A stretch of 64,000 nt of DNA, taken from Shewanella mesophila (GTDB lineage: Bacteria; Pseudomonadota; Gammaproteobacteria; Enterobacterales; Shewanellaceae). A program made the position numbers and the translations under genes. Each line of letters opens with the position of its first letter. Position 1 is the stretch's first letter. The DNA is taken from assembly GCF_019457515.1 (NCBI RefSeq), contig NZ_CP080421.1, positions 2,542,001-2,606,000 on the forward strand, in the 5' to 3' direction. A model generated the notes under the pieces. The model searched no databases, was not told the origin of the DNA, and saw only the letters and a list, made by a program, of their open reading frames with translations. Below are positions 1-64,000 of the stretch, piece after piece.

Positions 1-106
1 TTTCACGTAGAGCTAGGATCAAAAATGAATGCCAGAAAAGTGGATAGAGCGGCGTAATTAACGAATGTAAATGGCATTAATTGGAGGGTTTGAGAATTTT
101 TAATAC

Positions 107-148
107 AAAAAAAGAGCCACGATAAATCGTAGCCCTTATTAATATTTT
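107..148 (-). terminator. terminator of the cold-shock gene
   Basis: On the minus strand an imperfect stem (GGGCTACGAT against ATCGTGGCTC, one mismatch) is followed by a run of seven T. It lies about 30 bases past the stop of the cold-shock gene and is a typical Rho-independent terminator. The first 100 bases of the window show no gene. Confidence 0.8.
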
Positions 149-175
149 TAGTAGCGTTAGCTACTAAAGGTCAGC

Positions 176-382
176 TTAAAGAACAGTTACGTTCTCAGCT
201 TGTGGACCTTTTTGACCTTGAGTCACAGTGAACTGCACTTTCTGACCTTCGTCAAGAGTTTTGAAACCGTCAGAGTTGATCGCACGGAAGTGTACGAAAA
301 CGTCTGGGCCAGACTCTTGCTCGATAAAACCAAAACCTTTGTCAGAGTTGAACCACTTAACAACGCCAGTAACTTGAGACAT
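176..382 (-). CDS. cold-shock protein, CspA family
   Basis: A 68-residue single cold-shock domain, the usual family length. The RNA-binding motifs are intact: KGFGFIEQ (RNP1-like, about residues 15-22) and DVFVHF (RNP2-like, about residues 27-32). Such proteins bind single-stranded RNA and DNA in the cytoplasm and melt RNA structure or act as antiterminators. AGGA lies eight bases before the ATG. A strong promoter about 130 bases upstream and a terminator downstream make it a monocistronic unit with a long leader, as in cold-inducible csp genes. The leader suggests, but does not prove, cold induction. A second family member (cspD-like) is at 49268. Confidence 0.95.
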
Positions 383-518
383 GATATAAATCCTGTAACT
401 AAATAAAATAAAGCCTTAAACGGCAGTAGAGCTGGAAAATGCCGGTATTACTTATGTTAACAGGACGAACTGGTCGTATTGAACACATAAAGTTAAGCCC
501 AACCTTCAAGCTCCAATT

Positions 519-546
519 ACTATAAATCATTCTGGCAGTATGTCAA
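519..546 (-). promoter_or_regulatory. sigma-70 promoter of the cold-shock gene
   Basis: On the minus strand a perfect -35 TTGACA (541-546) is followed after 16 bases by -10 TATAGT (519-524). Transcription should start near 512, giving a leader of about 130 bases before the ATG at 382. This leader and promoter account for most of the 303-base gap between the cold-shock gene and rlmA. Confidence 0.75.
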
Positions 547-685
547 CAACCATTGAACGTCGTAATTCCGATTTTTTACTTAAATTTCTGTCAGTTGTTC
601 CAAATCAATCAAGATAAAATTTGTATAAAAACACTAACTCCCAATCACACTGTAAAAATAGATAGCTTAAACAACAGCTAACAAG

Positions 686-1498
686 CTAGTTGGCTCGAAA
701 AACTTCAATCTTAAAATCTAACTCACACTCAAAGGCCTGTTTTGTTAATTCCTGCTTTTGTTCAGCAGTAAACTTCCAATTATAAGGAGTCATGGCTAAA
801 AAATGTTGAATATCGACAGCATCAGATAACTGTAAAACCTGTTCAACTCGCTCACTATGGATCAGCTCAAATCCCTCTATCTCACTCACTATATCAGGAT
901 GAGGCCTTGGATTATCATAAATCAACTCTTTTAGCGCGAAGTGATGCTGTGGCCCTGCCGAAACAGTGATCAAAATAGCACCGTCTTTCGCTACTCGCCT
1001 AAGTTCAACGTCAAGAGACGGAGCGTATATTCTCAACATAAAATCAAAACAGTTATCATCAAAAGGCATTTCAAAACTACTTGCGACACAAAAATCGATA
1101 TCTCTATAGCGTTTTGCCGCATATTTAAGTGCCGATTTAGAGATATCGACACCGTTGAGTGCAAACTCACCTCGTGACACCATCTGTTGCTGCAATCGAT
1201 GAGAGTAGTAGCCTTCGCCGCAACCTATATCTAGCCCTCGTACAGCACTCAGTGCAAACTGGACAGCCAACTGATTAACTCTATCGCTCATCGCTTGATA
1301 GTATCCCTTGTTTAAAAACTCTCTGCGAGCAAACATCATCTCCTTATTATCACCAGGATCTTTTGAACGTTTCTTCTGAACAGGCAGGAGGTTGACATAG
1401 CCCTCTTTTGCACAATCGAATCGATGATTGTTACTACAAGACCAAGTCATTTGATTAAGATTTAAAGGTTGCAGACAGATTGGGCAACGATAATTCAT
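686..1498 (-). CDS. rlmA: 23S rRNA (guanine-745-N1)-methyltransferase
   Basis: A 270-residue protein close to E. coli RlmA (RrmA) in length and layout. The N-terminus carries the zinc-binding set C5, C8, C21 and H25 (CPIC...CSNNH). The SAM-binding motif GLDIGCGEGYY follows at about residues 88-98. RlmA methylates G745 in helix 35 of 23S rRNA using S-adenosylmethionine in the cytoplasm. The conserved RSKDPGDNKEMMFARR stretch between the zinc ribbon and the methyltransferase domain is typical of the family. It stands alone: the cold-shock gene downstream has its own promoter. Confidence 0.95.
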   Translation of the reverse strand: MNYRCPICLQPLNLNQMTWSCSNNHRFDCAKEGYVNLLPVQKKRSKDPGDNKEMMFARREFLNKGYYQAMSDRVNQLAVQFALSAVRGLDIGCGEGYYSHRLQQQMVSRGEFALNGVDISKSALKYAAKRYRDIDFCVASSFEMPFDDNCFDFMLRIYAPSLDVELRRVAKDGAILITVSAGPQHHFALKELIYDNPRPHPDIVSEIEGFELIHSERVEQVLQLSDAVDIQHFLAMTPYNWKFTAEQKQELTKQAFECELDFKIEVFRAN

Positions 1499-1527
1499 GG
1501 TATTTTCCGAAAATATTTAAACAATAT

Positions 1528-1668
1528 TAAGGCCTGTTGACGTTTCAGTAATGCTATTACCGTGTTATGAGCTTTTCAGATTAACCCGTTAAGTCCTGTC
1601 GCTCTCGGTTGCCACTAACATCATTGAATTAGAATAAAAATTAAGCTCAAAAGATTAACAGCCCTGAA
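1528..1668. repeat. possible decayed inverted-repeat element (MITE-like)
   Basis: The left end TTAAGGCCTGTTGACGTTT and the reverse complement of the right end (TTCAGGGCTGTTAATCTTT) agree at 15 of 19 positions. Both resemble the termini of the element at 28652-28849. The hexamer AATATT occurs on both sides (1523-1528 and 1670-1675) and might be a target duplication. Internal similarity to the other copies is poor, so this is only a possible relic. It fills the gap between rlmA and the next gene. Confidence 0.35.
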
Positions 1669-1673
1669 GAATA

Positions 1674-2495
1674 TTACTCACTATCATCAACAAATAGCTG
1701 CTCAACCATCGCATTAAGTTCAGGCGGAGCGAGTAACTGATAAGACTCAATTTTACGTTGCAACACCTCAAAACTATCCACATGATTGGCCGCATGCTGC
1801 CAATTGACCCGCTCTAACGATTGGTGATATTGCCGTGAAATTAACTGTTTTCGGCGCTGTAACTGGGTATCAAGATTAGATATGTCGTTCAGAAGTGTGC
1901 GATGCTCATGAATTTGACGCTTATCGACAAAAGATCGCAATTCACCTCTAACTATTTCAATCTCGCTAATCTCAAGTAATAATTTTTCCGGGGTTAATTG
2001 AAAATCACGCGCTCGCGCTAAAACAGCATTAGCACGGCGAAGTTCATACGGTGCGCCAAACATCCTATAATCACGCTCTAATTCGATTAGTTGCCATTGC
2101 TTATCGAATAAAGGAATAAAGTTTACCCCAGATAACTCGGCAGTGATCTTAATCACCAAGCCTTGGCGCAATATGCTTGCACAAATAGATGGTGAATAAC
2201 CAATCGCGCTGAAGAGCCGAACTCCTTGACCCGCGGTACGGCTAATGAGCTGATCGGCATCATTATTTACGTCGCCAACAAAATTCGAGTGAATCTCGAG
2301 TTTAAGAAAAGGATGAACACGAGCTAGAAGACTTACCTTATAGTCATTACTTTCTACGATCACCCACTCTGCGATATGCCCTCCAGTTGTCTGTAACAAG
2401 CTGTGATCGCTTACATTTTCACTCAAGGTCAAGATAATATATCCGCCTTGGGGTAGTTCTAACCGTTGCGGCTGGGTAAGTAGCGACTCAAACAT
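1674..2495 (-). CDS. conserved-type hypothetical protein, function unknown
   Basis: I do not recognise this 273-residue protein. It has no signal peptide and no membrane segment. The N-terminal half is mixed beta-like sequence. The C-terminal part, from about residue 165, is rich in charged residues, Leu and Gln and is probably long helices or coiled coil (REL..FVDKRQIHEHRTLL..DTQLQRRKQLISRQ). Codon use resembles its neighbours. It is divergent from sbcB and lies downstream of nothing on its strand, so it is probably transcribed alone. The stop codon lies within the AATATT that flanks the possible repeat relic. No function is proposed. Confidence 0.75.
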   Translation of the reverse strand: MFESLLTQPQRLELPQGGYIILTLSENVSDHSLLQTTGGHIAEWVIVESNDYKVSLLARVHPFLKLEIHSNFVGDVNNDADQLISRTAGQGVRLFSAIGYSPSICASILRQGLVIKITAELSGVNFIPLFDKQWQLIELERDYRMFGAPYELRRANAVLARARDFQLTPEKLLLEISEIEIVRGELRSFVDKRQIHEHRTLLNDISNLDTQLQRRKQLISRQYHQSLERVNWQHAANHVDSFEVLQRKIESYQLLAPPELNAMVEQLFVDDSE

Positions 2496-2620
2496 GAAGG
2501 TTCCCTATAATTAAGCCTCATTGTACCTAGGATATAATTGGCCTGCCAACTCTAAAAGCAAGAAAACTCTGCTAAATAGCCATTAATTTGGCATGACAAT
2601 GGCACTCTTGAGTTTGTCGA

Positions 2621-2650
2621 TGCTATGATAGAACACAATATTCATTGTGT
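2621..2650 (+). promoter_or_regulatory. extended -10 promoter and small inverted repeat before sbcB
   Basis: TGCTATGAT (2621-2629) fits an extended -10 box (TGn plus TATGAT). Just after it lies the inverted repeat ACACAAT-attc-ATTGTGT (2633-2639 and 2644-2650). This would place the transcript start near 2636, downstream of the first in-frame ATG at 2625, and so favours translation from 2661. The repeat could be an operator or a leader hairpin. No clear -35 is seen. Confidence 0.4.
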
Positions 2651-2660
2651 AATTTCCCCT

Positions 2661-4073
2661 ATGTCATCAAGTAATTCAGCAAGTATCTTCTGGCACGACT
2701 ACGAGACTTTCGGCGCCAATCCGGCAAAAGATAGGCCATCACAATTTGCTGGTATTCGTACCGATTTAGACCTTAATATCATTTCCGAGCCAGTGACTTT
2801 TTATTGTAAAGTCGCAAATGACTATCTACCGTCGCCAGAGGCGATTCTGATAACAGGAATAACACCACAACTCGCTAATATGAAAGGTGTTCCTGAATCA
2901 GAGTTTATGGGTAAGGTGCATGAGCTATTTTCGGTACCCAACACCTGTGTTGCGGGCTACAACTCCCTGAGATTCGATGATGAAATCACCCGTTATGGCT
3001 TTTACCGTAATTTTTTCGATCCCTATGCCAGGGAGTGGCAGCAGGGAAACTCACGCTGGGACATTATCGATCTCGTCAGAGCCTGTTATGCATTAAGACC
3101 TGACGGTATTAACTGGCCAACGAAAGAAGACGGTGCTCCAAGTTTTAAGCTTGAACACCTGACCCAAGCCAATAACCTCAGTCATGAAAAAGCGCACGAC
3201 GCGATGTCGGATGTATACGCAACCATTGATATGGCTAAATTAATCAAACAGATGCAGCCTAAACTATTTGATTTCTATTTTAGTTTGCGTAAAAAAACCG
3301 AAGTAACCAAACTGATTGATGTGCTCAATATGCAACCTTTATTGCATGTCAGTTCAAAAATAAGTGCACTACATGGATGCACAACACTCATCGCCCCCGT
3401 TGCCCATCATAGTACTAATAAAAATGCCATTATATGTGTCAATTTGGCCATGGATATTACCCCGCTAATCGAACTTGACGTTGAGCAGATCAAACAGCGT
3501 ATGTATACGCCGCGCGCCGATTTAGCCCCCGATGAGCTACCTATTGGACTAAAACAAATTCATATCAATAAGTGCCCCTTTCTAGCCCCAGCAAAAAGTC
3601 TTACCGATGAAAATGCACAGCGATTATCAATAGATAAAGATTTTGCGCGTGAGCAATATAAACGATTAAGAAAACATCCTGAAATTAGAGAAAAACTCGT
3701 TGCAGTCTTCGATACAGATCATGGGAATGAGATAACAGATCCCGATTTACAACTCTACAGTGGCGGTTTCTTTAGCAGTGCTGATAAAAATAAAATGGAG
3801 ATAATCCGCCATACTCAACCACACAATCTTGCGGCACTTGATCTGCATTTCGATGATCCTAGACTTAAAGAGATGTTGTTTAGATATCGCGGCCGTAACT
3901 ATCCTGAGACCTTCGATGATTCAGAGCAATATCGCTGGCGAGAGTTTTGCCAGCAAAGGCTAAATGATCCCGATTACCTTATCAGATTAGAAACCTTGCT
4001 CAATGAAACCGACGGCGATGAAGAAAAACAGAAATTATTACAGGCTTTATGTCATTATCTTAGCCATTTGTAG
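2661..4073 (+). CDS. sbcB: exodeoxyribonuclease I
   Basis: A 3'-to-5' single-strand DNA exonuclease of the DnaQ/DEDDh class, used in mismatch repair and in trimming recombination ends. The ExoI signature HDYETFG near the N-terminus gives the first metal-ligand Asp and Glu, followed by RPSQFAGIRTD, ITGITPQ, GYNSLRFDDE and KAHDAMSDVYAT (the DEDDh His and Asp). The remainder contains the SH3-like and C-terminal helical domains. With the start at 2661 it has 470 residues (E. coli 475). An in-frame ATG at 2625 would add 12 residues unlike the family and overlaps a -10 box. Neither start has a good ribosome-binding site. Confidence 0.95.
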   Translation: MSSSNSASIFWHDYETFGANPAKDRPSQFAGIRTDLDLNIISEPVTFYCKVANDYLPSPEAILITGITPQLANMKGVPESEFMGKVHELFSVPNTCVAGYNSLRFDDEITRYGFYRNFFDPYAREWQQGNSRWDIIDLVRACYALRPDGINWPTKEDGAPSFKLEHLTQANNLSHEKAHDAMSDVYATIDMAKLIKQMQPKLFDFYFSLRKKTEVTKLIDVLNMQPLLHVSSKISALHGCTTLIAPVAHHSTNKNAIICVNLAMDITPLIELDVEQIKQRMYTPRADLAPDELPIGLKQIHINKCPFLAPAKSLTDENAQRLSIDKDFAREQYKRLRKHPEIREKLVAVFDTDHGNEITDPDLQLYSGGFFSSADKNKMEIIRHTQPHNLAALDLHFDDPRLKEMLFRYRGRNYPETFDDSEQYRWREFCQQRLNDPDYLIRLETLLNETDGDEEKQKLLQALCHYLSHL

Positions 4074-4170
4074 CCGAAACATCCGATGAAATGGGATTCC
4101 GATCCCATTATCATGGTAACTTAGTTACTAAAATGATTTTCCAATAGCTTAACAATTAAGGATCAAGCTG

Positions 4171-5061
4171 ATGCAAGATAGATTTATTCACTGCATAGCT
4201 CAACTGCCACAAGTATTGGCAGACAAGTTGGTGCCCATTCTGAATGAAGATTTTGCTGGTCATATCGACGCACAACAGATTGCCGATTTGGCGGCAGCCG
4301 CAGAGTTACCTGTCGATGAACTACTATTAAAATTATTACCGATTGCTGCGGCACTAGCCAAGCCTCCAATCAGTGAGTTTTATGTGGGTGCGATCGCTAA
4401 AGGTAAAAGTGGCGATATCTATATGGGCGCAAACATAGAGTTAAGTGGTGAAGCGCTGTTTCATAGTGTTCATGCCGAACAAAGCGCCATAAGTCACGCT
4501 TGGTTAAGTGGCGAGACCGCAATCGAAGATATCATAGTAAATGAATCACCTTGTGGCCATTGTCGTCAATTTATGAATGAGCTAGTGTCTGGGCAGACAA
4601 TAAAGATCCACCTCCCAAGCCAAGATGCCAAGCCTTTATCGCACTATTTACCCTATGCATTTGGGCCAAGCGATCTAAATATCACCAGCCCACTACTTTC
4701 TAAGCAGCAACATGAGTTTGCATTAGACAGCTCAGACCCAATGATCATTGAAGCTCTCGATCATGCAAGCTTAAGCTATGCCCCATACACTGAGAGCTAT
4801 GCTGCTGTAGTATTAGAAACCAAAGATGGGCAAACATTCTGCGGTCGTTACGCCGAAAGTGCGGCATTTAACCCATCAATGTTACCGATGCAGATGGCAC
4901 TATCAGCCATGGTTCGTCATAATCGCGACTTTAGTGAGATTAACCGCGCGGTGTTAGTCGAATCTAGCCAAGGGAAGATTTCCCTCGTCGGAGCAACTAT
5001 GGATGCCTTGCATGCAGCAGCCGCGGTCGAACTAGAGCATATTGTGATTGACCCTGTCTAA
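4171..5061 (+). CDS. cdd: cytidine deaminase
   Basis: A 296-residue protein of the large, two-domain dimeric E. coli type (294 residues). It deaminates cytidine and deoxycytidine to uridine and deoxyuridine in pyrimidine salvage. The N-terminal catalytic domain shows HAEQSAI (zinc ligand His and catalytic Glu, about residues 104-110) and [10 protein letters not shown] (two zinc Cys, about 129-138). The C-terminal half is the degenerate second deaminase-like domain ([12 protein letters not shown]...). AGGA lies nine bases before the ATG. It sits alone between sbcB and a bidirectional terminator. Confidence 0.96.
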
Positions 5062-5132
5062 GTCTAAGACTCAATCTAGTTAGATAACGGCTAGCGTTTT
5101 TTGAAAAGTAATTGTTAACAGAAGCCGATATA

Positions 5133-5167
5133 AAAAGAAAAGGACTGCGATACAGTCCTTTTCTTTT
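5133..5167. terminator. bidirectional terminator between cdd and the dehydrogenase
   Basis: A perfect 15-base stem (AAAAGAAAAGGACTG, 5133-5147, with its complement at 5153-5167) closes the loop CGATA. The A-rich and T-rich flanks let it end transcription from cdd on the plus strand and from the convergent dehydrogenase on the minus strand. Confidence 0.9.
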
Positions 5168-5181
5168 CAGTACCATGCTTA

Positions 5182-6057
5182 CTATTTACGATGTTTCTCT
5201 AAACGAGACAGTAAGCTAGACGTATCCCAACGCTGACCGCCGCTAGCCTGCACATCACTATAAAACTGATCAATCAATGCCGTTAATGGTAATTGAGAGC
5301 CATTTCGCCTAGCTTCATCGAGTGCGATGCCTAAGTCTTTGCGCATCCAGTCAACAGCAAAACCAAAGTCATATTCGCCTTGCCACATTGTCTGATAACG
5401 ATTTTCCATCTGCCAAGATTGCGCAGCACCTTTGCTAATAACTTCTATAACCTTTTCACCATCAAGGCCAGCACTACGAGCAAAGTGTAGGCCTTCTGCC
5501 AGTCCTTGCACTACACCAGCGATACAGATTTGATTAACCATTTTAGTAAGTTGACCACTGCCCACATCACCTAAGCGCTCAGTACATCTCGCATAAGCTT
5601 GCATGATAGGCTTAGCGGAATCAAAAATGGCTTGCTCTCCCCCCACCATAATGGTCAACACGCCATTCTCAGCGCCAGCTTGCCCACCAGAGACTGGCGC
5701 ATCGATAAAACCAACGCCCTTCGTTGCAGCAATAGCGCCAATCTCTCTAGCTACATCAGCCGATGCCGTGGTGTGATCTATGAGTATTGCTCCTGCGTCC
5801 ATCCCATTAAGAGCGCCATTTTCACCAATTAAAACAGAGCGTAAATCATCATCATTACCGACACAGACAAAAACATACTCCTGCCCTTTCGCTGCATCAA
5901 ACGGCGTTTCTCTAAACTGGCCATTAAACTCTTCTGCCCATGCAGCAGCTCTAGCGGTTGTGCGGTTATATACGGTGACGTCATGACCATGCTTAACCAG
6001 ATGCCCGGCCATGGGATAACCCATCACCCCTAATCCTAAAAATGCGACCTTTGCCAT
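5182..6057 (-). CDS. NAD(P)-dependent beta-hydroxyacid dehydrogenase family oxidoreductase
   Basis: A 291-residue member of the 3-hydroxyisobutyrate / tartronate-semialdehyde reductase family. The Rossmann dinucleotide motif GLGVMGYPMAGHL opens the protein (residues 7-19). The substrate motif DAPVSGGQAGAENG lies near residues 119-132. The conserved catalytic Lys is in GSGQLTKMVNQ, about residue 170. Family members oxidise short beta-hydroxyacids or reduce semialdehydes such as succinic semialdehyde. The substrate cannot be told from sequence, and no pathway genes flank it. It is probably monocistronic, ending at the shared terminator with cdd. Confidence 0.9.
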   Translation of the reverse strand: MAKVAFLGLGVMGYPMAGHLVKHGHDVTVYNRTTARAAAWAEEFNGQFRETPFDAAKGQEYVFVCVGNDDDLRSVLIGENGALNGMDAGAILIDHTTASADVAREIGAIAATKGVGFIDAPVSGGQAGAENGVLTIMVGGEQAIFDSAKPIMQAYARCTERLGDVGSGQLTKMVNQICIAGVVQGLAEGLHFARSAGLDGEKVIEVISKGAAQSWQMENRYQTMWQGEYDFGFAVDWMRKDLGIALDEARRNGSQLPLTALIDQFYSDVQASGGQRWDTSSLLSRLEKHRK

Positions 6058-6384
6058 TTGTAATCCTATCTATTAATTAATGAATATTATGCTAACCGCT
6101 GATCAAACGGTCATATGTTGGGTACCTGTGTATTATATCGCTAAAGCGAGACTGATATGCTTATCGAACAGTTAAAATTGATCCGAAACGTGTCCCAATA
6201 TGTATCATCTTCGAATCTGTAGCAATGATACTTTTTCGGCTTAAACTATGTCGGAGGTTCGGCAAATTACCATAGACCACTGAGCACCAAGATGAAAAAC
6301 AACGCCTAGCTGAAATAAAAGAATAATTTAACCAAAGTAATTTTTAGCATAAAATTTAACAGGAATTGATGATGACATCGCGCT
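6058..6384. other. intergenic stretch without a recognised gene
   Basis: This AT-rich stretch lies downstream of the thioesterase terminator and upstream of the dehydrogenase gene, both on the minus strand. It must contain the dehydrogenase promoter, but I could not assign one with confidence. No reading frame in it looks like a protein. Confidence 0.5.
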
Positions 6385-6408
6385 AAAAAAGGTGCCAACA
6401 GGCACCTC
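6385..6408 (-). terminator. terminator of the thioesterase gene
   Basis: On the minus strand the stem GGTGCC-tgtt-GGCACC (6391-6396 and 6401-6406) is followed by six T. It lies some 30 bases past the stop of the thioesterase gene. Confidence 0.85.
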
Positions 6409-6439
6409 AAATTTGGCGAGTCTTTCTCATTTGATAGGT

Positions 6440-6925
6440 TTATGGCTTAAGATGAGCTTCCATCTCTGCGCCAATTTTCTTGCGCATCTCCATTAAGCGA
6501 ATGGCCGAATCACGCATCTCCTTATCCCCATCAGTCGTAGGGATCCACTCTGGTACTTCCGTAGGAAGTCCTTCATCATCGACAGCCACCATAATCACGA
6601 CGCAATGAGTGGTTAAATGACGCTCGGGGTTCTTAGGATCACCAGCCTTGACGTCAATCCCTAGATGCATCGAAGTACGTCCGGTATAAACGACTTTGGC
6701 ACTGACCTCTACAATGTTACCGACATGAATTGGCTTAACAAATCGGATCCCGCCAGCATAAACGGTAATGCAATACTTGCCACTCCATCCCGCCGCGCAC
6801 GCATAAGCAGCCAAATCGATCCACTTCATCACTGCGCCGCCATGTACCTTGCCACCAAAATTAACATCTGCGGGCTCAGCCAAAAAACGTAAAGTAATAT
6901 CTCTTTCTTTTCCAGCCATTTGCAT
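6440..6925 (-). CDS. acyl-CoA thioesterase, hotdog fold
   Basis: A 161-residue single hotdog domain of the YciA / cytosolic acyl-CoA hydrolase type. These enzymes hydrolyse acyl-CoA to free acid and CoA in the cytoplasm. The signature helix region VHGGAVMKWIDLAAYACA (about residues 27-44) contains the catalytic Asp. The preceding ADVNFGGK is the usual strand and turn. A short charged C-terminal tail (RLMEMRKKIGAE) follows the fold. No acyl-chain preference can be read from the sequence. It has its own downstream terminator and is not in an obvious operon. Confidence 0.9.
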   Translation of the reverse strand: MQMAGKERDITLRFLAEPADVNFGGKVHGGAVMKWIDLAAYACAAGWSGKYCITVYAGGIRFVKPIHVGNIVEVSAKVVYTGRTSMHLGIDVKAGDPKNPERHLTTHCVVIMVAVDDEGLPTEVPEWIPTTDGDKEMRDSAIRLMEMRKKIGAEMEAHLKP

Positions 6926-7162
6926 CTACTCGTTAGAATTACTTAACTAGAGTGTACTTCAAATAAACCAGCGCGAATATCTAATACATACCCGATTAGC
7001 TTATTGATCTACATATTGGTGATGAAAACCAAGGTATGCGCCAAATAAATCTTACAATGAGCTACGTGACTATAATAATCTGTAACGCCACTGAGGTATT
7101 GTTTGCCGCCATGAATTACCCCGTAACTCATAAGTTGATATCAGATGTGGCTCTTGCTCATA

Positions 7163-7521
7163 TCACCCAAAAGTAATCACTGATAAACAGGAGATGATGA
7201 TAATAGGTAATGCTTGGTGATATAGCCAAAGTTGCAAAACACCATCGATGAAATGTTCAAACTTAAACAGAGGATAAGCGGCAATACCTAAAATAAATAA
7301 GGCCAGCACTTTGACACGGTCAGAGTATTAGTATCACCTCCGGTATAAATAGCCGTAACCAATAGAGCAAACCATACGATTGCAAAGGCGATGAAAGCTA
7401 GACTAAAAGTCCGAATTCCCAGTGAGATTTTAGCTCTAATTTCGCCTCTTTCCATACTATTGAAATCGGCTGTTATCATACCGGCTAAGGGCACAAGAGG
7501 CACTACGCCTTCATTTAACAC
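7163..7521 (-). pseudogene. frameshifted small membrane-protein gene
   Basis: From a GTG at 7521, 67 or so codons encode a charged N-terminus (NSMERGEIRAKISLG) and a hydrophobic helix (AFIAFAIVWFALLVTAIYTGG). The frame then degrades to a stop at 7288-7290. In the -1 frame from about 7321, a further 52 codons continue with clearly protein-like sequence (VKVLALFILGIAAYPLFKF, then a second hydrophobic segment) to a TGA at 7163-7165. Joining the two gives about 119 residues with two or three membrane spans. The shift must lie between about 7290 and 7330. No slippery heptamer is apparent, so a one-base deletion, or a sequencing error, is likelier than programmed frameshifting. I do not recognise the family. 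Confidence 0.5.
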
Positions 7522-7627
7522 ACTATATTCCTAATCCAAATTAGACGGCTGGATTATCTGCCTATATCTTAACGTTGCCAATAGTGACGAATTAATACCA
7601 TTATCATCAGTCATTAACGCTACACAT

Positions 7628-7654
7628 AAAAAAAGCACCTTTCGGTGCTTTTTT
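7628..7654 (-). terminator. terminator of the fab operon
   Basis: The stem GCACC-tttc-GGTGC (7635-7639, 7644-7648) is flanked by A-runs and T-runs. It could act in both directions and lies 15 bases past the fabF stop, ending the yceD-to-fabF operon. Confidence 0.85.
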
Positions 7655-7668
7655 AAATATTGGGTAAC

Positions 7669-8910
7669 TTATTCGCCACGTTTAAACAGCAAGGAACCAT
7701 TTGTTCCACCGAAACCAAACGAATTACATAAGGCATAATCAAAAGTATGCTTACGCGCGACATGAGGAACAAAGTCTAAATCGCAGCCTTCATCTGGATT
7801 GTCTAGATTCAGTGTCGGTGGCACGATTTGATCCCGAAGCGCTAGCAGAGTAATAATCGCCTCAACCGAACCTGCCGCACCTAAAAGGTGCCCAGTCATC
7901 GACTTCGTTGAGCTAACGAGCAAATCATAAGCATGTTGCTCGAATACAGATTTCACCGCTGCGACTTCAGCTCTATCACCCGCTGGCGTAGAAGTACCAT
8001 GAGCATTGATATAACCAATTTGAGTTTTCTCAATACCGGCATCTTTAATCGCATTTTCCATTGCAGCGGCAGCACCTGCGCCATCAGCAGGAGGAGAAGT
8101 CATGTGAAATGCATCTCCGCTCATACCAAAGCCAACGAGCTCGCCGTAAATGGTCGCTCCACGAGCCTTAGCATGCTCATACTCTTCCATCACCATCACG
8201 CCGGCACCATCACCGATGACAAAACCATCACGATCTTTGTCCCATGGACGACTTGCTGCCGTAGGATCATCGTTACGAGTGGAGAGTGCTTTCGCTGAGC
8301 CAAAACCACCGACTGCCAGCGGACAAGTCACATCTTCCGCTCCACCAGCAACCATTACATCGGCATCTCCGTAAGCAATGGTACGCGCAGCAAAACCAAT
8401 GTTATGCACCCCGGTGGTACAAGCTGTTGTCACCGCAAAATTGGGGCCTGTCATACCGTACATAATCGATAAGTGACCAGCGATCATGTTGATAATGGTG
8501 CTCGGTACGAAAAATGGAGATATCTTTCGAGGACCGCCTTTAAGCAGAGCCGAATGCGCCGCCTCAATCAGAGGCATTCCCCCCATCCCCGCGCCTATAG
8601 CTGTACCAACGCGAGTAGGATCTTCCTGCTCCATATTCAATCCAGCATCTTGAATTGCCTGAATACCAGCAGCTAAACCGTATTGAATAAAGAGATCCAT
8701 TTTACGGGCCTCTTTCTTTGACAAGTATTGTTCAACATCAAAATTCTTTACTGAACCGCTAAAGCGAGTAGAAAATTCAGTTGCATCAAATTTTGTGATC
8801 GGCTCAATACCGCTTTGTCCTGAGATTAATGCCTTCCAGGACGTATCTACGGTATTGCCTACAGGAGTGACGAGACCAAGACCTGTTACGACTACACGAC
8901 GTTTAGACAC
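7669..8910 (-). CDS. fabF: 3-oxoacyl-[acyl-carrier-protein] synthase II
   Basis: A 413-residue condensing enzyme that elongates acyl-ACP with malonyl-ACP in fatty-acid synthesis, including the temperature-sensitive palmitoleate-to-vaccenate step known in E. coli. The catalytic Cys is in [13 protein letters not shown] (about residue 163). The two His residues are in [14 protein letters not shown] and [12 protein letters not shown]. Length matches E. coli FabF (413). It is the last gene of the fab operon, separated from acpP by 184 bases that contain a terminator-like hairpin. In E. coli pabC follows fabF directly; here pabC is 27 kb away. Confidence 0.97.
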
Positions 8911-9049
8911 GTTTTCACCTTCTGACTAAAGTAATGATGATTATCTCTTTAAAGAGGTAATTTATATATTAATTGAATAATTTATAACACGAAGGGGCAA
9001 AGTTACCTATTGCACTCCTCGAGTGCCAATTATAGCTATAAGCTCAAAC

Positions 9050-9083
9050 AAAAACAGGCAGCATAAATGCCGCCTGTTTTTTT
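9050..9083 (-). terminator. terminator or attenuator between acpP and fabF
   Basis: On the minus strand the hairpin built on AAAACAGGC and GCCTGTTTT (with a small internal mismatch and an AT loop) ends in T-runs about 12 bases past the acpP stop. A strong terminator here would let acpP be made in excess over fabF, as is usual for the abundant carrier protein. Confidence 0.8.
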
Positions 9084-9094
9084 AGAATTCAGTA

Positions 9095-9328
9095 TTACTG
9101 ATTCTTAGAAACGTAATCGATCGCTGCTTGAACAGTAGTGATCTTTTCAGCTTCTTCATCAGGGATCTCAGTGTCGAACTCTTCTTCTAGAGCCATTACC
9201 AACTCAACGGTGTCCAGAGAATCTGCACCTAGGTCGTCAACGAAAGATGCTGCTGGTTTTACGTCTTCTTCTTTAACGCCCAGTTGCTCGATAATGATTT
9301 TCTTTACACGTTCTTCGATGTTGCTCAT
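9095..9328 (-). CDS. acpP: acyl carrier protein
   Basis: A 77-residue acidic protein, near-identical in pattern to E. coli AcpP. The Ser of [10 protein letters not shown] (about residue 37) receives 4'-phosphopantetheine. ACP carries the growing acyl chain for FabD, FabH, FabG, FabF and PlsX, all encoded beside it. A separate promoter candidate lies just upstream (9376-9403) and a terminator just downstream. This suggests acpP is expressed both with and independently of the operon. Confidence 0.98.
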
Positions 9329-9375
9329 TAGTTTTCTTTCCTATTCAAATTACGCACTTGCGTAAGATTGCGAGT

Positions 9376-9403
9376 AGTTTATTCAATTTGGCACACAATG
9401 CAA
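9376..9403 (-). promoter_or_regulatory. candidate acpP promoter
   Basis: On the minus strand TTGCAT (9398-9403) and TAAACT (9376-9381) are 16 bases apart. They lie in the 160-base gap between fabG and acpP, about 50 bases before the acpP start. An acpP-proximal promoter would fit its high demand. Assigned from sequence match only. Confidence 0.5.
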
Positions 9404-9488
9404 GCTTAACTTTTGTGGTCTAACCACGAAACCTACGTAAATTCACGCCCAAATTCAATCAAAATCAGCTAGTTATTTTAACTAACGA

Positions 9489-10235
9489 TTAAACCATGTA
9501 CATACCGCCGTTTACATGCAGAGTTTCCCCTGTTATGTAAGCAGCTGAATCCGATGCTAAAAATAGCACAGCATTGGCAATTTCTTGCGGCTGTCCTAAT
9601 CGCTCCATCGGAACTTGAGACATGATACCTTTTTGCTGCTCTTCAGTCAGCTCATCTGTCATATCAGTCTGGATAAATCCAGGCGCAATAGCATTAACTG
9701 TTATTTGACGAGATGCAACCTCTCTTGCAAGAGATTTTGTAAATCCGATCAAACCCGCTTTGGCCGCACAGTAGTTAGTTTGACCTGCATTGCCCATAGT
9801 ACCTACAACTGAGCCAATATTAATAATACGACCATTACGCTTTTTCATCATAGAGCGCATCACCTGTTTAGAGGTGCGATAAAGTGAGTTCAGATTGGTA
9901 TCTATGATATCTAACCACTCATCTTCCTTCATACGCATTAACAGATTGTCGCGCGTAATACCCGCATTATTGACCAGAATATCAACATCGCCAGCTTTTT
10001 CTTTGATCGAGGCAAATAATTCAGCAATTGAATCACTATCGGTGACATTAAGCACAAGACCGTGACCTTTATCACCTAAATATTCTTGAATTGCAGCCGC
10101 ACCGCGCTCACTGGTCGCAGTACCGATCACGGTAGCACCCGCCTCAACGAATGTCTGGGCAACGGCACGTCCAATCCCACGACTCGCTCCCGTCACTAAA
10201 GCGACTTTGCCTGTTAAATCAATATTAAAACTCAT
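9489..10235 (-). CDS. fabG: 3-oxoacyl-[acyl-carrier-protein] reductase
   Basis: A 248-residue short-chain dehydrogenase that reduces 3-oxoacyl-ACP with NADPH in each elongation cycle. Cofactor motif GASRGIG (about residues 16-22), NNAG, the catalytic Ser in NIGSVVG and YCAAK (Tyr and Lys) are all present. The C-terminus HVNGGMYMV matches the family. Its ATG lies 11 bases past the fabD stop, so the two genes are surely co-transcribed. Confidence 0.98.
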   Translation of the reverse strand: MSFNIDLTGKVALVTGASRGIGRAVAQTFVEAGATVIGTATSERGAAAIQEYLGDKGHGLVLNVTDSDSIAELFASIKEKAGDVDILVNNAGITRDNLLMRMKEDEWLDIIDTNLNSLYRTSKQVMRSMMKKRNGRIINIGSVVGTMGNAGQTNYCAAKAGLIGFTKSLAREVASRQITVNAIAPGFIQTDMTDELTEEQQKGIMSQVPMERLGQPQEIANAVLFLASDSAAYITGETLHVNGGMYMV

Positions 10236-10246
10236 TAATAACTCCT

Positions 10247-11173
10247 TTATTCGCTTAGTGCAGCAACAGAAGCTGGATCATTAGCCACTTTAGCACTCAG
10301 CGATCGATTAATTCTTTTTGCGAGACCTGTCAGTACTTTACCTGGACCAACTTCGACTAATTGAGTGATCCCATCGGCCGCCATGGCTTCAACCGTTTCA
10401 GACCATCGAACTGGACAGTATAATTGACGCACAAGTGCATCTTTTATCGCATCAGCGGTAAACGGAGCGGCAACATCAACGTTGTTGATCACCTTAATTT
10501 TCGGTTCTGAAAACTTTATCGCCACTAAAGCGTCAGCAAGCTTATCTGCTGCAGGTTTCATCAACTGACAATGAGAAGGCACGCTCACAGGCAATGCCAC
10601 CGCCATTTTAGCGCCAGCCTCTTTACACGCAGTAGCAGCACGCTCTACAGCTTCTTTCTCACCAGCAATAACGACTTGACCAGGGCTATTAAAATTAACT
10701 GGACTGACGACATCGCCTTGAGCGGCGTCATCACACGCCTTTTGAATCGCATCGTTATCGAGGCCGATAATGGCAAACATAGCACCAGTGCCTGCAGGCA
10801 CGGCTTGTTGCATCAATTGACCGCGAAGCTCAACCAATTTAACCGCATCAGCAAAATCGATCACCCCTGCACACACTAAAGCCGAATACTCGCCTAAACT
10901 GTGTCCAGCTAATACATCAGGTTTAACGGCATTGGTTGCATTGATAGCACGCCAAATGGCAATACTCGCAGTGAGCAATGCAGGCTGAGTTTTATCAGTT
11001 TGATTGAGACTTTCTGCTGGGCCATCTTGAACTAATTGCCAAAGGTCGTAGCCTAGTACTTGACTTGCCTCACTAAAGGTTTGTCCAATAATCTCATGCT
11101 CCGCTGCTAAGTCAGCCAACATTCCTACGGCCTGAGAACCTTGCCCAGGAAACACATAAGCAATTTTTTCCAT
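10247..11173 (-). CDS. fabD: malonyl-CoA-ACP transacylase
   Basis: A 308-residue acyltransferase that moves malonyl from CoA to AcpP, feeding FabH and FabF. The N-terminal FPGQGSQ and the nucleophile Ser in GHSLGEYSAL (about residue 92) are intact, as are the Arg of VELRGQLMQ (about 117) and the catalytic His of PSHCQLM (about 200). Length equals E. coli FabD. It lies 44 bases after fabH in the operon. Confidence 0.97.
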   Translation of the reverse strand: MEKIAYVFPGQGSQAVGMLADLAAEHEIIGQTFSEASQVLGYDLWQLVQDGPAESLNQTDKTQPALLTASIAIWRAINATNAVKPDVLAGHSLGEYSALVCAGVIDFADAVKLVELRGQLMQQAVPAGTGAMFAIIGLDNDAIQKACDDAAQGDVVSPVNFNSPGQVVIAGEKEAVERAATACKEAGAKMAVALPVSVPSHCQLMKPAADKLADALVAIKFSEPKIKVINNVDVAAPFTADAIKDALVRQLYCPVRWSETVEAMAADGITQLVEVGPGKVLTGLAKRINRSLSAKVANDPASVAALSE

Positions 11174-11217
11174 TTTTTATACCTTTACTAAATCAATGTA
11201 TTGTATAAGAAACAACA

Positions 11218-12177
11218 CTAAAAACGAACTAATGCACTGCCCCAAGCAAAACCTGCACCGAAAGCCTCTAACAGCAATAGCTGACCGCGTTGAATACGAC
11301 CATCACGAACAGCTTCATCTAATGCGATTGGCACAGATGCTGCTGAGGTATTACCGTGTTTGGCTAGCGTTAACACCACTTTATCTAAGTTCATATCTAA
11401 CTTCTTCGCGGTGGCTTTAATGATACGAAAGTTAGCTTGGTGTGGCACCAACCAGTCAATTTCAGACTTGTCGATCTGATTAATACGTAGAGTTTCGGTA
11501 ACCACATGAGACAGTTGAGTTACCGCAACTTTAAACACGTCATTCCCTTTCATCGTCATATAACCAACCGCTTCAGATGTTTCGCTGGCTCTGGGAGGAA
11601 ATGAACATTTTAACAGATCACCTTGACGACCATCGGCATAGATATGGGTAGACAAGATACCAGGCCTATCAGAGGCGCCAATAACAGCGGCTCCAGCACC
11701 ATCACCAAATAAGATAATTGTTGAGCGGTCATCTGGTTCACAAAGACGTGACAGTACATCGGCACCAATGACTAACACTTTCTTAGCCGCGCCGGTTTTA
11801 ACAAATTGATCTGCTACTGACAACGCATAAACGAAACCAGAACATGCGGCTGCAATATCAAAAGCGGGAATAGTATGAACACCTAATAGGGCTTGAATTT
11901 CACATGCTGCTGCAGGAAATGCATTACTGGCACTGGTGGTACCGCAAACAATCATGTCTAACTCGCTAGCGTCAATACCCGCCATCTCAAGCGCCTTTAG
12001 CGCCGCTTGATAACCCATGGTTGATACTGATTCATCATTGGCCGCTATTCTGCGCTCTGAGATACCGGTACGTTCAACAATCCATTGGTCACTGGTTTCA
12101 ACCATCTTTTCCAGATCGAGATTGCTACGGACTTGCGCTGGCAAATAACTACCAGTTCCGAGAATTTTTGTATGCAT
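11218..12177 (-). CDS. fabH: 3-oxoacyl-[acyl-carrier-protein] synthase III
   Basis: A 319-residue initiating condensing enzyme joining acetyl-CoA and malonyl-ACP. The Cys-His-Asn triad is visible in [13 protein letters not shown] (Cys about 113), VPHQANFRI (His about 245) and [12 protein letters not shown] (Asn about 275). Length is close to E. coli FabH (317). It starts nine bases after the plsX stop, with AAGGAGAT (the GGAG motif) just upstream of the ATG. Confidence 0.97.
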
Positions 12178-12186
12178 AAGGAGATA

Positions 12187-13215
12187 TCAGTTATTTATGT
12201 CTAAAAGGATCGACTCAAGACGTTCTTCAATCATCTTGGGGAGTCGACGTTGTGCTTCGGTCACTGCCAAACTAATTGCTTGTAAATAGGCAGATTGATC
12301 CGCACTTCCATGACTTTTTACTACAATTCCGCGCAATCCTATCAGACTTGCCCCATTATAGTGGTCGGGGTTCATCTGATTTAAAACACTATTAATGCGC
12401 GGGGCGATTAACTTGGCCATTAATCGTACAAAAAAGCCTTGAGTTAATCCCTGCTTTAACTGATGAACGAGGAGTCTGGCGATCCCCTCTGAGGTTTTAA
12501 GTGTAATGTTACCTACAAAACCATCGCAGACAATAACATCAACATTTCCTGAATAGATATCATCGCCTTCAATAAACCCGGTGTAATTGAGTTGTGGTGA
12601 TTGTTGCAGTAATTGCCCAGCCTGCTGAACCTGATCATTGCCCTTTATCTCTTCGATACCGACATTAAGTAAAGCCACTTTCGGAGAGGGATTTTTATCA
12701 ACCGCTTCACAAAGCACTGAGCCCATCACGGCAAATTGAAACAAGGTCTCGCTACAACATGAGACGTTGGCACCAAGATCAAGCAGATAGACGGGTTTAT
12801 GATTAACCGCTGGCAGGCAACTGACCAATGCGGGTCTATCGATTCCTGGCAGGGTTTTAAGCAATACCTTAGATATCGCCATCAAAGCACCCGTATTACC
12901 AGCACTTAAACAGGCCTGAGCTTTATTATCACGAACTAATTCGATAGCAAGGCGCATTGAACTTTGTTTGCAATTACGCAAAGCATGCACAGGCCTATCG
13001 CACATTTTAACGACTTCTGTCGTATGAAGAATTTCAATTCGGGACAATAAAGAAGAATCACATTGGCTTAATAGCGGCTCTATTTGCGATCTATCACCAA
13101 CTAAAGTGACTCTAAGAAAAGGATATAAGCGAAGTGCCTGCAGGGTTGCAGGCACTGTGATGCAGGGGCCAAAATCGCCCCCCATCGCATCTAACGCAAG
13201 CGTCAGATCAGTCAT
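12187..13215 (-). CDS. plsX: phosphate acyltransferase PlsX
   Basis: A 342-residue enzyme that makes acyl-phosphate from acyl-ACP for phospholipid synthesis at the membrane surface. The N-terminus [12 protein letters not shown] and the internal [25 protein letters not shown] and [14 protein letters not shown] are PlsX signatures. It lies between rpmF (15 bases upstream) and fabH, the conserved gammaproteobacterial order. No oddities are seen. Confidence 0.97.
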
Positions 13216-13230
13216 AAAATTATCAACAAA

Positions 13231-13401
13231 TTACTTGTTGATAACCTTTTGACCGCGGTAGAAACCGTCTGCAGTCACATTGTGACGACGGTGTAGTTCA
13301 CCACTCGTTGCATCCACAGATAGTTGAGCAGTGCTCAATGAATCGTGTGAACGGCGCATACCGCGCTTTGAACGAGATTTTTTATTCTGTTGTACAGCCA
13401 T
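13231..13401 (-). CDS. rpmF: 50S ribosomal protein L32
   Basis: A 56-residue basic protein beginning [20 protein letters not shown] and ending RGQKVINK, like E. coli L32 (57 residues). It is a structural protein of the large ribosomal subunit. It sits between yceD (17 bases) and plsX (15 bases), coupling a ribosomal protein gene to lipid synthesis as in E. coli. AGGAGA precedes the ATG. Confidence 0.98.
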
Positions 13402-13418
13402 TTGACCTGTCTCCTAGA

Positions 13419-13943
13419 TTACTTGCTCTTCAGTTTTTCTAACACTGCAAACGGATTTGGACGCTCCTCTTGAGCGGGTTCAATCTCGCCTACCACTATA
13501 TCTTGATCACCTTCGCTGCAACTATCGTCAACATGCTTTGGGATCAAAGGCATAGCAACTATCAATTCATCTTCAATCAATTGATGCAGACGAACTTCAC
13601 CTATCTCATTGCACTCAATAGGGTCATACGCATCCGGGAGCTCATCGATTTCTGCTTCAGACCCGCAAGGGCTAAAACAAAACTCGACCGTAACCTCAGT
13701 AGTAAATAGTGTCATACAACGTTGACAATTCAGAGTGAGCTCCGTCACAGCCTTCCCTTTCAGGTAGACTATCCCCTGTATATCCACGTTACATTCAAGC
13801 GACACTGCCACATCGGAACAGTCGCCGGCACATAACTCATTTAATCGCTTTAACTGCACACCAGGAATCATGCCTTCATAAGAAAGCTTGCTTGCCGCTG
13901 CGCGGTTTGGATCAATTGAAACCGGTATCTTTACTGTTTGCAT
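13419..13943 (-). CDS. yceD: YceD family (DUF177) protein, 23S rRNA accumulation factor
   Basis: A 174-residue acidic protein aligned along its length with E. coli YceD, which is linked to normal 23S rRNA accumulation. The start MQTVKIPVSIDP matches the E. coli start, so the ATG is well supported. The pair of Cys in LNCQRCMTLF and the C-terminal PNPFAVLEKLK are conserved. It is the first gene of the operon. There is no ribosome-binding site before the ATG, and a TATAAT box ends only 11 bases upstream of it, so the mRNA may be nearly leaderless. Confidence 0.93.
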   Translation of the reverse strand: MQTVKIPVSIDPNRAAASKLSYEGMIPGVQLKRLNELCAGDCSDVAVSLECNVDIQGIVYLKGKAVTELTLNCQRCMTLFTTEVTVEFCFSPCGSEAEIDELPDAYDPIECNEIGEVRLHQLIEDELIVAMPLIPKHVDDSCSEGDQDIVVGEIEPAQEERPNPFAVLEKLKSK

Positions 13944-13954
13944 AAGGCGCGCAT

Positions 13955-13982
13955 ATTATAGTTTGAATTACTCGGAGTCAAA
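13955..13982 (-). promoter_or_regulatory. promoter of the yceD-rpmF-fab operon
   Basis: On the minus strand a consensus TATAAT (13955-13960) is preceded by TTTGAC or TTGACT (13976-13982) at 15-16 bases. The start site would fall about 13946-13948, some 3-5 bases before the yceD ATG at 13943. No AGGA-like site fits in that space. Confidence 0.6.
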
Positions 13983-14100
13983 GGAAAATTTACTACCTTT
14001 AAGGATCAAGATAACGATTCCTAAAAAACTCGCGGATAAAACAAAAATTATCGGAGGCAAAATTCTACCCAAGCCCTAGTGGATACTCAAGCCCCGCACG

Positions 14101-14133
14101 ATTAAAATTAACGCATTCGCCGTTAATTTTAGT
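14101..14133. repeat. AT-rich inverted repeat in the yceD-maf divergent gap
   Basis: ATTAAAATTAACG (14101-14113) and CGTTAATTTTAGT (14121-14133) pair at 12 of 13 positions around a 7-base loop. No T-run follows, so it does not look like a terminator. It lies in the 316-base gap between divergent yceD and maf, about 130 bases before maf, and could be an operator or leader hairpin. The rest of that gap holds the yceD promoter and nothing else I recognise. Confidence 0.4.
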
Positions 14134-14259
14134 CTAATCGTCGTAGAAATCTGCACTGGTATAAGCAATATGTCACAATAGCGGCTAACCAAACGAAAGT
14201 TCGTACGCTTTACCCGTTCGTTTAGTACAAAATCATGCTTAAGATTAAAAGGTCTATTA

Positions 14260-14847
14260 ATGTCAGAACTTGTCATTCTTGCTTCAACATCCAGTTATCG
14301 AAAACTACTCTTAGAAAAACTGGGCATCCCTTTTGAAACTTGCTCAATAGACACAGACGAAACCCCTATGCAGGATGAAACCGCCCCCGACCTAGTCACC
14401 CGCCTTGCCATAGCTAAAGCCGTCGCAGGCGCTAAGGGAAAAACAAATGGCGTTGTTATCGGCTCGGATCAGGTTGCGGTGATCGATGGTGAGATTATTG
14501 GAAAACCGCTTAACACAGAAAATGCCGTTAAACAGTTGATGGCATGCTCAGGTAAGGCGATCACCTTTTATACCGGATTGGCACTTTACAATGTTGCAGA
14601 CGATAGCTTTGATGCACAGTATGAAACCTTTACCGTCCACTTTAGAACATTAACCGAATCGCAAATACGTTACTACGTGGATAAGGAACAACCCTTGTAC
14701 TGCGCAGGAAGCTTTAAAAGCGAAGGGCTAGGCATAGCACTATTCAGTCGTCTTGAAGGTCGAGATCCTAACACGCTAATAGGTTTACCGCTTATCCTGT
14801 TAACTGAAATGTTGGCCAAACAAAACATTGATGTGCTGAGTCATTAA
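14260..14847 (+). CDS. yceF: Maf-like nucleotide pyrophosphatase (YceF type)
   Basis: A 195-residue Maf/Ham1-fold protein most like E. coli YceF, which hydrolyses 7-methyl-GTP and probably cleans modified nucleotides from the pool. Family motifs are ASTSSYRKLLLEKL at the N-terminus, IGSDQVAVIDGEIIGKP (catalytic Asp), CAGSFKSEGLG and LEGRDPNTLIGLPL. AAAGG lies about nine bases before the ATG. It is divergent from yceD, the order seen in E. coli, where yceF, yceD and rluC cluster. Confidence 0.95.
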   Translation: MSELVILASTSSYRKLLLEKLGIPFETCSIDTDETPMQDETAPDLVTRLAIAKAVAGAKGKTNGVVIGSDQVAVIDGEIIGKPLNTENAVKQLMACSGKAITFYTGLALYNVADDSFDAQYETFTVHFRTLTESQIRYYVDKEQPLYCAGSFKSEGLGIALFSRLEGRDPNTLIGLPLILLTEMLAKQNIDVLSH

Positions 14848-14917
14848 ACAGCAGCAAAATAGAGAGCTAGAATATCAGTAGGCCATAATGCCTCAGATTA
14901 AACTTTCATGTTCACTA

Positions 14918-15574
14918 TTACATTTTGCCAGTGATCACAGGTAGCATTGCCAGTGGTGATGACACGATTGCGATGGGATTAGCTTCAGTTAATCTCTTCG
15001 CAGTATGCGCACCATAACTGACTCCTATCGCATCGATACCCGCGTTACTCGCCATATTAAGGTCGTGTATCGAATCGCCAACCATAATGGCTTTCTCTGG
15101 CGCGATATTTAACTGCTTGAGCAACTCATTTAGCATCTGAGGGTGAGGTTTACTTTTTGCCTCATCGGCGCAGCGACTCGCTTGGAAATGCGTCGAAAAC
15201 CCGGTCTCTGTTAATACTCTATCCAGTCCAGCCCTAGCCTTACCCGTAGCAACAGCCAAAGCGTGCCCAGATGCTTTAAGCGCTAATAAGAGCTCCTCTG
15301 CACCATCAAAAACTGGGCTTGGGGTTTTATTGAGCTGTAGGTATTGCTGACGATATACAGAGATCATCTCTTCACGGGTTTTAGTGCAAGCCATTGGATG
15401 AAGCACATTGAGCGCTTCATCCATAGACAACCCGATAATATCTCTGATCGCCGTTTCGCTGGGGACCATCATATTCAGCTCTGTAGCCGTTTGCTGCATA
15501 CAGGCAACAATCTTACCGACAGAGTCCATCAAGGTACCATCCCAATCAAAGATGACTAGCTCATAACGTTTCAT
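14918..15574 (-). CDS. HAD superfamily hydrolase, phosphoglycolate-phosphatase-like
   Basis: A 218-residue HAD-IA phosphatase. Motif I is FDWDGTLMDS (nucleophile and acid/base Asp, residues 9-18), motif II Thr lies in AVATGKAR, the Lys is in KSKPHPQML, and motif IV is VGDSIHDLNMA. A helical cap domain separates motifs I and II. The substrate is not identifiable; Gph-like phosphoglycolate or other sugar phosphates are candidates. Its start overlaps the rluC stop by four bases (ATGA), so the two are translationally coupled. Confidence 0.9.
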   Translation of the reverse strand: MKRYELVIFDWDGTLMDSVGKIVACMQQTATELNMMVPSETAIRDIIGLSMDEALNVLHPMACTKTREEMISVYRQQYLQLNKTPSPVFDGAEELLLALKASGHALAVATGKARAGLDRVLTETGFSTHFQASRCADEAKSKPHPQMLNELLKQLNIAPEKAIMVGDSIHDLNMASNAGIDAIGVSYGAHTAKRLTEANPIAIVSSPLAMLPVITGKM

Positions 15575-16530
15575 ACTTTTTCCAATTTCGACAACAGTTG
15601 TTCTAACGCATCATCTAACGGCGCTTTGACTTGCATCACCTCTTCGGTACTCGGATGAATAAACTTGAGTTGAGCGGCATGCAAAAACAGACGGTTTAAA
15701 CCTAAAGCTCGCATCGAATCATCAAATTTTTGTTCACTGTACTTATCATCACAGGCAATTGGGTGACCCGCATATTGGCAATGCACACGGATCTGATGAG
15801 TTCGTCCTGTTACTGGGCTAGCTTGCACAAGAGTGACACCTTTATAGCGCTGCTTAATCTTAAAGCGCGTCTCAGAGGCTTTGCCCTCTTGATTAACTCT
15901 GACTATACGCTCGCCAGATTTGAGTGTTAGCTTTAACAGCGGTGCGTTAATCACCTTGTCATGGCTTTGCCACTCTCCACGAACCAGTGCAAAATAATCT
16001 TTCTGCATCTTCTTATAACGCAACTGATCATGCAGATGTTTTAACGCGCTACGCTTCTTCGCAATAAGCAGTACACCCGATGTATCTTTATCTAAACGGT
16101 GCACTAATTCGAGAAACTTCTGCTGAGGACGCAACGAACGCATCGCTTCGATCACTCCAAAGTCGACACCACTGCCGCCATGTACCGCGATACCCGCTGG
16201 CTTGTTGAGCACAATAATTGACTTATCTTCGAATACGATACGGTCTTCTAATTGAGACACCTTGGTCAATTTAGCACTCGGTCCAGGCTTATCGTCGCTA
16301 GCTGAAACCCTAACAGGGGGAATTCGCACAACGTCACCATCTTGTAGCTTATATTCTGGCTTTATTCGTTTTTTATTCACCCGAACTTCACCCTTACGCA
16401 CGATACGATAGATCATGCTTTTAGGTACGCCTTTTAATTTGGTGACAAGAAAGTTATCGATTCGCTGGCCTAAATGGTCCTCATCAATGGTGACCAATTC
16501 GACTTTATTTAGAGATTGTTGATTATTCAT
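15571..16530 (-). CDS. rluC: 23S rRNA pseudouridine(955/2504/2580) synthase
   Basis: An RluA-family pseudouridine synthase. It has an N-terminal S4 domain (GQRIDNFLVTKLKGVPKSMI, then GEVRVNKKRIKPEY) and the catalytic motif VHRLDKDTSGVLL with the Asp nucleophile. It converts U955, U2504 and U2580 in 23S rRNA. I start it at the ATG at 16530, which gives 319 residues like E. coli and has AAGG six bases upstream. A longer frame to 16569 adds 13 residues without homology. It is divergent from rne across a long gap, as in E. coli. Confidence 0.95.
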   Translation of the reverse strand: MNNQQSLNKVELVTIDEDHLGQRIDNFLVTKLKGVPKSMIYRIVRKGEVRVNKKRIKPEYKLQDGDVVRIPPVRVSASDDKPGPSAKLTKVSQLEDRIVFEDKSIIVLNKPAGIAVHGGSGVDFGVIEAMRSLRPQQKFLELVHRLDKDTSGVLLIAKKRSALKHLHDQLRYKKMQKDYFALVRGEWQSHDKVINAPLLKLTLKSGERIVRVNQEGKASETRFKIKQRYKGVTLVQASPVTGRTHQIRVHCQYAGHPIACDDKYSEQKFDDSMRALGLNRLFLHAAQLKFIHPSTEEVMQVKAPLDDALEQLLSKLEKV

Positions 16531-16569
16531 GCTACGCCTTGTATCGTTCAAGCTGCTTATTGTACACAA

Positions 16570-17126
16570 CTAACATCTTTTATGCCTTTCCATTTGCTGA
16601 TTTTCTGGTTTGTTGCTATATTTGCCACGCCTATGGGGATAAATAGTGAATAAAGTGTTCACAAATCCCCCAAAGCATGCGCGAAGAGCGGAAACTAAAA
16701 GACATTTTTACTGAGTAGCAACTCATTGATTTGCAAGTCGTTGCATCAAAATAAACCGAGAAAACGAGTTTGAACGACTAAACACAGCATTAATGCCACA
16801 TTTCAACGTGGTTTTTCCAAGAATAGCGCCCCAAATTCGAAGTTTAATTTTAACTTGTCGTCAGACGAACGCTTATCGATTTTGGCATTACCGGAAAGTA
16901 CATTAGAATTTATGGGGTTGGTTGACGTTTTACAACGAATTCCTTGTTTTTAGAAATATTAAAAAATAAGCCATAAATAGGTAGCGACACGCAGTGATTG
17001 CGTCTTACAGAAATTGCGCACCTTAGCCTAGACTCAAGCCGCGAGGCTTCATGCCTACCTCTGGGCCCGTAATGCATCGAAAAAAGCTTGGTTTGATGAC
17101 CCTATTTTAAGAAGAAATACGTCATC
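16570..17126 (+). promoter_or_regulatory. rluC-rne divergent region and long rne leader
   Basis: No gene lies in this 557-base gap. The last 140 bases are GC-richer and hold hairpins, for example AAGCC-gcga-GGCTT (17036-17049). E. coli rne is known to have a long structured leader through which RNase E represses its own mRNA; an equivalent here is inferred from position and folding potential. I could not assign a convincing -35/-10 pair. AAGAAG lies 9-14 bases upstream of the rne ATG. Confidence 0.5.
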
Positions 17127-20100
17127 ATGAAACGGATGTTAATTAATGCGACTCAATCTGAAGAGTTGCGCGTTGCCCTAGTTGATGGGCAACAACTGTA
17201 TGATCTAGATATTGAAAGCCCAGGTCATGAGCAGAAAAAAGCTAACATCTACAAGGGTAAAATTACCCGTGTAGAACCTTCTCTAGAAGCCGCATTTGTC
17301 GATTATGGCGCTGACCGCCACGGTTTCTTACCGCTAAAAGAAATTGCTCGCGAATACTTTCCTAAAGGTTACTCTTTCCAAGGTCGTCCTAACATTAAGG
17401 AAGTGATCAAAGAAGGTCAGGAAGTTATCGTTCAAATAGACAAGGAAGAACGTGGCAACAAAGGTGCAGCACTAACGACCTTTATTAGCCTTGCAGGCTC
17501 TTATCTTGTCTTAATGCCAAATAACCCCCGCGCCGGTGGTATTTCTCGCCGTATCGAAGGCGACGAACGTACCGAGCTAAAAGCTGCATTATCTGAGCTT
17601 GAAGTCCCACAAGGTATGGGGCTCATCGTGCGTACGGCCGGTGTTGGTAAAGAAGCCACTGAATTAAAATGGGACTTAAAAGTACTTCAGCATCACTGGA
17701 CAGCTATTGAAGAAGCGGCGAAAACCCGCCCTGCACCATTCTTAATCCATCAAGAAAGTAACGTGATTGTTCGCGCAATCCGTGACTACCTGCGTCGCGA
17801 TGTGGGTGAAGTACTAATCGATCATCCTCGTATTTATGAACAAGCCAAAGAACATGTTTCTTTAGTACGTCCGGATTTTGTTGATCGTATTAAGCGCTAT
17901 GAAGCTGAAGTACCACTATTTACTCACTTCCAGATCGAAACTCAAATTGAATCGGCTTTCCAGCGTGAAGTTCGTTTGCCATCTGGCGGGTCAATTGTCA
18001 TCGATCCTACAGAAGCCTTGACCTCGATAGACATTAACTCTGCCCGCGCAACTAAAGGCGGCGATATCGAAGAAACGGCGCTAAATACCAACTTAGAAGC
18101 AGCCGATGAAATTGCCCGTCAACTTCGTCTTCGGGATCTAGGTGGCCTGGTTGTTATTGACTTTATTGACATGACCCCAGTTAGACATCAGCGTGAAGTT
18201 GAAAACAGAATGCGTGATGCCGTACACCACGATAGAGCACGCGTTCAACTTGGGCGTATCTCACGTTTCGGTCTAATGGAGATGTCACGTCAACGCCTAC
18301 GCCCTTCTCTAGAAGAGTCGGCAGCCCACCTTTGCCCACGTTGTCATGGCCAAGGCACAATTCGCGGCACCGAATCATTAGCGCTATCTATTCTGCGTTT
18401 AATGGAAGAGGAAGCGATTAAAGAGAACACTTCACAAATTGAAGCCGTTGTGCCAGTTGATGTGGCCGCCTTCTTGCTCAATGAAAAACGCAAAGCTATT
18501 CGCATCACCGAAGAGCGCCACGATGTAGAAGTGTATGTGATCCCTGATCCAAACATGACCACACCAGATTATCGCGTTTCAAGACATCGCAAAGATGACC
18601 AAATCAGCGAATCAAGCTATAAACTGCTTGAGAAGCAAGAAGCTAAGCTCTATGAACCGCGTAAGCTTGAGCGTGCGGCATCACCAGAGCCAGCACTAAA
18701 AGGCTATGCTGCGCCAAAGCAAACAGCAGCTCCAGCACCAACTGCGCCAACACCAAAAGTCGTTGAGAAAGCGTCGACGCCTGGTATACTGTCTAAGCTA
18801 CTTTCGGCTATCGGAAATCTATTTAGTTCCGATGAACCAAAGAGCGAAGAGAAAACCAAAGAGCAGCCGCGTCGTAACACACAGAGCCGCAACACTGGTC
18901 GCCGTAACACTCGTCGTAATGACAATCGTCGTGGTCGTGATGAGAGTGAAACGAAAGAGACTGAAAATAAACGCACTCGCGGACCTAAAGCTGATAACAA
19001 TGAGTCTCGTCCAGCTAAAGGACGTAATGACAATAAACGTGGCAAACGTGACGATGCTAAAGCCGTAAATCAACAAACAACGGCAGAAGAGACGAAAGAA
19101 GAGCAGCAACCTAAACAGGAAGCAGCAAGAGAACGTCGTCAACGCCGTAATATGCGCCGTAAAGTTCGTGTGCAAACAGAGCAACAGAAAGAGCAAGAAG
19201 CCGCTCTAGCGTTAGAAGCACAAGATAAAGTGGTATCGGTAGAAACGAAAGAAACCGAATCGACAGCTAAGAACGAAGACAAAGCACCACGCACTAAGCG
19301 TCAGCCACGCAAAGCTAAGCCAAAGCAAGAGCAAACGGCAACGCAAGAGGCTGATGTCTCACAAGAAGTTGTGGCGAATAGCAAAACTGAAGTGGCCGAA
19401 ACTGCAGATAGCAGCGCTGTAGACACAGAGGTTAAGGTAGCCGTTGAAGCTAAAGCTGACAGCCAAGTGACTGAAGCTAATAGCCCAGCAATTGAAGCCG
19501 TAGATAGCAACAACGAAGCTGAAATCGATGCAGATGGCAAACGTGAACCTCGTGATGGACAGCGTCGTAGTCGTCGCAGCCCGCGCCATCTTCGCGCCGC
19601 CGGGCAACGCCGTCGTCGTGATGAGGATACAGGTAACGAGAGCAATAATGAAAATGTTCAACCTGCCTTTATTCCAAATGATGTTGAAACTGCGCCGATC
19701 CTAGATACTGACACTCAAGTTGTCGTTGAAGCTCAGTCAACAGAGAAAGACTTCGCTGCCAACGTTGAAGTAACCGCCACGGTTGACACCAAAGAGCAGG
19801 CAGAAGTTACTGTTGAAAGTGAAACAGTTCAATCTGCAGAGCCAGTAACCGAGCTCGTTGCAGAGGTTAGCGAGCAACCACTAGAAAATGATGAAATAAA
19901 AACTGAAGCAAAGCCTAAACCTAAAGCCAAGCGTCGTGTTTCATCTTCTTCAGCGGCGTCATCGACAACTAAAACGGCAAAGAGTGAAATAACACCAGAT
20001 GCTGAAGCGACCCCTGTTGAAAGCGATGAACCCGCGGCAGTGAATGTACCAGTTCAACAAGCGGCCCCTGCGGTAGAAGCGACTGATAAAACAGATGCAG

Positions 20101-20633
20101 AAACTAACGTCGCAATCCAAACTGAAGCTAAGGTAACTGAAAGCGCTGATTCAGAAAGTGTAGACAAGACTGAATTAACCGCGCCAGAAGTGATCACCGA
20201 AGCGAGAACAAGTCACTCGGAAGAAGTTATAGCTTCTGAAGATAACGTTTCTAAAAATACAGTTTCTGAAGATGAAGCAGTTGAAAACAAGGTTACCAAG
20301 ACTAACGTCAAAGTAGCTCAGCCTGCTGCATCAATTTCGGTTTCTGCACCTATGGCTAAACCAGCGGCTATCGCGATTCCAAGTTCATTAGCCCCTGTGC
20401 CAGCAAAACCTAAGGCAGAATCGACACCAGAAACTGAACCGACAAAAGTCGCTGCTAAACCAACCAGTCGTTTCGGTACTATGGTTAGCTCTACCATGGC
20501 TAAGCCAACAATAGAAGCTAGAGCAAATGTTGAGGTTCCAACAGGGCGTCAATACCAAGCGACTGAACACGAAGAAGGTAAAGAACCCACTTCGCGCGGT
20601 AACAGTGCGGCATCAGATATGGCCCGTCCATAA
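17127..20633 (+). CDS. rne: ribonuclease E
   Basis: A 1168-residue endoribonuclease, the scaffold of the RNA degradosome, acting in mRNA decay and rRNA/tRNA processing at the inner membrane. The catalytic half (about 1-520) has an S1 domain, the metal-binding Asp residues in [10 protein letters not shown] and VIDFIDM, and the zinc-link CPRC at residues 403-406. [14 protein letters not shown] (553-566) is an amphipathic membrane-targeting helix. Beyond it lie an Arg-rich RNA/RhlB-binding-like stretch ([14 protein letters not shown]) and about 350 residues of low-complexity acidic Glu/Ala/Val sequence. A SAPMAKPA segment near the C-terminus resembles the region that binds PNPase in relatives; this is an inference. 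Confidence 0.97.
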
Positions 20634-20643
20634 GCTGACTATA

Positions 20644-20679
20644 ATTGAGCGATAGGTCTACAAGTGACTGTCGCTCAAT
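20644..20679 (+). repeat. inverted repeat in the rne 3' region
   Basis: ATTGAGCGA (20644-20652) and TCGCTCAAT (20671-20679) form a perfect 9-base stem with an 18-base loop. It lies just after the rne stop and before the terminator hairpin. No T-run follows, so on its own it is not a terminator. Confidence 0.6.
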
Positions 20680-20686
20680 GAACCCT

Positions 20687-20717
20687 AAAGCCATGCTAAG
20701 TAGCATGGCTTTTGTTT
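20687..20717 (+). terminator. terminator of rne
   Basis: AAAGCCATGCTA (20687-20698) and TAGCATGGCTTT (20701-20712) pair perfectly, followed by TGTTTT. It is a typical Rho-independent terminator 50 bases past the rne stop. Confidence 0.9.
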
Positions 20718-20788
20718 TATTACCGCGTGAATTTTGCTAGTATGCGCGGCCGCATTCCAATCAATCACAATTTTATAACAGAGGCTAA

Positions 20789-22348
20789 ATGTTCGATCTT
20801 ATTCGTCACAAAACCGCAAGCCATAGAGCAGACTTGCTCTCAGGACTAACCGTTGCGTTAGCCCTAGTTCCTGAAGCCGTTGCATTTGCATTTGTTGCTG
20901 GCGTAGAACCTATGGTAGGTCTGTATGCCGCCTTTATTATGGGTCTAGTGACAGCCCTCATTGGCGGTAGACCAGGTATGATCTCTGGTGCAACTGGCGC
21001 AATGGCTGTCGTCATGGTCGCACTAGTTGCTGAGCATGGCGTCCAATATCTCTTTGCCGCCGTAGTGCTAGCAGGCTTAATTCAAGTGAGTTTTGGACTG
21101 CTAAAATTAGGAAAGTTTATTCGTATCGTTCCCTATCCAGTAATGATAGGTTTCGTTAATGGCTTAGCTATTGTCATTTTTCTCGCCCAGCTTGGGCAGT
21201 TTAAGGCGCCTGACGCTAATGGTGTATTGAACTGGCTACCACAAGATCAGCTGTTATTGATGTTAGGTCTAGTGGCGCTGACAATGGCCATTATTCATTT
21301 TCTGCCTAAGTTGACTACCGCGTTCCCCTCTTCATTAGCGGCGATTTTATCGGTAACCGCCATTGTGGTGTACTTCCAACTCGATACTCGTAATGTATTG
21401 GACTTTTTAAAATCAATGAGTGGCAATGACAACGCGACTATCGCAGGAAGTCTGCCAAGCTTCTCTATCCCATCGGTTCCTTTTAATTTAGAAACCTTAT
21501 ATATCATTCTCCCCTACTCGTTTATTTTAGCCGCTGTTGGACTTATTGAATCCCTGTTAACGCTAACCGTGATAGATGAGATGACAAGTACCCGCGGTAA
21601 AGGGAACAAAGAATGTATAGGCCAAGGTATAGGTAACATCACCAGTGGTTTCTTCGGCGCCATGGGTGGCTGTGCCATGATTGGTCAATCCATGATTAAC
21701 ATTAATTCTGGTGGTCGAGGTCGCTTGTCGGGGATCACTGCTGCGGTTGCCTTATTAGCCTTTATCTTATTCGGTTCGTCTCTGATAGAGATGATCCCGC
21801 TAGCCGCATTGGTCGGCGTAATGTTTATGGTGGTGTTGGGTACCTTCGAGTGGGCAAGCTTCAATGTGATGCGTAAAGTTCCAAAGCATGATGCCTTTGT
21901 CATCATACTGGTGACTGTGGTTACCGTATTTACCGATCTAGCATTTGCTGTATTTGTGGGCGTTATCGTATCGGCGCTGGTATTTGCTTGGGAACATGCA
22001 AAACACATCAACGTTGAGATGAGTGAAGATGCCAACGGATGGAAGGTATATAAACTCAACGGTCCACTATTTTTTGGCTCTGTCGCTGAGTTTCTTGAAC
22101 TGTTCCACTCTAAGACAGATCCTGAAGATGTGATTGTTGATTTCCAAAACTCTAGAGTATGTGATCATTCGGCGCTCGATGCTATCGATACACTTGCTGA
22201 GCGTTATGTCAGTGCAGGGAAAAAATTGCATCTGCGCCACCTAAGTCATGACTGTCAGCAGCTACTTCATAAGGCTGGTGATTTAGTCGAGGTTAACTTA
22301 ATCGAAGATCCTCACTATAAAGTCGCCGACGATAAACTCGATTCATAA
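20789..22348 (+). CDS. SulP family inorganic anion transporter
   Basis: A 519-residue inner-membrane protein of the SLC26/SulP family. It has a hydrophobic transport domain of many membrane spans (about residues 1-400) and a C-terminal cytoplasmic STAS domain (about 420-505, with VIVDFQNSRVCDHSALDAID). SulP proteins move sulfate, bicarbonate or dicarboxylates. The substrate is not readable here, and no carbonic anhydrase or sulfur gene is adjacent. The conserved GLYAAFIMGLVTALIGGRPGMISGAT stretch covers the family signature. It is a single gene with its own terminator. Confidence 0.92.
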   Translation: MFDLIRHKTASHRADLLSGLTVALALVPEAVAFAFVAGVEPMVGLYAAFIMGLVTALIGGRPGMISGATGAMAVVMVALVAEHGVQYLFAAVVLAGLIQVSFGLLKLGKFIRIVPYPVMIGFVNGLAIVIFLAQLGQFKAPDANGVLNWLPQDQLLLMLGLVALTMAIIHFLPKLTTAFPSSLAAILSVTAIVVYFQLDTRNVLDFLKSMSGNDNATIAGSLPSFSIPSVPFNLETLYIILPYSFILAAVGLIESLLTLTVIDEMTSTRGKGNKECIGQGIGNITSGFFGAMGGCAMIGQSMININSGGRGRLSGITAAVALLAFILFGSSLIEMIPLAALVGVMFMVVLGTFEWASFNVMRKVPKHDAFVIILVTVVTVFTDLAFAVFVGVIVSALVFAWEHAKHINVEMSEDANGWKVYKLNGPLFFGSVAEFLELFHSKTDPEDVIVDFQNSRVCDHSALDAIDTLAERYVSAGKKLHLRHLSHDCQQLLHKAGDLVEVNLIEDPHYKVADDKLDS

Positions 22349-22359
22349 TGCTTCAAATG

Positions 22360-22387
22360 AAAAAAGGCGCTATAAAGCGCCTTTTTT
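22360..22387 (+). terminator. terminator of the SulP gene
   Basis: AAAAAAGGCGCT (22360-22371), loop ATAA, and AGCGCCTTTTTT (22376-22387). The symmetric A/T flanks could also serve msrBA on the other strand. Confidence 0.92.
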
Positions 22388-22417
22388 CAATAAGTTTATC
22401 TATTATCCCGAGTTCAG

Positions 22418-22502
22418 GTTAGCGACACGACAAAGCTTCTGCCTTGTATAAATCCCCAACAGTTCGCTGTAAAAAACAACCTTGAAAGTTCAACTGGCCT
22501 AA
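22418..22502. repeat. decayed right-hand fragment of the inverted-repeat element
   Basis: From GCGACACGACAAAGC through CCCCAACAGTTCGCTG to TTCAACTGGCCTAA this stretch follows the right half of the element at 28652-28849, including its inner CCCCAGCAATTCGCT block and terminus. It has many substitutions and a short deletion. The left half is missing. It abuts the msrBA stop codon at 22504. Confidence 0.55.
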
Positions 22503-22503
22503 C

Positions 22504-23406
22504 CTATCGCTTTAATTTCTCTTTAAACAGTGCCTTGAATTTATCGAGCTTAGGTTTTACCACCATTTGGCAATAAGGTTGTTGACCATTATTGGCAAAG
22601 TAGTCATCGTGATAAGACTCTGCGGGATAGAACACGTCAAAAGCAACCAGCTCGGTCACTATGGCCGAATCATATACTTCTGCTTTCATTAGCAGGTCAA
22701 TCATCGCCGACGCAATCTTAATTTGTTCATCAGTATGAGCAAAAATTGCCGAGCGATACTGCGACCCAATATCATTTCCCTGTCGATTTAACGTGGTTGG
22801 ATCGTGGCTTTTAAAAAAAACTTCAAGCAGATCTTCAAAGCTAATCATCTGGCGATCAAACTCAATATGAACCACTTCAGCATGGCCTGTAGTTCCGCTG
22901 CAAACATCTTTGTAATTGGCCCTGGTCTCGTCTCCGCCGCAGTAGCCCGATTGTACCGAAATAACCCCTTTCAATTGGGTATAAATAGCTTCAAGACACC
23001 AAAAGCAGCCACCCGCCAACGTCGCCCACTGGATCGAACTCTGAGCATCGACCTGAACCGGCTTAAACTGCATAGACACTGAATTGACACAGTGACGAAT
23101 GTTTTTCTCAGTTAAATACTCGCCTTCAAACACATGGCCTAAATGTGCATCGCATTGACGGCATACAATTTCGGTTCGCTGACCATCGGCATCAGCTATC
23201 CGTTTAACGGCATCTTCAATTTCATCGTCAAATGCAGGCCATCCGCAATGGGCATTAAACTTGTGTTCCGAACGATACAAAGCCGCATCACAACGCTTAC
23301 AGTGATAAATGCCTTGAGCGTCATGCTGATTATATTCACCACTGAAAGGCCGTTCAGTCCCCTTATCTTCAATCACATATTTTTCAAATTCAGTTAATTC
23401 ACGCAT
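22504..23406 (-). CDS. msrBA: bifunctional methionine sulfoxide reductase MsrB-MsrA
   Basis: One polypeptide with an N-terminal MsrB domain and a C-terminal MsrA domain. It reduces both R and S epimers of methionine sulfoxide in proteins. MsrB shows two zinc CxxC pairs (CKRC, CRQC) and catalytic Cys in RHCVNSVSMQF. MsrA shows GGCFWCLEAIY, with the catalytic Cys of GCFW, and GYCGG. No signal peptide is seen, so it is cytosolic. I start at the ATG at 23406 (MRELTEFEKYV, about 300 residues). A GTG at 23454 would add 16 residues. The MsrB-first order is less common than MsrA-first. Confidence 0.93.
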   Translation of the reverse strand: MRELTEFEKYVIEDKGTERPFSGEYNQHDAQGIYHCKRCDAALYRSEHKFNAHCGWPAFDDEIEDAVKRIADADGQRTEIVCRQCDAHLGHVFEGEYLTEKNIRHCVNSVSMQFKPVQVDAQSSIQWATLAGGCFWCLEAIYTQLKGVISVQSGYCGGDETRANYKDVCSGTTGHAEVVHIEFDRQMISFEDLLEVFFKSHDPTTLNRQGNDIGSQYRSAIFAHTDEQIKIASAMIDLLMKAEVYDSAIVTELVAFDVFYPAESYHDDYFANNGQQPYCQMVVKPKLDKFKALFKEKLKR

Positions 23407-23616
23407 AAACCACCACTCTACTTCCTTTTTATCAGCGCAATGATCACTGTGCACTGACTTGGTCCTAAGTCATAATATACCAGACAAAAGACCTACTAAT
23501 TAACTCTGATATTATACCAATTTTCTTAATTCTTGTTGTTCTTAGTTTTTCTGTTGAAAACTAAACAAAAAGTTCCCCATTGATACGCGGTAAATCGACA
23601 ATAGGAACACTTGCCT

Positions 23617-23632
23617 TGTGATTTTCATCACA
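23617..23632 (+). promoter_or_regulatory. CRP-type binding site
   Basis: TGTGA-ttttca-TCACA is a perfect match to both half-sites of the cAMP-CRP consensus with the correct six-base spacer. It lies 68 bases before the ATG of the oxygenase gene at 23700, close to where an activator would bind, and about 210 bases from the divergent msrBA start. Confidence 0.7.
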
Positions 23633-23699
23633 CTTAATTGCCCAATCAATGAGACGAATGTAAACTCAGGCCGGGGTCAATAACAACAAAAGAAAAAAT

Positions 23700-24539
23700 A
23701 TGAAATTAGAAACTATCGATTACCGCGCTCAAGATAGTGCCAAAAGATTCGTAGAGTCATTGCGCGAAACGGGCTTTGGTGTGTTATCTAACCATCCTAT
23801 CAACAAAGAGTTAGTCGAAACCATTTACACACAGTGGCAAGCTTTTTTTAACAGTGCTGAAAAACAAGACTTTCTTTTTAAGGCTGAAACCCATGATGGT
23901 TTCTTCCCAGCCAGCATCTCTGAAACAGCAAAGGGCCATAGCGTTAAAGACATCAAAGAGTACTACCATGTATATCCTTGGGGACGGATCCCTGAGCACC
24001 TAAAAGAGAACATTCTAAAGTATTATCAAGAGGCTAATGCGCTGGCTGCTGAACTACTTGGCTGGGTTGAAGAACACACTCCCGCAAATGTCGCCGTCAA
24101 CTACTCCATGGCGCTGCCGAAAATGATCGAAAATAGTCATAAAACCTTGCTGCGAATTCTACATTACCCTCCTATGTCAGGTAATGAAGAAATTGGCGCG
24201 ATTAGGGCCGCTGCCCATGAAGATATTAACTTACTCACAGTATTACCAGCGGCAAGTGAGCCAGGTCTGCAGGTTAAAACCAAAACGGGTGAGTGGTTAG
24301 ATGTGCCAAGTGACTTTGGTAATATCATCATCAACATCGGCGATATGCTTCAAGAAGCATCTGGTGGATATTTCCCATCGACCACCCACAGAGTCATTAA
24401 TCCAGAAGGGATGGATAGAAGCCGCTCTCGCATCTCATTACCGCTATTTTTGCACCCCAAACCTGAAGTTGTACTTTCAGAGCGCTATACCGCGGACAGT
24501 TATCTTATGGAACGTTTACGCGAACTTGGCGTGATCTAA
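23700..24539 (+). CDS. 2-oxoglutarate/Fe(II) oxygenase, isopenicillin N synthase-like family
   Basis: A 279-residue double-stranded beta-helix dioxygenase. The iron triad is visible as HED (AAHEDINLLTVLPA, about residues 164-177) and the distal His in STTHRVINP, and the cosubstrate Arg lies in RSRISLPLFLHP. The N-terminal GFGVLSNHPI is the usual DIOX_N motif. The substrate is unknown. Bacterial relatives are annotated only by family, and no biosynthetic cluster surrounds it. It is a single gene with a CRP-type site upstream and a terminator downstream. Confidence 0.88.
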   Translation: MKLETIDYRAQDSAKRFVESLRETGFGVLSNHPINKELVETIYTQWQAFFNSAEKQDFLFKAETHDGFFPASISETAKGHSVKDIKEYYHVYPWGRIPEHLKENILKYYQEANALAAELLGWVEEHTPANVAVNYSMALPKMIENSHKTLLRILHYPPMSGNEEIGAIRAAAHEDINLLTVLPAASEPGLQVKTKTGEWLDVPSDFGNIIINIGDMLQEASGGYFPSTTHRVINPEGMDRSRSRISLPLFLHPKPEVVLSERYTADSYLMERLRELGVI

Positions 24540-24553
24540 CAAACTCAAGCAAC

Positions 24554-24575
24554 AAAAGCGCCATTTGGCGCTTTT
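24554..24575 (+). terminator. terminator of the oxygenase gene
   Basis: AAAAGCGCC (24554-24562), loop attt, and GGCGCTTTT (24567-24575), followed by further T. It is 15 bases past the stop. Confidence 0.9.
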
Positions 24576-24643
24576 TAGTTATGATTTTTATATCGTATCA
24601 AGGTAAAATCCCCCTCATATTAGTTAAAAAGTAGAGCACAAAC

Positions 24644-25585
24644 ATGGCTATTCAGTGGTATCCCGGTCACATGCACAAGGCGCGTAAAGAGATTGAAGAG
24701 GTGATGCCTCAAATCGATCTCGTGATTGAGGTGCTCGATGCCCGCATCCCCTTCAGCAGTGAAAACCCCATGGTAAAAACACTGCGCGGTGACAGACCAT
24801 GTATAAAGCTACTTAATAAATCCGATCTTGCCGATCCGGTAACAACCCAACTTTGGATCGATCACTTAGAACAGGAGCAAGGGGTTAAAGCAATGGCGGT
24901 GACCACCTTACAAGCCGCACAGGTCCGTAAAGTTCCCGATCTCTGTCGTAAACTGGTACCTAATCGAGATGTCACCGAAAAAGATATTCGGACCATGATC
25001 ATGGGGATCCCAAACGTTGGTAAATCGACCATTATCAATATTTTGGCTGGTAAAGTCATCGCCAAAACAGGCAATGAGCCCGCCGTCACCAAAAGACAAC
25101 AACGTATCAACCTCAAAAACGGTATTGTGCTATCCGATACTCCAGGTATTTTATGGCCAAAAGTCGACAACGAAGCGAGTAGTTATCGCCTTGCAGTGAC
25201 TGGTGCAATTAAAGATACCGCGATGGAATATGAAGATGTGGCTATGTTTGCTGCTGAGTATTTCTTACAAGCCTACCCAGAGGCGATCGTTGAGCGTTAT
25301 AAATTAAAAGAGTTACCTAAAGATGATATCGGCTTATTGGAAGCCATTGGCCGTAAACGTGGCGCACTTCGTCCTGGTGGACGTATCGACCTACATAAGG
25401 CATCAGAACTACTACTACACGAATTTCGCTCGGGTAAAATTGGCCAATTATCACTAGAGACGCCTACTATGGCCGAAGCCGAAAAAGCAGAAGTAGCGAG
25501 AATACTTGCAGAAAAAGAAGCTATCAAACAGCAAAAGCTAGAAGAGGAAAGGCTTAAACGTTCAGGCATTCGTCACAACAGTTAA
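24644..25585 (+). CDS. ylqF: ribosome biogenesis GTPase YlqF/RbgA
   Basis: A 313-residue circularly permuted GTPase. The G4 motif NKSD comes first (LLNKSDLAD, about residues 57-65), then G1 GIPNVGKSTI (about 122-131) and G3 DTPGI. The N-terminal IQWYPGHMHKARKEI is the family signature. RbgA acts in late assembly of the 50S subunit. A charged C-terminal tail (EKAEVARILAEKEAIKQQKLEEERLKRSG, split by low complexity) is likely RNA-binding or disordered. Its stop overlaps by four bases the convergent stop of the phosphatase gene. Confidence 0.93.
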   Translation: MAIQWYPGHMHKARKEIEEVMPQIDLVIEVLDARIPFSSENPMVKTLRGDRPCIKLLNKSDLADPVTTQLWIDHLEQEQGVKAMAVTTLQAAQVRKVPDLCRKLVPNRDVTEKDIRTMIMGIPNVGKSTIINILAGKVIAKTGNEPAVTKRQQRINLKNGIVLSDTPGILWPKVDNEASSYRLAVTGAIKDTAMEYEDVAMFAAEYFLQAYPEAIVERYKLKELPKDDIGLLEAIGRKRGALRPGGRIDLHKASELLLHEFRSGKIGQLSLETPTMAEAEKAEVARILAEKEAIKQQKLEEERLKRSGIRHNS

Positions 25586-26100
25586 GTTATCTGCCTAATC
25601 CTATGAAAGGGGCGCATTAGTGCCCTTTTTTGCTCATCTAAAGAAATTTGCGCAAGTATCCCGTCACAACTTTGCTCGATTAAATCTAATACCAGTTCGA
25701 ACCCATTTTTGCCACCATAATAGGGATCGGGCACCTCGCTATATTCACTATTGCCGTAGGAGAGGATCAGATCGAGCTTATGCTGGTGTTCGGTGGGACA
25801 TTGCTCTCTTAGCTCATGTAAGTTGGCCCTATCGGCGGCTAAGATCATGTCAAATTTAACAAAATCATTTCCACATACCCTTCTTGCCGTGATACCTGAA
25901 AAATCAATACCTCGCTTTTTCCCCGCATCCATCGCTCTCTCATCAGGTGTTTCCCCGCTGTGAGCAGCCGATGTTCCAGCCGAGTCACATTCAACTGAAA
26001 GCCCACGTTCTGCGGCCTTTGCCCTTAACACAGCTTCCGCAGTTGGTGAGCGACAGATGTTACCCAAACATACGAATAAAACTGATTTATTTTGTGTCAT
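25582..26100 (-). CDS. low-molecular-weight protein-tyrosine phosphatase
   Basis: A 172-residue cytosolic phosphatase. The P-loop CLGNICRS (C-x5-R, residues 11-18) carries the nucleophilic Cys, and the general-acid Asp is in DPYYGG (about residue 130). It dephosphorylates Tyr-phosphate or related substrates. No tyrosine kinase or capsule genes are nearby, so an arsenate-reductase-like or housekeeping role cannot be excluded. It lies 22 bases downstream of the DNA-ligase gene on the same strand, so the two are possibly co-transcribed. Confidence 0.9.
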   Translation of the reverse strand: MTQNKSVLFVCLGNICRSPTAEAVLRAKAAERGLSVECDSAGTSAAHSGETPDERAMDAGKKRGIDFSGITARRVCGNDFVKFDMILAADRANLHELREQCPTEHQHKLDLILSYGNSEYSEVPDPYYGGKNGFELVLDLIEQSCDGILAQISLDEQKRALMRPFHRIRQIT

Positions 26101-26122
26101 TCTCCCTCCAGAAAAATCAATG

Positions 26123-26998
26123 CTACAGCGCTAATCTTACTCTAACAAAACTCGCAAATCTTGGCACACCCGCCTTAGTTAACCCGTAATACTTGTAAGT
26201 CACTGAGCTACCAATCTGAGGCGGATTCTTCCGCTGTTCATCGCTAAAACCAGTCCCCAAACGAAAAATGATCCCTGCGGGGTTTTTTACTTCTAATGCA
26301 CCAAGCATTCCCTGGTATTTCCCCTTTCCAGGATAGTGCCCAATAACAACCGCTTCAGCATCTTGATACTGCTTCAACTTGACTAAGTCACTATTACGCC
26401 CCTGGTGATACATTGCAGACCGTCGATGTAACATCAAGCCTTCGCCGCCGGCATCGACGACTGTGGTTAATCGTTGCTCCACTTCTTGTCGACTATCATA
26501 TTGTTGCTGTGGAATGACGACGAGAAAGGGCGAAAGATGGCTAAAATGCGAAACCGCGTACTGATAGCGTAGTTCAAATGGCTGCTGACTTTCTGGGAGA
26601 TCAAACACCATAAACTTCACTTGTCGCCAACGCTCCTCATCTGGATCCGCCTGTCGAACTAATGCTGAAATATCGTCAAATTTTCCTCTAGCAATCCACA
26701 ACTCACCATCAAGGGCTTGATTTGGAAATTTATCAATGAACCAATCAGGCAACGAGATTTCCCGACCACTACGAGTGTACATAATCTTTCCACTCCAAAA
26801 CCCACGCACACCGTCAAGCTTCTCACTAACAAGATATTCTGAAATAGGCAGTTGCGGAGTAGTAGCACCAGCATGTTGCAACTTTAAAGCTTGATATTGT
26901 TCAATTTTGATAGCATTCGTTTGTGACCATAACAAAGTAGGGGTCAAGCCAATAAACAGTAATGTAGCAAATATCGTCCGCCAAATAGAGATTCGCAT
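26123..26998 (-). CDS. exported ATP-dependent DNA ligase (Lig E-like)
   Basis: A 291-residue minimal ligase with only nucleotidyltransferase and OB domains. An N-terminal signal peptide (RISIWRTIFATLLFIGLTPTLLWSQ) points to the periplasm. Motif I is SEKLDGVRGFW with the adenylated Lys (about 59), motif III LDGELWIA, motif IV GEGLMLH and motif V LVKLKQYQDAEAVVIGHY. Such Lig E proteins in gram-negative bacteria seal nicks in extracytoplasmic DNA and have been proposed to act during DNA uptake or in biofilm DNA. Classical NAD-dependent LigA is not in this window. Confidence 0.92.
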   Translation of the reverse strand: MRISIWRTIFATLLFIGLTPTLLWSQTNAIKIEQYQALKLQHAGATTPQLPISEYLVSEKLDGVRGFWSGKIMYTRSGREISLPDWFIDKFPNQALDGELWIARGKFDDISALVRQADPDEERWRQVKFMVFDLPESQQPFELRYQYAVSHFSHLSPFLVVIPQQQYDSRQEVEQRLTTVVDAGGEGLMLHRRSAMYHQGRNSDLVKLKQYQDAEAVVIGHYPGKGKYQGMLGALEVKNPAGIIFRLGTGFSDEQRKNPPQIGSSVTYKYYGLTKAGVPRFASFVRVRLAL

Positions 26999-27161
26999 AC
27001 GCTCCTCCTTGAGCCATTAAACCAAAGTTCTGTAAGATAAGTTTAGACCAATGAATCCCAAAATATTAAAGGGTAATGTATTGGTGGTTATTTGAATGTT
27101 ATACTTTCGCCACTTTTTTCAAGTCCCCTAGCCCATGGTTAACATTTAGTATTGGAATTTT

Positions 27162-27533
27162 ATGAAACCGGAAAATAATTACGGCATTAAACGTATTTTT
27201 CGCGCGACTGGTTTTTCTATGCAAGGACTCAAACTTGCCTGGCAATCAGAAGCCGCCTTTAGACAAGAACTAATCTTGGCTATAGTAATGCTGCCAATAG
27301 CCTTGCTTGTCGATGTATCTACCGTAGAACGCATCTTATTGATAATGACGCTGCTTATTGTTCTCATCGTTGAATTACTTAATTCAGCAATTGAAGCAGT
27401 AGTCGATCGTATTGGTCACGAGATCCACCCATTAAGTGGCCAAGCAAAAGATATCGCATCAGCAGCGGTATTCATCAGTTTAGCTTTATGTAGCATAACC
27501 TGGCTGTTAATTATCTGGCCGCTGGTTATTTAG
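27162..27533 (+). CDS. dgkA: diacylglycerol kinase
   Basis: A 123-residue integral membrane protein with three predicted spans, the same length as E. coli DgkA (122). It phosphorylates diacylglycerol to phosphatidate, recycling lipid left from osmoregulated glucan or lipopolysaccharide modification. The signatures EAAFRQELILA and ELLNSAIEAVVDRIG (catalytic and metal-binding Glu) are intact. It is monocistronic. A GGCCTCT/AGAGGCC hairpin about 20 bases downstream lacks a T-run. Confidence 0.95.
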   Translation: MKPENNYGIKRIFRATGFSMQGLKLAWQSEAAFRQELILAIVMLPIALLVDVSTVERILLIMTLLIVLIVELLNSAIEAVVDRIGHEIHPLSGQAKDIASAAVFISLALCSITWLLIIWPLVI

Positions 27534-27630
27534 CACTCAACTTGGCCTCTAGGGACATCTGTGCACAGAGGCCATGATCTTTGCGATCGCTACCTTGTTT
27601 CAACAAAAAACAAGACTTTGTTGACATTTC

Positions 27631-27644
27631 TTGATACAAATCAT
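27631..27644 (+). promoter_or_regulatory. possible FNR/EtrA-type site
   Basis: TTGAT-acaa-ATCAT matches the FNR consensus TTGATnnnnATCAA at 9 of 10 defined positions. It lies about 110 bases before the outer-membrane protein gene. It suggests oxygen-linked control, but one such match is weak evidence. Confidence 0.35.
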
Positions 27645-27746
27645 TCACAATTCAATTAATCCTGCTAAAATGACTAGCCTATAAGTGCCCTAGTATATGG
27701 AAATCACTAACTTATAATCATAAGAAAATTGATGAGGCTTGATTTA

Positions 27747-28643
27747 GTGATTAAATATTCAACTCTATTAACACTTGGTTTACTTAGTAGTTCGGTGATT
27801 GCAGCCGAGGATACTCTTATCTCTTCAACTCCAATTGAAGAAAGTAAAACAATGATTAGAGTTGGGGGATTTTATTCCAATTCCAATTCCAGCATGGATG
27901 TCACAGATCCTCTTCGAGGAGACAATTTTAAACTTGATTTTGAAGAAGACCTTAACCTAGAAGAATCGCAGTTCCTTCCTTTCTTTGAGGTACAATATCA
28001 GTTCAATTCCAAGCACAGCATCTATTTTGACTGGAAACAACTTCATCGTAATGCCGAAGTCAAAAAGCTTACCGTCCCATTTCAAGTAACCCTTGATAAT
28101 CAAATCTACGATATACAAGCAGGTGGCCGATTAGAAACAACACTCAATATTGATATTGCGCGTTTGGGCTATAAGTATAATTTTTATCAAGGCAATAACT
28201 ATAATTTGGGACTGTCCCTTGGACTACACACCATGTTTATCAAAACAGCATTTGATGGTGATATCGGTGTTTGCATCGAAGGGGAAAGCATTCAACAATG
28301 TGGCGCGACTGCGACGCCAAAGTTTGTTGATGAAGAGGTCACAGCACCACTTCCTGATATAGGTTTATATGGTGATTATGAGTTTGTACCAGGCTTTACA
28401 TTTAACGCTCATGCACAATATTTCTATATTAAACTCGATGATGTAGAAGGCAGCTTAATCGATGTCAAAGCGGGGATTGAAGCCGCTATCACAGAAAACT
28501 GGCATATGAGTGCGGCATTTAACTATTATAAAGTTGATGTCGACTTTAAACACAACATCACACAGGTTGATAGTAACGTCGCAGACTATAATCTTTACTA
28601 CAGTTTTATCGGCCCTATGTTGTCTGTTAGCTACCGTTTTTAA
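27747..28643 (+). CDS. outer-membrane beta-barrel protein, function unknown
   Basis: About 299 residues. A signal peptide (IKYSTLLTLGLLSSSVIAA, cleaved before EDT) precedes amphipathic strands and a C-terminal Phe (LSVSYRF), the hallmark of outer-membrane barrels. Alternating strand patterns such as NSKHSIYFDWKQLHR and GLSLGLHTMFI support a small barrel. I choose the GTG at 27747: it starts the signal peptide cleanly, and TGAGG lies nine bases upstream. ATG at 27732 and TTG at 27729 are alternatives. No family function is recognised. It is a single gene, possibly under FNR-type control. Confidence 0.82.
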   Translation: MIKYSTLLTLGLLSSSVIAAEDTLISSTPIEESKTMIRVGGFYSNSNSSMDVTDPLRGDNFKLDFEEDLNLEESQFLPFFEVQYQFNSKHSIYFDWKQLHRNAEVKKLTVPFQVTLDNQIYDIQAGGRLETTLNIDIARLGYKYNFYQGNNYNLGLSLGLHTMFIKTAFDGDIGVCIEGESIQQCGATATPKFVDEEVTAPLPDIGLYGDYEFVPGFTFNAHAQYFYIKLDDVEGSLIDVKAGIEAAITENWHMSAAFNYYKVDVDFKHNITQVDSNVADYNLYYSFIGPMLSVSYRF

Positions 28644-28651
28644 ATCACTTA

Positions 28652-28849
28652 TTAGGGCCTGTTGATCTTTATTGGTTGAATTTTGTTAAAGATAAAAAGC
28701 ATTTTAATCTAAGTTAATCATTTACTTCCTAACGTCATCAGCTTTTATATAGCATAACGACACCACAAATCTACCTTCCTTTATGAGTCCCCAGCAATTC
28801 GCTACAAAACAAATCACTACAAAACTTAGAAAAATCAACAAGCCCTAAT
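28652..28849. repeat. 198-base inverted-repeat element (MITE-like)
   Basis: The left end TTAGGGCCTGTTGATCTTT (28652-28670) and the reverse complement of the right end (28831-28849, TTAGGGCTTGTTGATTTTT) agree at 17 of 19 positions. No reading frame lies inside. A TA at each edge would fit a TA target duplication, as for Tc1/mariner- or IS630-type elements. A related right-hand fragment is at 22418-22502. This is the best-preserved copy in the window and fills most of the gap between the outer-membrane protein gene and the next gene. Confidence 0.65.
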
Positions 28850-28895
28850 CGCCATAAGAGGTTCGTAAAGCTCATCGAGAGTGATAAATAATTGA

Positions 28896-30122
28896 TTAAC
28901 CATAAAACTGATAACAAACCCAGATAGCAGCACAGATCCCCGCAATGTCAGCAGTTAATCCACACACTAACGCATGGCGCCCATTACGAATACCCACGGC
29001 ACCGAAATACACCGCCAGTACATAAAAAGTGGTTTCAGTACTGCCTTGTACTATCGCCGCTAGCCTGCCGGCAAAAGAATCAACGCCATAATGCTGCATA
29101 GTTTCTAACATCATAGCTCTTGCCCCTGAACCACTAAAAGGCTTCATCAATGCGGTAGGCAATGCATCGATAAATCGCGTATCCCCGCCGATAAGCTTAA
29201 CTACAGCTGCAATCAAATTTAACAGGTAATCGAGTGCTCCCGATGAACGCAGCAACGCAATAGCTAGGAGCATGGCTAACAGGTATGGGATCAGCTTCAC
29301 AGCCTGCTCAAACCCCTCTTTCGCGCCAGCAATGAACTCATCATAGACAGCCACCCGTCGTATGCCCGCAACGAGAACAAAGCTAAAAATAAGCATAAGT
29401 AAAATGCCATTACCGAGGGAGGTTGATAGCGTGCCTATTGCACTCGCGGTTAAGGTTCCTAGATAAAAAACCAGTGCTGAGATGCCTCCCAAGATCACAG
29501 CGGCGTAGCCCATGATCACGCTATTAAAAAGAGATAGCCTCTGAAAACAAGCAACAACTAACACGCCCACTAATGTTGATGCCGTTGTCGCTAACAATAT
29601 CGGTAAAAAGATGTCTGCTGGCGCAGCAGCGCCTTGTTGCGCTCGATACAGAAAAACGGTCACTGGAACCAGTGTGACCGAAGAGGTATTTAATACTAAA
29701 AACAGTATTTGCGCGTTGGTGGCTACCTCTTTATTCGGATTAAGCGATTGCAAATCTTGCATCGCTTTCAACCCAAGGGGTGTAGCCGCATTATCGAGCC
29801 CTAAGACATTAGCCGTTAAATTCATGGTTACGCTGCCAAATGCAGGGTGACCTTTAGGAACTTCAGGCATAAGTCGGCGTAGCAAAGGTTCAAATAGAAA
29901 CGATACCGCCGCGACAACCCCGGCTTTTTCCCCGACTCGCATCAATCCCATCCACAGCGATAGTACTCCTATCAATCCAAGTGAGATCTCCGCAGCGAGC
30001 TTAGCACTGGCAAATATCGAATCAACGGCATCCGATAGTACATGCCACTCTCCCTGTGACAAGGAAATACCAATAGACAACAATGCAGCCCCAAAAAAAA
30101 TCAACCAAATGCGATTAAGCAC
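28896..30122 (-). CDS. nucleoside recognition (Gate) domain membrane protein, SpmA-SpmB fusion
   Basis: About 408 residues, hydrophobic throughout, with two Gate-domain halves. The first (about 40-190) contains SVTMNLTANVLGLDNAATPLG. The second (about 270-400) contains KPFSGSGARAMML and QGSTETTFYVLAVYFGAVGIRN. In spore formers the halves are separate proteins SpmA and SpmB; in gammaproteobacteria they are often fused and of unknown substrate. I start at the GTG at 30122 (VLNRIWLIFF), with AGGAG five bases upstream. A frame to 30167 adds 15 unlikely residues. It is divergent from rsmF. Confidence 0.85.
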   Translation of the reverse strand: MLNRIWLIFFGAALLSIGISLSQGEWHVLSDAVDSIFASAKLAAEISLGLIGVLSLWMGLMRVGEKAGVVAAVSFLFEPLLRRLMPEVPKGHPAFGSVTMNLTANVLGLDNAATPLGLKAMQDLQSLNPNKEVATNAQILFLVLNTSSVTLVPVTVFLYRAQQGAAAPADIFLPILLATTASTLVGVLVVACFQRLSLFNSVIMGYAAVILGGISALVFYLGTLTASAIGTLSTSLGNGILLMLIFSFVLVAGIRRVAVYDEFIAGAKEGFEQAVKLIPYLLAMLLAIALLRSSGALDYLLNLIAAVVKLIGGDTRFIDALPTALMKPFSGSGARAMMLETMQHYGVDSFAGRLAAIVQGSTETTFYVLAVYFGAVGIRNGRHALVCGLTADIAGICAAIWVCYQFYG

Positions 30123-30212
30123 ACATACTCCTTTAACCCCTGGTCTATTACCCGATAGCGTAACCACCTATGTGGTATACTGCTAGCTAACAATATCTGG
30201 TTTTTCTTTCTT

Positions 30213-31649
30213 ATGGTTCAACTAAATCAAAATTTTATCAATAGCATAGCTCAAGAGATCCCCGAACATCTTTCGATGGATGATTTTATCGCCTATAGTG
30301 CGATGCCACTCAGACCATCGATTCGGGTTAATACACTCAAAATATCGACGGTGCATTTTATTGCGCTGATGCAAGCAAAAGGTTGGCAGTTTGAACCGAT
30401 TCCATGGTGTGACGCTGGTTTTTGGGTCACGGTCGAAGATAAGGTGCAACTGGGCAATACCATAGAGCATATTCAAGGACTGTTTTATATTCAAGAAGCC
30501 AGTTCAATGCTACCTCCCCTTGCTCTGTTTCCAGATGCAATAGCAACTCCAGCTGACTTGACCCTGTTAGATATGGCTTCTGCACCGGGATCAAAAACAA
30601 CTCAGCTTGCAGCAATGATGTACAACCAAGGCTTGCTTGTTGCTAATGAATACTCATCTAGTCGAGTCAAAGTACTGCACGCTAATGTATTACGAATGGG
30701 GGTAAAAAATACCGCATTAACCCATTTCGATGCTCGGGTCTTTGGTGAGTATCTCTATGATACTTTCGACGCTATTTTACTCGATGCACCTTGCAGTGGT
30801 GAAGGCACAATACGTAAAGACCCTGATGCGTTAAAGCATTGGGATTTTAGTGAGATTGAGTCGATTGCAAATACACAAATAGACCTGATAGAGTCTGCTT
30901 TCCTCGCCTTGAAAACCGGCGGCTCTTTAGTCTATTCAACCTGTACACTCAATCGCACAGAGAACCAACAAGTCTGCCTACACCTTAAGCAGCTTTATCC
31001 AGACGCAGTTGAGTTTGAGTCACTCGCCACGCTATTTCCTGATGCCGACAAAGCCTGTACCCCAGAGGGTTTTTTGCATGTTTGGCCACAGATTTATGAT
31101 AGCGAAGGTTTCTTTATCGCAAAGATAAAAAAGATTGCCGATATTGAGCGCGCCGTTCCAGAGCCAAAACGACAGAAAAACTTCCCCTTTAGCGCCGCCA
31201 GTGACAAACAAATAACGGCGCTCGAAGAGTATGTTCAATCAAGTTTCGGCATCACGTTAACGGAACATGGGGTGATAATGCAGCGTGATGATGAATATTG
31301 GTTATTTCCGCATAACATCATGCCATTGATCGGTAAGATCCGCTTTCAGCGCATTGGTATTAAAATTGCTGACGCGCTCAAGAAGGGCTTTAAAGCCCGC
31401 CACGAAGCCATTATCGCATTGGCTACAACAACGAATAGTATTGAGTTAGATGAGCAACAAGCGATTAGCTACTTAATGGGTCGTGATATCATGCTCGATG
31501 CGAAAGTTAACCCCATGGGAGAGCAACTAGTCAGTTATCATCAAGCAAACCTTGGTATTATTAAGCACTTAGGGAATAAACTAAAAAATAGCCTTCCTAG
31601 GGAGTTGGTTAAAGACAAAATTTGTCCTTCGTTAAATGAAAAGCTGTAA
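30213..31649 (+). CDS. rsmF: 16S rRNA (cytosine-1407-C5)-methyltransferase
   Basis: A 478-residue m5C methyltransferase like E. coli RsmF (YebU), which modifies C1407 of 16S rRNA in the assembled 30S subunit. The SAM motif is LDMASAPGSKTTQLAAM. The two catalytic Cys are in LLDAPCSGEGTIRKD and VYSTCTLNRTENQQ. The C-terminal third holds the RNA-binding PUA-like domains of the family. A TATACT box about 40 bases before the ATG is a possible -10. Confidence 0.94.
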   Translation: MVQLNQNFINSIAQEIPEHLSMDDFIAYSAMPLRPSIRVNTLKISTVHFIALMQAKGWQFEPIPWCDAGFWVTVEDKVQLGNTIEHIQGLFYIQEASSMLPPLALFPDAIATPADLTLLDMASAPGSKTTQLAAMMYNQGLLVANEYSSSRVKVLHANVLRMGVKNTALTHFDARVFGEYLYDTFDAILLDAPCSGEGTIRKDPDALKHWDFSEIESIANTQIDLIESAFLALKTGGSLVYSTCTLNRTENQQVCLHLKQLYPDAVEFESLATLFPDADKACTPEGFLHVWPQIYDSEGFFIAKIKKIADIERAVPEPKRQKNFPFSAASDKQITALEEYVQSSFGITLTEHGVIMQRDDEYWLFPHNIMPLIGKIRFQRIGIKIADALKKGFKARHEAIIALATTTNSIELDEQQAISYLMGRDIMLDAKVNPMGEQLVSYHQANLGIIKHLGNKLKNSLPRELVKDKICPSLNEKL

Positions 31650-31738
31650 GTCGCAGAAATTAGATGAGCAGGGATCGGCGGGGAAAGGCCATAGCAATAA
31701 TAGTAGATCGCCAACCCCAAAGGAGTTGACACATTTTG

Positions 31739-31768
31739 TTACATTAAAGTGTGCTTAAAATTTATACT
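31739..31768 (+). promoter_or_regulatory. candidate promoter of the small RNA
   Basis: TTACAT (31739-31744) and TATACT (31763-31768) are 18 bases apart; TTATAC one base earlier gives a 17-base spacer. It points toward the hairpins and terminator that follow, starting transcription near 31775. Confidence 0.45.
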
Positions 31769-31774
31769 GAAGAA

Positions 31775-31907
31775 GCAGCTAGCTAAAGCTTGACTACAAT
31801 AAAGGTCTGAGAGCAAATAGAGGCAATCTCAAACAGTAGCGCACGGCTCTGCAAAGAGCCATTCCCCTAGACCCAGAACAATTGGAATAGTTTTGGGTCT
31901 TTTTTTG
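31775..31907 (+). ncRNA. candidate small RNA between rsmF and tatD
   Basis: This 133-base stretch has no protein-like frame but three stems in a row. They are TGAGA/TCTCA (31808-31812 with 31827-31831), a perfect GGCTCT-gcaa-AGAGCC (31845-31850 with 31855-31860), and a terminator stem AGACCCAGAAC/GTTTTGGGTCT (31869-31879 with 31890-31900) followed by seven T. GGTCT at 31804-31808 could pair with AGACC at 31869-31873 as an alternative to the terminator stem. It does not match any small RNA or riboswitch I know. It is convergent with tatD and lies about 95 bases after the MTase stop. Confidence 0.5.
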
Positions 31908-31943
31908 TCTGTCTTTTCTTGCCTGTAATACCAACCCGTTAAT

Positions 31944-32732
31944 TTATCGACCGACTAACTTCGCCGCATCTTTAAACAGACTAAAAAAGTTACTAGATGT
32001 GTAATCGGCTAACTCTTCAAATGACTCCCCTCTCAACTCTGCGACAAACTCAGCGACATCACGTACAAAAGCGGGTTGATTTTCTTGACCACGATGAGGA
32101 ACGGGGGCTAAATACGGCGCGTCGGTTTCGACTAGAAGGCGATCTTTCGGGACTTTGCGAATCACAGTACGCAGCTCACCAGCATTCTTAAAGGTAACAA
32201 TTCCCGAAACCGAGATATAAAAACCGAGATCGATAGCCGCTTTAGCCATTTCCCAGTTTTCGGTAAAGCAATGTAATACGCCTCCCACTTTATCCGCATG
32301 ACCCGCCTTAAGTAACGCTATGGTATCTTCTCTCGCATCTCGAGTGTGGACAATCAGTGGCTTATTGACCTCAACCGCTAATTCGATTTGTTGCTCGAAA
32401 CAAGATTGTTGTAATGCCTTAGTATCATCGGCATAGAAATAATCTAAACCCGTTTCACCAATAGCGACAACTTTTGGATCTTTGATATATGAATGTAACT
32501 CAAGGGTATCTAACCCCTCTTTCACATCCAGAGGATGAACACCAGCCGATAGAAACACTTGCTCAAATTCAGCCATTTTGGCCTGCATGGCCGCAAAACC
32601 TTTTTGGCGTACATTCACGCAAAGGAAATAGTCGACGCCACGTGATTTAGCTTGAGCGAGGATCTGGGTTAACGAGGCATGATCGGGCGCTATTTTGAGG
32701 CGATCTAAGTGACAGTGTGAATCGATAAGCAC
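31944..32732 (-). CDS. tatD: TatD family metal-dependent hydrolase
   Basis: About 262 residues, an amidohydrolase-like TIM-barrel enzyme of the YcfH/TatD group with 3'-to-5' DNA exonuclease activity in some members. Metal ligands are in DSHCHLD (N-terminus), GETGLDYF, HTRDARED, HCFTE and ETDAPYLAP. I start at the GTG at 32732 (MLIDSHCHLD), which fits homologs. A TTG at 32744 adds four residues and has no ribosome-binding site. It is the last gene of the mrp-to-tatD run and follows pilZ by 45 bases; in E. coli it follows holB. Confidence 0.93.
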   Translation of the reverse strand: MLIDSHCHLDRLKIAPDHASLTQILAQAKSRGVDYFLCVNVRQKGFAAMQAKMAEFEQVFLSAGVHPLDVKEGLDTLELHSYIKDPKVVAIGETGLDYFYADDTKALQQSCFEQQIELAVEVNKPLIVHTRDAREDTIALLKAGHADKVGGVLHCFTENWEMAKAAIDLGFYISVSGIVTFKNAGELRTVIRKVPKDRLLVETDAPYLAPVPHRGQENQPAFVRDVAEFVAELRGESFEELADYTSSNFFSLFKDAAKLVGR

Positions 32733-32777
32733 GCTTATTTCCAACTAAACAACGAAAAAGGAGGCAAGCATACCTAG

Positions 32778-33104
32778 CTACATAGTACAGGTCAAATCAC
32801 TGGACGCCAGCTCGCGAGACAACAGATTCTCTATATGATGTTTGTGGGTTGTCGCATCGGACGTTATTTTTACCCCGATTCCAGCAGGTCGACCACCCGA
32901 TGCGCCTAGAGGATTGATCCACACCACAACTCCTTGAAACTCGTGCTTCACAGTAGAACCAGGTAATTGGTAGACAATCGACAACTCTTGGCCTAAATAA
33001 TGGCTTTCAGTCGTCGCAACGAAAAGGCCCGCAGGCTGAATAAACGGCATGTAAGCACGGTATAGCTGATGTAAAGTATCAAAATTAACTACGAGATCGA
33101 CCAT
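32778..33104 (-). CDS. pilZ: type IV pilus assembly protein PilZ
   Basis: A 108-residue PilZ-domain protein needed for type IV pilus biogenesis. True PilZ of this type usually lacks the RxxxR and D/NxSxxG residues that bind cyclic-di-GMP. Here no RxxxR is visible in the N-terminal part, so c-di-GMP binding is doubtful. VVVWINPLGASGGRPAGIGVKI is the conserved core. It lies eight bases after holB and before tatD, the usual position in Pseudomonas and Shewanella. Confidence 0.9.
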   Translation of the reverse strand: MVDLVVNFDTLHQLYRAYMPFIQPAGLFVATTESHYLGQELSIVYQLPGSTVKHEFQGVVVWINPLGASGGRPAGIGVKITSDATTHKHHIENLLSRELASSDLTCTM

Positions 33105-33112
33105 ATTTATTT

Positions 33113-34030
33113 TTAACTTGTTGTTAGCGACTGATACTCTAAGATAAACGATTGAAATATAGCCATAAAATTTATATTCGGCATCATATTTAACTCATGA
33201 TATGTTGCCATTACCTTGGCTGCAAAAGTGGTTATCTTAACGTTAATTAATGCATCGGCACTTTTCTGCTTAATCAGTTTTTGTCTTAAAACGAGATACA
33301 AAACCTTAAGCGCATCAGAAACTTGCTTTTGATCTATACTAGTTAAATTAGCACACAGGTGTCCAGACGACAAACTTTGTATCCAGTCTTTTCTGAATTG
33401 AATTAGCTGGGTATAGCGATCCGATTGCAACGCCGCAAGCAATTCGATAGGCCCGCCCATTACTGGTAGACACCAAGTGACATCACTTTTAAGTTCAACG
33501 TGCTCTAATATCCACTTTTGAACTTCACTCGCCACCGGCAGAGTAAAATGTAAACGCTGACAACGACTGCTGATGGTCGCCATCAAACGACCTGGCGTAT
33601 CTGTTTGCAGTAAAAGAAGCGTCTCTTTGCCCGGCTCCTCTAATGTCTTAAGCAGTGCATTTGCAGCAGCGACATTTAAGCGTTCACAGTTTTTTATTAC
33701 AGCTACACGTCTACCGCCCTGCTGTGCAGTAGACGTCAAACGCTGGCAAAGATCTCTTATTTGATCAACTTTAATCTGATTACCATCGGCTTCTACCTGA
33801 TAAAAATCGGGATGATTTCCAGCAAGAAAGAGCTGACACGCTTTACAGTGACCACATGGCCCGCTCGGCGTTGGCTGTTGGCACAAGGCAATTTGCCCTA
33901 GGGTTAACGACAGTTCGAGGCCGCCATACCCTTGATGCATCCCCACTAAATAGGCATGTCCTTGAAGACCTGCGCTCACCTGCAGACTAAACTGTTCAAT
34001 AACCGTCTTGTGCCAAAGGATCGCGTTCAT
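33113..34030 (-). CDS. holB: DNA polymerase III delta' subunit
   Basis: About 305 residues, the clamp-loader delta' subunit. The zinc module CGHCKACQLF (CxxCxxC, about residues 45-55) and the SRC motif (ATISSRCQRLHF) that sends the arginine finger to the neighbouring subunit are visible. As expected for delta', no functional Walker A is seen (HQGYGGLELS). I start at the ATG at 34030, just past the tmk stop. TTG and GTG a few codons upstream overlap tmk. It is transcribed between tmk and pilZ. Confidence 0.92.
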   Translation of the reverse strand: MNAILWHKTVIEQFSLQVSAGLQGHAYLVGMHQGYGGLELSLTLGQIALCQQPTPSGPCGHCKACQLFLAGNHPDFYQVEADGNQIKVDQIRDLCQRLTSTAQQGGRRVAVIKNCERLNVAAANALLKTLEEPGKETLLLLQTDTPGRLMATISSRCQRLHFTLPVASEVQKWILEHVELKSDVTWCLPVMGGPIELLAALQSDRYTQLIQFRKDWIQSLSSGHLCANLTSIDQKQVSDALKVLYLVLRQKLIKQKSADALINVKITTFAAKVMATYHELNMMPNINFMAIFQSFILEYQSLTTS

Positions 34031-34032
34031 CA

Positions 34033-34662
34033 CTACCAACCTTGCTGTTGCAGCGCGGTCAAAATGTCGTGATGAACTTCAGCCATACTCTGACTGGCAT
34101 CAATCACGATGATTGAGTCATCTTCGTCTGCGAGTGATAGATAAGTCGCTCTAGCACGTTCAAAAAAACTGATCGCCTGTTGCTCGATTCGATCTAATGC
34201 GCCGCGTTCAGCCGCTCTTTGAAGACCAAGCACGGGATCAATATCAAGGTAGAGAGTTAAATCAGGTTTAAACCCCTTCAATGTTGCTTCACTCACCGTC
34301 GCCACCAAAGGCATCAAATTACGTCCACCGCCTTGATAGGCTAACGAAGATAAATTGTGCCTATCCCCTAGCACCCATTGGCCATTCGCGAGCGCAGGCT
34401 TAATCACATTAGCAACAAGTTGTGCCCGCGCGGCATAGATAAGCAAACACTCAGCTTCATCACATAGCGGATCGCTAGGATCGGCTATTTTAACCAGATC
34501 ACGTATGCGCTCCGCGAGCGGCGTACCACCAGGCTCGCGAGTGCACACAGGCGCTGCACCATTGTGCTGCTCGATAAAATCTTTGACTAAAGCGATAGCA
34601 CTCGATTTACCCGCTCCCTCTAATCCTTCTATGACGATAAATTTAGCGCTATTTTTGTTCAT
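34033..34662 (-). CDS. tmk: thymidylate kinase
   Basis: A 209-residue kinase making dTDP from dTMP. P-loop [10 protein letters not shown] (about residues 12-21), the DR(H) motif in [16 protein letters not shown], and a LID region with Arg residues ([16 protein letters not shown]) are typical of E. coli-type enzymes. Its start overlaps the mltG stop by four bases (ATGA), showing translational coupling. Confidence 0.96.
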
Positions 34663-35666
34663 CGGTTTCTCTGATATTTATCTACGGCACGATTGTGCTC
34701 TGTTAATGTTCTAGAAAAAATATGGCTACCATCATTTTTGGAGACAAAATAGAGATAATCCACTTGTGCAGGATGAGCTGCTGCCAGCAAAGAGGCTCCA
34801 CTTGGCGCGGCGATAGGTGTTGGAGTTAATCCATTAATACGATAAGTGTTATAAGGTGTCATTTCACGTAAATCCTTACGTGTAATGTTGCCCTGATACT
34901 TGTCCCCCATACCGTAAATCACCGTGGGATCGGTTTGAAGGCGCATTTTTTTACGTAATCGATTAGTAAATACCGCAGATATCCACGGACGTTCACTGGC
35001 TTTGCCCGTCTCTTTTTCAATAATCGACGCCATAATAAGCAACTCATAAGGCGAAGATAATGGAATACTTGCGTCCCTTTCCTGCCAAGCTTTGTCTAAT
35101 TCACTTTGCATCTTTAGGTAACTTTGTTCGACAATAATCTTAATGTCATCCCCTGCACCATAATGATAAGTATCGGGATAAAACTTCCCTTCTGGCAAAC
35201 CAGAAGTATCACCGTGATCAAGTAGTACTTGATCAAATATATCGTTTTGCCACTTTATCCGGGGTAATTGCTGCAAAACAGCACTCCACTCCTTAATCGT
35301 TTGACCTTCAATGAGCGTGACACTAAAGACCATCTCTCGGCCCTGAGTTAACTTATCGAGTAAACTGGTTATCGTATCTTCTGGCGTCATCAGATATAAA
35401 CCTGAGCGGATTTGCGCGAGCTCTGGATTAAGCTTAATTAGCACCTTTAACTTCCAAGTATCGGCAATCACCCCACGCTGCTCTAAAGCGCTAGCCATTT
35501 GCATAAAAGAGGTGCCTCTTTTGATTTCAAGTTCCTGTGCAGAATCCAGAGCAAGAGGGCTTTGGCTATAACTTAACACCGACTGGTAACACCAAAAGAG
35601 TCCAACACTAGCAATGCAGAGTAATGATAAGAGTACAGCGATAAGACTAATAAAGCGTTTTTTCAT
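34659..35666 (-). CDS. mltG: endolytic murein transglycosylase MltG
   Basis: A 335-residue inner-membrane protein (YceG) with one N-terminal span (residues 7-27), a LysM-like domain and a catalytic domain. The general-acid Glu lies in [13 protein letters not shown] (about residue 216), followed by [12 protein letters not shown]. It cuts nascent peptidoglycan strands and sets their length. It overlaps pabC by four bases upstream and tmk by four bases downstream, a tightly coupled run. Confidence 0.95.
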
Positions 35667-36496
35667 AATGATAAGGGTAGCGTTTTAATAATTTTTTGAG
35701 TTAATTCACTTGGCGAAAAAGCCAATTGGTCAATACGATTGACACCGATGACACCAAAGAGACTATTTGACAATAATACATGCTCGAACTCGCCTAATTC
35801 GCTGTAGGTGACGGGCCTAATATCGACATTGAAGCCTGACTCAATAAACCAGTAAATCAGTTGCTCTCGCATCACGCCAGCGACTCCAGACAAGTGCAAG
35901 CTAGGTGTCACTACTTGGCTATTTTTAATCAAAAATAGATTCGCCATTGATGATTCAATAATGGTGTCTTGGGTATCTAACACCAACCAATCATCGAAGC
36001 CCTCTTCCAGCGTCTGGGCTTTAATGAGCACTTGTTCTAGCCGATTAAGGTGCTTCATGCCAGCGAGGCGTGTTTGTAAGGCCAAGCGCATATTGCTCGT
36101 TTGCAGCGCGATCCCTGTTGATTGCCACCGTCGATAATGAGTCGGAATAGGATGAAGCGAAATAACCTCGGTAGTCGCTGCTTTTTCTGGCGGTTGATAT
36201 CCACGCCCACCAACACCTCGACTCAGCAAAAGCTTAAGGCAAAAGTCACCATTAAACGACTTGTGCTCTTGTTGCACTATCGATGCAATTAGACCTTTAA
36301 GTTCGATAGAAGGTTGCCACTGTATTCCCAATCGTTTTGCACTTTGGGTTAAACGCGCCATGTGGGTATCGATAAATAACACCCCCTCTTTGGTGCAGCG
36401 CATAGTAGCAAAAAGGCCATCGCCATAAGCGAGGCCTCTATCAAACGCAGATACTGTCTCTTGACGAGCGCTATTGACCCATAGCAATCCTGACAT
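35663..36496 (-). CDS. pabC: aminodeoxychorismate lyase
   Basis: A 277-residue fold-IV PLP enzyme that releases pyruvate from 4-amino-4-deoxychorismate to give p-aminobenzoate for folate. The PLP Lys is in GMKHLNRLEQVL (about residue 140), and the second Glu motif is ESSMANLFLI. RGLAYGDGLFATMR near the N-terminus is family-typical. The gene sits two bases after dcd. In E. coli pabC follows fabF; here it is separated from the fab operon but keeps mltG-tmk-holB. Confidence 0.93.
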   Translation of the reverse strand: MSGLLWVNSARQETVSAFDRGLAYGDGLFATMRCTKEGVLFIDTHMARLTQSAKRLGIQWQPSIELKGLIASIVQQEHKSFNGDFCLKLLLSRGVGGRGYQPPEKAATTEVISLHPIPTHYRRWQSTGIALQTSNMRLALQTRLAGMKHLNRLEQVLIKAQTLEEGFDDWLVLDTQDTIIESSMANLFLIKNSQVVTPSLHLSGVAGVMREQLIYWFIESGFNVDIRPVTYSELGEFEHVLLSNSLFGVIGVNRIDQLAFSPSELTQKIIKTLPLSL

Positions 36497-36498
36497 GA

Positions 36499-37080
36499 TT
36501 AGTCCTGACTGATCCGACTTGCGACGGCTTCTTGTTGATCTCTATACTTAGCGCTTTTACGCTGGTTGTACGGACGTGCAACCGGCGAATTTAATCGCTC
36601 AAAGTTAAGCGCGCCAATCGTCATTAAAGGACGAAGCGCCAATGGCAGCTTTCCGCTGTTATAAAACTCGAGCACTATCTTGCCTTGCCAACCTGGGTCG
36701 ATACGGTGTGCAGTGACATGCACCATCAAACCGAGACGCGCAAGTGAAGAGCGTCCATCAAGCCAGCCAACGATATCTGCAGGTAAAGTGACATTTTCAT
36801 GGGTAATAGCCAACGCAAGTTCACCTGGGTGCAAAAAAAATGCTCCCCCTTCGGGGATCACGATTTTGTCGCTCATCACACTATCGAGCGCTGCCTGCAT
36901 TTCGGCACTTGGACCACTTAAGTCAATAAAAGGAGCCGTATGATCTTGAAATACGCGAAACTGATTGCCCAATTTGACATCAACACTGACACCACTAATC
37001 GCGTCGGCATCAGGACGGGGCTCGATAATAATCGTGCCGTCATCTAAACATGCTTCAATCTCTAAATCAGTCAAACGCAT
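36499..37080 (-). CDS. dcd: dCTP deaminase
   Basis: A 193-residue enzyme, exactly E. coli length, that converts dCTP to dUTP, the main route to dTMP in enterics. [36 protein letters not shown] contains the Ser/Arg and the catalytic Glu residues (about 106-141). The C-terminal lid [14 protein letters not shown] is present. It is 27 bases downstream of udk, the same order as in E. coli. Confidence 0.97.
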
Positions 37081-37107
37081 CTCAACTAAACTCCTAAATT
37101 GAACCTG

Positions 37108-37743
37108 CTATCTTACCAAGAGGTGTTGAATTCTCGCTTTCAAAATGTCGGTTGCAATACGGTTTTTACCGCCGCGAGGAACAATAATGTCAGCGTATTG
37201 CTTAGATGGATCGATAAACTGTAAAAACATGGGTCTCACCGTTTGAGTATATTGCTGCATAACGGACTCCATCGTTCTGCCACGTTCAGCAACATCACGA
37301 GATAAACGACGCATAAAGCAGATATCAAGCGGTGTATCCATAAACACGCTGGCGTCCATCTTCTCTCTCAGTGTTGGGTCTGTTAGCAGTAAAATCCCCT
37401 CAAGAATAATCACTTTCTTGGGCGTCATCTTAACGGTTTCTGCAATACGCGTATGTTCGGTATAGCTGTATTGAGGAATATCCACCGCTTGACCGTTTTT
37501 AAGGGCTTCTAGATGCTCACACAACAGTGGATGGTCTAGCGCCTTAGGGTGGTCGTAATTGGTCAATACTCGCTGATCCATCGATAGATGGCTCTGATCT
37601 TTATAGTAAGCATCCTCCGCAATCACACCTATTTCATCGGTGCCTAAATCGCGACATAACTCTTCATAAATCGTCTTCGCGATTAGACTCTTACCCGATG
37701 CTGATGCCCCAGCAATACCAATAATGACACATTGCGATTTCAT
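37108..37743 (-). CDS. udk: uridine kinase
   Basis: A 211-residue kinase phosphorylating uridine and cytidine with GTP or ATP in salvage. The P-loop [17 protein letters not shown] (residues 9-25), the DHP of [11 protein letters not shown] and the Arg-rich [14 protein letters not shown] motif are intact. It is 10 bases after mrp and upstream of dcd, so a shared transcript is likely. Confidence 0.97.
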
Positions 37744-37753
37744 GCTTTAAACC

Positions 37754-38866
37754 TTACTCATCTTCTGAAATTGAAATTGAAACGACACTTTGTGCCTGAG
37801 TTAACGCCAGTTGCGCGCCAACTTTTCTTGCGATAGCTAAATAAAGCTGTGCAACCTGACCTTCACTATCTGCTACCACAGTCGGCACGCCGTTATCAAC
37901 ATCTTCCCGAATATTGAGTTTAAGCGGCAACTGGCCTAACAGAGGTACATTGTAGCGCTGCGCCATTTTAGCGCCACCATCTTGACCAAACGGATGCTCT
38001 TTATGACCACATTCACTGCAGAGGTGAAAACTCATGTTTTCAACAATCCCCAGCACAGGAATATTCACTTTCTGGAACATACTGACGCCTTTCTTAGCGT
38101 CAGCAAGCGCGATATCTTGTGGTGTTGTCACTATAACCGTGCCACTTACAGGGACTTTTTGTGACAAGGTCAATTGAATATCGCCCGTTCCTGGTGGCAT
38201 ATCGATAACCAGATAATCGAGTTCAGGCCACAGCGTTTCGTTTAGCAACTGAGCTAACGCGCCTGCTGCCATTGGACCACGCCAAACTGCCGCTTCATCA
38301 CCGCCTAACATAAAACCAATAGACTGTGCGGCAATTCCATGAGCACTCGCCGCGGTCATCATTTTGCCATCTGGGGATACCGGATTGAAATCTGGGACGC
38401 CTAGCATGATAGGAATTGAAGGACCGTAAATATCAGCATCGAGAATACCCACTTTGGCGCCTTCAGCTGCTAATGCTAACGCCAAATTAACCGCCGTCGT
38501 CGACTTCCCTACACCACCTTTACCCGATGCTACGGCAATAACTTGCTTTACATTCGGCAATGGCTCTACTGCACCAGAGGCGATGGTCGCAGGTTGAAAG
38601 TCAATTTCACATTCCACTTCATCAATGGCGTCGAGTACGGCTAGCTTGTTGGTGATTGCCATTACAGTGTCACGATATTGTGTCTGACAGGGATAGGGAT
38701 AGCACAATCCAAGTTGCAAACGCTTGCCTTCAATATCTAGCTTAGTAACACAACCCGCGGTCACTAAACCTTGCTGTAAATTTGGATCTTGATATGCGTC
38801 TAAAATGGCCAAAACTGGCCCGAGAAGATCATCACTAAGGTGATAATTATGAGAAGCTGAAGACAA
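37754..38866 (-). CDS. apbC: iron-sulfur cluster carrier ATPase Mrp/ApbC
   Basis: A 370-residue Mrp/NBP35-type P-loop ATPase that binds and transfers Fe-S clusters. It has an N-terminal MIP18-like domain (residues 1-95) and the deviant Walker A ASGKGGVGKSTTAVNL (about 112-127). The cluster-binding CxxC is in HLCSECGHKEHPFG. A TTG start at 38866 with AGGGGG seven bases upstream is well supported. It begins the leftward run and is divergent from metG, as in E. coli. Confidence 0.95.
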   Translation of the reverse strand: MSSASHNYHLSDDLLGPVLAILDAYQDPNLQQGLVTAGCVTKLDIEGKRLQLGLCYPYPCQTQYRDTVMAITNKLAVLDAIDEVECEIDFQPATIASGAVEPLPNVKQVIAVASGKGGVGKSTTAVNLALALAAEGAKVGILDADIYGPSIPIMLGVPDFNPVSPDGKMMTAASAHGIAAQSIGFMLGGDEAAVWRGPMAAGALAQLLNETLWPELDYLVIDMPPGTGDIQLTLSQKVPVSGTVIVTTPQDIALADAKKGVSMFQKVNIPVLGIVENMSFHLCSECGHKEHPFGQDGGAKMAQRYNVPLLGQLPLKLNIREDVDNGVPTVVADSEGQVAQLYLAIARKVGAQLALTQAQSVVSISISEDE

Positions 38867-39025
38867 AACGACTACCCCCTAAATTTAATTTGGCTAAGTG
38901 TATCAGAAATTCTGACAATATTCGGATAGATTTAGCTCAGTTAAAGCAGCTTTTGGTGAAACTTATGCAATGATCGGTTAGTATCTATGCCATTCTTTTT
39001 GGGCACTTACTGATTTTGAGACAAG

Positions 39026-41047
39026 ATGACAACTTCACAACGTAAAATTCTCGTGACTAGCGCACTTCCTTATGCCAATGGACCGATCCATTTAGGTCAC
39101 ATGTTGGAATATATTCAAACCGATATTTGGGCTCGCTTCCAAAAGCTGCGTGGACACGAGTGTCATTATATTTGCGCCGACGATGCCCACGGCACACCGA
39201 TTATGTTGAAGGCGCAACAATTAGGTATTGCGCCAGAAGAGATGATTGCTCAAGTACAAAAAGAGCATCAACAAGACTTTGCTGACTTCAATATTGAATT
39301 CGATAACTTCCACAGTACTCACAGCGATGAGAACCGCGCACTAGCCACTGAAATTTATCTAAAGCTACGCGACGGTGGTTACATTAAGTCGAGAACAATT
39401 TCACAACTATTCGATCCAGAAAAGTCGATGTTCCTTCCCGATCGTTTTGTCAAAGGTACTTGCCCTAAGTGTAAGTCCGTCGACCAATATGGCGATAACT
39501 GTGATAGCTGTGGCGCAACCTACAGCCCAACAGATCTAATCGATCCTAAATCTGCCGTATCGGGCGCAACTCCGATAATGAAAGACAGTGAGCACTTCTT
39601 TTTTGACCTTCCTGCGTTTGAAGACATGCTTAAAGAGTGGACACGTTCTGGCTCGCTGCAACAAGAGATGGCGAATAAATTAGGCGAATGGTTCGACCAA
39701 GGTCTACAGCAGTGGGATATTAGTCGTGACGCTCCGTACTTCGGCTTCGAGATCCCGGATGCGCCAGGTAAGTTTTTCTACGTGTGGCTAGATGCGCCTA
39801 TTGGCTACATGGGTTCATTTAAAAACCTTTGCAACAAGCGTGAAGGCCTAAACTTCGACGAGTTTTGGGGTAAAGACTCTACTGCTGAGGTTTATCACTT
39901 TATCGGTAAAGATATTGTCTATTTCCATAGCCTATTCTGGCCAGCGATGCTTGAAGGTGCAGGTTTCCGCAAGCCTAACAGTGTTTATGCTCATGGTTAT
40001 GTCACTGTCAATGGCGCAAAGATGTCTAAATCTAAAGGTACCTTTATTAAGGCGCGTACTTATTTAGATAATTTAGATCCTGAATATCTTCGTTATTACT
40101 ACGCAGCAAAGTTGAGTAGCCGTATTGATGATTTAGATCTGAACTTGGAAGATTTTGCACAGCGAGTAAACTCAGACCTTGTTGGCAAATTAGTTAACTT
40201 AGCCTCTCGTACCGCTGGATTCATCAGCAAACGCTTTGATGGCAAGTTGGCCAAAGTGGCCGATCAGTCATTAACTGAAGCCTTCTTAGCCAAACAGGAA
40301 ACAATCGCTCAATTTTACGAAACTCGCGAGTTTGGTAAGGCGATGCGCGAAATCATGGCGCTAGCCGACATCGCCAATGGTTTTGTCGCCGATGCAGCAC
40401 CTTGGCAGCTAGTTAAGCAAGAAGACAAACAAGATGAAGCACATCAGGTTTGCAGTAATGCACTTAACCTGTTCCGAATTTTGGTCACTTACCTTAAACC
40501 AGTACTACCTAAACTGGCTAAAGACGTAGAAGGCTTCCTGCTATTAGACCTAACTTGGGACGACTTAGGCCGTGACCTAGCAGGGCATCAAATTGCGCCA
40601 TTCAAGGCACTAATGCAGCGCGTTGAGATGAAAAACATCGAAGCGATCATCGAAGCCTCTACCGAAAACTTACAAGTTAGCGAGGCACCAAAGAGTCAGC
40701 TAGATCTTGACCCAATAAGCGAAGAGATAAGTTTTGATGATTTCGCCAAACTCGACTTACGTATTGCACGTATCGCAAAAGCTGAGCATGTGCCTGAAGC
40801 GAACAAGTTACTGAAACTGCAACTTGATCTAGGCGGTGAAACCAAGCAAGTCTTTGCTGGGATAAAGTCAGCTTATGCACCAGAAGAGCTTGAAGGTAAA
40901 CTGACCGTGATGGTCGCAAACCTTGCGCCGCGTAAGATGCGTTTTGGCATGTCAGAAGGTATGGTACTTGCCGCGGGTCCTGGAAAGAAAGATTTGTGGA
41001 TTCTAGAGCCACACGAAGGTGCTCAGCCAGGTATGCGTGTTAAGTAA
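39026..41047 (+). CDS. metG: methionyl-tRNA synthetase
   Basis: A 673-residue class I synthetase. The HIGH-like HLGH is in [15 protein letters not shown] (about residue 23). The zinc-binding Cys set lies in [17 protein letters not shown] (about 146-162) and KMSKS in [11 protein letters not shown] (about 333). A C-terminal EMAP/Trbp111-like tRNA-binding domain ([12 protein letters not shown] onward, about 570-673) makes it the dimeric E. coli type. It is followed by a strong terminator. Confidence 0.98.
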
Positions 41048-41067
41048 CAAATTACACTTATTCAAAT

Positions 41068-41092
41068 AAAAGGCCGTTCAGCGGCCTTTTTA
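41068..41092. terminator. terminator of metG
   Basis: AAAAGGCCG (41068-41076), loop ttcag, and CGGCCTTTT (41082-41090), followed by T. It lies between convergent metG and the Nif3-like gene and may serve both. Confidence 0.9.
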
Positions 41093-41124
41093 CTATCTCT
41101 AAATCAACTTAGTAAAATACTCGC

Positions 41125-41877
41125 TTATACTGGATTAGTGATATCGACAAAGTGATGATCCAAATCAAACTTACGCGCTAAGTGTTCACCTAATGCCTGA
41201 ATACCAAAACGCTCTGTGGCGTGATGACCCGCAGCAAAATAATGAATATCTTGCTCGACAGCGCTATGGAAGGTCCGCTCTGACACTTCACCACTGATAA
41301 ATGCATCAAGGCCCAACTCAACCGCGATATCGATATAATCTTGAGCCCCACCGCTACACCAGGCTAAGTGACTTATGCCTCTATCGCTTTCCCCTAAACG
41401 TAGGGCCTCTCGGCCCAATACGCGACTGAGATGGAGAGAAAAGTCATCCACCGACATAGGCTCATCGAGACGACCCTGCCAAACTAGTCCCTGGGGGGAA
41501 TCGGCTATCGGCTCAGCGTCTATAATGCCTAGCGCCCTAGCAAGCTCAGCATTATTACCAAGCATAGGATGCGCATCAAGCGGTAAATGGTAACCATACA
41601 AATTGATCCCATTATTGATTAATGCTTTGATTCGCTTATATTTCATCCCTGTTATCACGTCACTCTCACCCTTCCAAAAAAAACCATGATGCACAAGTAA
41701 CGCATCGGCATTGAGTTCGATAGCGCGATCGATCAATGCCTGACAGGCTGTCACTCCAGTCACTATAGTTTTAATCTTATTGCGCCCCTCTACCTGCAAT
41801 CCATTCGGCGCATAATCTTTATAAGTTGCAACTTGTAAAAACTCGGCAAGATATTGAGTTAACTCTAAGCGATTCAT
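41125..41877 (-). CDS. Nif3-like dinuclear metal-centre protein (YbgI family)
   Basis: A 250-residue protein like E. coli YbgI, a hexameric ring with a two-metal site. The HHGFFWKGE motif (about residue 63) and the C-terminal HHATERFGIQAL supply metal ligands. Recent work ties family members to GTP cyclohydrolase-like or tRNA-related activities, but the role is not settled. It is a single gene between the metG terminator and an unknown small gene. Confidence 0.9.
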   Translation of the reverse strand: MNRLELTQYLAEFLQVATYKDYAPNGLQVEGRNKIKTIVTGVTACQALIDRAIELNADALLVHHGFFWKGESDVITGMKYKRIKALINNGINLYGYHLPLDAHPMLGNNAELARALGIIDAEPIADSPQGLVWQGRLDEPMSVDDFSLHLSRVLGREALRLGESDRGISHLAWCSGGAQDYIDIAVELGLDAFISGEVSERTFHSAVEQDIHYFAAGHHATERFGIQALGEHLARKFDLDHHFVDITNPV

Positions 41878-42091
41878 TCAAACTCCTCATCATTTCCCTA
41901 AATAAACAACCAAGCACAATCAATTAATGTCGCAAACACTAGGCTGTCATTATTGCGCTTAGTGTAGCCATAACTGAGGGGCAGTTCATAGAAATACGTT
42001 GAATTTCTGTGAAAATTGGACTTTTAAACCCTTTAAACTATAAAATTACTTCAAACCTTCAATTAAACATTAAAAGAAATAGGTTAAGACT

Positions 42092-42442
42092 ATGTCAAAG
42101 TTGACCAAAGAAGAGGTGATTAGCGCGTTAGAGTCTGCACTAAGCAAAACACAAGGGCAGACAGTTTCTATCGAGCAGAAAGGAAGTTGGTATAAAATCG
42201 ATGGTGGTAAATCTCTTCGTTTTAGCGAACTAGAAGCAATGCTTGCCGAGCAATGTGGCAATGTTGAAACATCTAAGCCTGCTAACAAGGTAAAAAAAAC
42301 GCCTGCAGCAGCTAAAAAGTCTGCACCAACAAAAGCGGCGAAAGAAGTACAAGCTAATCAGAGTTCAGGCTCTGGTATGACACCTAAAGAGCTATGGCGT
42401 GCAAAATTAGCCAATAAAGATCAACTTCCTCGCGGATTCTAA
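42092..42442 (+). CDS. small lysine/alanine-rich hypothetical protein
   Basis: A 116-residue cytosolic protein of no family I recognise. The N-terminal 55 residues look like a small folded domain (KEEVISALESALSKTQG, then GSWYKIDGGKSLRFSELEAML). A Lys/Ala/Pro-rich disordered linker follows (VKKTPAAAKKSAPTKAAKE) and a short conserved-looking tail PKELWRAKLANKDQLPRGF. Such a tail after a basic linker hints at a nucleic-acid or protein docking peptide; this is only an inference. It is a single gene ending at a strong terminator. Confidence 0.75.
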   Translation: MSKLTKEEVISALESALSKTQGQTVSIEQKGSWYKIDGGKSLRFSELEAMLAEQCGNVETSKPANKVKKTPAAAKKSAPTKAAKEVQANQSSGSGMTPKELWRAKLANKDQLPRGF

Positions 42443-42452
42443 TCTTTACTCT

Positions 42453-42484
42453 AACAAAGGAGCCTTATGGCTCCTTTGTTTTAA
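42453..42484 (+). terminator. terminator after the Lys/Ala-rich gene
   Basis: AACAAAGGAGCC (42453-42464), loop ttat, and GGCTCCTTTGTT (42469-42480), followed by TTT. It is a perfect 12-base stem 10 bases past the stop. Confidence 0.92.
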
Positions 42485-42953
42485 AGCTCACGCCAAAAAA
42501 CTGCTGACTTAGATTCTGTTTACACCGAGTAGACGGCACAACTCTCCCGATACTCACCTCCAATCTGTCTCACAATTCAATCCATCGCTCTTGGTTATAA
42601 CGATACTAGATCACAGACTATTGTTTACACCGTTGATACCTAACCGAAAAGTCACTATAAGCTCAAGCTGAGTTAGCCAAATGATGGATCTCCCAATGTC
42701 ATCATACTTAACCTGAACTCACATGAAGAGACTGAATCATTCTCGACTAATTTACTGTTCTACAGCCAAGTATTCTTAAGCTTGTCACCACTTTTTCGAC
42801 TAAGGCGTATTCACGTGCCAGCAGTCAGTTGAATGCAAGGCTGCTAGAAAAATTAAAGGCTATTTGAAACATGTTTATTACTCCAGTTCAGGTGAGTTAG
42901 GTTTTCCCAAACAAATCATCAGCAACAATCTCAACATATAAGGTAATCGTTAG
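42485..42953. other. long intergenic stretch before pdxY
   Basis: No gene, RNA or mobile element is recognised in these 469 bases. The only structure noted is an 11-base direct repeat TGTTTACACCG at 42517-42527 and 42622-42632, 105 bases apart. Base composition is like other spacers. It must contain the pdxY promoter. Confidence 0.4.
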
Positions 42954-43808
42954 GTGAAAGGAATTATTTCAATCCAATCGCATGTCGTATTCGGCCATGC
43001 CGGTAATAGTTCAGCAGTTTTCCCGCTACAACGCATGGGAATGGAGGTTTGGCCTATCCACACGGTACAATTTTCAAACCACACTCAATATCAACAAGGT
43101 TGGACCGGACGCGCATTTTCGGCCGACCACATTGATGAATTAATCAGTGGTATCGACAACATAGGTAAACTTAGTGATTGTGAAGCAATACTGTCCGGTT
43201 ATCAGGGCAGCGCTGAGCAGTGCCAAGCCATTATTAACACCGTCAGCAAAGTGAAGGCGAAAAACATAAACGCGATTTATGTATGTGACCCGGTCATGGG
43301 CGATCCAGAAAAAGGCTGCATTCTCGCCGAAGGGATCACAGAACAACTCATCAACCAAGTGATGCCTATCGCCGATGTGATTGTGCCCAATCAATTTGAG
43401 TTAAGCCAGTTTACTAAGATGGAGATCACTAACCTAGAACAGGCCAAAGCCGCCTGTGAAAAGGCGTTAGCATTAGGCCCTAAAATGGTACTGGTTAAGC
43501 ATCTGCATTCTAGTTTAGCTAACACCTTCACTATGATGTTAGCGACACATTCAGCTTGCTATATCTGCCAACGCCCACAACTGGCATTCGATAAACAACC
43601 TGTCGGAGTTGGCGATCTGATCTCCGCGCTGTTTACTGGGGGATTACTCAAAGGAATGAGCCCTGTTGCTGCATTTGAACATGCAGCCAACGCTAGCTAT
43701 GGTGTACTCAAGGTCACTCAACAAAATCGCCACTGGGAGTTACAAACGATCAAGGCGCAGGATGAGTTGGTGTCACCCACTGAGCAGTTTAAAGCCCAAG
43801 TCGTTTAA
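42954..43808 (+). CDS. pdxY: pyridoxal kinase PdxY
   Basis: A 284-residue ribokinase-fold kinase that salvages pyridoxal to pyridoxal phosphate. It aligns with E. coli PdxY from [19 protein letters not shown]. The substrate and anion-hole motifs are [15 protein letters not shown] and [18 protein letters not shown] (catalytic Asp). It starts with GTG, with AAGG upstream. It is a single gene. Confidence 0.93.
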
Positions 43809-43942
43809 AAATAATCCAATAAAAGCGCTAATCTTTATCCGATAACCCCTTGGTCCTGCTTTAAGGGCCAAGTGGATTAACGAAAGAGCCGACAAAAGCC
43901 CAGCCAGCAGTTCCAGATAGCGCTAACTTACTATCCCACTAA

Positions 43943-44434
43943 CTACATCGCGATATCGACTCGTACTCGGCCTTTTAGATAGACAACTCTCACCTCATCA
44001 TCGGCACTAAACACCATTCCAGGGTCATAATCCTGAATAACCATCACTTGCTCACCATCTTCGAACGTTATCATCAACTCCACGAGTTTCAGTTCTTGGT
44101 AATAATCACTGCTATAGCGATTACCTACCCCGGCACCGATCATGGCGCCAAGAACGGTTGCCACATCTTTTCCTGAGCCGCCGCCAAACTGATGACCAAT
44201 AACACCACCTAACAACGCCCCGCCAAATGTTTTCCAGCCTTGATTACGATCTTCAACTAACTGGGTTTGGGTTATGTTTCGCACTGAAGTCACATAACCA
44301 TAAACAACTTTCTCAACCGGTACCGCTTGGTCACGTTCATAAGCAGCTATAGCATGTGATGGCAGACCCAATGTGCTGGTCGCGACAAAAACAATACAAA
44401 CAAGACTAAAGAAACGGCTTATAGGTTTCAACAT
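43943..44434 (-). CDS. glycine-zipper 2TM domain envelope protein
   Basis: A 163-residue exported protein. A signal peptide with likely cleavage after SHAIA (about residue 30) has no lipobox Cys. The centre is a glycine zipper (GGALLGGVIGHQFGGG then GAMIGAGVGN, about 72-105) as in SlyB and YcfJ. The C-terminal 50 residues form a beta-rich small domain (VMVIQDYDPGMVFSADDEVRVVYLKG). It is probably located in the periplasm or outer membrane. Its function is unknown, though relatives respond to envelope stress. It is divergent from aat. Confidence 0.82.
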   Translation of the reverse strand: MLKPISRFFSLVCIVFVATSTLGLPSHAIAAYERDQAVPVEKVVYGYVTSVRNITQTQLVEDRNQGWKTFGGALLGGVIGHQFGGGSGKDVATVLGAMIGAGVGNRYSSDYYQELKLVELMITFEDGEQVMVIQDYDPGMVFSADDEVRVVYLKGRVRVDIAM

Positions 44435-44486
44435 GGCAGGTTTTCCGCTAACTTATAGAGAGGCTATCAACTAATTTTACTCAATT

Positions 44487-45197
44487 GTGAACTCACTGTC
44501 CTATTTAAATCATGAGCTGGCCAAGTTCCCATCGCCAGAATACGCATTGACCGATCCCAATGGTTTATTGGCTATCGGCGGAGATCTACACCCTAAACGC
44601 CTGCTAAGCGCTTATTATGACGGGATCTTTCCATGGTTTAACGAAAATGACCCTATCTTATGGTGGTCGCCAGATCCCCGCGCAGTCTTTGTGCCGGGAT
44701 CGATGAAAATTAGCCGCAGCCTAAAACGCCATGTTAAAAAGAGTCATTGGCACTTTAGTGTCAATAGGGCCTTTGCTCAAGTTATCGAAAACTGCGCAAA
44801 AACCAGAGAAGGACAAGATGGTACCTGGATAACCCAAGAGATACAGGATGCATACAAAGCACTGCATATTCAAGGTAAGGCGCATTCAATCGAGGTTTGG
44901 GAGAACGACGAGTTGGTAGGAGGATTATATGGTCTTGCTATTGGGCAGGTATTTTGTGGAGAATCTATGTTTCATCACAAAACAAACGCCTCAAAAGCAG
45001 CAATGATGATGTTACATCAACACTTACTAACCCATAAGTTTCGCCTTATTGATGCCCAAGTAATGAATCCTCATCTTCAGTCTTTAGGTGCCAAAGCATT
45101 AAAACGTAGTGATTTTATCAACCTGTTAAAACGTTTCAGAGATATCGAAGTCGCCAGTGATACTTGGCACTCTGCCGAGGTCTATCTTGAGCTCTAA
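44487..45197 (+). CDS. aat: leucyl/phenylalanyl-tRNA-protein transferase
   Basis: A 236-residue GNAT-like transferase that adds Leu or Phe from aminoacyl-tRNA to N-terminal Arg or Lys of proteins, marking them for ClpS-ClpAP. The family signature [21 protein letters not shown] (split around residues 49-70) and [18 protein letters not shown] are intact. It starts with GTG. The bpt start overlaps its last 11 bases. It lies in a cluster with bpt, infA, clpA and clpS. Confidence 0.95.
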
Positions 45198-45891
45198 GTC
45201 AGACACGATTCAAGTTGGTATGACCAACACGTTTATATGTAGTTATCTACCCGAACAACAAGAGCAGCTACTCGTTCTGCAAGAAAATACCATTAATGTG
45301 GAACTGTTTGAGCAGTTATTGAGTCTAGGATTTCGACGTAGCGGAGAGATGCTATATAAACCGCACTGTCCCCATTGCCAAGCATGTCAGCCAATAAGGA
45401 TACCGGTAAAGCAATTTACTCCCTCTCGGCGACAGAAACGTACCTTAAAAAATAACCGAGATTTAAGTTGGTCCATCGTCAAGGCAACATCAGATGAGCA
45501 TTATCAGCTTTATCAACAATATATCGAACAACGTCATCATGATGGTCCCATGTTCCCGCCATCGAGAGAACAATACGATAACTTTATTCAATGCGCATGG
45601 CATCAACCACTCTTGATTGAAATCAGAAGCTGCAACGCATTGATTGGCGTCGCCATAACCGACATGCTGCCCAATAGTCTATCAGCCATTTATAGCTTTT
45701 TCTCTCCAACGCAAGATAAGCGTTCGATGGGCGCATTGATGATCCTTGTTCAATGTCGTATTGCTAAATTAATGGGAAAAGATTTTTTATATTTGGGTTA
45801 TCAAATCGATGCATCGAGAAAAATGAACTACAAAAAAGCATACCAACCCTACCAGATCCTTACTGCAAACGGTTGGCAGCAAAGTGAATAA
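45187..45891 (+). CDS. bpt: aspartate/glutamate leucyltransferase
   Basis: About 234 residues, a bacterial ATE1-like transferase that joins Leu to N-terminal Asp or Glu, making them N-degrons. The N-terminal [13 protein letters not shown] and the Cys-rich [19 protein letters not shown] (about residues 45-63) are typical. [13 protein letters not shown] follows. I start at the TTG at 45187, inside aat, with GAGG six bases upstream. An upstream ATG in the frame at 45157 overlaps aat more deeply and adds non-homologous residues. Translational coupling with aat is likely. Confidence 0.92.
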
Positions 45892-46017
45892 TCCCCTGAT
45901 TGTAGAAAAAATAATGCAAACAGTTATTTCGGGATAACTAACCACCTCTTTACAGCAAGCGTATTTTGCGGCATGATACGCCCGTTTTTAATATTTGAAG
46001 GCTAACAGGATAACTGA

Positions 46018-46239
<222 letters not shown>

Positions 46240-46260
46240 AGTTAGCTAACGATTTAATTA

Positions 46261-46284
46261 AAAACCGGCAGAGCCGGTTTTTTT
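46261..46284 (+). terminator. terminator of infA
   Basis: AAAACCGGC (46261-46269), loop aga, and GCCGGTTTT (46273-46281), followed by TTT. It is about 20 bases past the stop. Confidence 0.92.
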
Positions 46285-46377
46285 GTTTACTAAATTTAGT
46301 TTCATATTGTATTTCAACGCAACTAAAGTCAGTAGACTCTGCATCAAAGATGCATTTTTTACCGATCGATAGAAACA

Positions 46378-46403
46378 AAAAGGGCTGCAATTGCAGCCCT
46401 TTT
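46378..46403 (-). terminator. terminator of clpA
   Basis: A perfect 26-base palindrome, AAAAGGGCTGCAA and its complement, ends in a T-run on the minus strand about 20 bases past the clpA stop. Confidence 0.88.
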
Positions 46404-46423
46404 ATATGCTTATTTTTTATAGA

Positions 46424-48679
46424 CTAATGAGTGACCTTCTCTGGACTCTCGACATTAATGGTTAATTTGTCACCTTCAACATCGACATGAGCTGTACCAC
46501 CTTTCTCCAGTTTGCCAAACAAGATTTCATCAGCCAGTGGACGTTTAATCAACTCAGTGACCACTCTCGCCATTGGACGAGCGCCCATCGACTTATCGTA
46601 CCCTTTTTCGGCTAATAGGGTTCTGGCCTCATCGCTCACTTCGAGTACCACAGCTTTATCATCAAGTTGCGCTTGAAGTTCAACAAGGAACTTATCAACG
46701 ACCTTAGCGATAACCGTCATATCTAAGTGATTAAACCAGATGATCTCGTCTAATCGGTTTCTAAACTCTGGCGAGAACACACGATTGATTTCAGATAAGG
46801 CATCCTGAGTATGATCTTGCTGCTTAAACCCTATCGATTTACGCACCGTTTCCTGCACGCCGGCATTAGTTGTCATCACTAAGGTTACATGCCTAAAGTC
46901 GGCTTTACGGCCATTATTATCAGTCAAGGTACCATGATCCATCACCTGTAATAGCAGGTTATAGACATCGGGATGTGCCTTTTCTATCTCATCGAGTAAC
47001 ACAACGCAGTGTGGATTCTTAATCACAGCATCGGTTAACAACCCTCCTTGATCGTAACCAACATACCCAGGAGGTGCACCAATCAAACGTGACACTGTAT
47101 GGCTTTCCATGTACTCAGACATATCAAAACGAACAAGATTAAGTCCCAGACACGATGCTAATTGACTAGTGACCTCGGTTTTACCGACACCCGTAGGGCC
47201 TGCAAATAAGAAACTGCCGACAGGCTTACCTTCGCCACTAAGCCCACTGCGTGACAAGCGTATTGCCGCACTAAGCGCTTCAATCGCCTTATCTTGACCA
47301 AATACAACCATTTTAAGATTACGCTCTAGGTTCTTGAGCATATCCTTGTCAGTGGTCGATACCGACTTCTCAGGTATACGAGCCATTTTAGCGATAATGG
47401 CCTCAATTTCACTCTGACCAATGGTCTTCTTACGTTTGCTTACAGGCAACATCGCCATTCTTGCACCCGCTTCATCAATCACATCAATGGCTTTATCGGG
47501 GAGATGCCTGTCATTGATGTGTTTATCAGAAAGACGCGCCGCAACACTCAGCGCGGCTAAGGTATAACGAACACCGTGATGTTCTTCATACTTAGACTTA
47601 AGCCCTTGCAAAATTTTAGTCGTTTCGGCTACAGAAGGTTCATTGATATCGACTTTTTGAAAGCGTCGCGCCAAGGCACGATCTTTCTCAAAAATACTTT
47701 GATATTCTTGGAACGTAGTCGATCCCATACAACGTAAGTTACCACTAGATAACAAGGGTTTTAGCAAGTTAGATGCATCCATGACTCCACCAGATGCCGC
47801 ACCTGCGCCGATAATCGTATGAATTTCATCAATAAACAAAATTGCATGCTTGTCTTCGGTTAATTCTTTGAGCAGACTCTTGAAACGCTTCTCAAAATCA
47901 CCGCGATATTTAGTACCCGCTAGCAAGGCACCAAGGTCGAGCGAATACACAGTGGCATTCTGCATCACTTCTGGCACTTCTTCGTTGACGATACGGTAGG
48001 CTAATCCTTCCGCTATGGCCGTTTTACCAACGCCAGCTTCACCCACTAACAGGGGATTATTCTTACGACGACGGCATAAGATTTGAATTGAGCGCTCAAT
48101 CTCATCGGTGCGTCCAATAAGTGGGTCAATATTGCCCTTACGAGCCTCTTCGTTAAGATTAGCCGCGAACTGAGATAACTTACTCCGCTCCTCCGCCTCA
48201 CTGTGGTCTTCGATCTGTTCGGGCTCTTGGCTGCTATCCGCATCGTCTCGTCCAACACCGTGAGAGATATAGTTGACCACATCTAAACGAGTAATTTCTC
48301 CATTTCGAAGCAGATACACCGCTTGTGACTCTTGTTCACTAAAAATAGCCACCAGCACGTTGGCCCCAGTCACTTCATTGCGCCCTGAAGATTGCACGTG
48401 AAATACGGCGCGCTGAAGCACTCGCTGGAAACCCAGAGTTGGTTGAGTTTCTCGCTCGTCGTTGGGGTCGGCAATGATTGGCGTGGTTTGTTCAATAAAA
48501 CTAGCGACCTCTTCTCTCAGCTTGTCGAGATTGGCCCCACATGCGATTAATGCCTCTTGCGCCGCGGGATTATCGATCAAAGCCAATAGCAGATGCTCTA
48601 CGGTCATATATTCATGACGCGCGTCTCTGGCTTGCTGAAAAGCCAGATTCAAGGTGACCTCAAGATCTTTATTTAACAT
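46424..48679 (-). CDS. clpA: ATP-dependent Clp protease ATP-binding subunit ClpA
   Basis: About 751 residues. An N-terminal Clp-N double repeat (about 1-145) precedes two AAA+ modules with Walker A GEAGVGKTA (about 214) and GPTGVGKTE (about 492) and Walker B LFIDEIH and VLLDEIEKA. It unfolds proteins for ClpP; ClpS docks on the N domain. I start at the ATG at 48679 (MLNKDLEVTLNLAF, as E. coli), with AGGGGG upstream. A GTG at 48685 adds two residues. clpP is not in this window. It lies about 30 bases after clpS. Confidence 0.97.
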   Translation of the reverse strand: MLNKDLEVTLNLAFQQARDARHEYMTVEHLLLALIDNPAAQEALIACGANLDKLREEVASFIEQTTPIIADPNDERETQPTLGFQRVLQRAVFHVQSSGRNEVTGANVLVAIFSEQESQAVYLLRNGEITRLDVVNYISHGVGRDDADSSQEPEQIEDHSEAEERSKLSQFAANLNEEARKGNIDPLIGRTDEIERSIQILCRRRKNNPLLVGEAGVGKTAIAEGLAYRIVNEEVPEVMQNATVYSLDLGALLAGTKYRGDFEKRFKSLLKELTEDKHAILFIDEIHTIIGAGAASGGVMDASNLLKPLLSSGNLRCMGSTTFQEYQSIFEKDRALARRFQKVDINEPSVAETTKILQGLKSKYEEHHGVRYTLAALSVAARLSDKHINDRHLPDKAIDVIDEAGARMAMLPVSKRKKTIGQSEIEAIIAKMARIPEKSVSTTDKDMLKNLERNLKMVVFGQDKAIEALSAAIRLSRSGLSGEGKPVGSFLFAGPTGVGKTEVTSQLASCLGLNLVRFDMSEYMESHTVSRLIGAPPGYVGYDQGGLLTDAVIKNPHCVVLLDEIEKAHPDVYNLLLQVMDHGTLTDNNGRKADFRHVTLVMTTNAGVQETVRKSIGFKQQDHTQDALSEINRVFSPEFRNRLDEIIWFNHLDMTVIAKVVDKFLVELQAQLDDKAVVLEVSDEARTLLAEKGYDKSMGARPMARVVTELIKRPLADEILFGKLEKGGTAHVDVEGDKLTINVESPEKVTH

Positions 48680-48714
48680 AAGCACCCCCTAAAATTAATC
48701 ACAACAAGTCGAGA

Positions 48715-49023
48715 TTAGGCTTTCTCTAATGAACACAGTAACGGATGTTGGTTTTGTCTTGCAAACTGATTTACTTGAGCAACCTTAGTTTCTGCAATGC
48801 CAAAAGGAAAAATACCGCATATTCCCTTCCCCTGATGATGAATCGCTAACATGATATCTGTCGCTTCTTGCTCATTTTTTTTGAAAAACAGTTGCAATAC
48901 CTCAATGACAAAATCCATTGGGGTGTAGTCATCATTATTTAATATCACTTTATACATTGAAGGCGGAGCGATTTCGGATTCTACGCGCTCTTCAATATGT
49001 TCAATATTTCCTGCTTTAGCCAT
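48715..49023 (-). CDS. clpS: ClpS, adaptor for ClpA
   Basis: A 102-residue adaptor that delivers N-degron proteins to ClpAP. The hydrophobic pocket motif [14 protein letters not shown] (about residues 26-39, with the Asn/Asp pair) and the His of HHQGKG (about 66-71) that grips the N-terminal amino group are intact. The flexible N-terminal tail [17 protein letters not shown] is normal. It is divergent from cspD and upstream of clpA, as in E. coli. Confidence 0.96.
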
Positions 49024-49158
49024 CTTTAAATATTAGCCTCTAGTTTTGGCTTCTACCAAATGTTGATCTTCACTACAGTTAAACATACCAGTCATCGGAC
49101 CAATAAAACACTTGATCGTAATATTCGCCTCAAATGTTGCCTTTTTGTTAAATTACCC

Positions 49159-49187
49159 TTGACATCCGCTTTTACTGGTTTCATTCT
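49159..49187 (+). promoter_or_regulatory. cspD promoter
   Basis: A perfect -35 TTGACA (49159-49164), 17 bases, then -10 CATTCT (49182-49187), in the clpS-cspD divergent gap. Transcription would start near 49194, giving a leader of about 75 bases. AGGAAGTGGAAG precedes the ATG at 49268. Confidence 0.6.
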
Positions 49188-49267
49188 GTTCGTTGAGCGG
49201 TGAATTTTCCCCGCATCATTAGTTTTACTATCTTACTGGTCAGTAAACAACAGAAGGAAGTGGAAGT

Positions 49268-49474
49268 ATGGCAAACGGAACTGTTAAATGGTTCAACAAC
49301 GCCAAAGGATTCGGGTTTATCTGCCCTGAAGCTGGTGGTGAAGACGTTTTCGCACACTATTCTACCATCGAAATGGAAGGCTATCGAACTCTAAAAGCAG
49401 GCCAACCAGTCCAATTCGAGGTCGAACAAGGGCCAAAAGGAATGCACGCATCGGCAATATCACCCACTAAATAG
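49268..49474 (+). CDS. cspD: cold-shock-domain protein, CspD-like
   Basis: A 68-residue single cold-shock domain with KGFGFICPE and DVFAHY motifs. Its position, divergent from clpS-clpA, is the E. coli cspD position. CspD inhibits DNA replication and is made in stationary phase in E. coli; that role here is inferred from synteny. The protein is slightly shorter than E. coli CspD (74). The other csp gene at 176 is more CspA-like. Confidence 0.9.
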
Positions 49475-49487
49475 TGAGTGATAAAAT

Positions 49488-49516
49488 AAAAAAGGCAGGG
49501 AATCCTGCCTTTTTTT
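49488..49516. terminator. terminator between cspD and icd
   Basis: AAAAAAGGCAGG (49488-49499), loop gaat, and CCTGCCTTTTTT (49504-49515). It lies between convergent cspD and icd and could serve both. Confidence 0.92.
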
Positions 49517-49588
49517 ATGTCTGAAATAAATAGCCTGTAAAAAAGGGAAACCGACTGGCTTCCCTTTGATTAATCTCGGTTAACCCGA

Positions 49589-51847
<2,259 letters not shown>

Positions 51848-52098
51848 TCAAGTTACTATTATAATTTTTATCGTTATCGGGCGAATTAATCGCGCCTTTA
51901 TGGAGACATTATCAGAGGTATACAAAGCAGTCCGTTGGCAAGTTAACTACATAGCTTTCTTGATAACTTAAAGCTGAATCAATGCTATACATCCTAGATC
52001 TAACATCCCAAAAACCATTCACGATTTGCTATCGATCACATTTTAATGGCCGACATCATAAATCATTCACAGCAATATTCAAATTCCACTAATGGCCA

Positions 52099-52848
52099 AT
52101 GCACAGTACAATGTCACGAATCGAATACACTATGCCAGAAGTTTACCTTGTGAGTTCATCAAAACCTGCAAAACCAAAATCTTATTCTCAAACACCTGCA
52201 TTTAAAGGGCGAACATCGACTGTGGCTAACAAACGTGTCGGCGTTGTAAACCAAGGTGCTAAGCCAAGCTATCGTCCAAAAACGCGGTCGAATAAACCAC
52301 GCGCTGCCAATCCAGTTATTGTGTTATTTAATAAGCCGTTTGATGTGTTATGCCAGTTCACCGATGAGCAAGGTCGAAAGACACTAAAAGACTTTGTTCC
52401 GATAAAAGATGTTTATGCGGCAGGTAGATTAGATAGAGACAGCGAAGGCTTGCTACTACTGACAAATGATGGCCATCTGCAGGCGCAAATCACCCAACCT
52501 AAGAAGAAGACCTATAAAACCTATTGGGTTCAAGTCGAAGGTGAACCTAGCACAGACTCACTGCAGGCATTGAGGCAAGGCGTTGAACTTAAAGATGGTT
52601 TAACCTTGCCAGCAAAAGTTAGCGTGATTGAGTCACCTAATGTCTGGCCACGTAATCCTCCCATAAGAGAGCGACAAAATATTCCAACGACCTGGCTATC
52701 TATTGAGATTTGTGAAGGCCGTAACCGACAAGTTCGTCGCATGACAGCACATATTGGCTATCCGACACTCAGATTAATTCGTTATAAAATAGGTCAATGG
52801 AGCCTAGACGATATCGCCAATGGCGAATATCGAATCGTTGAACCATAA
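52099..52848 (+). CDS. rluE: 23S rRNA pseudouridine(2457) synthase
   Basis: About 249 residues, RsuA-family. After an extended basic N-terminus (about 70 residues) the catalytic domain follows [18 protein letters not shown], with the Asp nucleophile in [16 protein letters not shown] and then [23 protein letters not shown]. It modifies U2457 of 23S rRNA. The start is uncertain: ATGs at 52099, 52111 and 52132 all lack a good ribosome-binding site. It is divergent from icd, the E. coli arrangement. Confidence 0.92.
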
Positions 52849-52886
52849 ATAATCGCAAGTGATTACTGAACAATTAAAGGGGTTAA

Positions 52887-53336
52887 ATGCAACGTTATAA
52901 ACCCAACGTCACCGTTGCCTGTGTGATTAAATGCCAAGATAAATACCTTATGGTAGAAGAGTTGATCGAAGGCGAGCTGAGATACAACCAGCCAGCGGGA
53001 CATCTTGAGGCCAATGAGTCATTGCTCGATGCCTGTATCCGAGAGGTATATGAGGAAACGGGCGTTAACGTCAATCCCACCTCCCTTATCGGCATTTATC
53101 AATTTGCTGCCACGAACGAGCTTACATTTCTGCGCTTTAGTTATTTCGCTGAGCTCGCCACACAGCTAACTCCCTTACCTCAAGATCCTGCCATAAACCG
53201 CGCCTTATGGCTGAGCCTAACCGAAATCAAAGCATTAAAATTACAACTAAGAAGCCCATTAGTACTTCAATGCATCGAAGATCAACTATCGGGAAAACAA
53301 TTTTCGACTGACGTGGTTAATAGTCAGTTTCTCTAG
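52887..53336 (+). CDS. nudJ: Nudix hydrolase NudJ
   Basis: A 149-residue Nudix enzyme similar to E. coli NudJ (YmfB), which acts on nucleoside tri- and diphosphates and on HMP-pyrophosphate. The Nudix box GHLEANESLLDACIREVYEETGV (G-x5-E-x7-REUxEExGU) spans about residues 37-59. A strong AGGGG site precedes the ATG. It sits between rluE and mnmA. Confidence 0.93.
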   Translation: MQRYKPNVTVACVIKCQDKYLMVEELIEGELRYNQPAGHLEANESLLDACIREVYEETGVNVNPTSLIGIYQFAATNELTFLRFSYFAELATQLTPLPQDPAINRALWLSLTEIKALKLQLRSPLVLQCIEDQLSGKQFSTDVVNSQFL

Positions 53337-53513
53337 TTAGCTACCACGCATAATGCATGATAGAATATGCCCCCGCATATACGGCGTTAACGACCTAGTT
53401 TAGTGCTCCTTAATATGAGTTGAGCAGAATTGGCAGGTTAACTTCGGCTAACACTCAAGATTGACTAAGGTTAGCCACCCCGTAGCAACATTATTTTAAC
53501 GGTTTTAGGATCT

Positions 53514-54629
53514 ATGGCATTAATCGAACCCAATCCAAACGGAAAAAAAGTCATCGTCGGCATGTCTGGCGGTGTTGATTCATCTGTTTCAGCATACTTG
53601 CTGATAAAACAGGGCTATCAAGTAGAAGGCCTGTTTATGAAAAACTGGGAAGAGGACGATACCGATGAGTATTGCGCCGCTGCTGATGATTTGAAAGATG
53701 CTCAGGCCGTTTGCGACAAATTAGGCATCCCCCTTCATACCGTTAACTTCGCCGCCGAATATTGGGACAATGTATTTGAGTACTTCCTTGCCGAATACAA
53801 AGCGGGACGTACCCCGAATCCCGATATCATGTGCAACAAAGAGATCAAATTCAAAGCGTTTTTAGAATTCGCCGATGAGATCTTAGATGCCGATTATATT
53901 GCCATGGGGCACTATGTTCGCCGCAGCGATGCCTCGGGTCAAAGCCAGATGCTACGTGGCGTCGATGGCAATAAAGATCAAAGCTATTTCTTATACACAT
54001 TAAGCCATGAGCAAGTGGCCCGCTCATTGTTCCCTGTAGGTGAACTTGAAAAAAGCGAAGTACGTGAAATCGCCAAAGAGATGGGGCTTATCACCCATGA
54101 TAAGAAAGACAGCACAGGGATCTGTTTTATTGGTGAGCGTAAGTTCACCGACTTCCTGCAAACCTTCCTGCCAGCACAGCCAGGTAATATAGAGACAGCG
54201 GAAGGCGAAGTGATTGGCCAGCACCAAGGCTTGATGTACCACACCTTAGGCCAACGTAAAGGTCTTGGTATTGGTGGCATGAAAAACAGTAACGATGATC
54301 CTTGGTATGTGGTTGATAAAGATCTCGACCGTAATGTGTTAGTCGTTGGACAAGGTGGGAATCACCCTCGCTTAATGTCGGTTGGCTTCTATGCTGATCA
54401 GCTTCATTGGGTAGATAGAAAGGGCCCTCTAGATGGCGCAAACATTACCGTAAAAACCCGTTATCGCCAGCGCGATGTCGCCTGTACCCTCACCTATGAA
54501 GGCGAAGATCGTATCAAGGTCATTTTCGATGAACCGGTCGCGGCAGTCACCCCTGGACAATCGGCCGTCTTTTACGATGGTGAAGTCTGTCTCGGTGGCG
54601 GGATCATCGATTCGTTAATAAGAGAGTAA
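53514..54629 (+). CDS. mnmA: tRNA 2-thiouridine(34) synthase MnmA
   Basis: A 371-residue enzyme that thiolates wobble U34 in tRNA-Lys, -Glu and -Gln. It has the PP-loop [15 protein letters not shown] (about residues 17-31). The two catalytic Cys are in [12 protein letters not shown] (about 103) and [12 protein letters not shown] (about 199). Sulfur comes via IscS and Tus proteins encoded elsewhere. It is three bases upstream of hflD. Confidence 0.97.
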
Positions 54630-54632
54630 TAC

Positions 54633-56653
<2,021 letters not shown>

Positions 56654-56670
56654 TCTTATTACATTAGTCT

Positions 56671-56706
56671 AATAAAGGCGGTGGGCTGATGCTTACCGCC
56701 TTTATT
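56671..56706 (+). terminator. terminator of purB
   Basis: AATAAAGGCGGT (56671-56682) pairs perfectly with ACCGCCTTTATT (56695-56706), followed by GTTTTCT. The loop is 12 bases. Confidence 0.85.
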
Positions 56707-56755
56707 GTTTTCTATCTATTATTTTAGATCTCCTAACTTAGGATCACATCACGCC

Positions 56756-57883
56756 ATGTATACTCTCAACTTCGACCAACAAGCATTTTTAGAGACCTAT
56801 TGGCAAAAGCAGCCATTAGTGATCAAGGCAGCCTTTAGAGACTTTGTCGATCCCATCGCCGCCGATGAACTTGCAGGACTGGCCTGTGAAGAGGAAATTG
56901 CATCGCGGATAATCTTAACCAAGCAAAACAATTGGGAGATCATCCAAGGTCCCATCGAAGATTATGCCCCATTTGGTGAAGATAACTGGCAACTGTTAGT
57001 TCAAGCTGTTAACCATTGGTATCCAGATTCTCAGCCACTCGTCGATGCATTTCGTTTTATTCCAGACTGGCGCTTTGATGATTTAATGGTGTCATTCGCG
57101 ACTCCTGGTGGTGGCGTCGGGCCTCATATTGATAACTATGATGTCTTCTTACTCCAAGGTGAAGGTAAACGTCGTTGGAAAGTCGGCCCAATCGGTGACT
57201 ACTCTCCACGAGGAGGTGACACTCACACGGCGCTGATAGATGATTTCGAACCAATAATTGATGTGGTTCTCGAAGCGGGTGATATGCTCTATATTCCGCC
57301 AGGGTTTCCTCATCGTGGCGAGACCATCGAAACCGCATTAAGTTATTCGATTGGTTTTCGAGCGCCAAGTCAGCAAGAGTTGATCAGTGGCATTGCGGAT
57401 CATCTCATCGACACCAATAGCGGCGTCAAACGCTTTACCTCTAGCCAAGAACCGACAGAACCTGGATTGCTTCCCCTTACCCAGCAAAACGGTATGGTGG
57501 AGCTACTAAGAGAGCTATTAACAAAGCCTGAATATTATCAACCCGTGCTTGGGCAGTTACTCAGTCAAAACCGATTTGAACTCGATTTATGTGAGCCAGA
57601 TGGTGAACACAGTTCAGAGGAGTTACTTGAGGCCTTAGAAGATGGTGCCGAGATCCAGCGCATTGGCGGTCTCAAGGTTATCCGTGTTGAAGGTGACGCT
57701 CAACAGAGGCTATTTATTAACGGTGAAATATACGGCTTAGATGAGGTTAAGGACGATACTCTCACAACCTTAGCCAATCAGATTTGTTTCGATAGCGATA
57801 CCGCTTTAACTTTGTGTAAGCAACCTGGCGTCACCCAGTATTTTTTATGGCTGCTTGATCAAGGTTACGCATACCTAGCCTGA
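56756..57883 (+). CDS. roxA: ribosomal protein L16 arginine hydroxylase (YcfD/RoxA)
   Basis: About 375 residues, a JmjC/cupin 2-oxoglutarate oxygenase that hydroxylates Arg81 of ribosomal protein L16. The iron triad is in GPHIDNYDVFLLQ (HxD, about residues 124-136) and PGFPHRGETIE (distal His). A C-terminal winged-helix domain follows. The ATG at 56756 (MYTLNFDQQAF) has AGGA about 11 bases upstream. A longer frame from 56705 overlaps the purB terminator and is not used. In E. coli ycfD is near purB too. Confidence 0.93.
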   Translation: MYTLNFDQQAFLETYWQKQPLVIKAAFRDFVDPIAADELAGLACEEEIASRIILTKQNNWEIIQGPIEDYAPFGEDNWQLLVQAVNHWYPDSQPLVDAFRFIPDWRFDDLMVSFATPGGGVGPHIDNYDVFLLQGEGKRRWKVGPIGDYSPRGGDTHTALIDDFEPIIDVVLEAGDMLYIPPGFPHRGETIETALSYSIGFRAPSQQELISGIADHLIDTNSGVKRFTSSQEPTEPGLLPLTQQNGMVELLRELLTKPEYYQPVLGQLLSQNRFELDLCEPDGEHSSEELLEALEDGAEIQRIGGLKVIRVEGDAQQRLFINGEIYGLDEVKDDTLTTLANQICFDSDTALTLCKQPGVTQYFLWLLDQGYAYLA

Positions 57884-57906
57884 TACGGCACTAACCAATA
57901 GTCGAC

Positions 57907-57944
57907 AAAAAAGCCGCTAACATGATTGTTAAAGCGGCTTTTTT
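57907..57944. terminator. terminator after roxA
   Basis: AAAAAAGCCGCTAACA and its complement TGTTAAAGCGGCTTTTTT form a long stem with one small bulge and a TGAT loop. It may also end the convergent small gene at 58023. Confidence 0.9.
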
Positions 57945-58022
57945 ATCACTTGTGTTTTTAAATCACTTTTATTCAGTGATTGAACACTTACCTAATCTTC
58001 ATACTTAACGCTTAACGATGAT

Positions 58023-58472
58023 TTATGACTCTTTCCATAACTTATCGTCATTATGAATTTGGTATAGGCTCTCTGCTCGAGAAACTAAAAGCTTGGCAAA
58101 TTTAGCTTGAGTCGCATCTGCAGTTGCACCTGATTTTATTAGATTTTCGGCTTTTAATTGCCACATCATCGAAAAGTGACGGATCGCATCTCGCGCCGTT
58201 TTAGCCACACCCACATCGACATAATCAGAAGGTAAATCACCAGACATCACCCAAAAGGTTTGCGCTTTAGGCTGTTTTGACTCCATTTTCCACACGGCTA
58301 GAAACGGCGCGAGGTAGCGACTCTCATCGGCAATAACCTTACTTGGGATCACACCCTTTTCAGCCAGAAAGCGATTAGCCTTCTGAAAATGCTCTTTAAT
58401 CCACTGTTGAGTGAGTGCTTCTTGTTGTTCTGGACTCAAAGGTTGAGTTTGGTCGACTGCTTGTTCCGTCAT
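58023..58472 (-). CDS. small cytosolic protein, probable DUF4826 family
   Basis: A 149-residue acidic protein without signal peptide or membrane span. The FLAEKGVIPSKVIADESRYLAP and FWVMSGDLPSDYVDV segments recall the DUF4826 family of gammaproteobacteria; I am not certain of the match. The function is unknown. An SPEQQEALTQQWIKEHF N-terminus is probably helical. It is divergent from leucine dehydrogenase across 283 bases that contain a LiuR-like palindrome, which may affect either gene. Confidence 0.75.
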   Translation of the reverse strand: MTEQAVDQTQPLSPEQQEALTQQWIKEHFQKANRFLAEKGVIPSKVIADESRYLAPFLAVWKMESKQPKAQTFWVMSGDLPSDYVDVGVAKTARDAIRHFSMMWQLKAENLIKSGATADATQAKFAKLLVSRAESLYQIHNDDKLWKES

Positions 58473-58579
58473 ACTACTTCCTATTTCTTATAATTATTTT
58501 GTGAGCTCTTGGTTTAGCTTAAATATCTATCGAAAGAAAATTTCTAACTATAGAAGTTAGCGGACAAAAACAACCTACA

Positions 58580-58599
58580 ACTTTACGTTAACGTAAAGT
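58580..58599. promoter_or_regulatory. LiuR-type palindromic operator
   Basis: ACTTTACGTTAACGTAAAGT is a perfect 20-base palindrome. It matches, as I remember it, the motif of LiuR, the MerR-family regulator of branched-chain amino-acid breakdown in gammaproteobacteria. It lies 157 bases before leucine dehydrogenase, a fitting target, and about 107 bases upstream of the divergent gene. LiuR itself is not in this window. Confidence 0.7.
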
Positions 58600-58755
58600 G
58601 GAAAGCAAAATTGCCACAGAGATCACAATTAATACCAATCTTTACTTTGTTGAGAGTATCGCTAAATGCTATCGTTCTGCAATAAATATAACAAGCCGTC
58701 GAACTAGCTAATTTCGCAGCTCGGCGTTTTAATTCCCAAGCGGAGAACTCGTAAA

Positions 58756-59787
58756 GTGGCAGTATTCAATCACATCTCATTTGACGACCACGAACAGGTC
58801 GTATTTTGTCATGACAAAGAAAGTGGCTTGCGCGCAATTATTGCAATCCACAATACAAATCTCGGCCCTGCTGTCGGCGGCTGTAGAATGTGGAACTATG
58901 AATCAGATGACGAAGCGCTGACGGACGTACTGCGTCTTTCGCGCGGTATGACTTATAAGAATGCCCTTGCAGGTTTATCTATGGGCGGCGGAAAATCAGT
59001 CATTATTGCCGATCCTAAAATTGAAGACCGCGAAGCACTCTTTAGAGCTTTTGGCCGTTGTATCCACACATTAGGCGGCAAATATTATTCAGCTGAAGAT
59101 GTAGGCGTGTCGACTGCCGATATCATGATCGCACATCAAGAAACGCCTTATATGGCGGGTCTTGAAGGTCAGAGTGGCGACCCATCGCCTTACACTGCCC
59201 TAGGCACCTATCTAGGCATTAAAGCAGCTGTTAAGCATCAACGTGGAATAGATAGCCTTAAAGGGCTTAAAATTTCAGTACAAGGTGTTGGACATGTGGG
59301 TTACTACCTATGTCGTCATCTACATGAAGAAGGCGCTGAATTGATCGTTACTGATATTCATCAATCATCGCTAGATAGAGTGGCGACTGAATTTGGTGCA
59401 ACCGTTGTGGCACCACAAGATATCTACCATCAAGATGTTGATGTGTATGCTCCATGTGCATTAGGTGCGACAATCAACGACACTACGATTCCATTATTGA
59501 AAGCGACCATAGTCGCAGGTTGTGCCAACAACCAGCTTGCTGAAGCACGTCATGGTGAAAAACTAAAAGAGCTCGGCATTCTCTATGCACCAGACTATGT
59601 GATTAATGCTGGCGGTATCATCAATGTATCTTTCGAAAAAGATTACGACTCACAAAAATCGACAGCGAAAGTTGAAGAAATTTATAATACGCTGCTGAAG
59701 GTATTTGAATTATCTGATGCACAAAATCGCACCACTGCCGATGTTGCAGACGAGCTTGCTCGCGCCATCATCAATGGCGGAAAATAA
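58756..59787 (+). CDS. ldh: leucine dehydrogenase (Glu/Leu/Phe/Val family)
   Basis: A 343-residue amino-acid dehydrogenase that deaminates Leu, Val or Ile to 2-oxo acids with NAD. The catalytic Lys lies in LSMGGGKSVIIAD (about residue 80), and the dinucleotide-binding GVGHVGYYLCRHL is near residue 180. Length and motifs fit leucine dehydrogenase better than glutamate dehydrogenase (about 450). It has a GTG start with GGAG about ten bases upstream. The LiuR-like palindrome upstream links it to branched-chain amino-acid use. Confidence 0.92.
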   Translation: MAVFNHISFDDHEQVVFCHDKESGLRAIIAIHNTNLGPAVGGCRMWNYESDDEALTDVLRLSRGMTYKNALAGLSMGGGKSVIIADPKIEDREALFRAFGRCIHTLGGKYYSAEDVGVSTADIMIAHQETPYMAGLEGQSGDPSPYTALGTYLGIKAAVKHQRGIDSLKGLKISVQGVGHVGYYLCRHLHEEGAELIVTDIHQSSLDRVATEFGATVVAPQDIYHQDVDVYAPCALGATINDTTIPLLKATIVAGCANNQLAEARHGEKLKELGILYAPDYVINAGGIINVSFEKDYDSQKSTAKVEEIYNTLLKVFELSDAQNRTTADVADELARAIINGGK

Positions 59788-59813
59788 CGTTTCATAGTTA
59801 ACGCCAAGCGATG

Positions 59814-59845
59814 AAAAGCCACTGCATTAATGCAGTGGCTTTTTA
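59814..59845 (+). terminator. terminator of ldh
   Basis: A perfect 30-base palindrome (AAAAGCCACTGCATT and its complement, 59814-59843) is followed by more T. It lies 27 bases past the stop. Confidence 0.9.
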
Positions 59846-60073
59846 CTTACTATCCCCTTAAAAACAAAACTCCTATTGTCTGAACCAGTTACAACCATTC
59901 ATCGTTTTACAGTCTAAATACTCGCTTTTAGCAAGCAAAAAAAGATAAAAATAAATTTCCGTTTAACGCCAACAAGATAAATTTTTTACACAGATTATTC
60001 ATAAAAGCGTACTGGAAAATGTCATATTCCTCTGCTTGAATTAGAAGCTCATTATCGGAGTAGGGATACCAAA

Positions 60074-60418
60074 ATGATAAGTTTTAAGTACGATTTCAAT
60101 CAGGACTTAGTTGAACTACAAGCAAGTAACTGGTGTGGTTTAGAGCAAGTTTTTGTTAACGGTAAGCGAGTCTCTAGAAAACTCAATTTTGGCCCTAAGA
60201 GTGAACATCAGATCAAGCTACACGATGGAAACCCCTGTAAGTTCCAGTTATTTATCGATCCTAACAGTGACCAGATGATTTGCCGAATTTACAAAAAAAA
60301 CCGACTCATCACGAGTATAAAACAGGGAAAAGAAAACTTAATGCACAGTCGTCAGTTGCTGCAAACGGTGATCATTTTCACCGCTGTATCAAGTTTGGGA
60401 ATGCTATTAATGGTATAA
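60074..60418 (+). CDS. small protein with C-terminal membrane anchor, unknown function
   Basis: A 114-residue protein I do not recognise. The first 85 residues are soluble and beta-rich (KYDFNQDLVELQASN, VFVNGKRVSRKLNFG, FQLFIDPNSDQMICRIYKK). The last 20 form a membrane span (TVIIFTAVSSLGMLLMV) that would place the soluble part in the cytoplasm. Codon use is ordinary. GGAGTAGGG lies upstream of the ATG. It is convergent with the MarR gene and is a single gene. Confidence 0.7.
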   Translation: MISFKYDFNQDLVELQASNWCGLEQVFVNGKRVSRKLNFGPKSEHQIKLHDGNPCKFQLFIDPNSDQMICRIYKKNRLITSIKQGKENLMHSRQLLQTVIIFTAVSSLGMLLMV

Positions 60419-60455
60419 CCAACATCCTTCTCAATCAGATCTGAGCAACACTAAC

Positions 60456-60872
60456 CTAGGTAAGACGATTTATTTTGTTCAACAATTGAATAAAAGTTAT
60501 CGATTCTTCATCCGTTAAGTTGGCTAAAAATCGTTCATTAATCCATTCCGCTTCTCGAGTGAGATCTTGCTCTAACGCTTTAGCGGTATCGGTGAGAAAT
60601 ATTTGAAAGGCGCGGCGATTATCCGCTTCTTGATGACGAGTGATAAGACCTTGTACTTGCAACTGGTCAAGGAGCCTGGTCATAGTGTAATTTGCCACAT
60701 CGCAACGCTTGGACAATTCGGTCTGAGTAATGCCCTCCTCTTGCCATAAAGCAAACAGTACAGGCCATAACTTTATGTCAAGTTCATAGCGCTTAAGACG
60801 CTCATCAAACGCCTTTTGTAACTCGATATTGAGGTGAGATACCAAGTATCCCAAACTTTCATAATGTTTCAA
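60456..60872 (-). CDS. MarR family transcriptional regulator
   Basis: A 138-residue winged-helix regulator. The DNA-binding helices are in TQTELSKRCDVANYTMTRLLDQLQVQGLI (about residues 51-79) and the wing EADNRRAFQIFLT follows. Ligand and targets are unknown; MarR genes usually control an adjacent gene, and here no efflux or catabolic gene is beside it. It starts with TTG, with a near-perfect GGAGGT five bases upstream. Confidence 0.88.
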   Translation of the reverse strand: MKHYESLGYLVSHLNIELQKAFDERLKRYELDIKLWPVLFALWQEEGITQTELSKRCDVANYTMTRLLDQLQVQGLITRHQEADNRRAFQIFLTDTAKALEQDLTREAEWINERFLANLTDEESITFIQLLNKINRLT

Positions 60873-61017
60873 TTAGCACCTCCCAAAAACAGTGGCCTTG
60901 CTATTAATACTACCACTTGGTCTTAAAGAAACTAGGTATGAACTCAACTAAATTAGTAACGAAAAACCATTCGCTTTATCAAATAATGACTTATACCTGA
61001 TAAACATTGGCTCTGAT

Positions 61018-61467
61018 TTACGAAATATCATCGTCATCAAGTAAAAACTGTTCGATAAAACGATAATAACAAGCTCTTCCTAGTTTGGCAGACAAGCCTC
61101 TTGCTAGTAATACGAAGATATCTTGTTCATGGATCTCAAAACACTGGTAATTATCGACACAATATTGAGTACCGATAGAAGTGCTCACCTTGAACGCCCC
61201 ATCTTGCTCAAGCTCATAATCGACAATCAACAAGGGATAGGCCTCAACCTCAACCCTCACTTTCTCCACTGGAGTGATAAGGTAATAGTGGCCATCGATG
61301 CCATGCAGAATCGTTGTAAACAGACGACAAAATTTATCGGGCAAAGCCTCTTGCTGGTAGAACCAACGTCCTTGCTGGTCGATATCAAACAACGCCTTGT
61401 CATCGCACAAACTTACACCGTCAGTGAGTTTGTGCAAGCGATGACAAGCGGCTTCTTTATCACTCAT
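61018..61467 (-). CDS. DUF1285 family protein
   Basis: A 149-residue cytosolic protein of the DUF1285 family. Its pattern is a short N-terminal segment, then DQQGRWFYQQEALPDKFCRLFTTIL and YYLITPVEKVRVEVE, as in other members. The function is not known; structures of relatives show a beta-rich fold. It starts two bases past the ydiJ stop, so the two genes are likely co-transcribed. Few other clues are available. Confidence 0.85.
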   Translation of the reverse strand: MSDKEAACHRLHKLTDGVSLCDDKALFDIDQQGRWFYQQEALPDKFCRLFTTILHGIDGHYYLITPVEKVRVEVEAYPLLIVDYELEQDGAFKVSTSIGTQYCVDNYQCFEIHEQDIFVLLARGLSAKLGRACYYRFIEQFLLDDDDIS

Positions 61468-61469
61468 TA

Positions 61470-64000
61470 TTAAAGCAGCGCCAACAAAGCTTGTATCGGA
61501 TGTTTCGGCTTAAAACCACCAAAGCGTTTTACCTGACTACGACATGAATATCCCGATACCAAAATTTGTTCTTGAGGTATTTGCTTTATCGCTTTGTCCC
61601 ATGACATCTCAAATAATGCCTTAGTACGCTGCTGATTCTCACCTTCGTGACCATAAGTCCCCGCCATACCGCAGCAACCTAAATTCACGGTATTAAGCGT
61701 CACACCAAACTTATTAAAAATGGCCTGCCACTCATTTGCGGTATTAGGCTTGGCAGTAGACTCTGTACAATGGCTAAACCAGGTGAACTCTTTGTCGCTT
61801 ACCTTAATGTCAGGAGTTTGCTCTAAAATACTCAGTAGCCATTCATTAGCAAGCAGCACGGTAAAGTCGCCACGCTCATCGCCTAGCACCTCTTTATACT
61901 CATCTCGATAACAGAGCACCATAGCCGGATCGACACCAATCATCGGCATTCCAAGGGCGAAAACCTGATTTAAGAAGTCGGCGCTCGATTGTGCCGTTTT
62001 GGCAAACTTATCGAGGAAGCCCTTAATATGGATTGGCTTGCCGTTGGGTTTAAAAGGCAGCAGCACGGGTTTAAATCCAAGCTTTTCGATAAGTTGAATT
62101 AGGTGATATACCGTATCTGCCTCATAGAAGCTATTAAAGGGATCTTGAACCACTAACACATGCTGGCTACGCTCTTCCTCTGGGATCCTTTTTAGCGCAT
62201 CAAGATCGTAACCTCGGCAACTATGGTTCTCTAACCTTTGTTTCAACGTCGGCACTGATAACGCAGGCGCATCGACATAGCCTAAGGATTTCTTAATCAC
62301 CCATTGGCTAACAGGGTTCTGTGATACCGCATTAGTGACTCTTGGCATCATGGCCATCAGCGGCAGCGAGTCTTCAATTCCAGCAACGAGATAGTCCTTT
62401 GCAGGACGAAGATAGCGTTGATAATAGATATTAAAGAACTGCGCTCTAAACTTGGGCACATCGACTTTTACTGGGCACTGAGATGAACACGCCTTACAGG
62501 CAAGGCAGCCTTTTAATGATTCCATCACCTCGTGAGAGTAATCGTACTCTCTGTCCATCTTCAGGGTATTTTGGGTACGCTGCAGCCAACCTAGCGGCTT
62601 GGCCTTGGCTAACGCTTCGACGTCAACCCCTTCAGCTTCTAACAAGCGTAGCCATTCACGCATGAGACCAGCACGCCCTTTAGGTGATTGCACTCTATCG
62701 CCTGTGACTTTAAATGACGGACACATGGGCGAATAGACGCTGTAGTTAAAACATAAACCATTGCCATTACAGTTCATGACATCAGGGAAGGCCTCTCGGG
62801 TATTCACTGGAATTTGTCTATCAAAGGCGCCACGTTTAGCACTATCGACATTATATTGCAGTGGTCCACTGTTTTTCGGCGCCACCAGCTTGCCAGGATT
62901 GAGCTTGTTGAGCGGGTCGAACAGCCCCTTAACCTCTTCAAGCAGACCAAATAGAGTTTCGCCAAACACAGAGGGACCATATTCTCCCCTCACCCCTTTA
63001 CCGTGTTCGCCCCACATTAGTCCGCCATATTTAAGCGTTAGCGCGGCCACTTCATCTGATACGGTTTTCAATAAACGTTCGTCATTAGGATCGCACATAT
63101 CGAGCGCTGGGCGCACATGCAGTACGCCCGCATCTACATGGCCAAACATGCCATATTGGAGTTCGTGGCTATCGAGTAGCGCCCTGAACTCCATAATATA
63201 ATCGGCTAACTTCTCTGGTGGTACAGCGGTATCTTCGGCAAAGGCGATAGGTTTACGGCTGCCTTTAGTTGCACCTAACAAACCAACGGCTTTCTTGCGC
63301 ATAGCATAAATCGTATTGATAGAGGCTTTATCTGCGGTCACTTGATAACCGAGCAAACCGTCTTTTTGTGACGCTATCTGCGTATCGAGCATTTCACATA
63401 ACAAGTTAACTTTATGCTCGACCTCATCGGTCTCCCCAGCAAACTCGACCATGTTTAAACCATCGATAGACTTACCAGGGATCTCTTCTATTAGCGACGA
63501 CACCGAATGCCAAATAATATCCTGCTTGGCAAGATTAAGTACCTTAGAATCGACCGTTTCAACAACAGTTGCCTTAGCCTTCACCAAATCTGGCGCATGA
63601 CGCAACGCCGATTGAAATGAGTCATATTTGATATTGACCATCATGCGAGTGGTCGGCAGCGGCGTGATATCCAACTTTGCTTCGGTGATCACCGCAAGCG
63701 TACCTTCAGAGCCGGTCAAGATGCGTGATAAATTGAACTCATTTAATGATGCATTCCAAACATTTTTTAAATCATAACCAGTTAAAAAACGATTAAGCTT
63801 GGGAAAACGGGCATCCACTTCATCGCGATGCTCGCGGGTCATCTTAGCGATATCACGCTGCAGCACTTGGCCTAAATCAGGGGATTCCTCTTGCTCAAGA
63901 GCCTGCAGTTGAGCGCAAGTCAATGAGCCTGTTTCCAACACGCTGCCATCATATAGCACGCTTGAAAGCTCCAATACGTGATCGGATGTTTTACCGTACA
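61470..64000 (-). CDS. ydiJ: FAD-binding D-2-hydroxyacid dehydrogenase, YdiJ-like (5' part cut by window edge)
   Basis: The open frame continues to the window edge (YGKTSDHVLELSS runs in from the right), so the N-terminus is missing. About 840 residues are visible of a family length near 1018. It contains FAD-binding sequence (GSEGTLAVITEAKLDI), the FAD-oxidase C-domain (FGHVDAGVLHVRP), an Fe-S motif CLACKACSSQCP (CxxCxxxCP) and C-terminal Cys-rich GlpC-like repeats (GCCGMAGTYGHEGENQQ). E. coli YdiJ oxidises D-2-hydroxyglutarate. A respiratory role at the membrane periphery is inferred. Confidence 0.9.
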   Translation of the reverse strand, partial: YGKTSDHVLELSSVLYDGSVLETGSLTCAQLQALEQEESPDLGQVLQRDIAKMTREHRDEVDARFPKLNRFLTGYDLKNVWNASLNEFNLSRILTGSEGTLAVITEAKLDITPLPTTRMMVNIKYDSFQSALRHAPDLVKAKATVVETVDSKVLNLAKQDIIWHSVSSLIEEIPGKSIDGLNMVEFAGETDEVEHKVNLLCEMLDTQIASQKDGLLGYQVTADKASINTIYAMRKKAVGLLGATKGSRKPIAFAEDTAVPPEKLADYIMEFRALLDSHELQYGMFGHVDAGVLHVRPALDMCDPNDERLLKTVSDEVAALTLKYGGLMWGEHGKGVRGEYGPSVFGETLFGLLEEVKGLFDPLNKLNPGKLVAPKNSGPLQYNVDSAKRGAFDRQIPVNTREAFPDVMNCNGNGLCFNYSVYSPMCPSFKVTGDRVQSPKGRAGLMREWLRLLEAEGVDVEALAKAKPLGWLQRTQNTLKMDREYDYSHEVMESLKGCLACKACSSQCPVKVDVPKFRAQFFNIYYQRYLRPAKDYLVAGIEDSLPLMAMMPRVTNAVSQNPVSQWVIKKSLGYVDAPALSVPTLKQRLENHSCRGYDLDALKRIPEEERSQHVLVVQDPFNSFYEADTVYHLIQLIEKLGFKPVLLPFKPNGKPIHIKGFLDKFAKTAQSSADFLNQVFALGMPMIGVDPAMVLCYRDEYKEVLGDERGDFTVLLANEWLLSILEQTPDIKVSDKEFTWFSHCTESTAKPNTANEWQAIFNKFGVTLNTVNLGCCGMAGTYGHEGENQQRTKALFEMSWDKAIKQIPQEQILVSGYSCRSQVKRFGGFKPKHPIQALLALL

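Follow-up and report, generated by a model that had tools for sequence, protein, structure and literature searches.

Almost certainly SdsR (RyeB): the small RNA in the gap between rsmF and tatD in Shewanella

Two convergent genes of this Shewanella genome are separated by a gap in which a small RNA had been proposed from the letters of the DNA, and the question is whether that RNA is real and, if so, whether it is one already known. The window analysed here is the whole 64 kb stretch. The gap occupies 31650-31943, and profile matches on both sides confirm that it lies between rsmF and tatD, as had been claimed:

30213 to 31649, plus strand: rsmF, the upstream neighbour (NCBIfam RsmF NF008898, 773.4 bits, cut-off 588)
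31944 to 32744, minus strand: TatD-family hydrolase gene, the convergent downstream neighbour (TIGR00010, 290.9 bits, cut-off 206)

The TatD-family gene also matches PRK10812, at 327.9 bits, below the cut-off of 438. Just upstream of it, a 108-aa frame on the minus strand (32778-33104) matches TIGR02266, which we take to resemble the PilZ domain, at 41.9 bits, below the cut-off of 68.7.

The preliminary description of the locus had proposed a search of Rfam and an alignment with related genomes; both were run, and they settle the identity as SdsR, conserved across the genus. The Rfam model RF00111 (SdsR_RyeB) matches 31812-31906 on the plus strand at 79.7 bits, where the gathering score is 38 (E 3.2e-13 over the entire window), and the match covers positions 1-100 of the 100 in the model. 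This model was judged sufficient. When the whole 64 kb is compared with Rfam, the only other match is to the antisense relative RF00101, at the same locus. Besides scoring above the gathering score, the RNA has the conserved central core and hairpin followed by a Rho-independent terminator that mark an SdsR. Its parts are as follows:

31807 to 31906, plus strand: SdsR (RyeB) small RNA, predicted at about 100 nt (RF00111 match and fold)
31808 to 31831, plus strand: 5' stem-loop, TGAGAGC ... GC/TCTCA (MFE and centroid structures; genus support)
31832 to 31844, plus strand: conserved unpaired core AACAGTAGCGCAC, the probable main pairing region (near-invariant from TAGCGC on)
31845 to 31860, plus strand: central perfect hairpin, GGCTCT-GCAA-AGAGCC (fold)
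31861 to 31868, plus strand: unpaired linker ATTCCCCT from the central hairpin to the terminator (highly conserved in the genus profile)
31869 to 31906, plus strand: Rho-independent terminator with an 11-pair stem, a 10-nt loop and six T (fold; covariation)

We are almost certain that the small RNA is real and that it is the Shewanella orthologue of SdsR (RyeB), the RpoS-controlled base-pairing small RNA. The Rfam match, the presence of the RNA throughout the genus and covariation all support the proposal that this convergent gap holds a three-stem small RNA with an intrinsic terminator, and RF00111 gives a known name to what had been described as an RNA not recognised. The family is already known, and a standard Rfam search recovers this Shewanella copy. 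The candidate is a conserved RNA and not an orphan, with its likely start and its flanks fixed; start, flanking genes and probably partners differ from those of E. coli SdsR, and it is not a new kind of RNA. In the literature searched, whose scope does not take in two central SdsR papers (10.1093/nar/gkr1156, 10.1073/pnas.1613053113), there was no paper on SdsR or RyeB of Shewanella. The main text of the S. piezotolerans WP3 small RNA survey (PMC5471319) names neither SdsR nor RyeB, and a term search of PMC5826389 gave no match.

The second Rfam match raises the question of an antisense partner:

31764 to 31910, minus strand: RF00101 (SraC/RyeA) match, most likely only the complement of SdsR (50.1 bits, gathering score 37)

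According to PMC6610125, E. coli RyeA is a sigma-70 transcript that begins downstream of sdsR and runs across it. The same two-RNA arrangement here would mean a dedicated minus-strand RNA of the RyeA type that destroys SdsR in growing cells, and the minus-strand match, being above the gathering score, speaks for it. We nevertheless consider such a pair unlikely. RF00101 and RF00111 are complementary and belong to one clan (CL00105), the posterior of the match is low beyond the SdsR part, and the match is most likely to be read as the complement of SdsR. There is also little room before tatD: from the T-run of SdsR to the tatD stop the median distance is 43.5 nt over 94 Shewanella loci, so a promoter placed as in E. 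coli would mostly fall inside tatD. In 3 of 95 loci a sigma-70-like site directed back into sdsR attains 9 of 12, which is rarer than in shuffles (18%), in a scan that is weak in that the RyeA region of E. coli itself scores only 8 of 12. No such site was found on the minus strand of 31000-32600 by a pattern scan that also missed the -10 proposed for sdsR. The likeness to RyeA/SraC thus consists in a minus strand that matches the model as the complement of SdsR; the difference is that the weak scan found no sigma-70 promoter of its own downstream of sdsR on the opposite strand, and that the space before tatD is small. An antisense RNA could arise by read-through from tatD.

For SdsR itself, a promoter and start can be proposed from a motif shared by the genus:

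31794 to 31800, plus strand: sigma-S-type -10, CTACAAT (6/7 to CTAYACT; genus consensus CTACACT; genus support)
31805 to 31809, plus strand: predicted transcription start, G31805 to G31809 (from the E. coli distance between -10 and start)

Of the 95 Shewanella loci whose core can be recognised, 56 have a perfect CTAYACT, compared with 0.9% of shuffled windows and 0.3% of coding control windows. The motif in our window, at 6/7, would be ordinary alone (about 17% of shuffles reach 6 or more), and it is accepted because the support comes from the genus-wide motif and not from its own score. CTACAAT is one base off the best sigma-S form and could be read by sigma-70 polymerase; no -35 is claimed. 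Choi et al. 2019 (PMC6610125) mapped the start of E. coli sdsR and so moved its 5' end downstream by one base; in the E. coli sequence, the mapped start follows the C of the -10 at a distance of 13 nt. By the same geometry, the Shewanella transcript would start near 31807 and be about 100 nt long. A palindrome around the -10, hinted at by a few sequences, was dropped when it gave no signal over 63 loci.

This -10 sits 30 bases downstream of the promoter TTACAT-18-TATACT from which the preliminary description had a transcript of about 130 bases begin. The letters exist (TTACAT at 31739-31744, 18 bases, TATACT at 31763-31768), and the 169-nt stretch that they open, 31739-31907, folds well (z -3.1; 1 of 200 shuffles as good). 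An unrelated, lineage-specific RNA of about 130-140 nt read from them, in which GGTCT and the terminator arm would act as a switch, is nonetheless very improbable in view of the RF00111 match. Of 96 loci, 5 have TATACT or TATAAT there, and those columns, like the sequence upstream of 31790 in general, are poorly conserved. A length of about 130 bases is not supported, the conserved sigma-S-type -10 pointing to about 100 nt. The alternative fold fares no better: GGTCT (31804-31808) straddles the predicted start and lies almost wholly outside the transcript, so it can hardly pair with AGACC of the terminator arm. Both the upstream promoter and the GGTCT/AGACC switch were set aside for these reasons of conservation and start position. 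The pattern scan had overlooked the terminator, with its 10-nt loop, as well as the -10, so its zero is no evidence against either.

The 100-nt SdsR transcript (31807-31906) is predicted to fold into three stems, with a z of -3.2 and 1 of 200 shuffles as good. Two of these had been described before as a perfect hairpin and a T-tailed terminator, and they are as claimed: GGCTCT pairs perfectly with AGAGCC at 31845-31860, and six T separate the terminator hairpin (31869-31900) from G at 31907. The third is the 5' stem at 31808-31831, which is predicted here and supported in the genus. The core between the 5' stem and the central hairpin is unpaired in the predicted fold, and its near-invariance can be seen both in the order alignment A1 and in the genus profile.

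Covariation was counted in 56 diverse sequences of the order with <85% identity, chosen from 118 loci and aligned as A1; three were excluded beforehand, L107 and L121 because they are without the core and L108 because it scores below the cut-off. In the terminator, 9 of the 11 pairs have changed on both sides among the 56 sequences, and 97.2% of cells are paired. For the whole structure, there are 66 cells with a change on both sides; shuffles give 11.8 such cells, slid versions of the structure no more than 13, and none of 500 shuffles was as high. The five pairs of the central hairpin are invariant in 56 of 56 sequences, so the hairpin is neutral as covariation evidence.

The 5' stem was assessed in the genus. 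In the 38 nt before the core, 23 of 95 Shewanella loci fold better than 95% of shuffles, while four control stretches of about 95 loci each give 11, 5, 4 and 2, counts to be read knowing that the loci are related and not independent. A helix of at least 4 pairs is present in the predicted fold of 91 of the 95 loci, with 47 different arm pairs that include GAGA/TCTC, AAAGCGC/GCGCTTT, TGGCATC/GATGCCA and TTACC/GGTAA. The 5' stem is kept in the genus while its letters turn over.

Of 97 genomes sampled from the genus, 96 carry SdsR, each with a score over the cut-off; in the order it is found in 100 of 197 genomes, 92 of them over the cut-off. An exact SdsR sequence pattern matched 7 stretches, all from Shewanella. 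In a sample of the class it was found in 3 of 369 genomes, all three from the same order, with strict filters that lose weak matches; among 14 control genomes, E. coli alone scores. The single Shewanella genome without an SdsR match (G095, L124) has other neighbours around tatD, and no Rfam match was found in the 3.8 kb around that gene; the sdsR locus seems to have been lost there by rearrangement. Another genome (G053, L108) has a second SdsR match, sub-threshold at 34.2 bits, that resembles the terminator part only.

The order rsmF(+)-sdsR(+)-tatD(-) is found in 92 of the 96 Shewanella loci, and the other four show one of the two genes within 1.5 kb. Outside the genus, rsmF is upstream in 9 of 24 loci (E. 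coli included) and tatD downstream in 7, with at least one of them in 12. In E. coli, sdsR is flanked by yebY and pphA and stands a few genes away from rsmF, in the opposite direction, whereas in Shewanella it lies between rsmF and tatD and has the same direction as rsmF. A yebY gene 5' of sdsR was reported for the first described homologues, as cited in PMC5913331, and does not define the family; within 1.5 kb of sdsR, yebY was found in none of the 96 Shewanella loci. The rsmF-sdsR-tatD order looks older than the enteric arrangement. That the locus merely ends the transcription of rsmF and acts as a barrier against tatD, with no RNA gene of its own, is the least credible reading, for although a strong terminator does stand downstream of rsmF in the same direction, a bare terminator needs neither an unpaired core and central hairpin conserved from relatives of E. 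coli to Shewanella, nor a -10 motif at a conserved place, nor the independence of its neighbours seen in enteric genomes, where the same RNA stands beside other genes.

Some genomes keep only part of SdsR. The core and central hairpin are missing, and linker and terminator kept, in two Shewanella genomes, G001 (L107, 1501-1584, minus strand) and G577 (L291, 246-310), in one further genome of the same family, G491 (L121, 1501-1610, minus strand), and in seven genomes of other families (L292 to L298). The linker in these reduced variants reads TTCCCCTA or TTTCCCTA, and it is thus retained where the central hairpin has been lost. Of the variants that were run on Rfam again, five exceeded the cut-off narrowly, at 39.9 to 44 bits, and L121 scored below it. 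Because they remain where core and central hairpin are missing, linker and terminator look like the least dispensable part of SdsR.

With SdsR of E. coli and Salmonella, the Shewanella RNA shares the core TAGCGCACGGCTCT...AGAGCCATTYCCCT, the central hairpin, the terminator, a sigma-S-type -10 and the lack of a protein frame, and its predicted length of about 100 nt would be similar; the 5' third has little sequence in common with E. coli. SdsR of E. coli is about 100 nt long, dependent on RpoS and bound by Hfq (PMC6610125, PMC10954441), and PMC10954441 describes 124 mRNA targets in long nitrogen starvation, with yeaG as a direct one. Both proteins are encoded in our genome: RpoS at 457 bits (cut-off 379) and Hfq at 99.7 bits (cut-off 61.7). 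By analogy with E. coli and Salmonella, from which RpoS dependence, Hfq binding, timing and mode of action are taken, transcription would start near 31807 at the sigma-S-type promoter and stop at the terminator (31869-31906), giving about 100 nt. The RNA would accumulate when RpoS is active, in stationary phase and starvation, and would bind Hfq. The unpaired core AACAGUAGCGCAC may then be its main site of pairing with mRNAs, perhaps together with the linker AUUCCCCU, and such pairing would lower the translation or stability of the target.

Possible targets were scored with a home-made, accessibility-weighted duplex calculation against a background of Shewanella start regions, which served for E. 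coli as well. In E. coli, tolC did well (3 of 120 background genes as low) and yhcB fairly well (9 of 120), mutS was missed (96 of 120) and yeaG was placed at a site (19 of 120) other than the published one at -31 to -22 (PMC10954441). Having missed a known target and misplaced another, the scoring is a weak instrument. In our genome, the best predicted yeaG pairing joins AGUAGCGCA of the core to AGCGCUAUG at +26 to +34 and is within the best 2% of start regions (12 of 669 background genes as low); yeaG reaches the best 5% in 9 of 30 genomes of the genus. The stretch UUUUAGCGCA, which matches the core, is the best-scoring one for E. coli tolC in the same scoring. The predicted yeaG site falls in codons 9-12, whose letters are also constrained by the protein that they encode, and differs from the one published for E. 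coli. Thus, yeaG as a kept target is weakly suggested, and given its coding location, its different site and the weak scoring, the pairing is a lead only. Unlike in E. coli, pairing with tolC or mutS is not predicted in Shewanella: it is not enriched in the genus, with mutS in the best 5% in 3 of 29 genomes and tolC in 0 of 29, and the function may therefore have drifted.

A broader picture can be offered tentatively, as one that is possible but that we hold somewhat less probable than its opposite. Shewanella SdsR would act without a dedicated RyeA antitoxin and on largely rewired targets. Its 5' stem would change fast, its core would stay fixed and might pair with yeaG, and tolC and mutS would not be under its control. 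In several lineages of the order, which include two Shewanella genomes, it would be reduced to linker and terminator. Should the reduced variants and the lack of an antisense partner be borne out, Shewanella and its relatives would be a natural test of which parts of SdsR are needed, and also of how general the toxin-antitoxin role described in E. coli is.

Two of the E. coli targets call for a further remark. The mutS gene is in two pieces in G001 (L179) and has one in-frame TAG in G009 (L178); both genomes are drafts, in which an assembly error is possible. The yhcB gene is the E. coli target tied to SdsR toxicity. A gene of the ZapG/YhcB family (Pfam PF06295) was not detected in our own genome, where a divergent copy is possible; across the genus, 16 of 30 genomes have such a gene.
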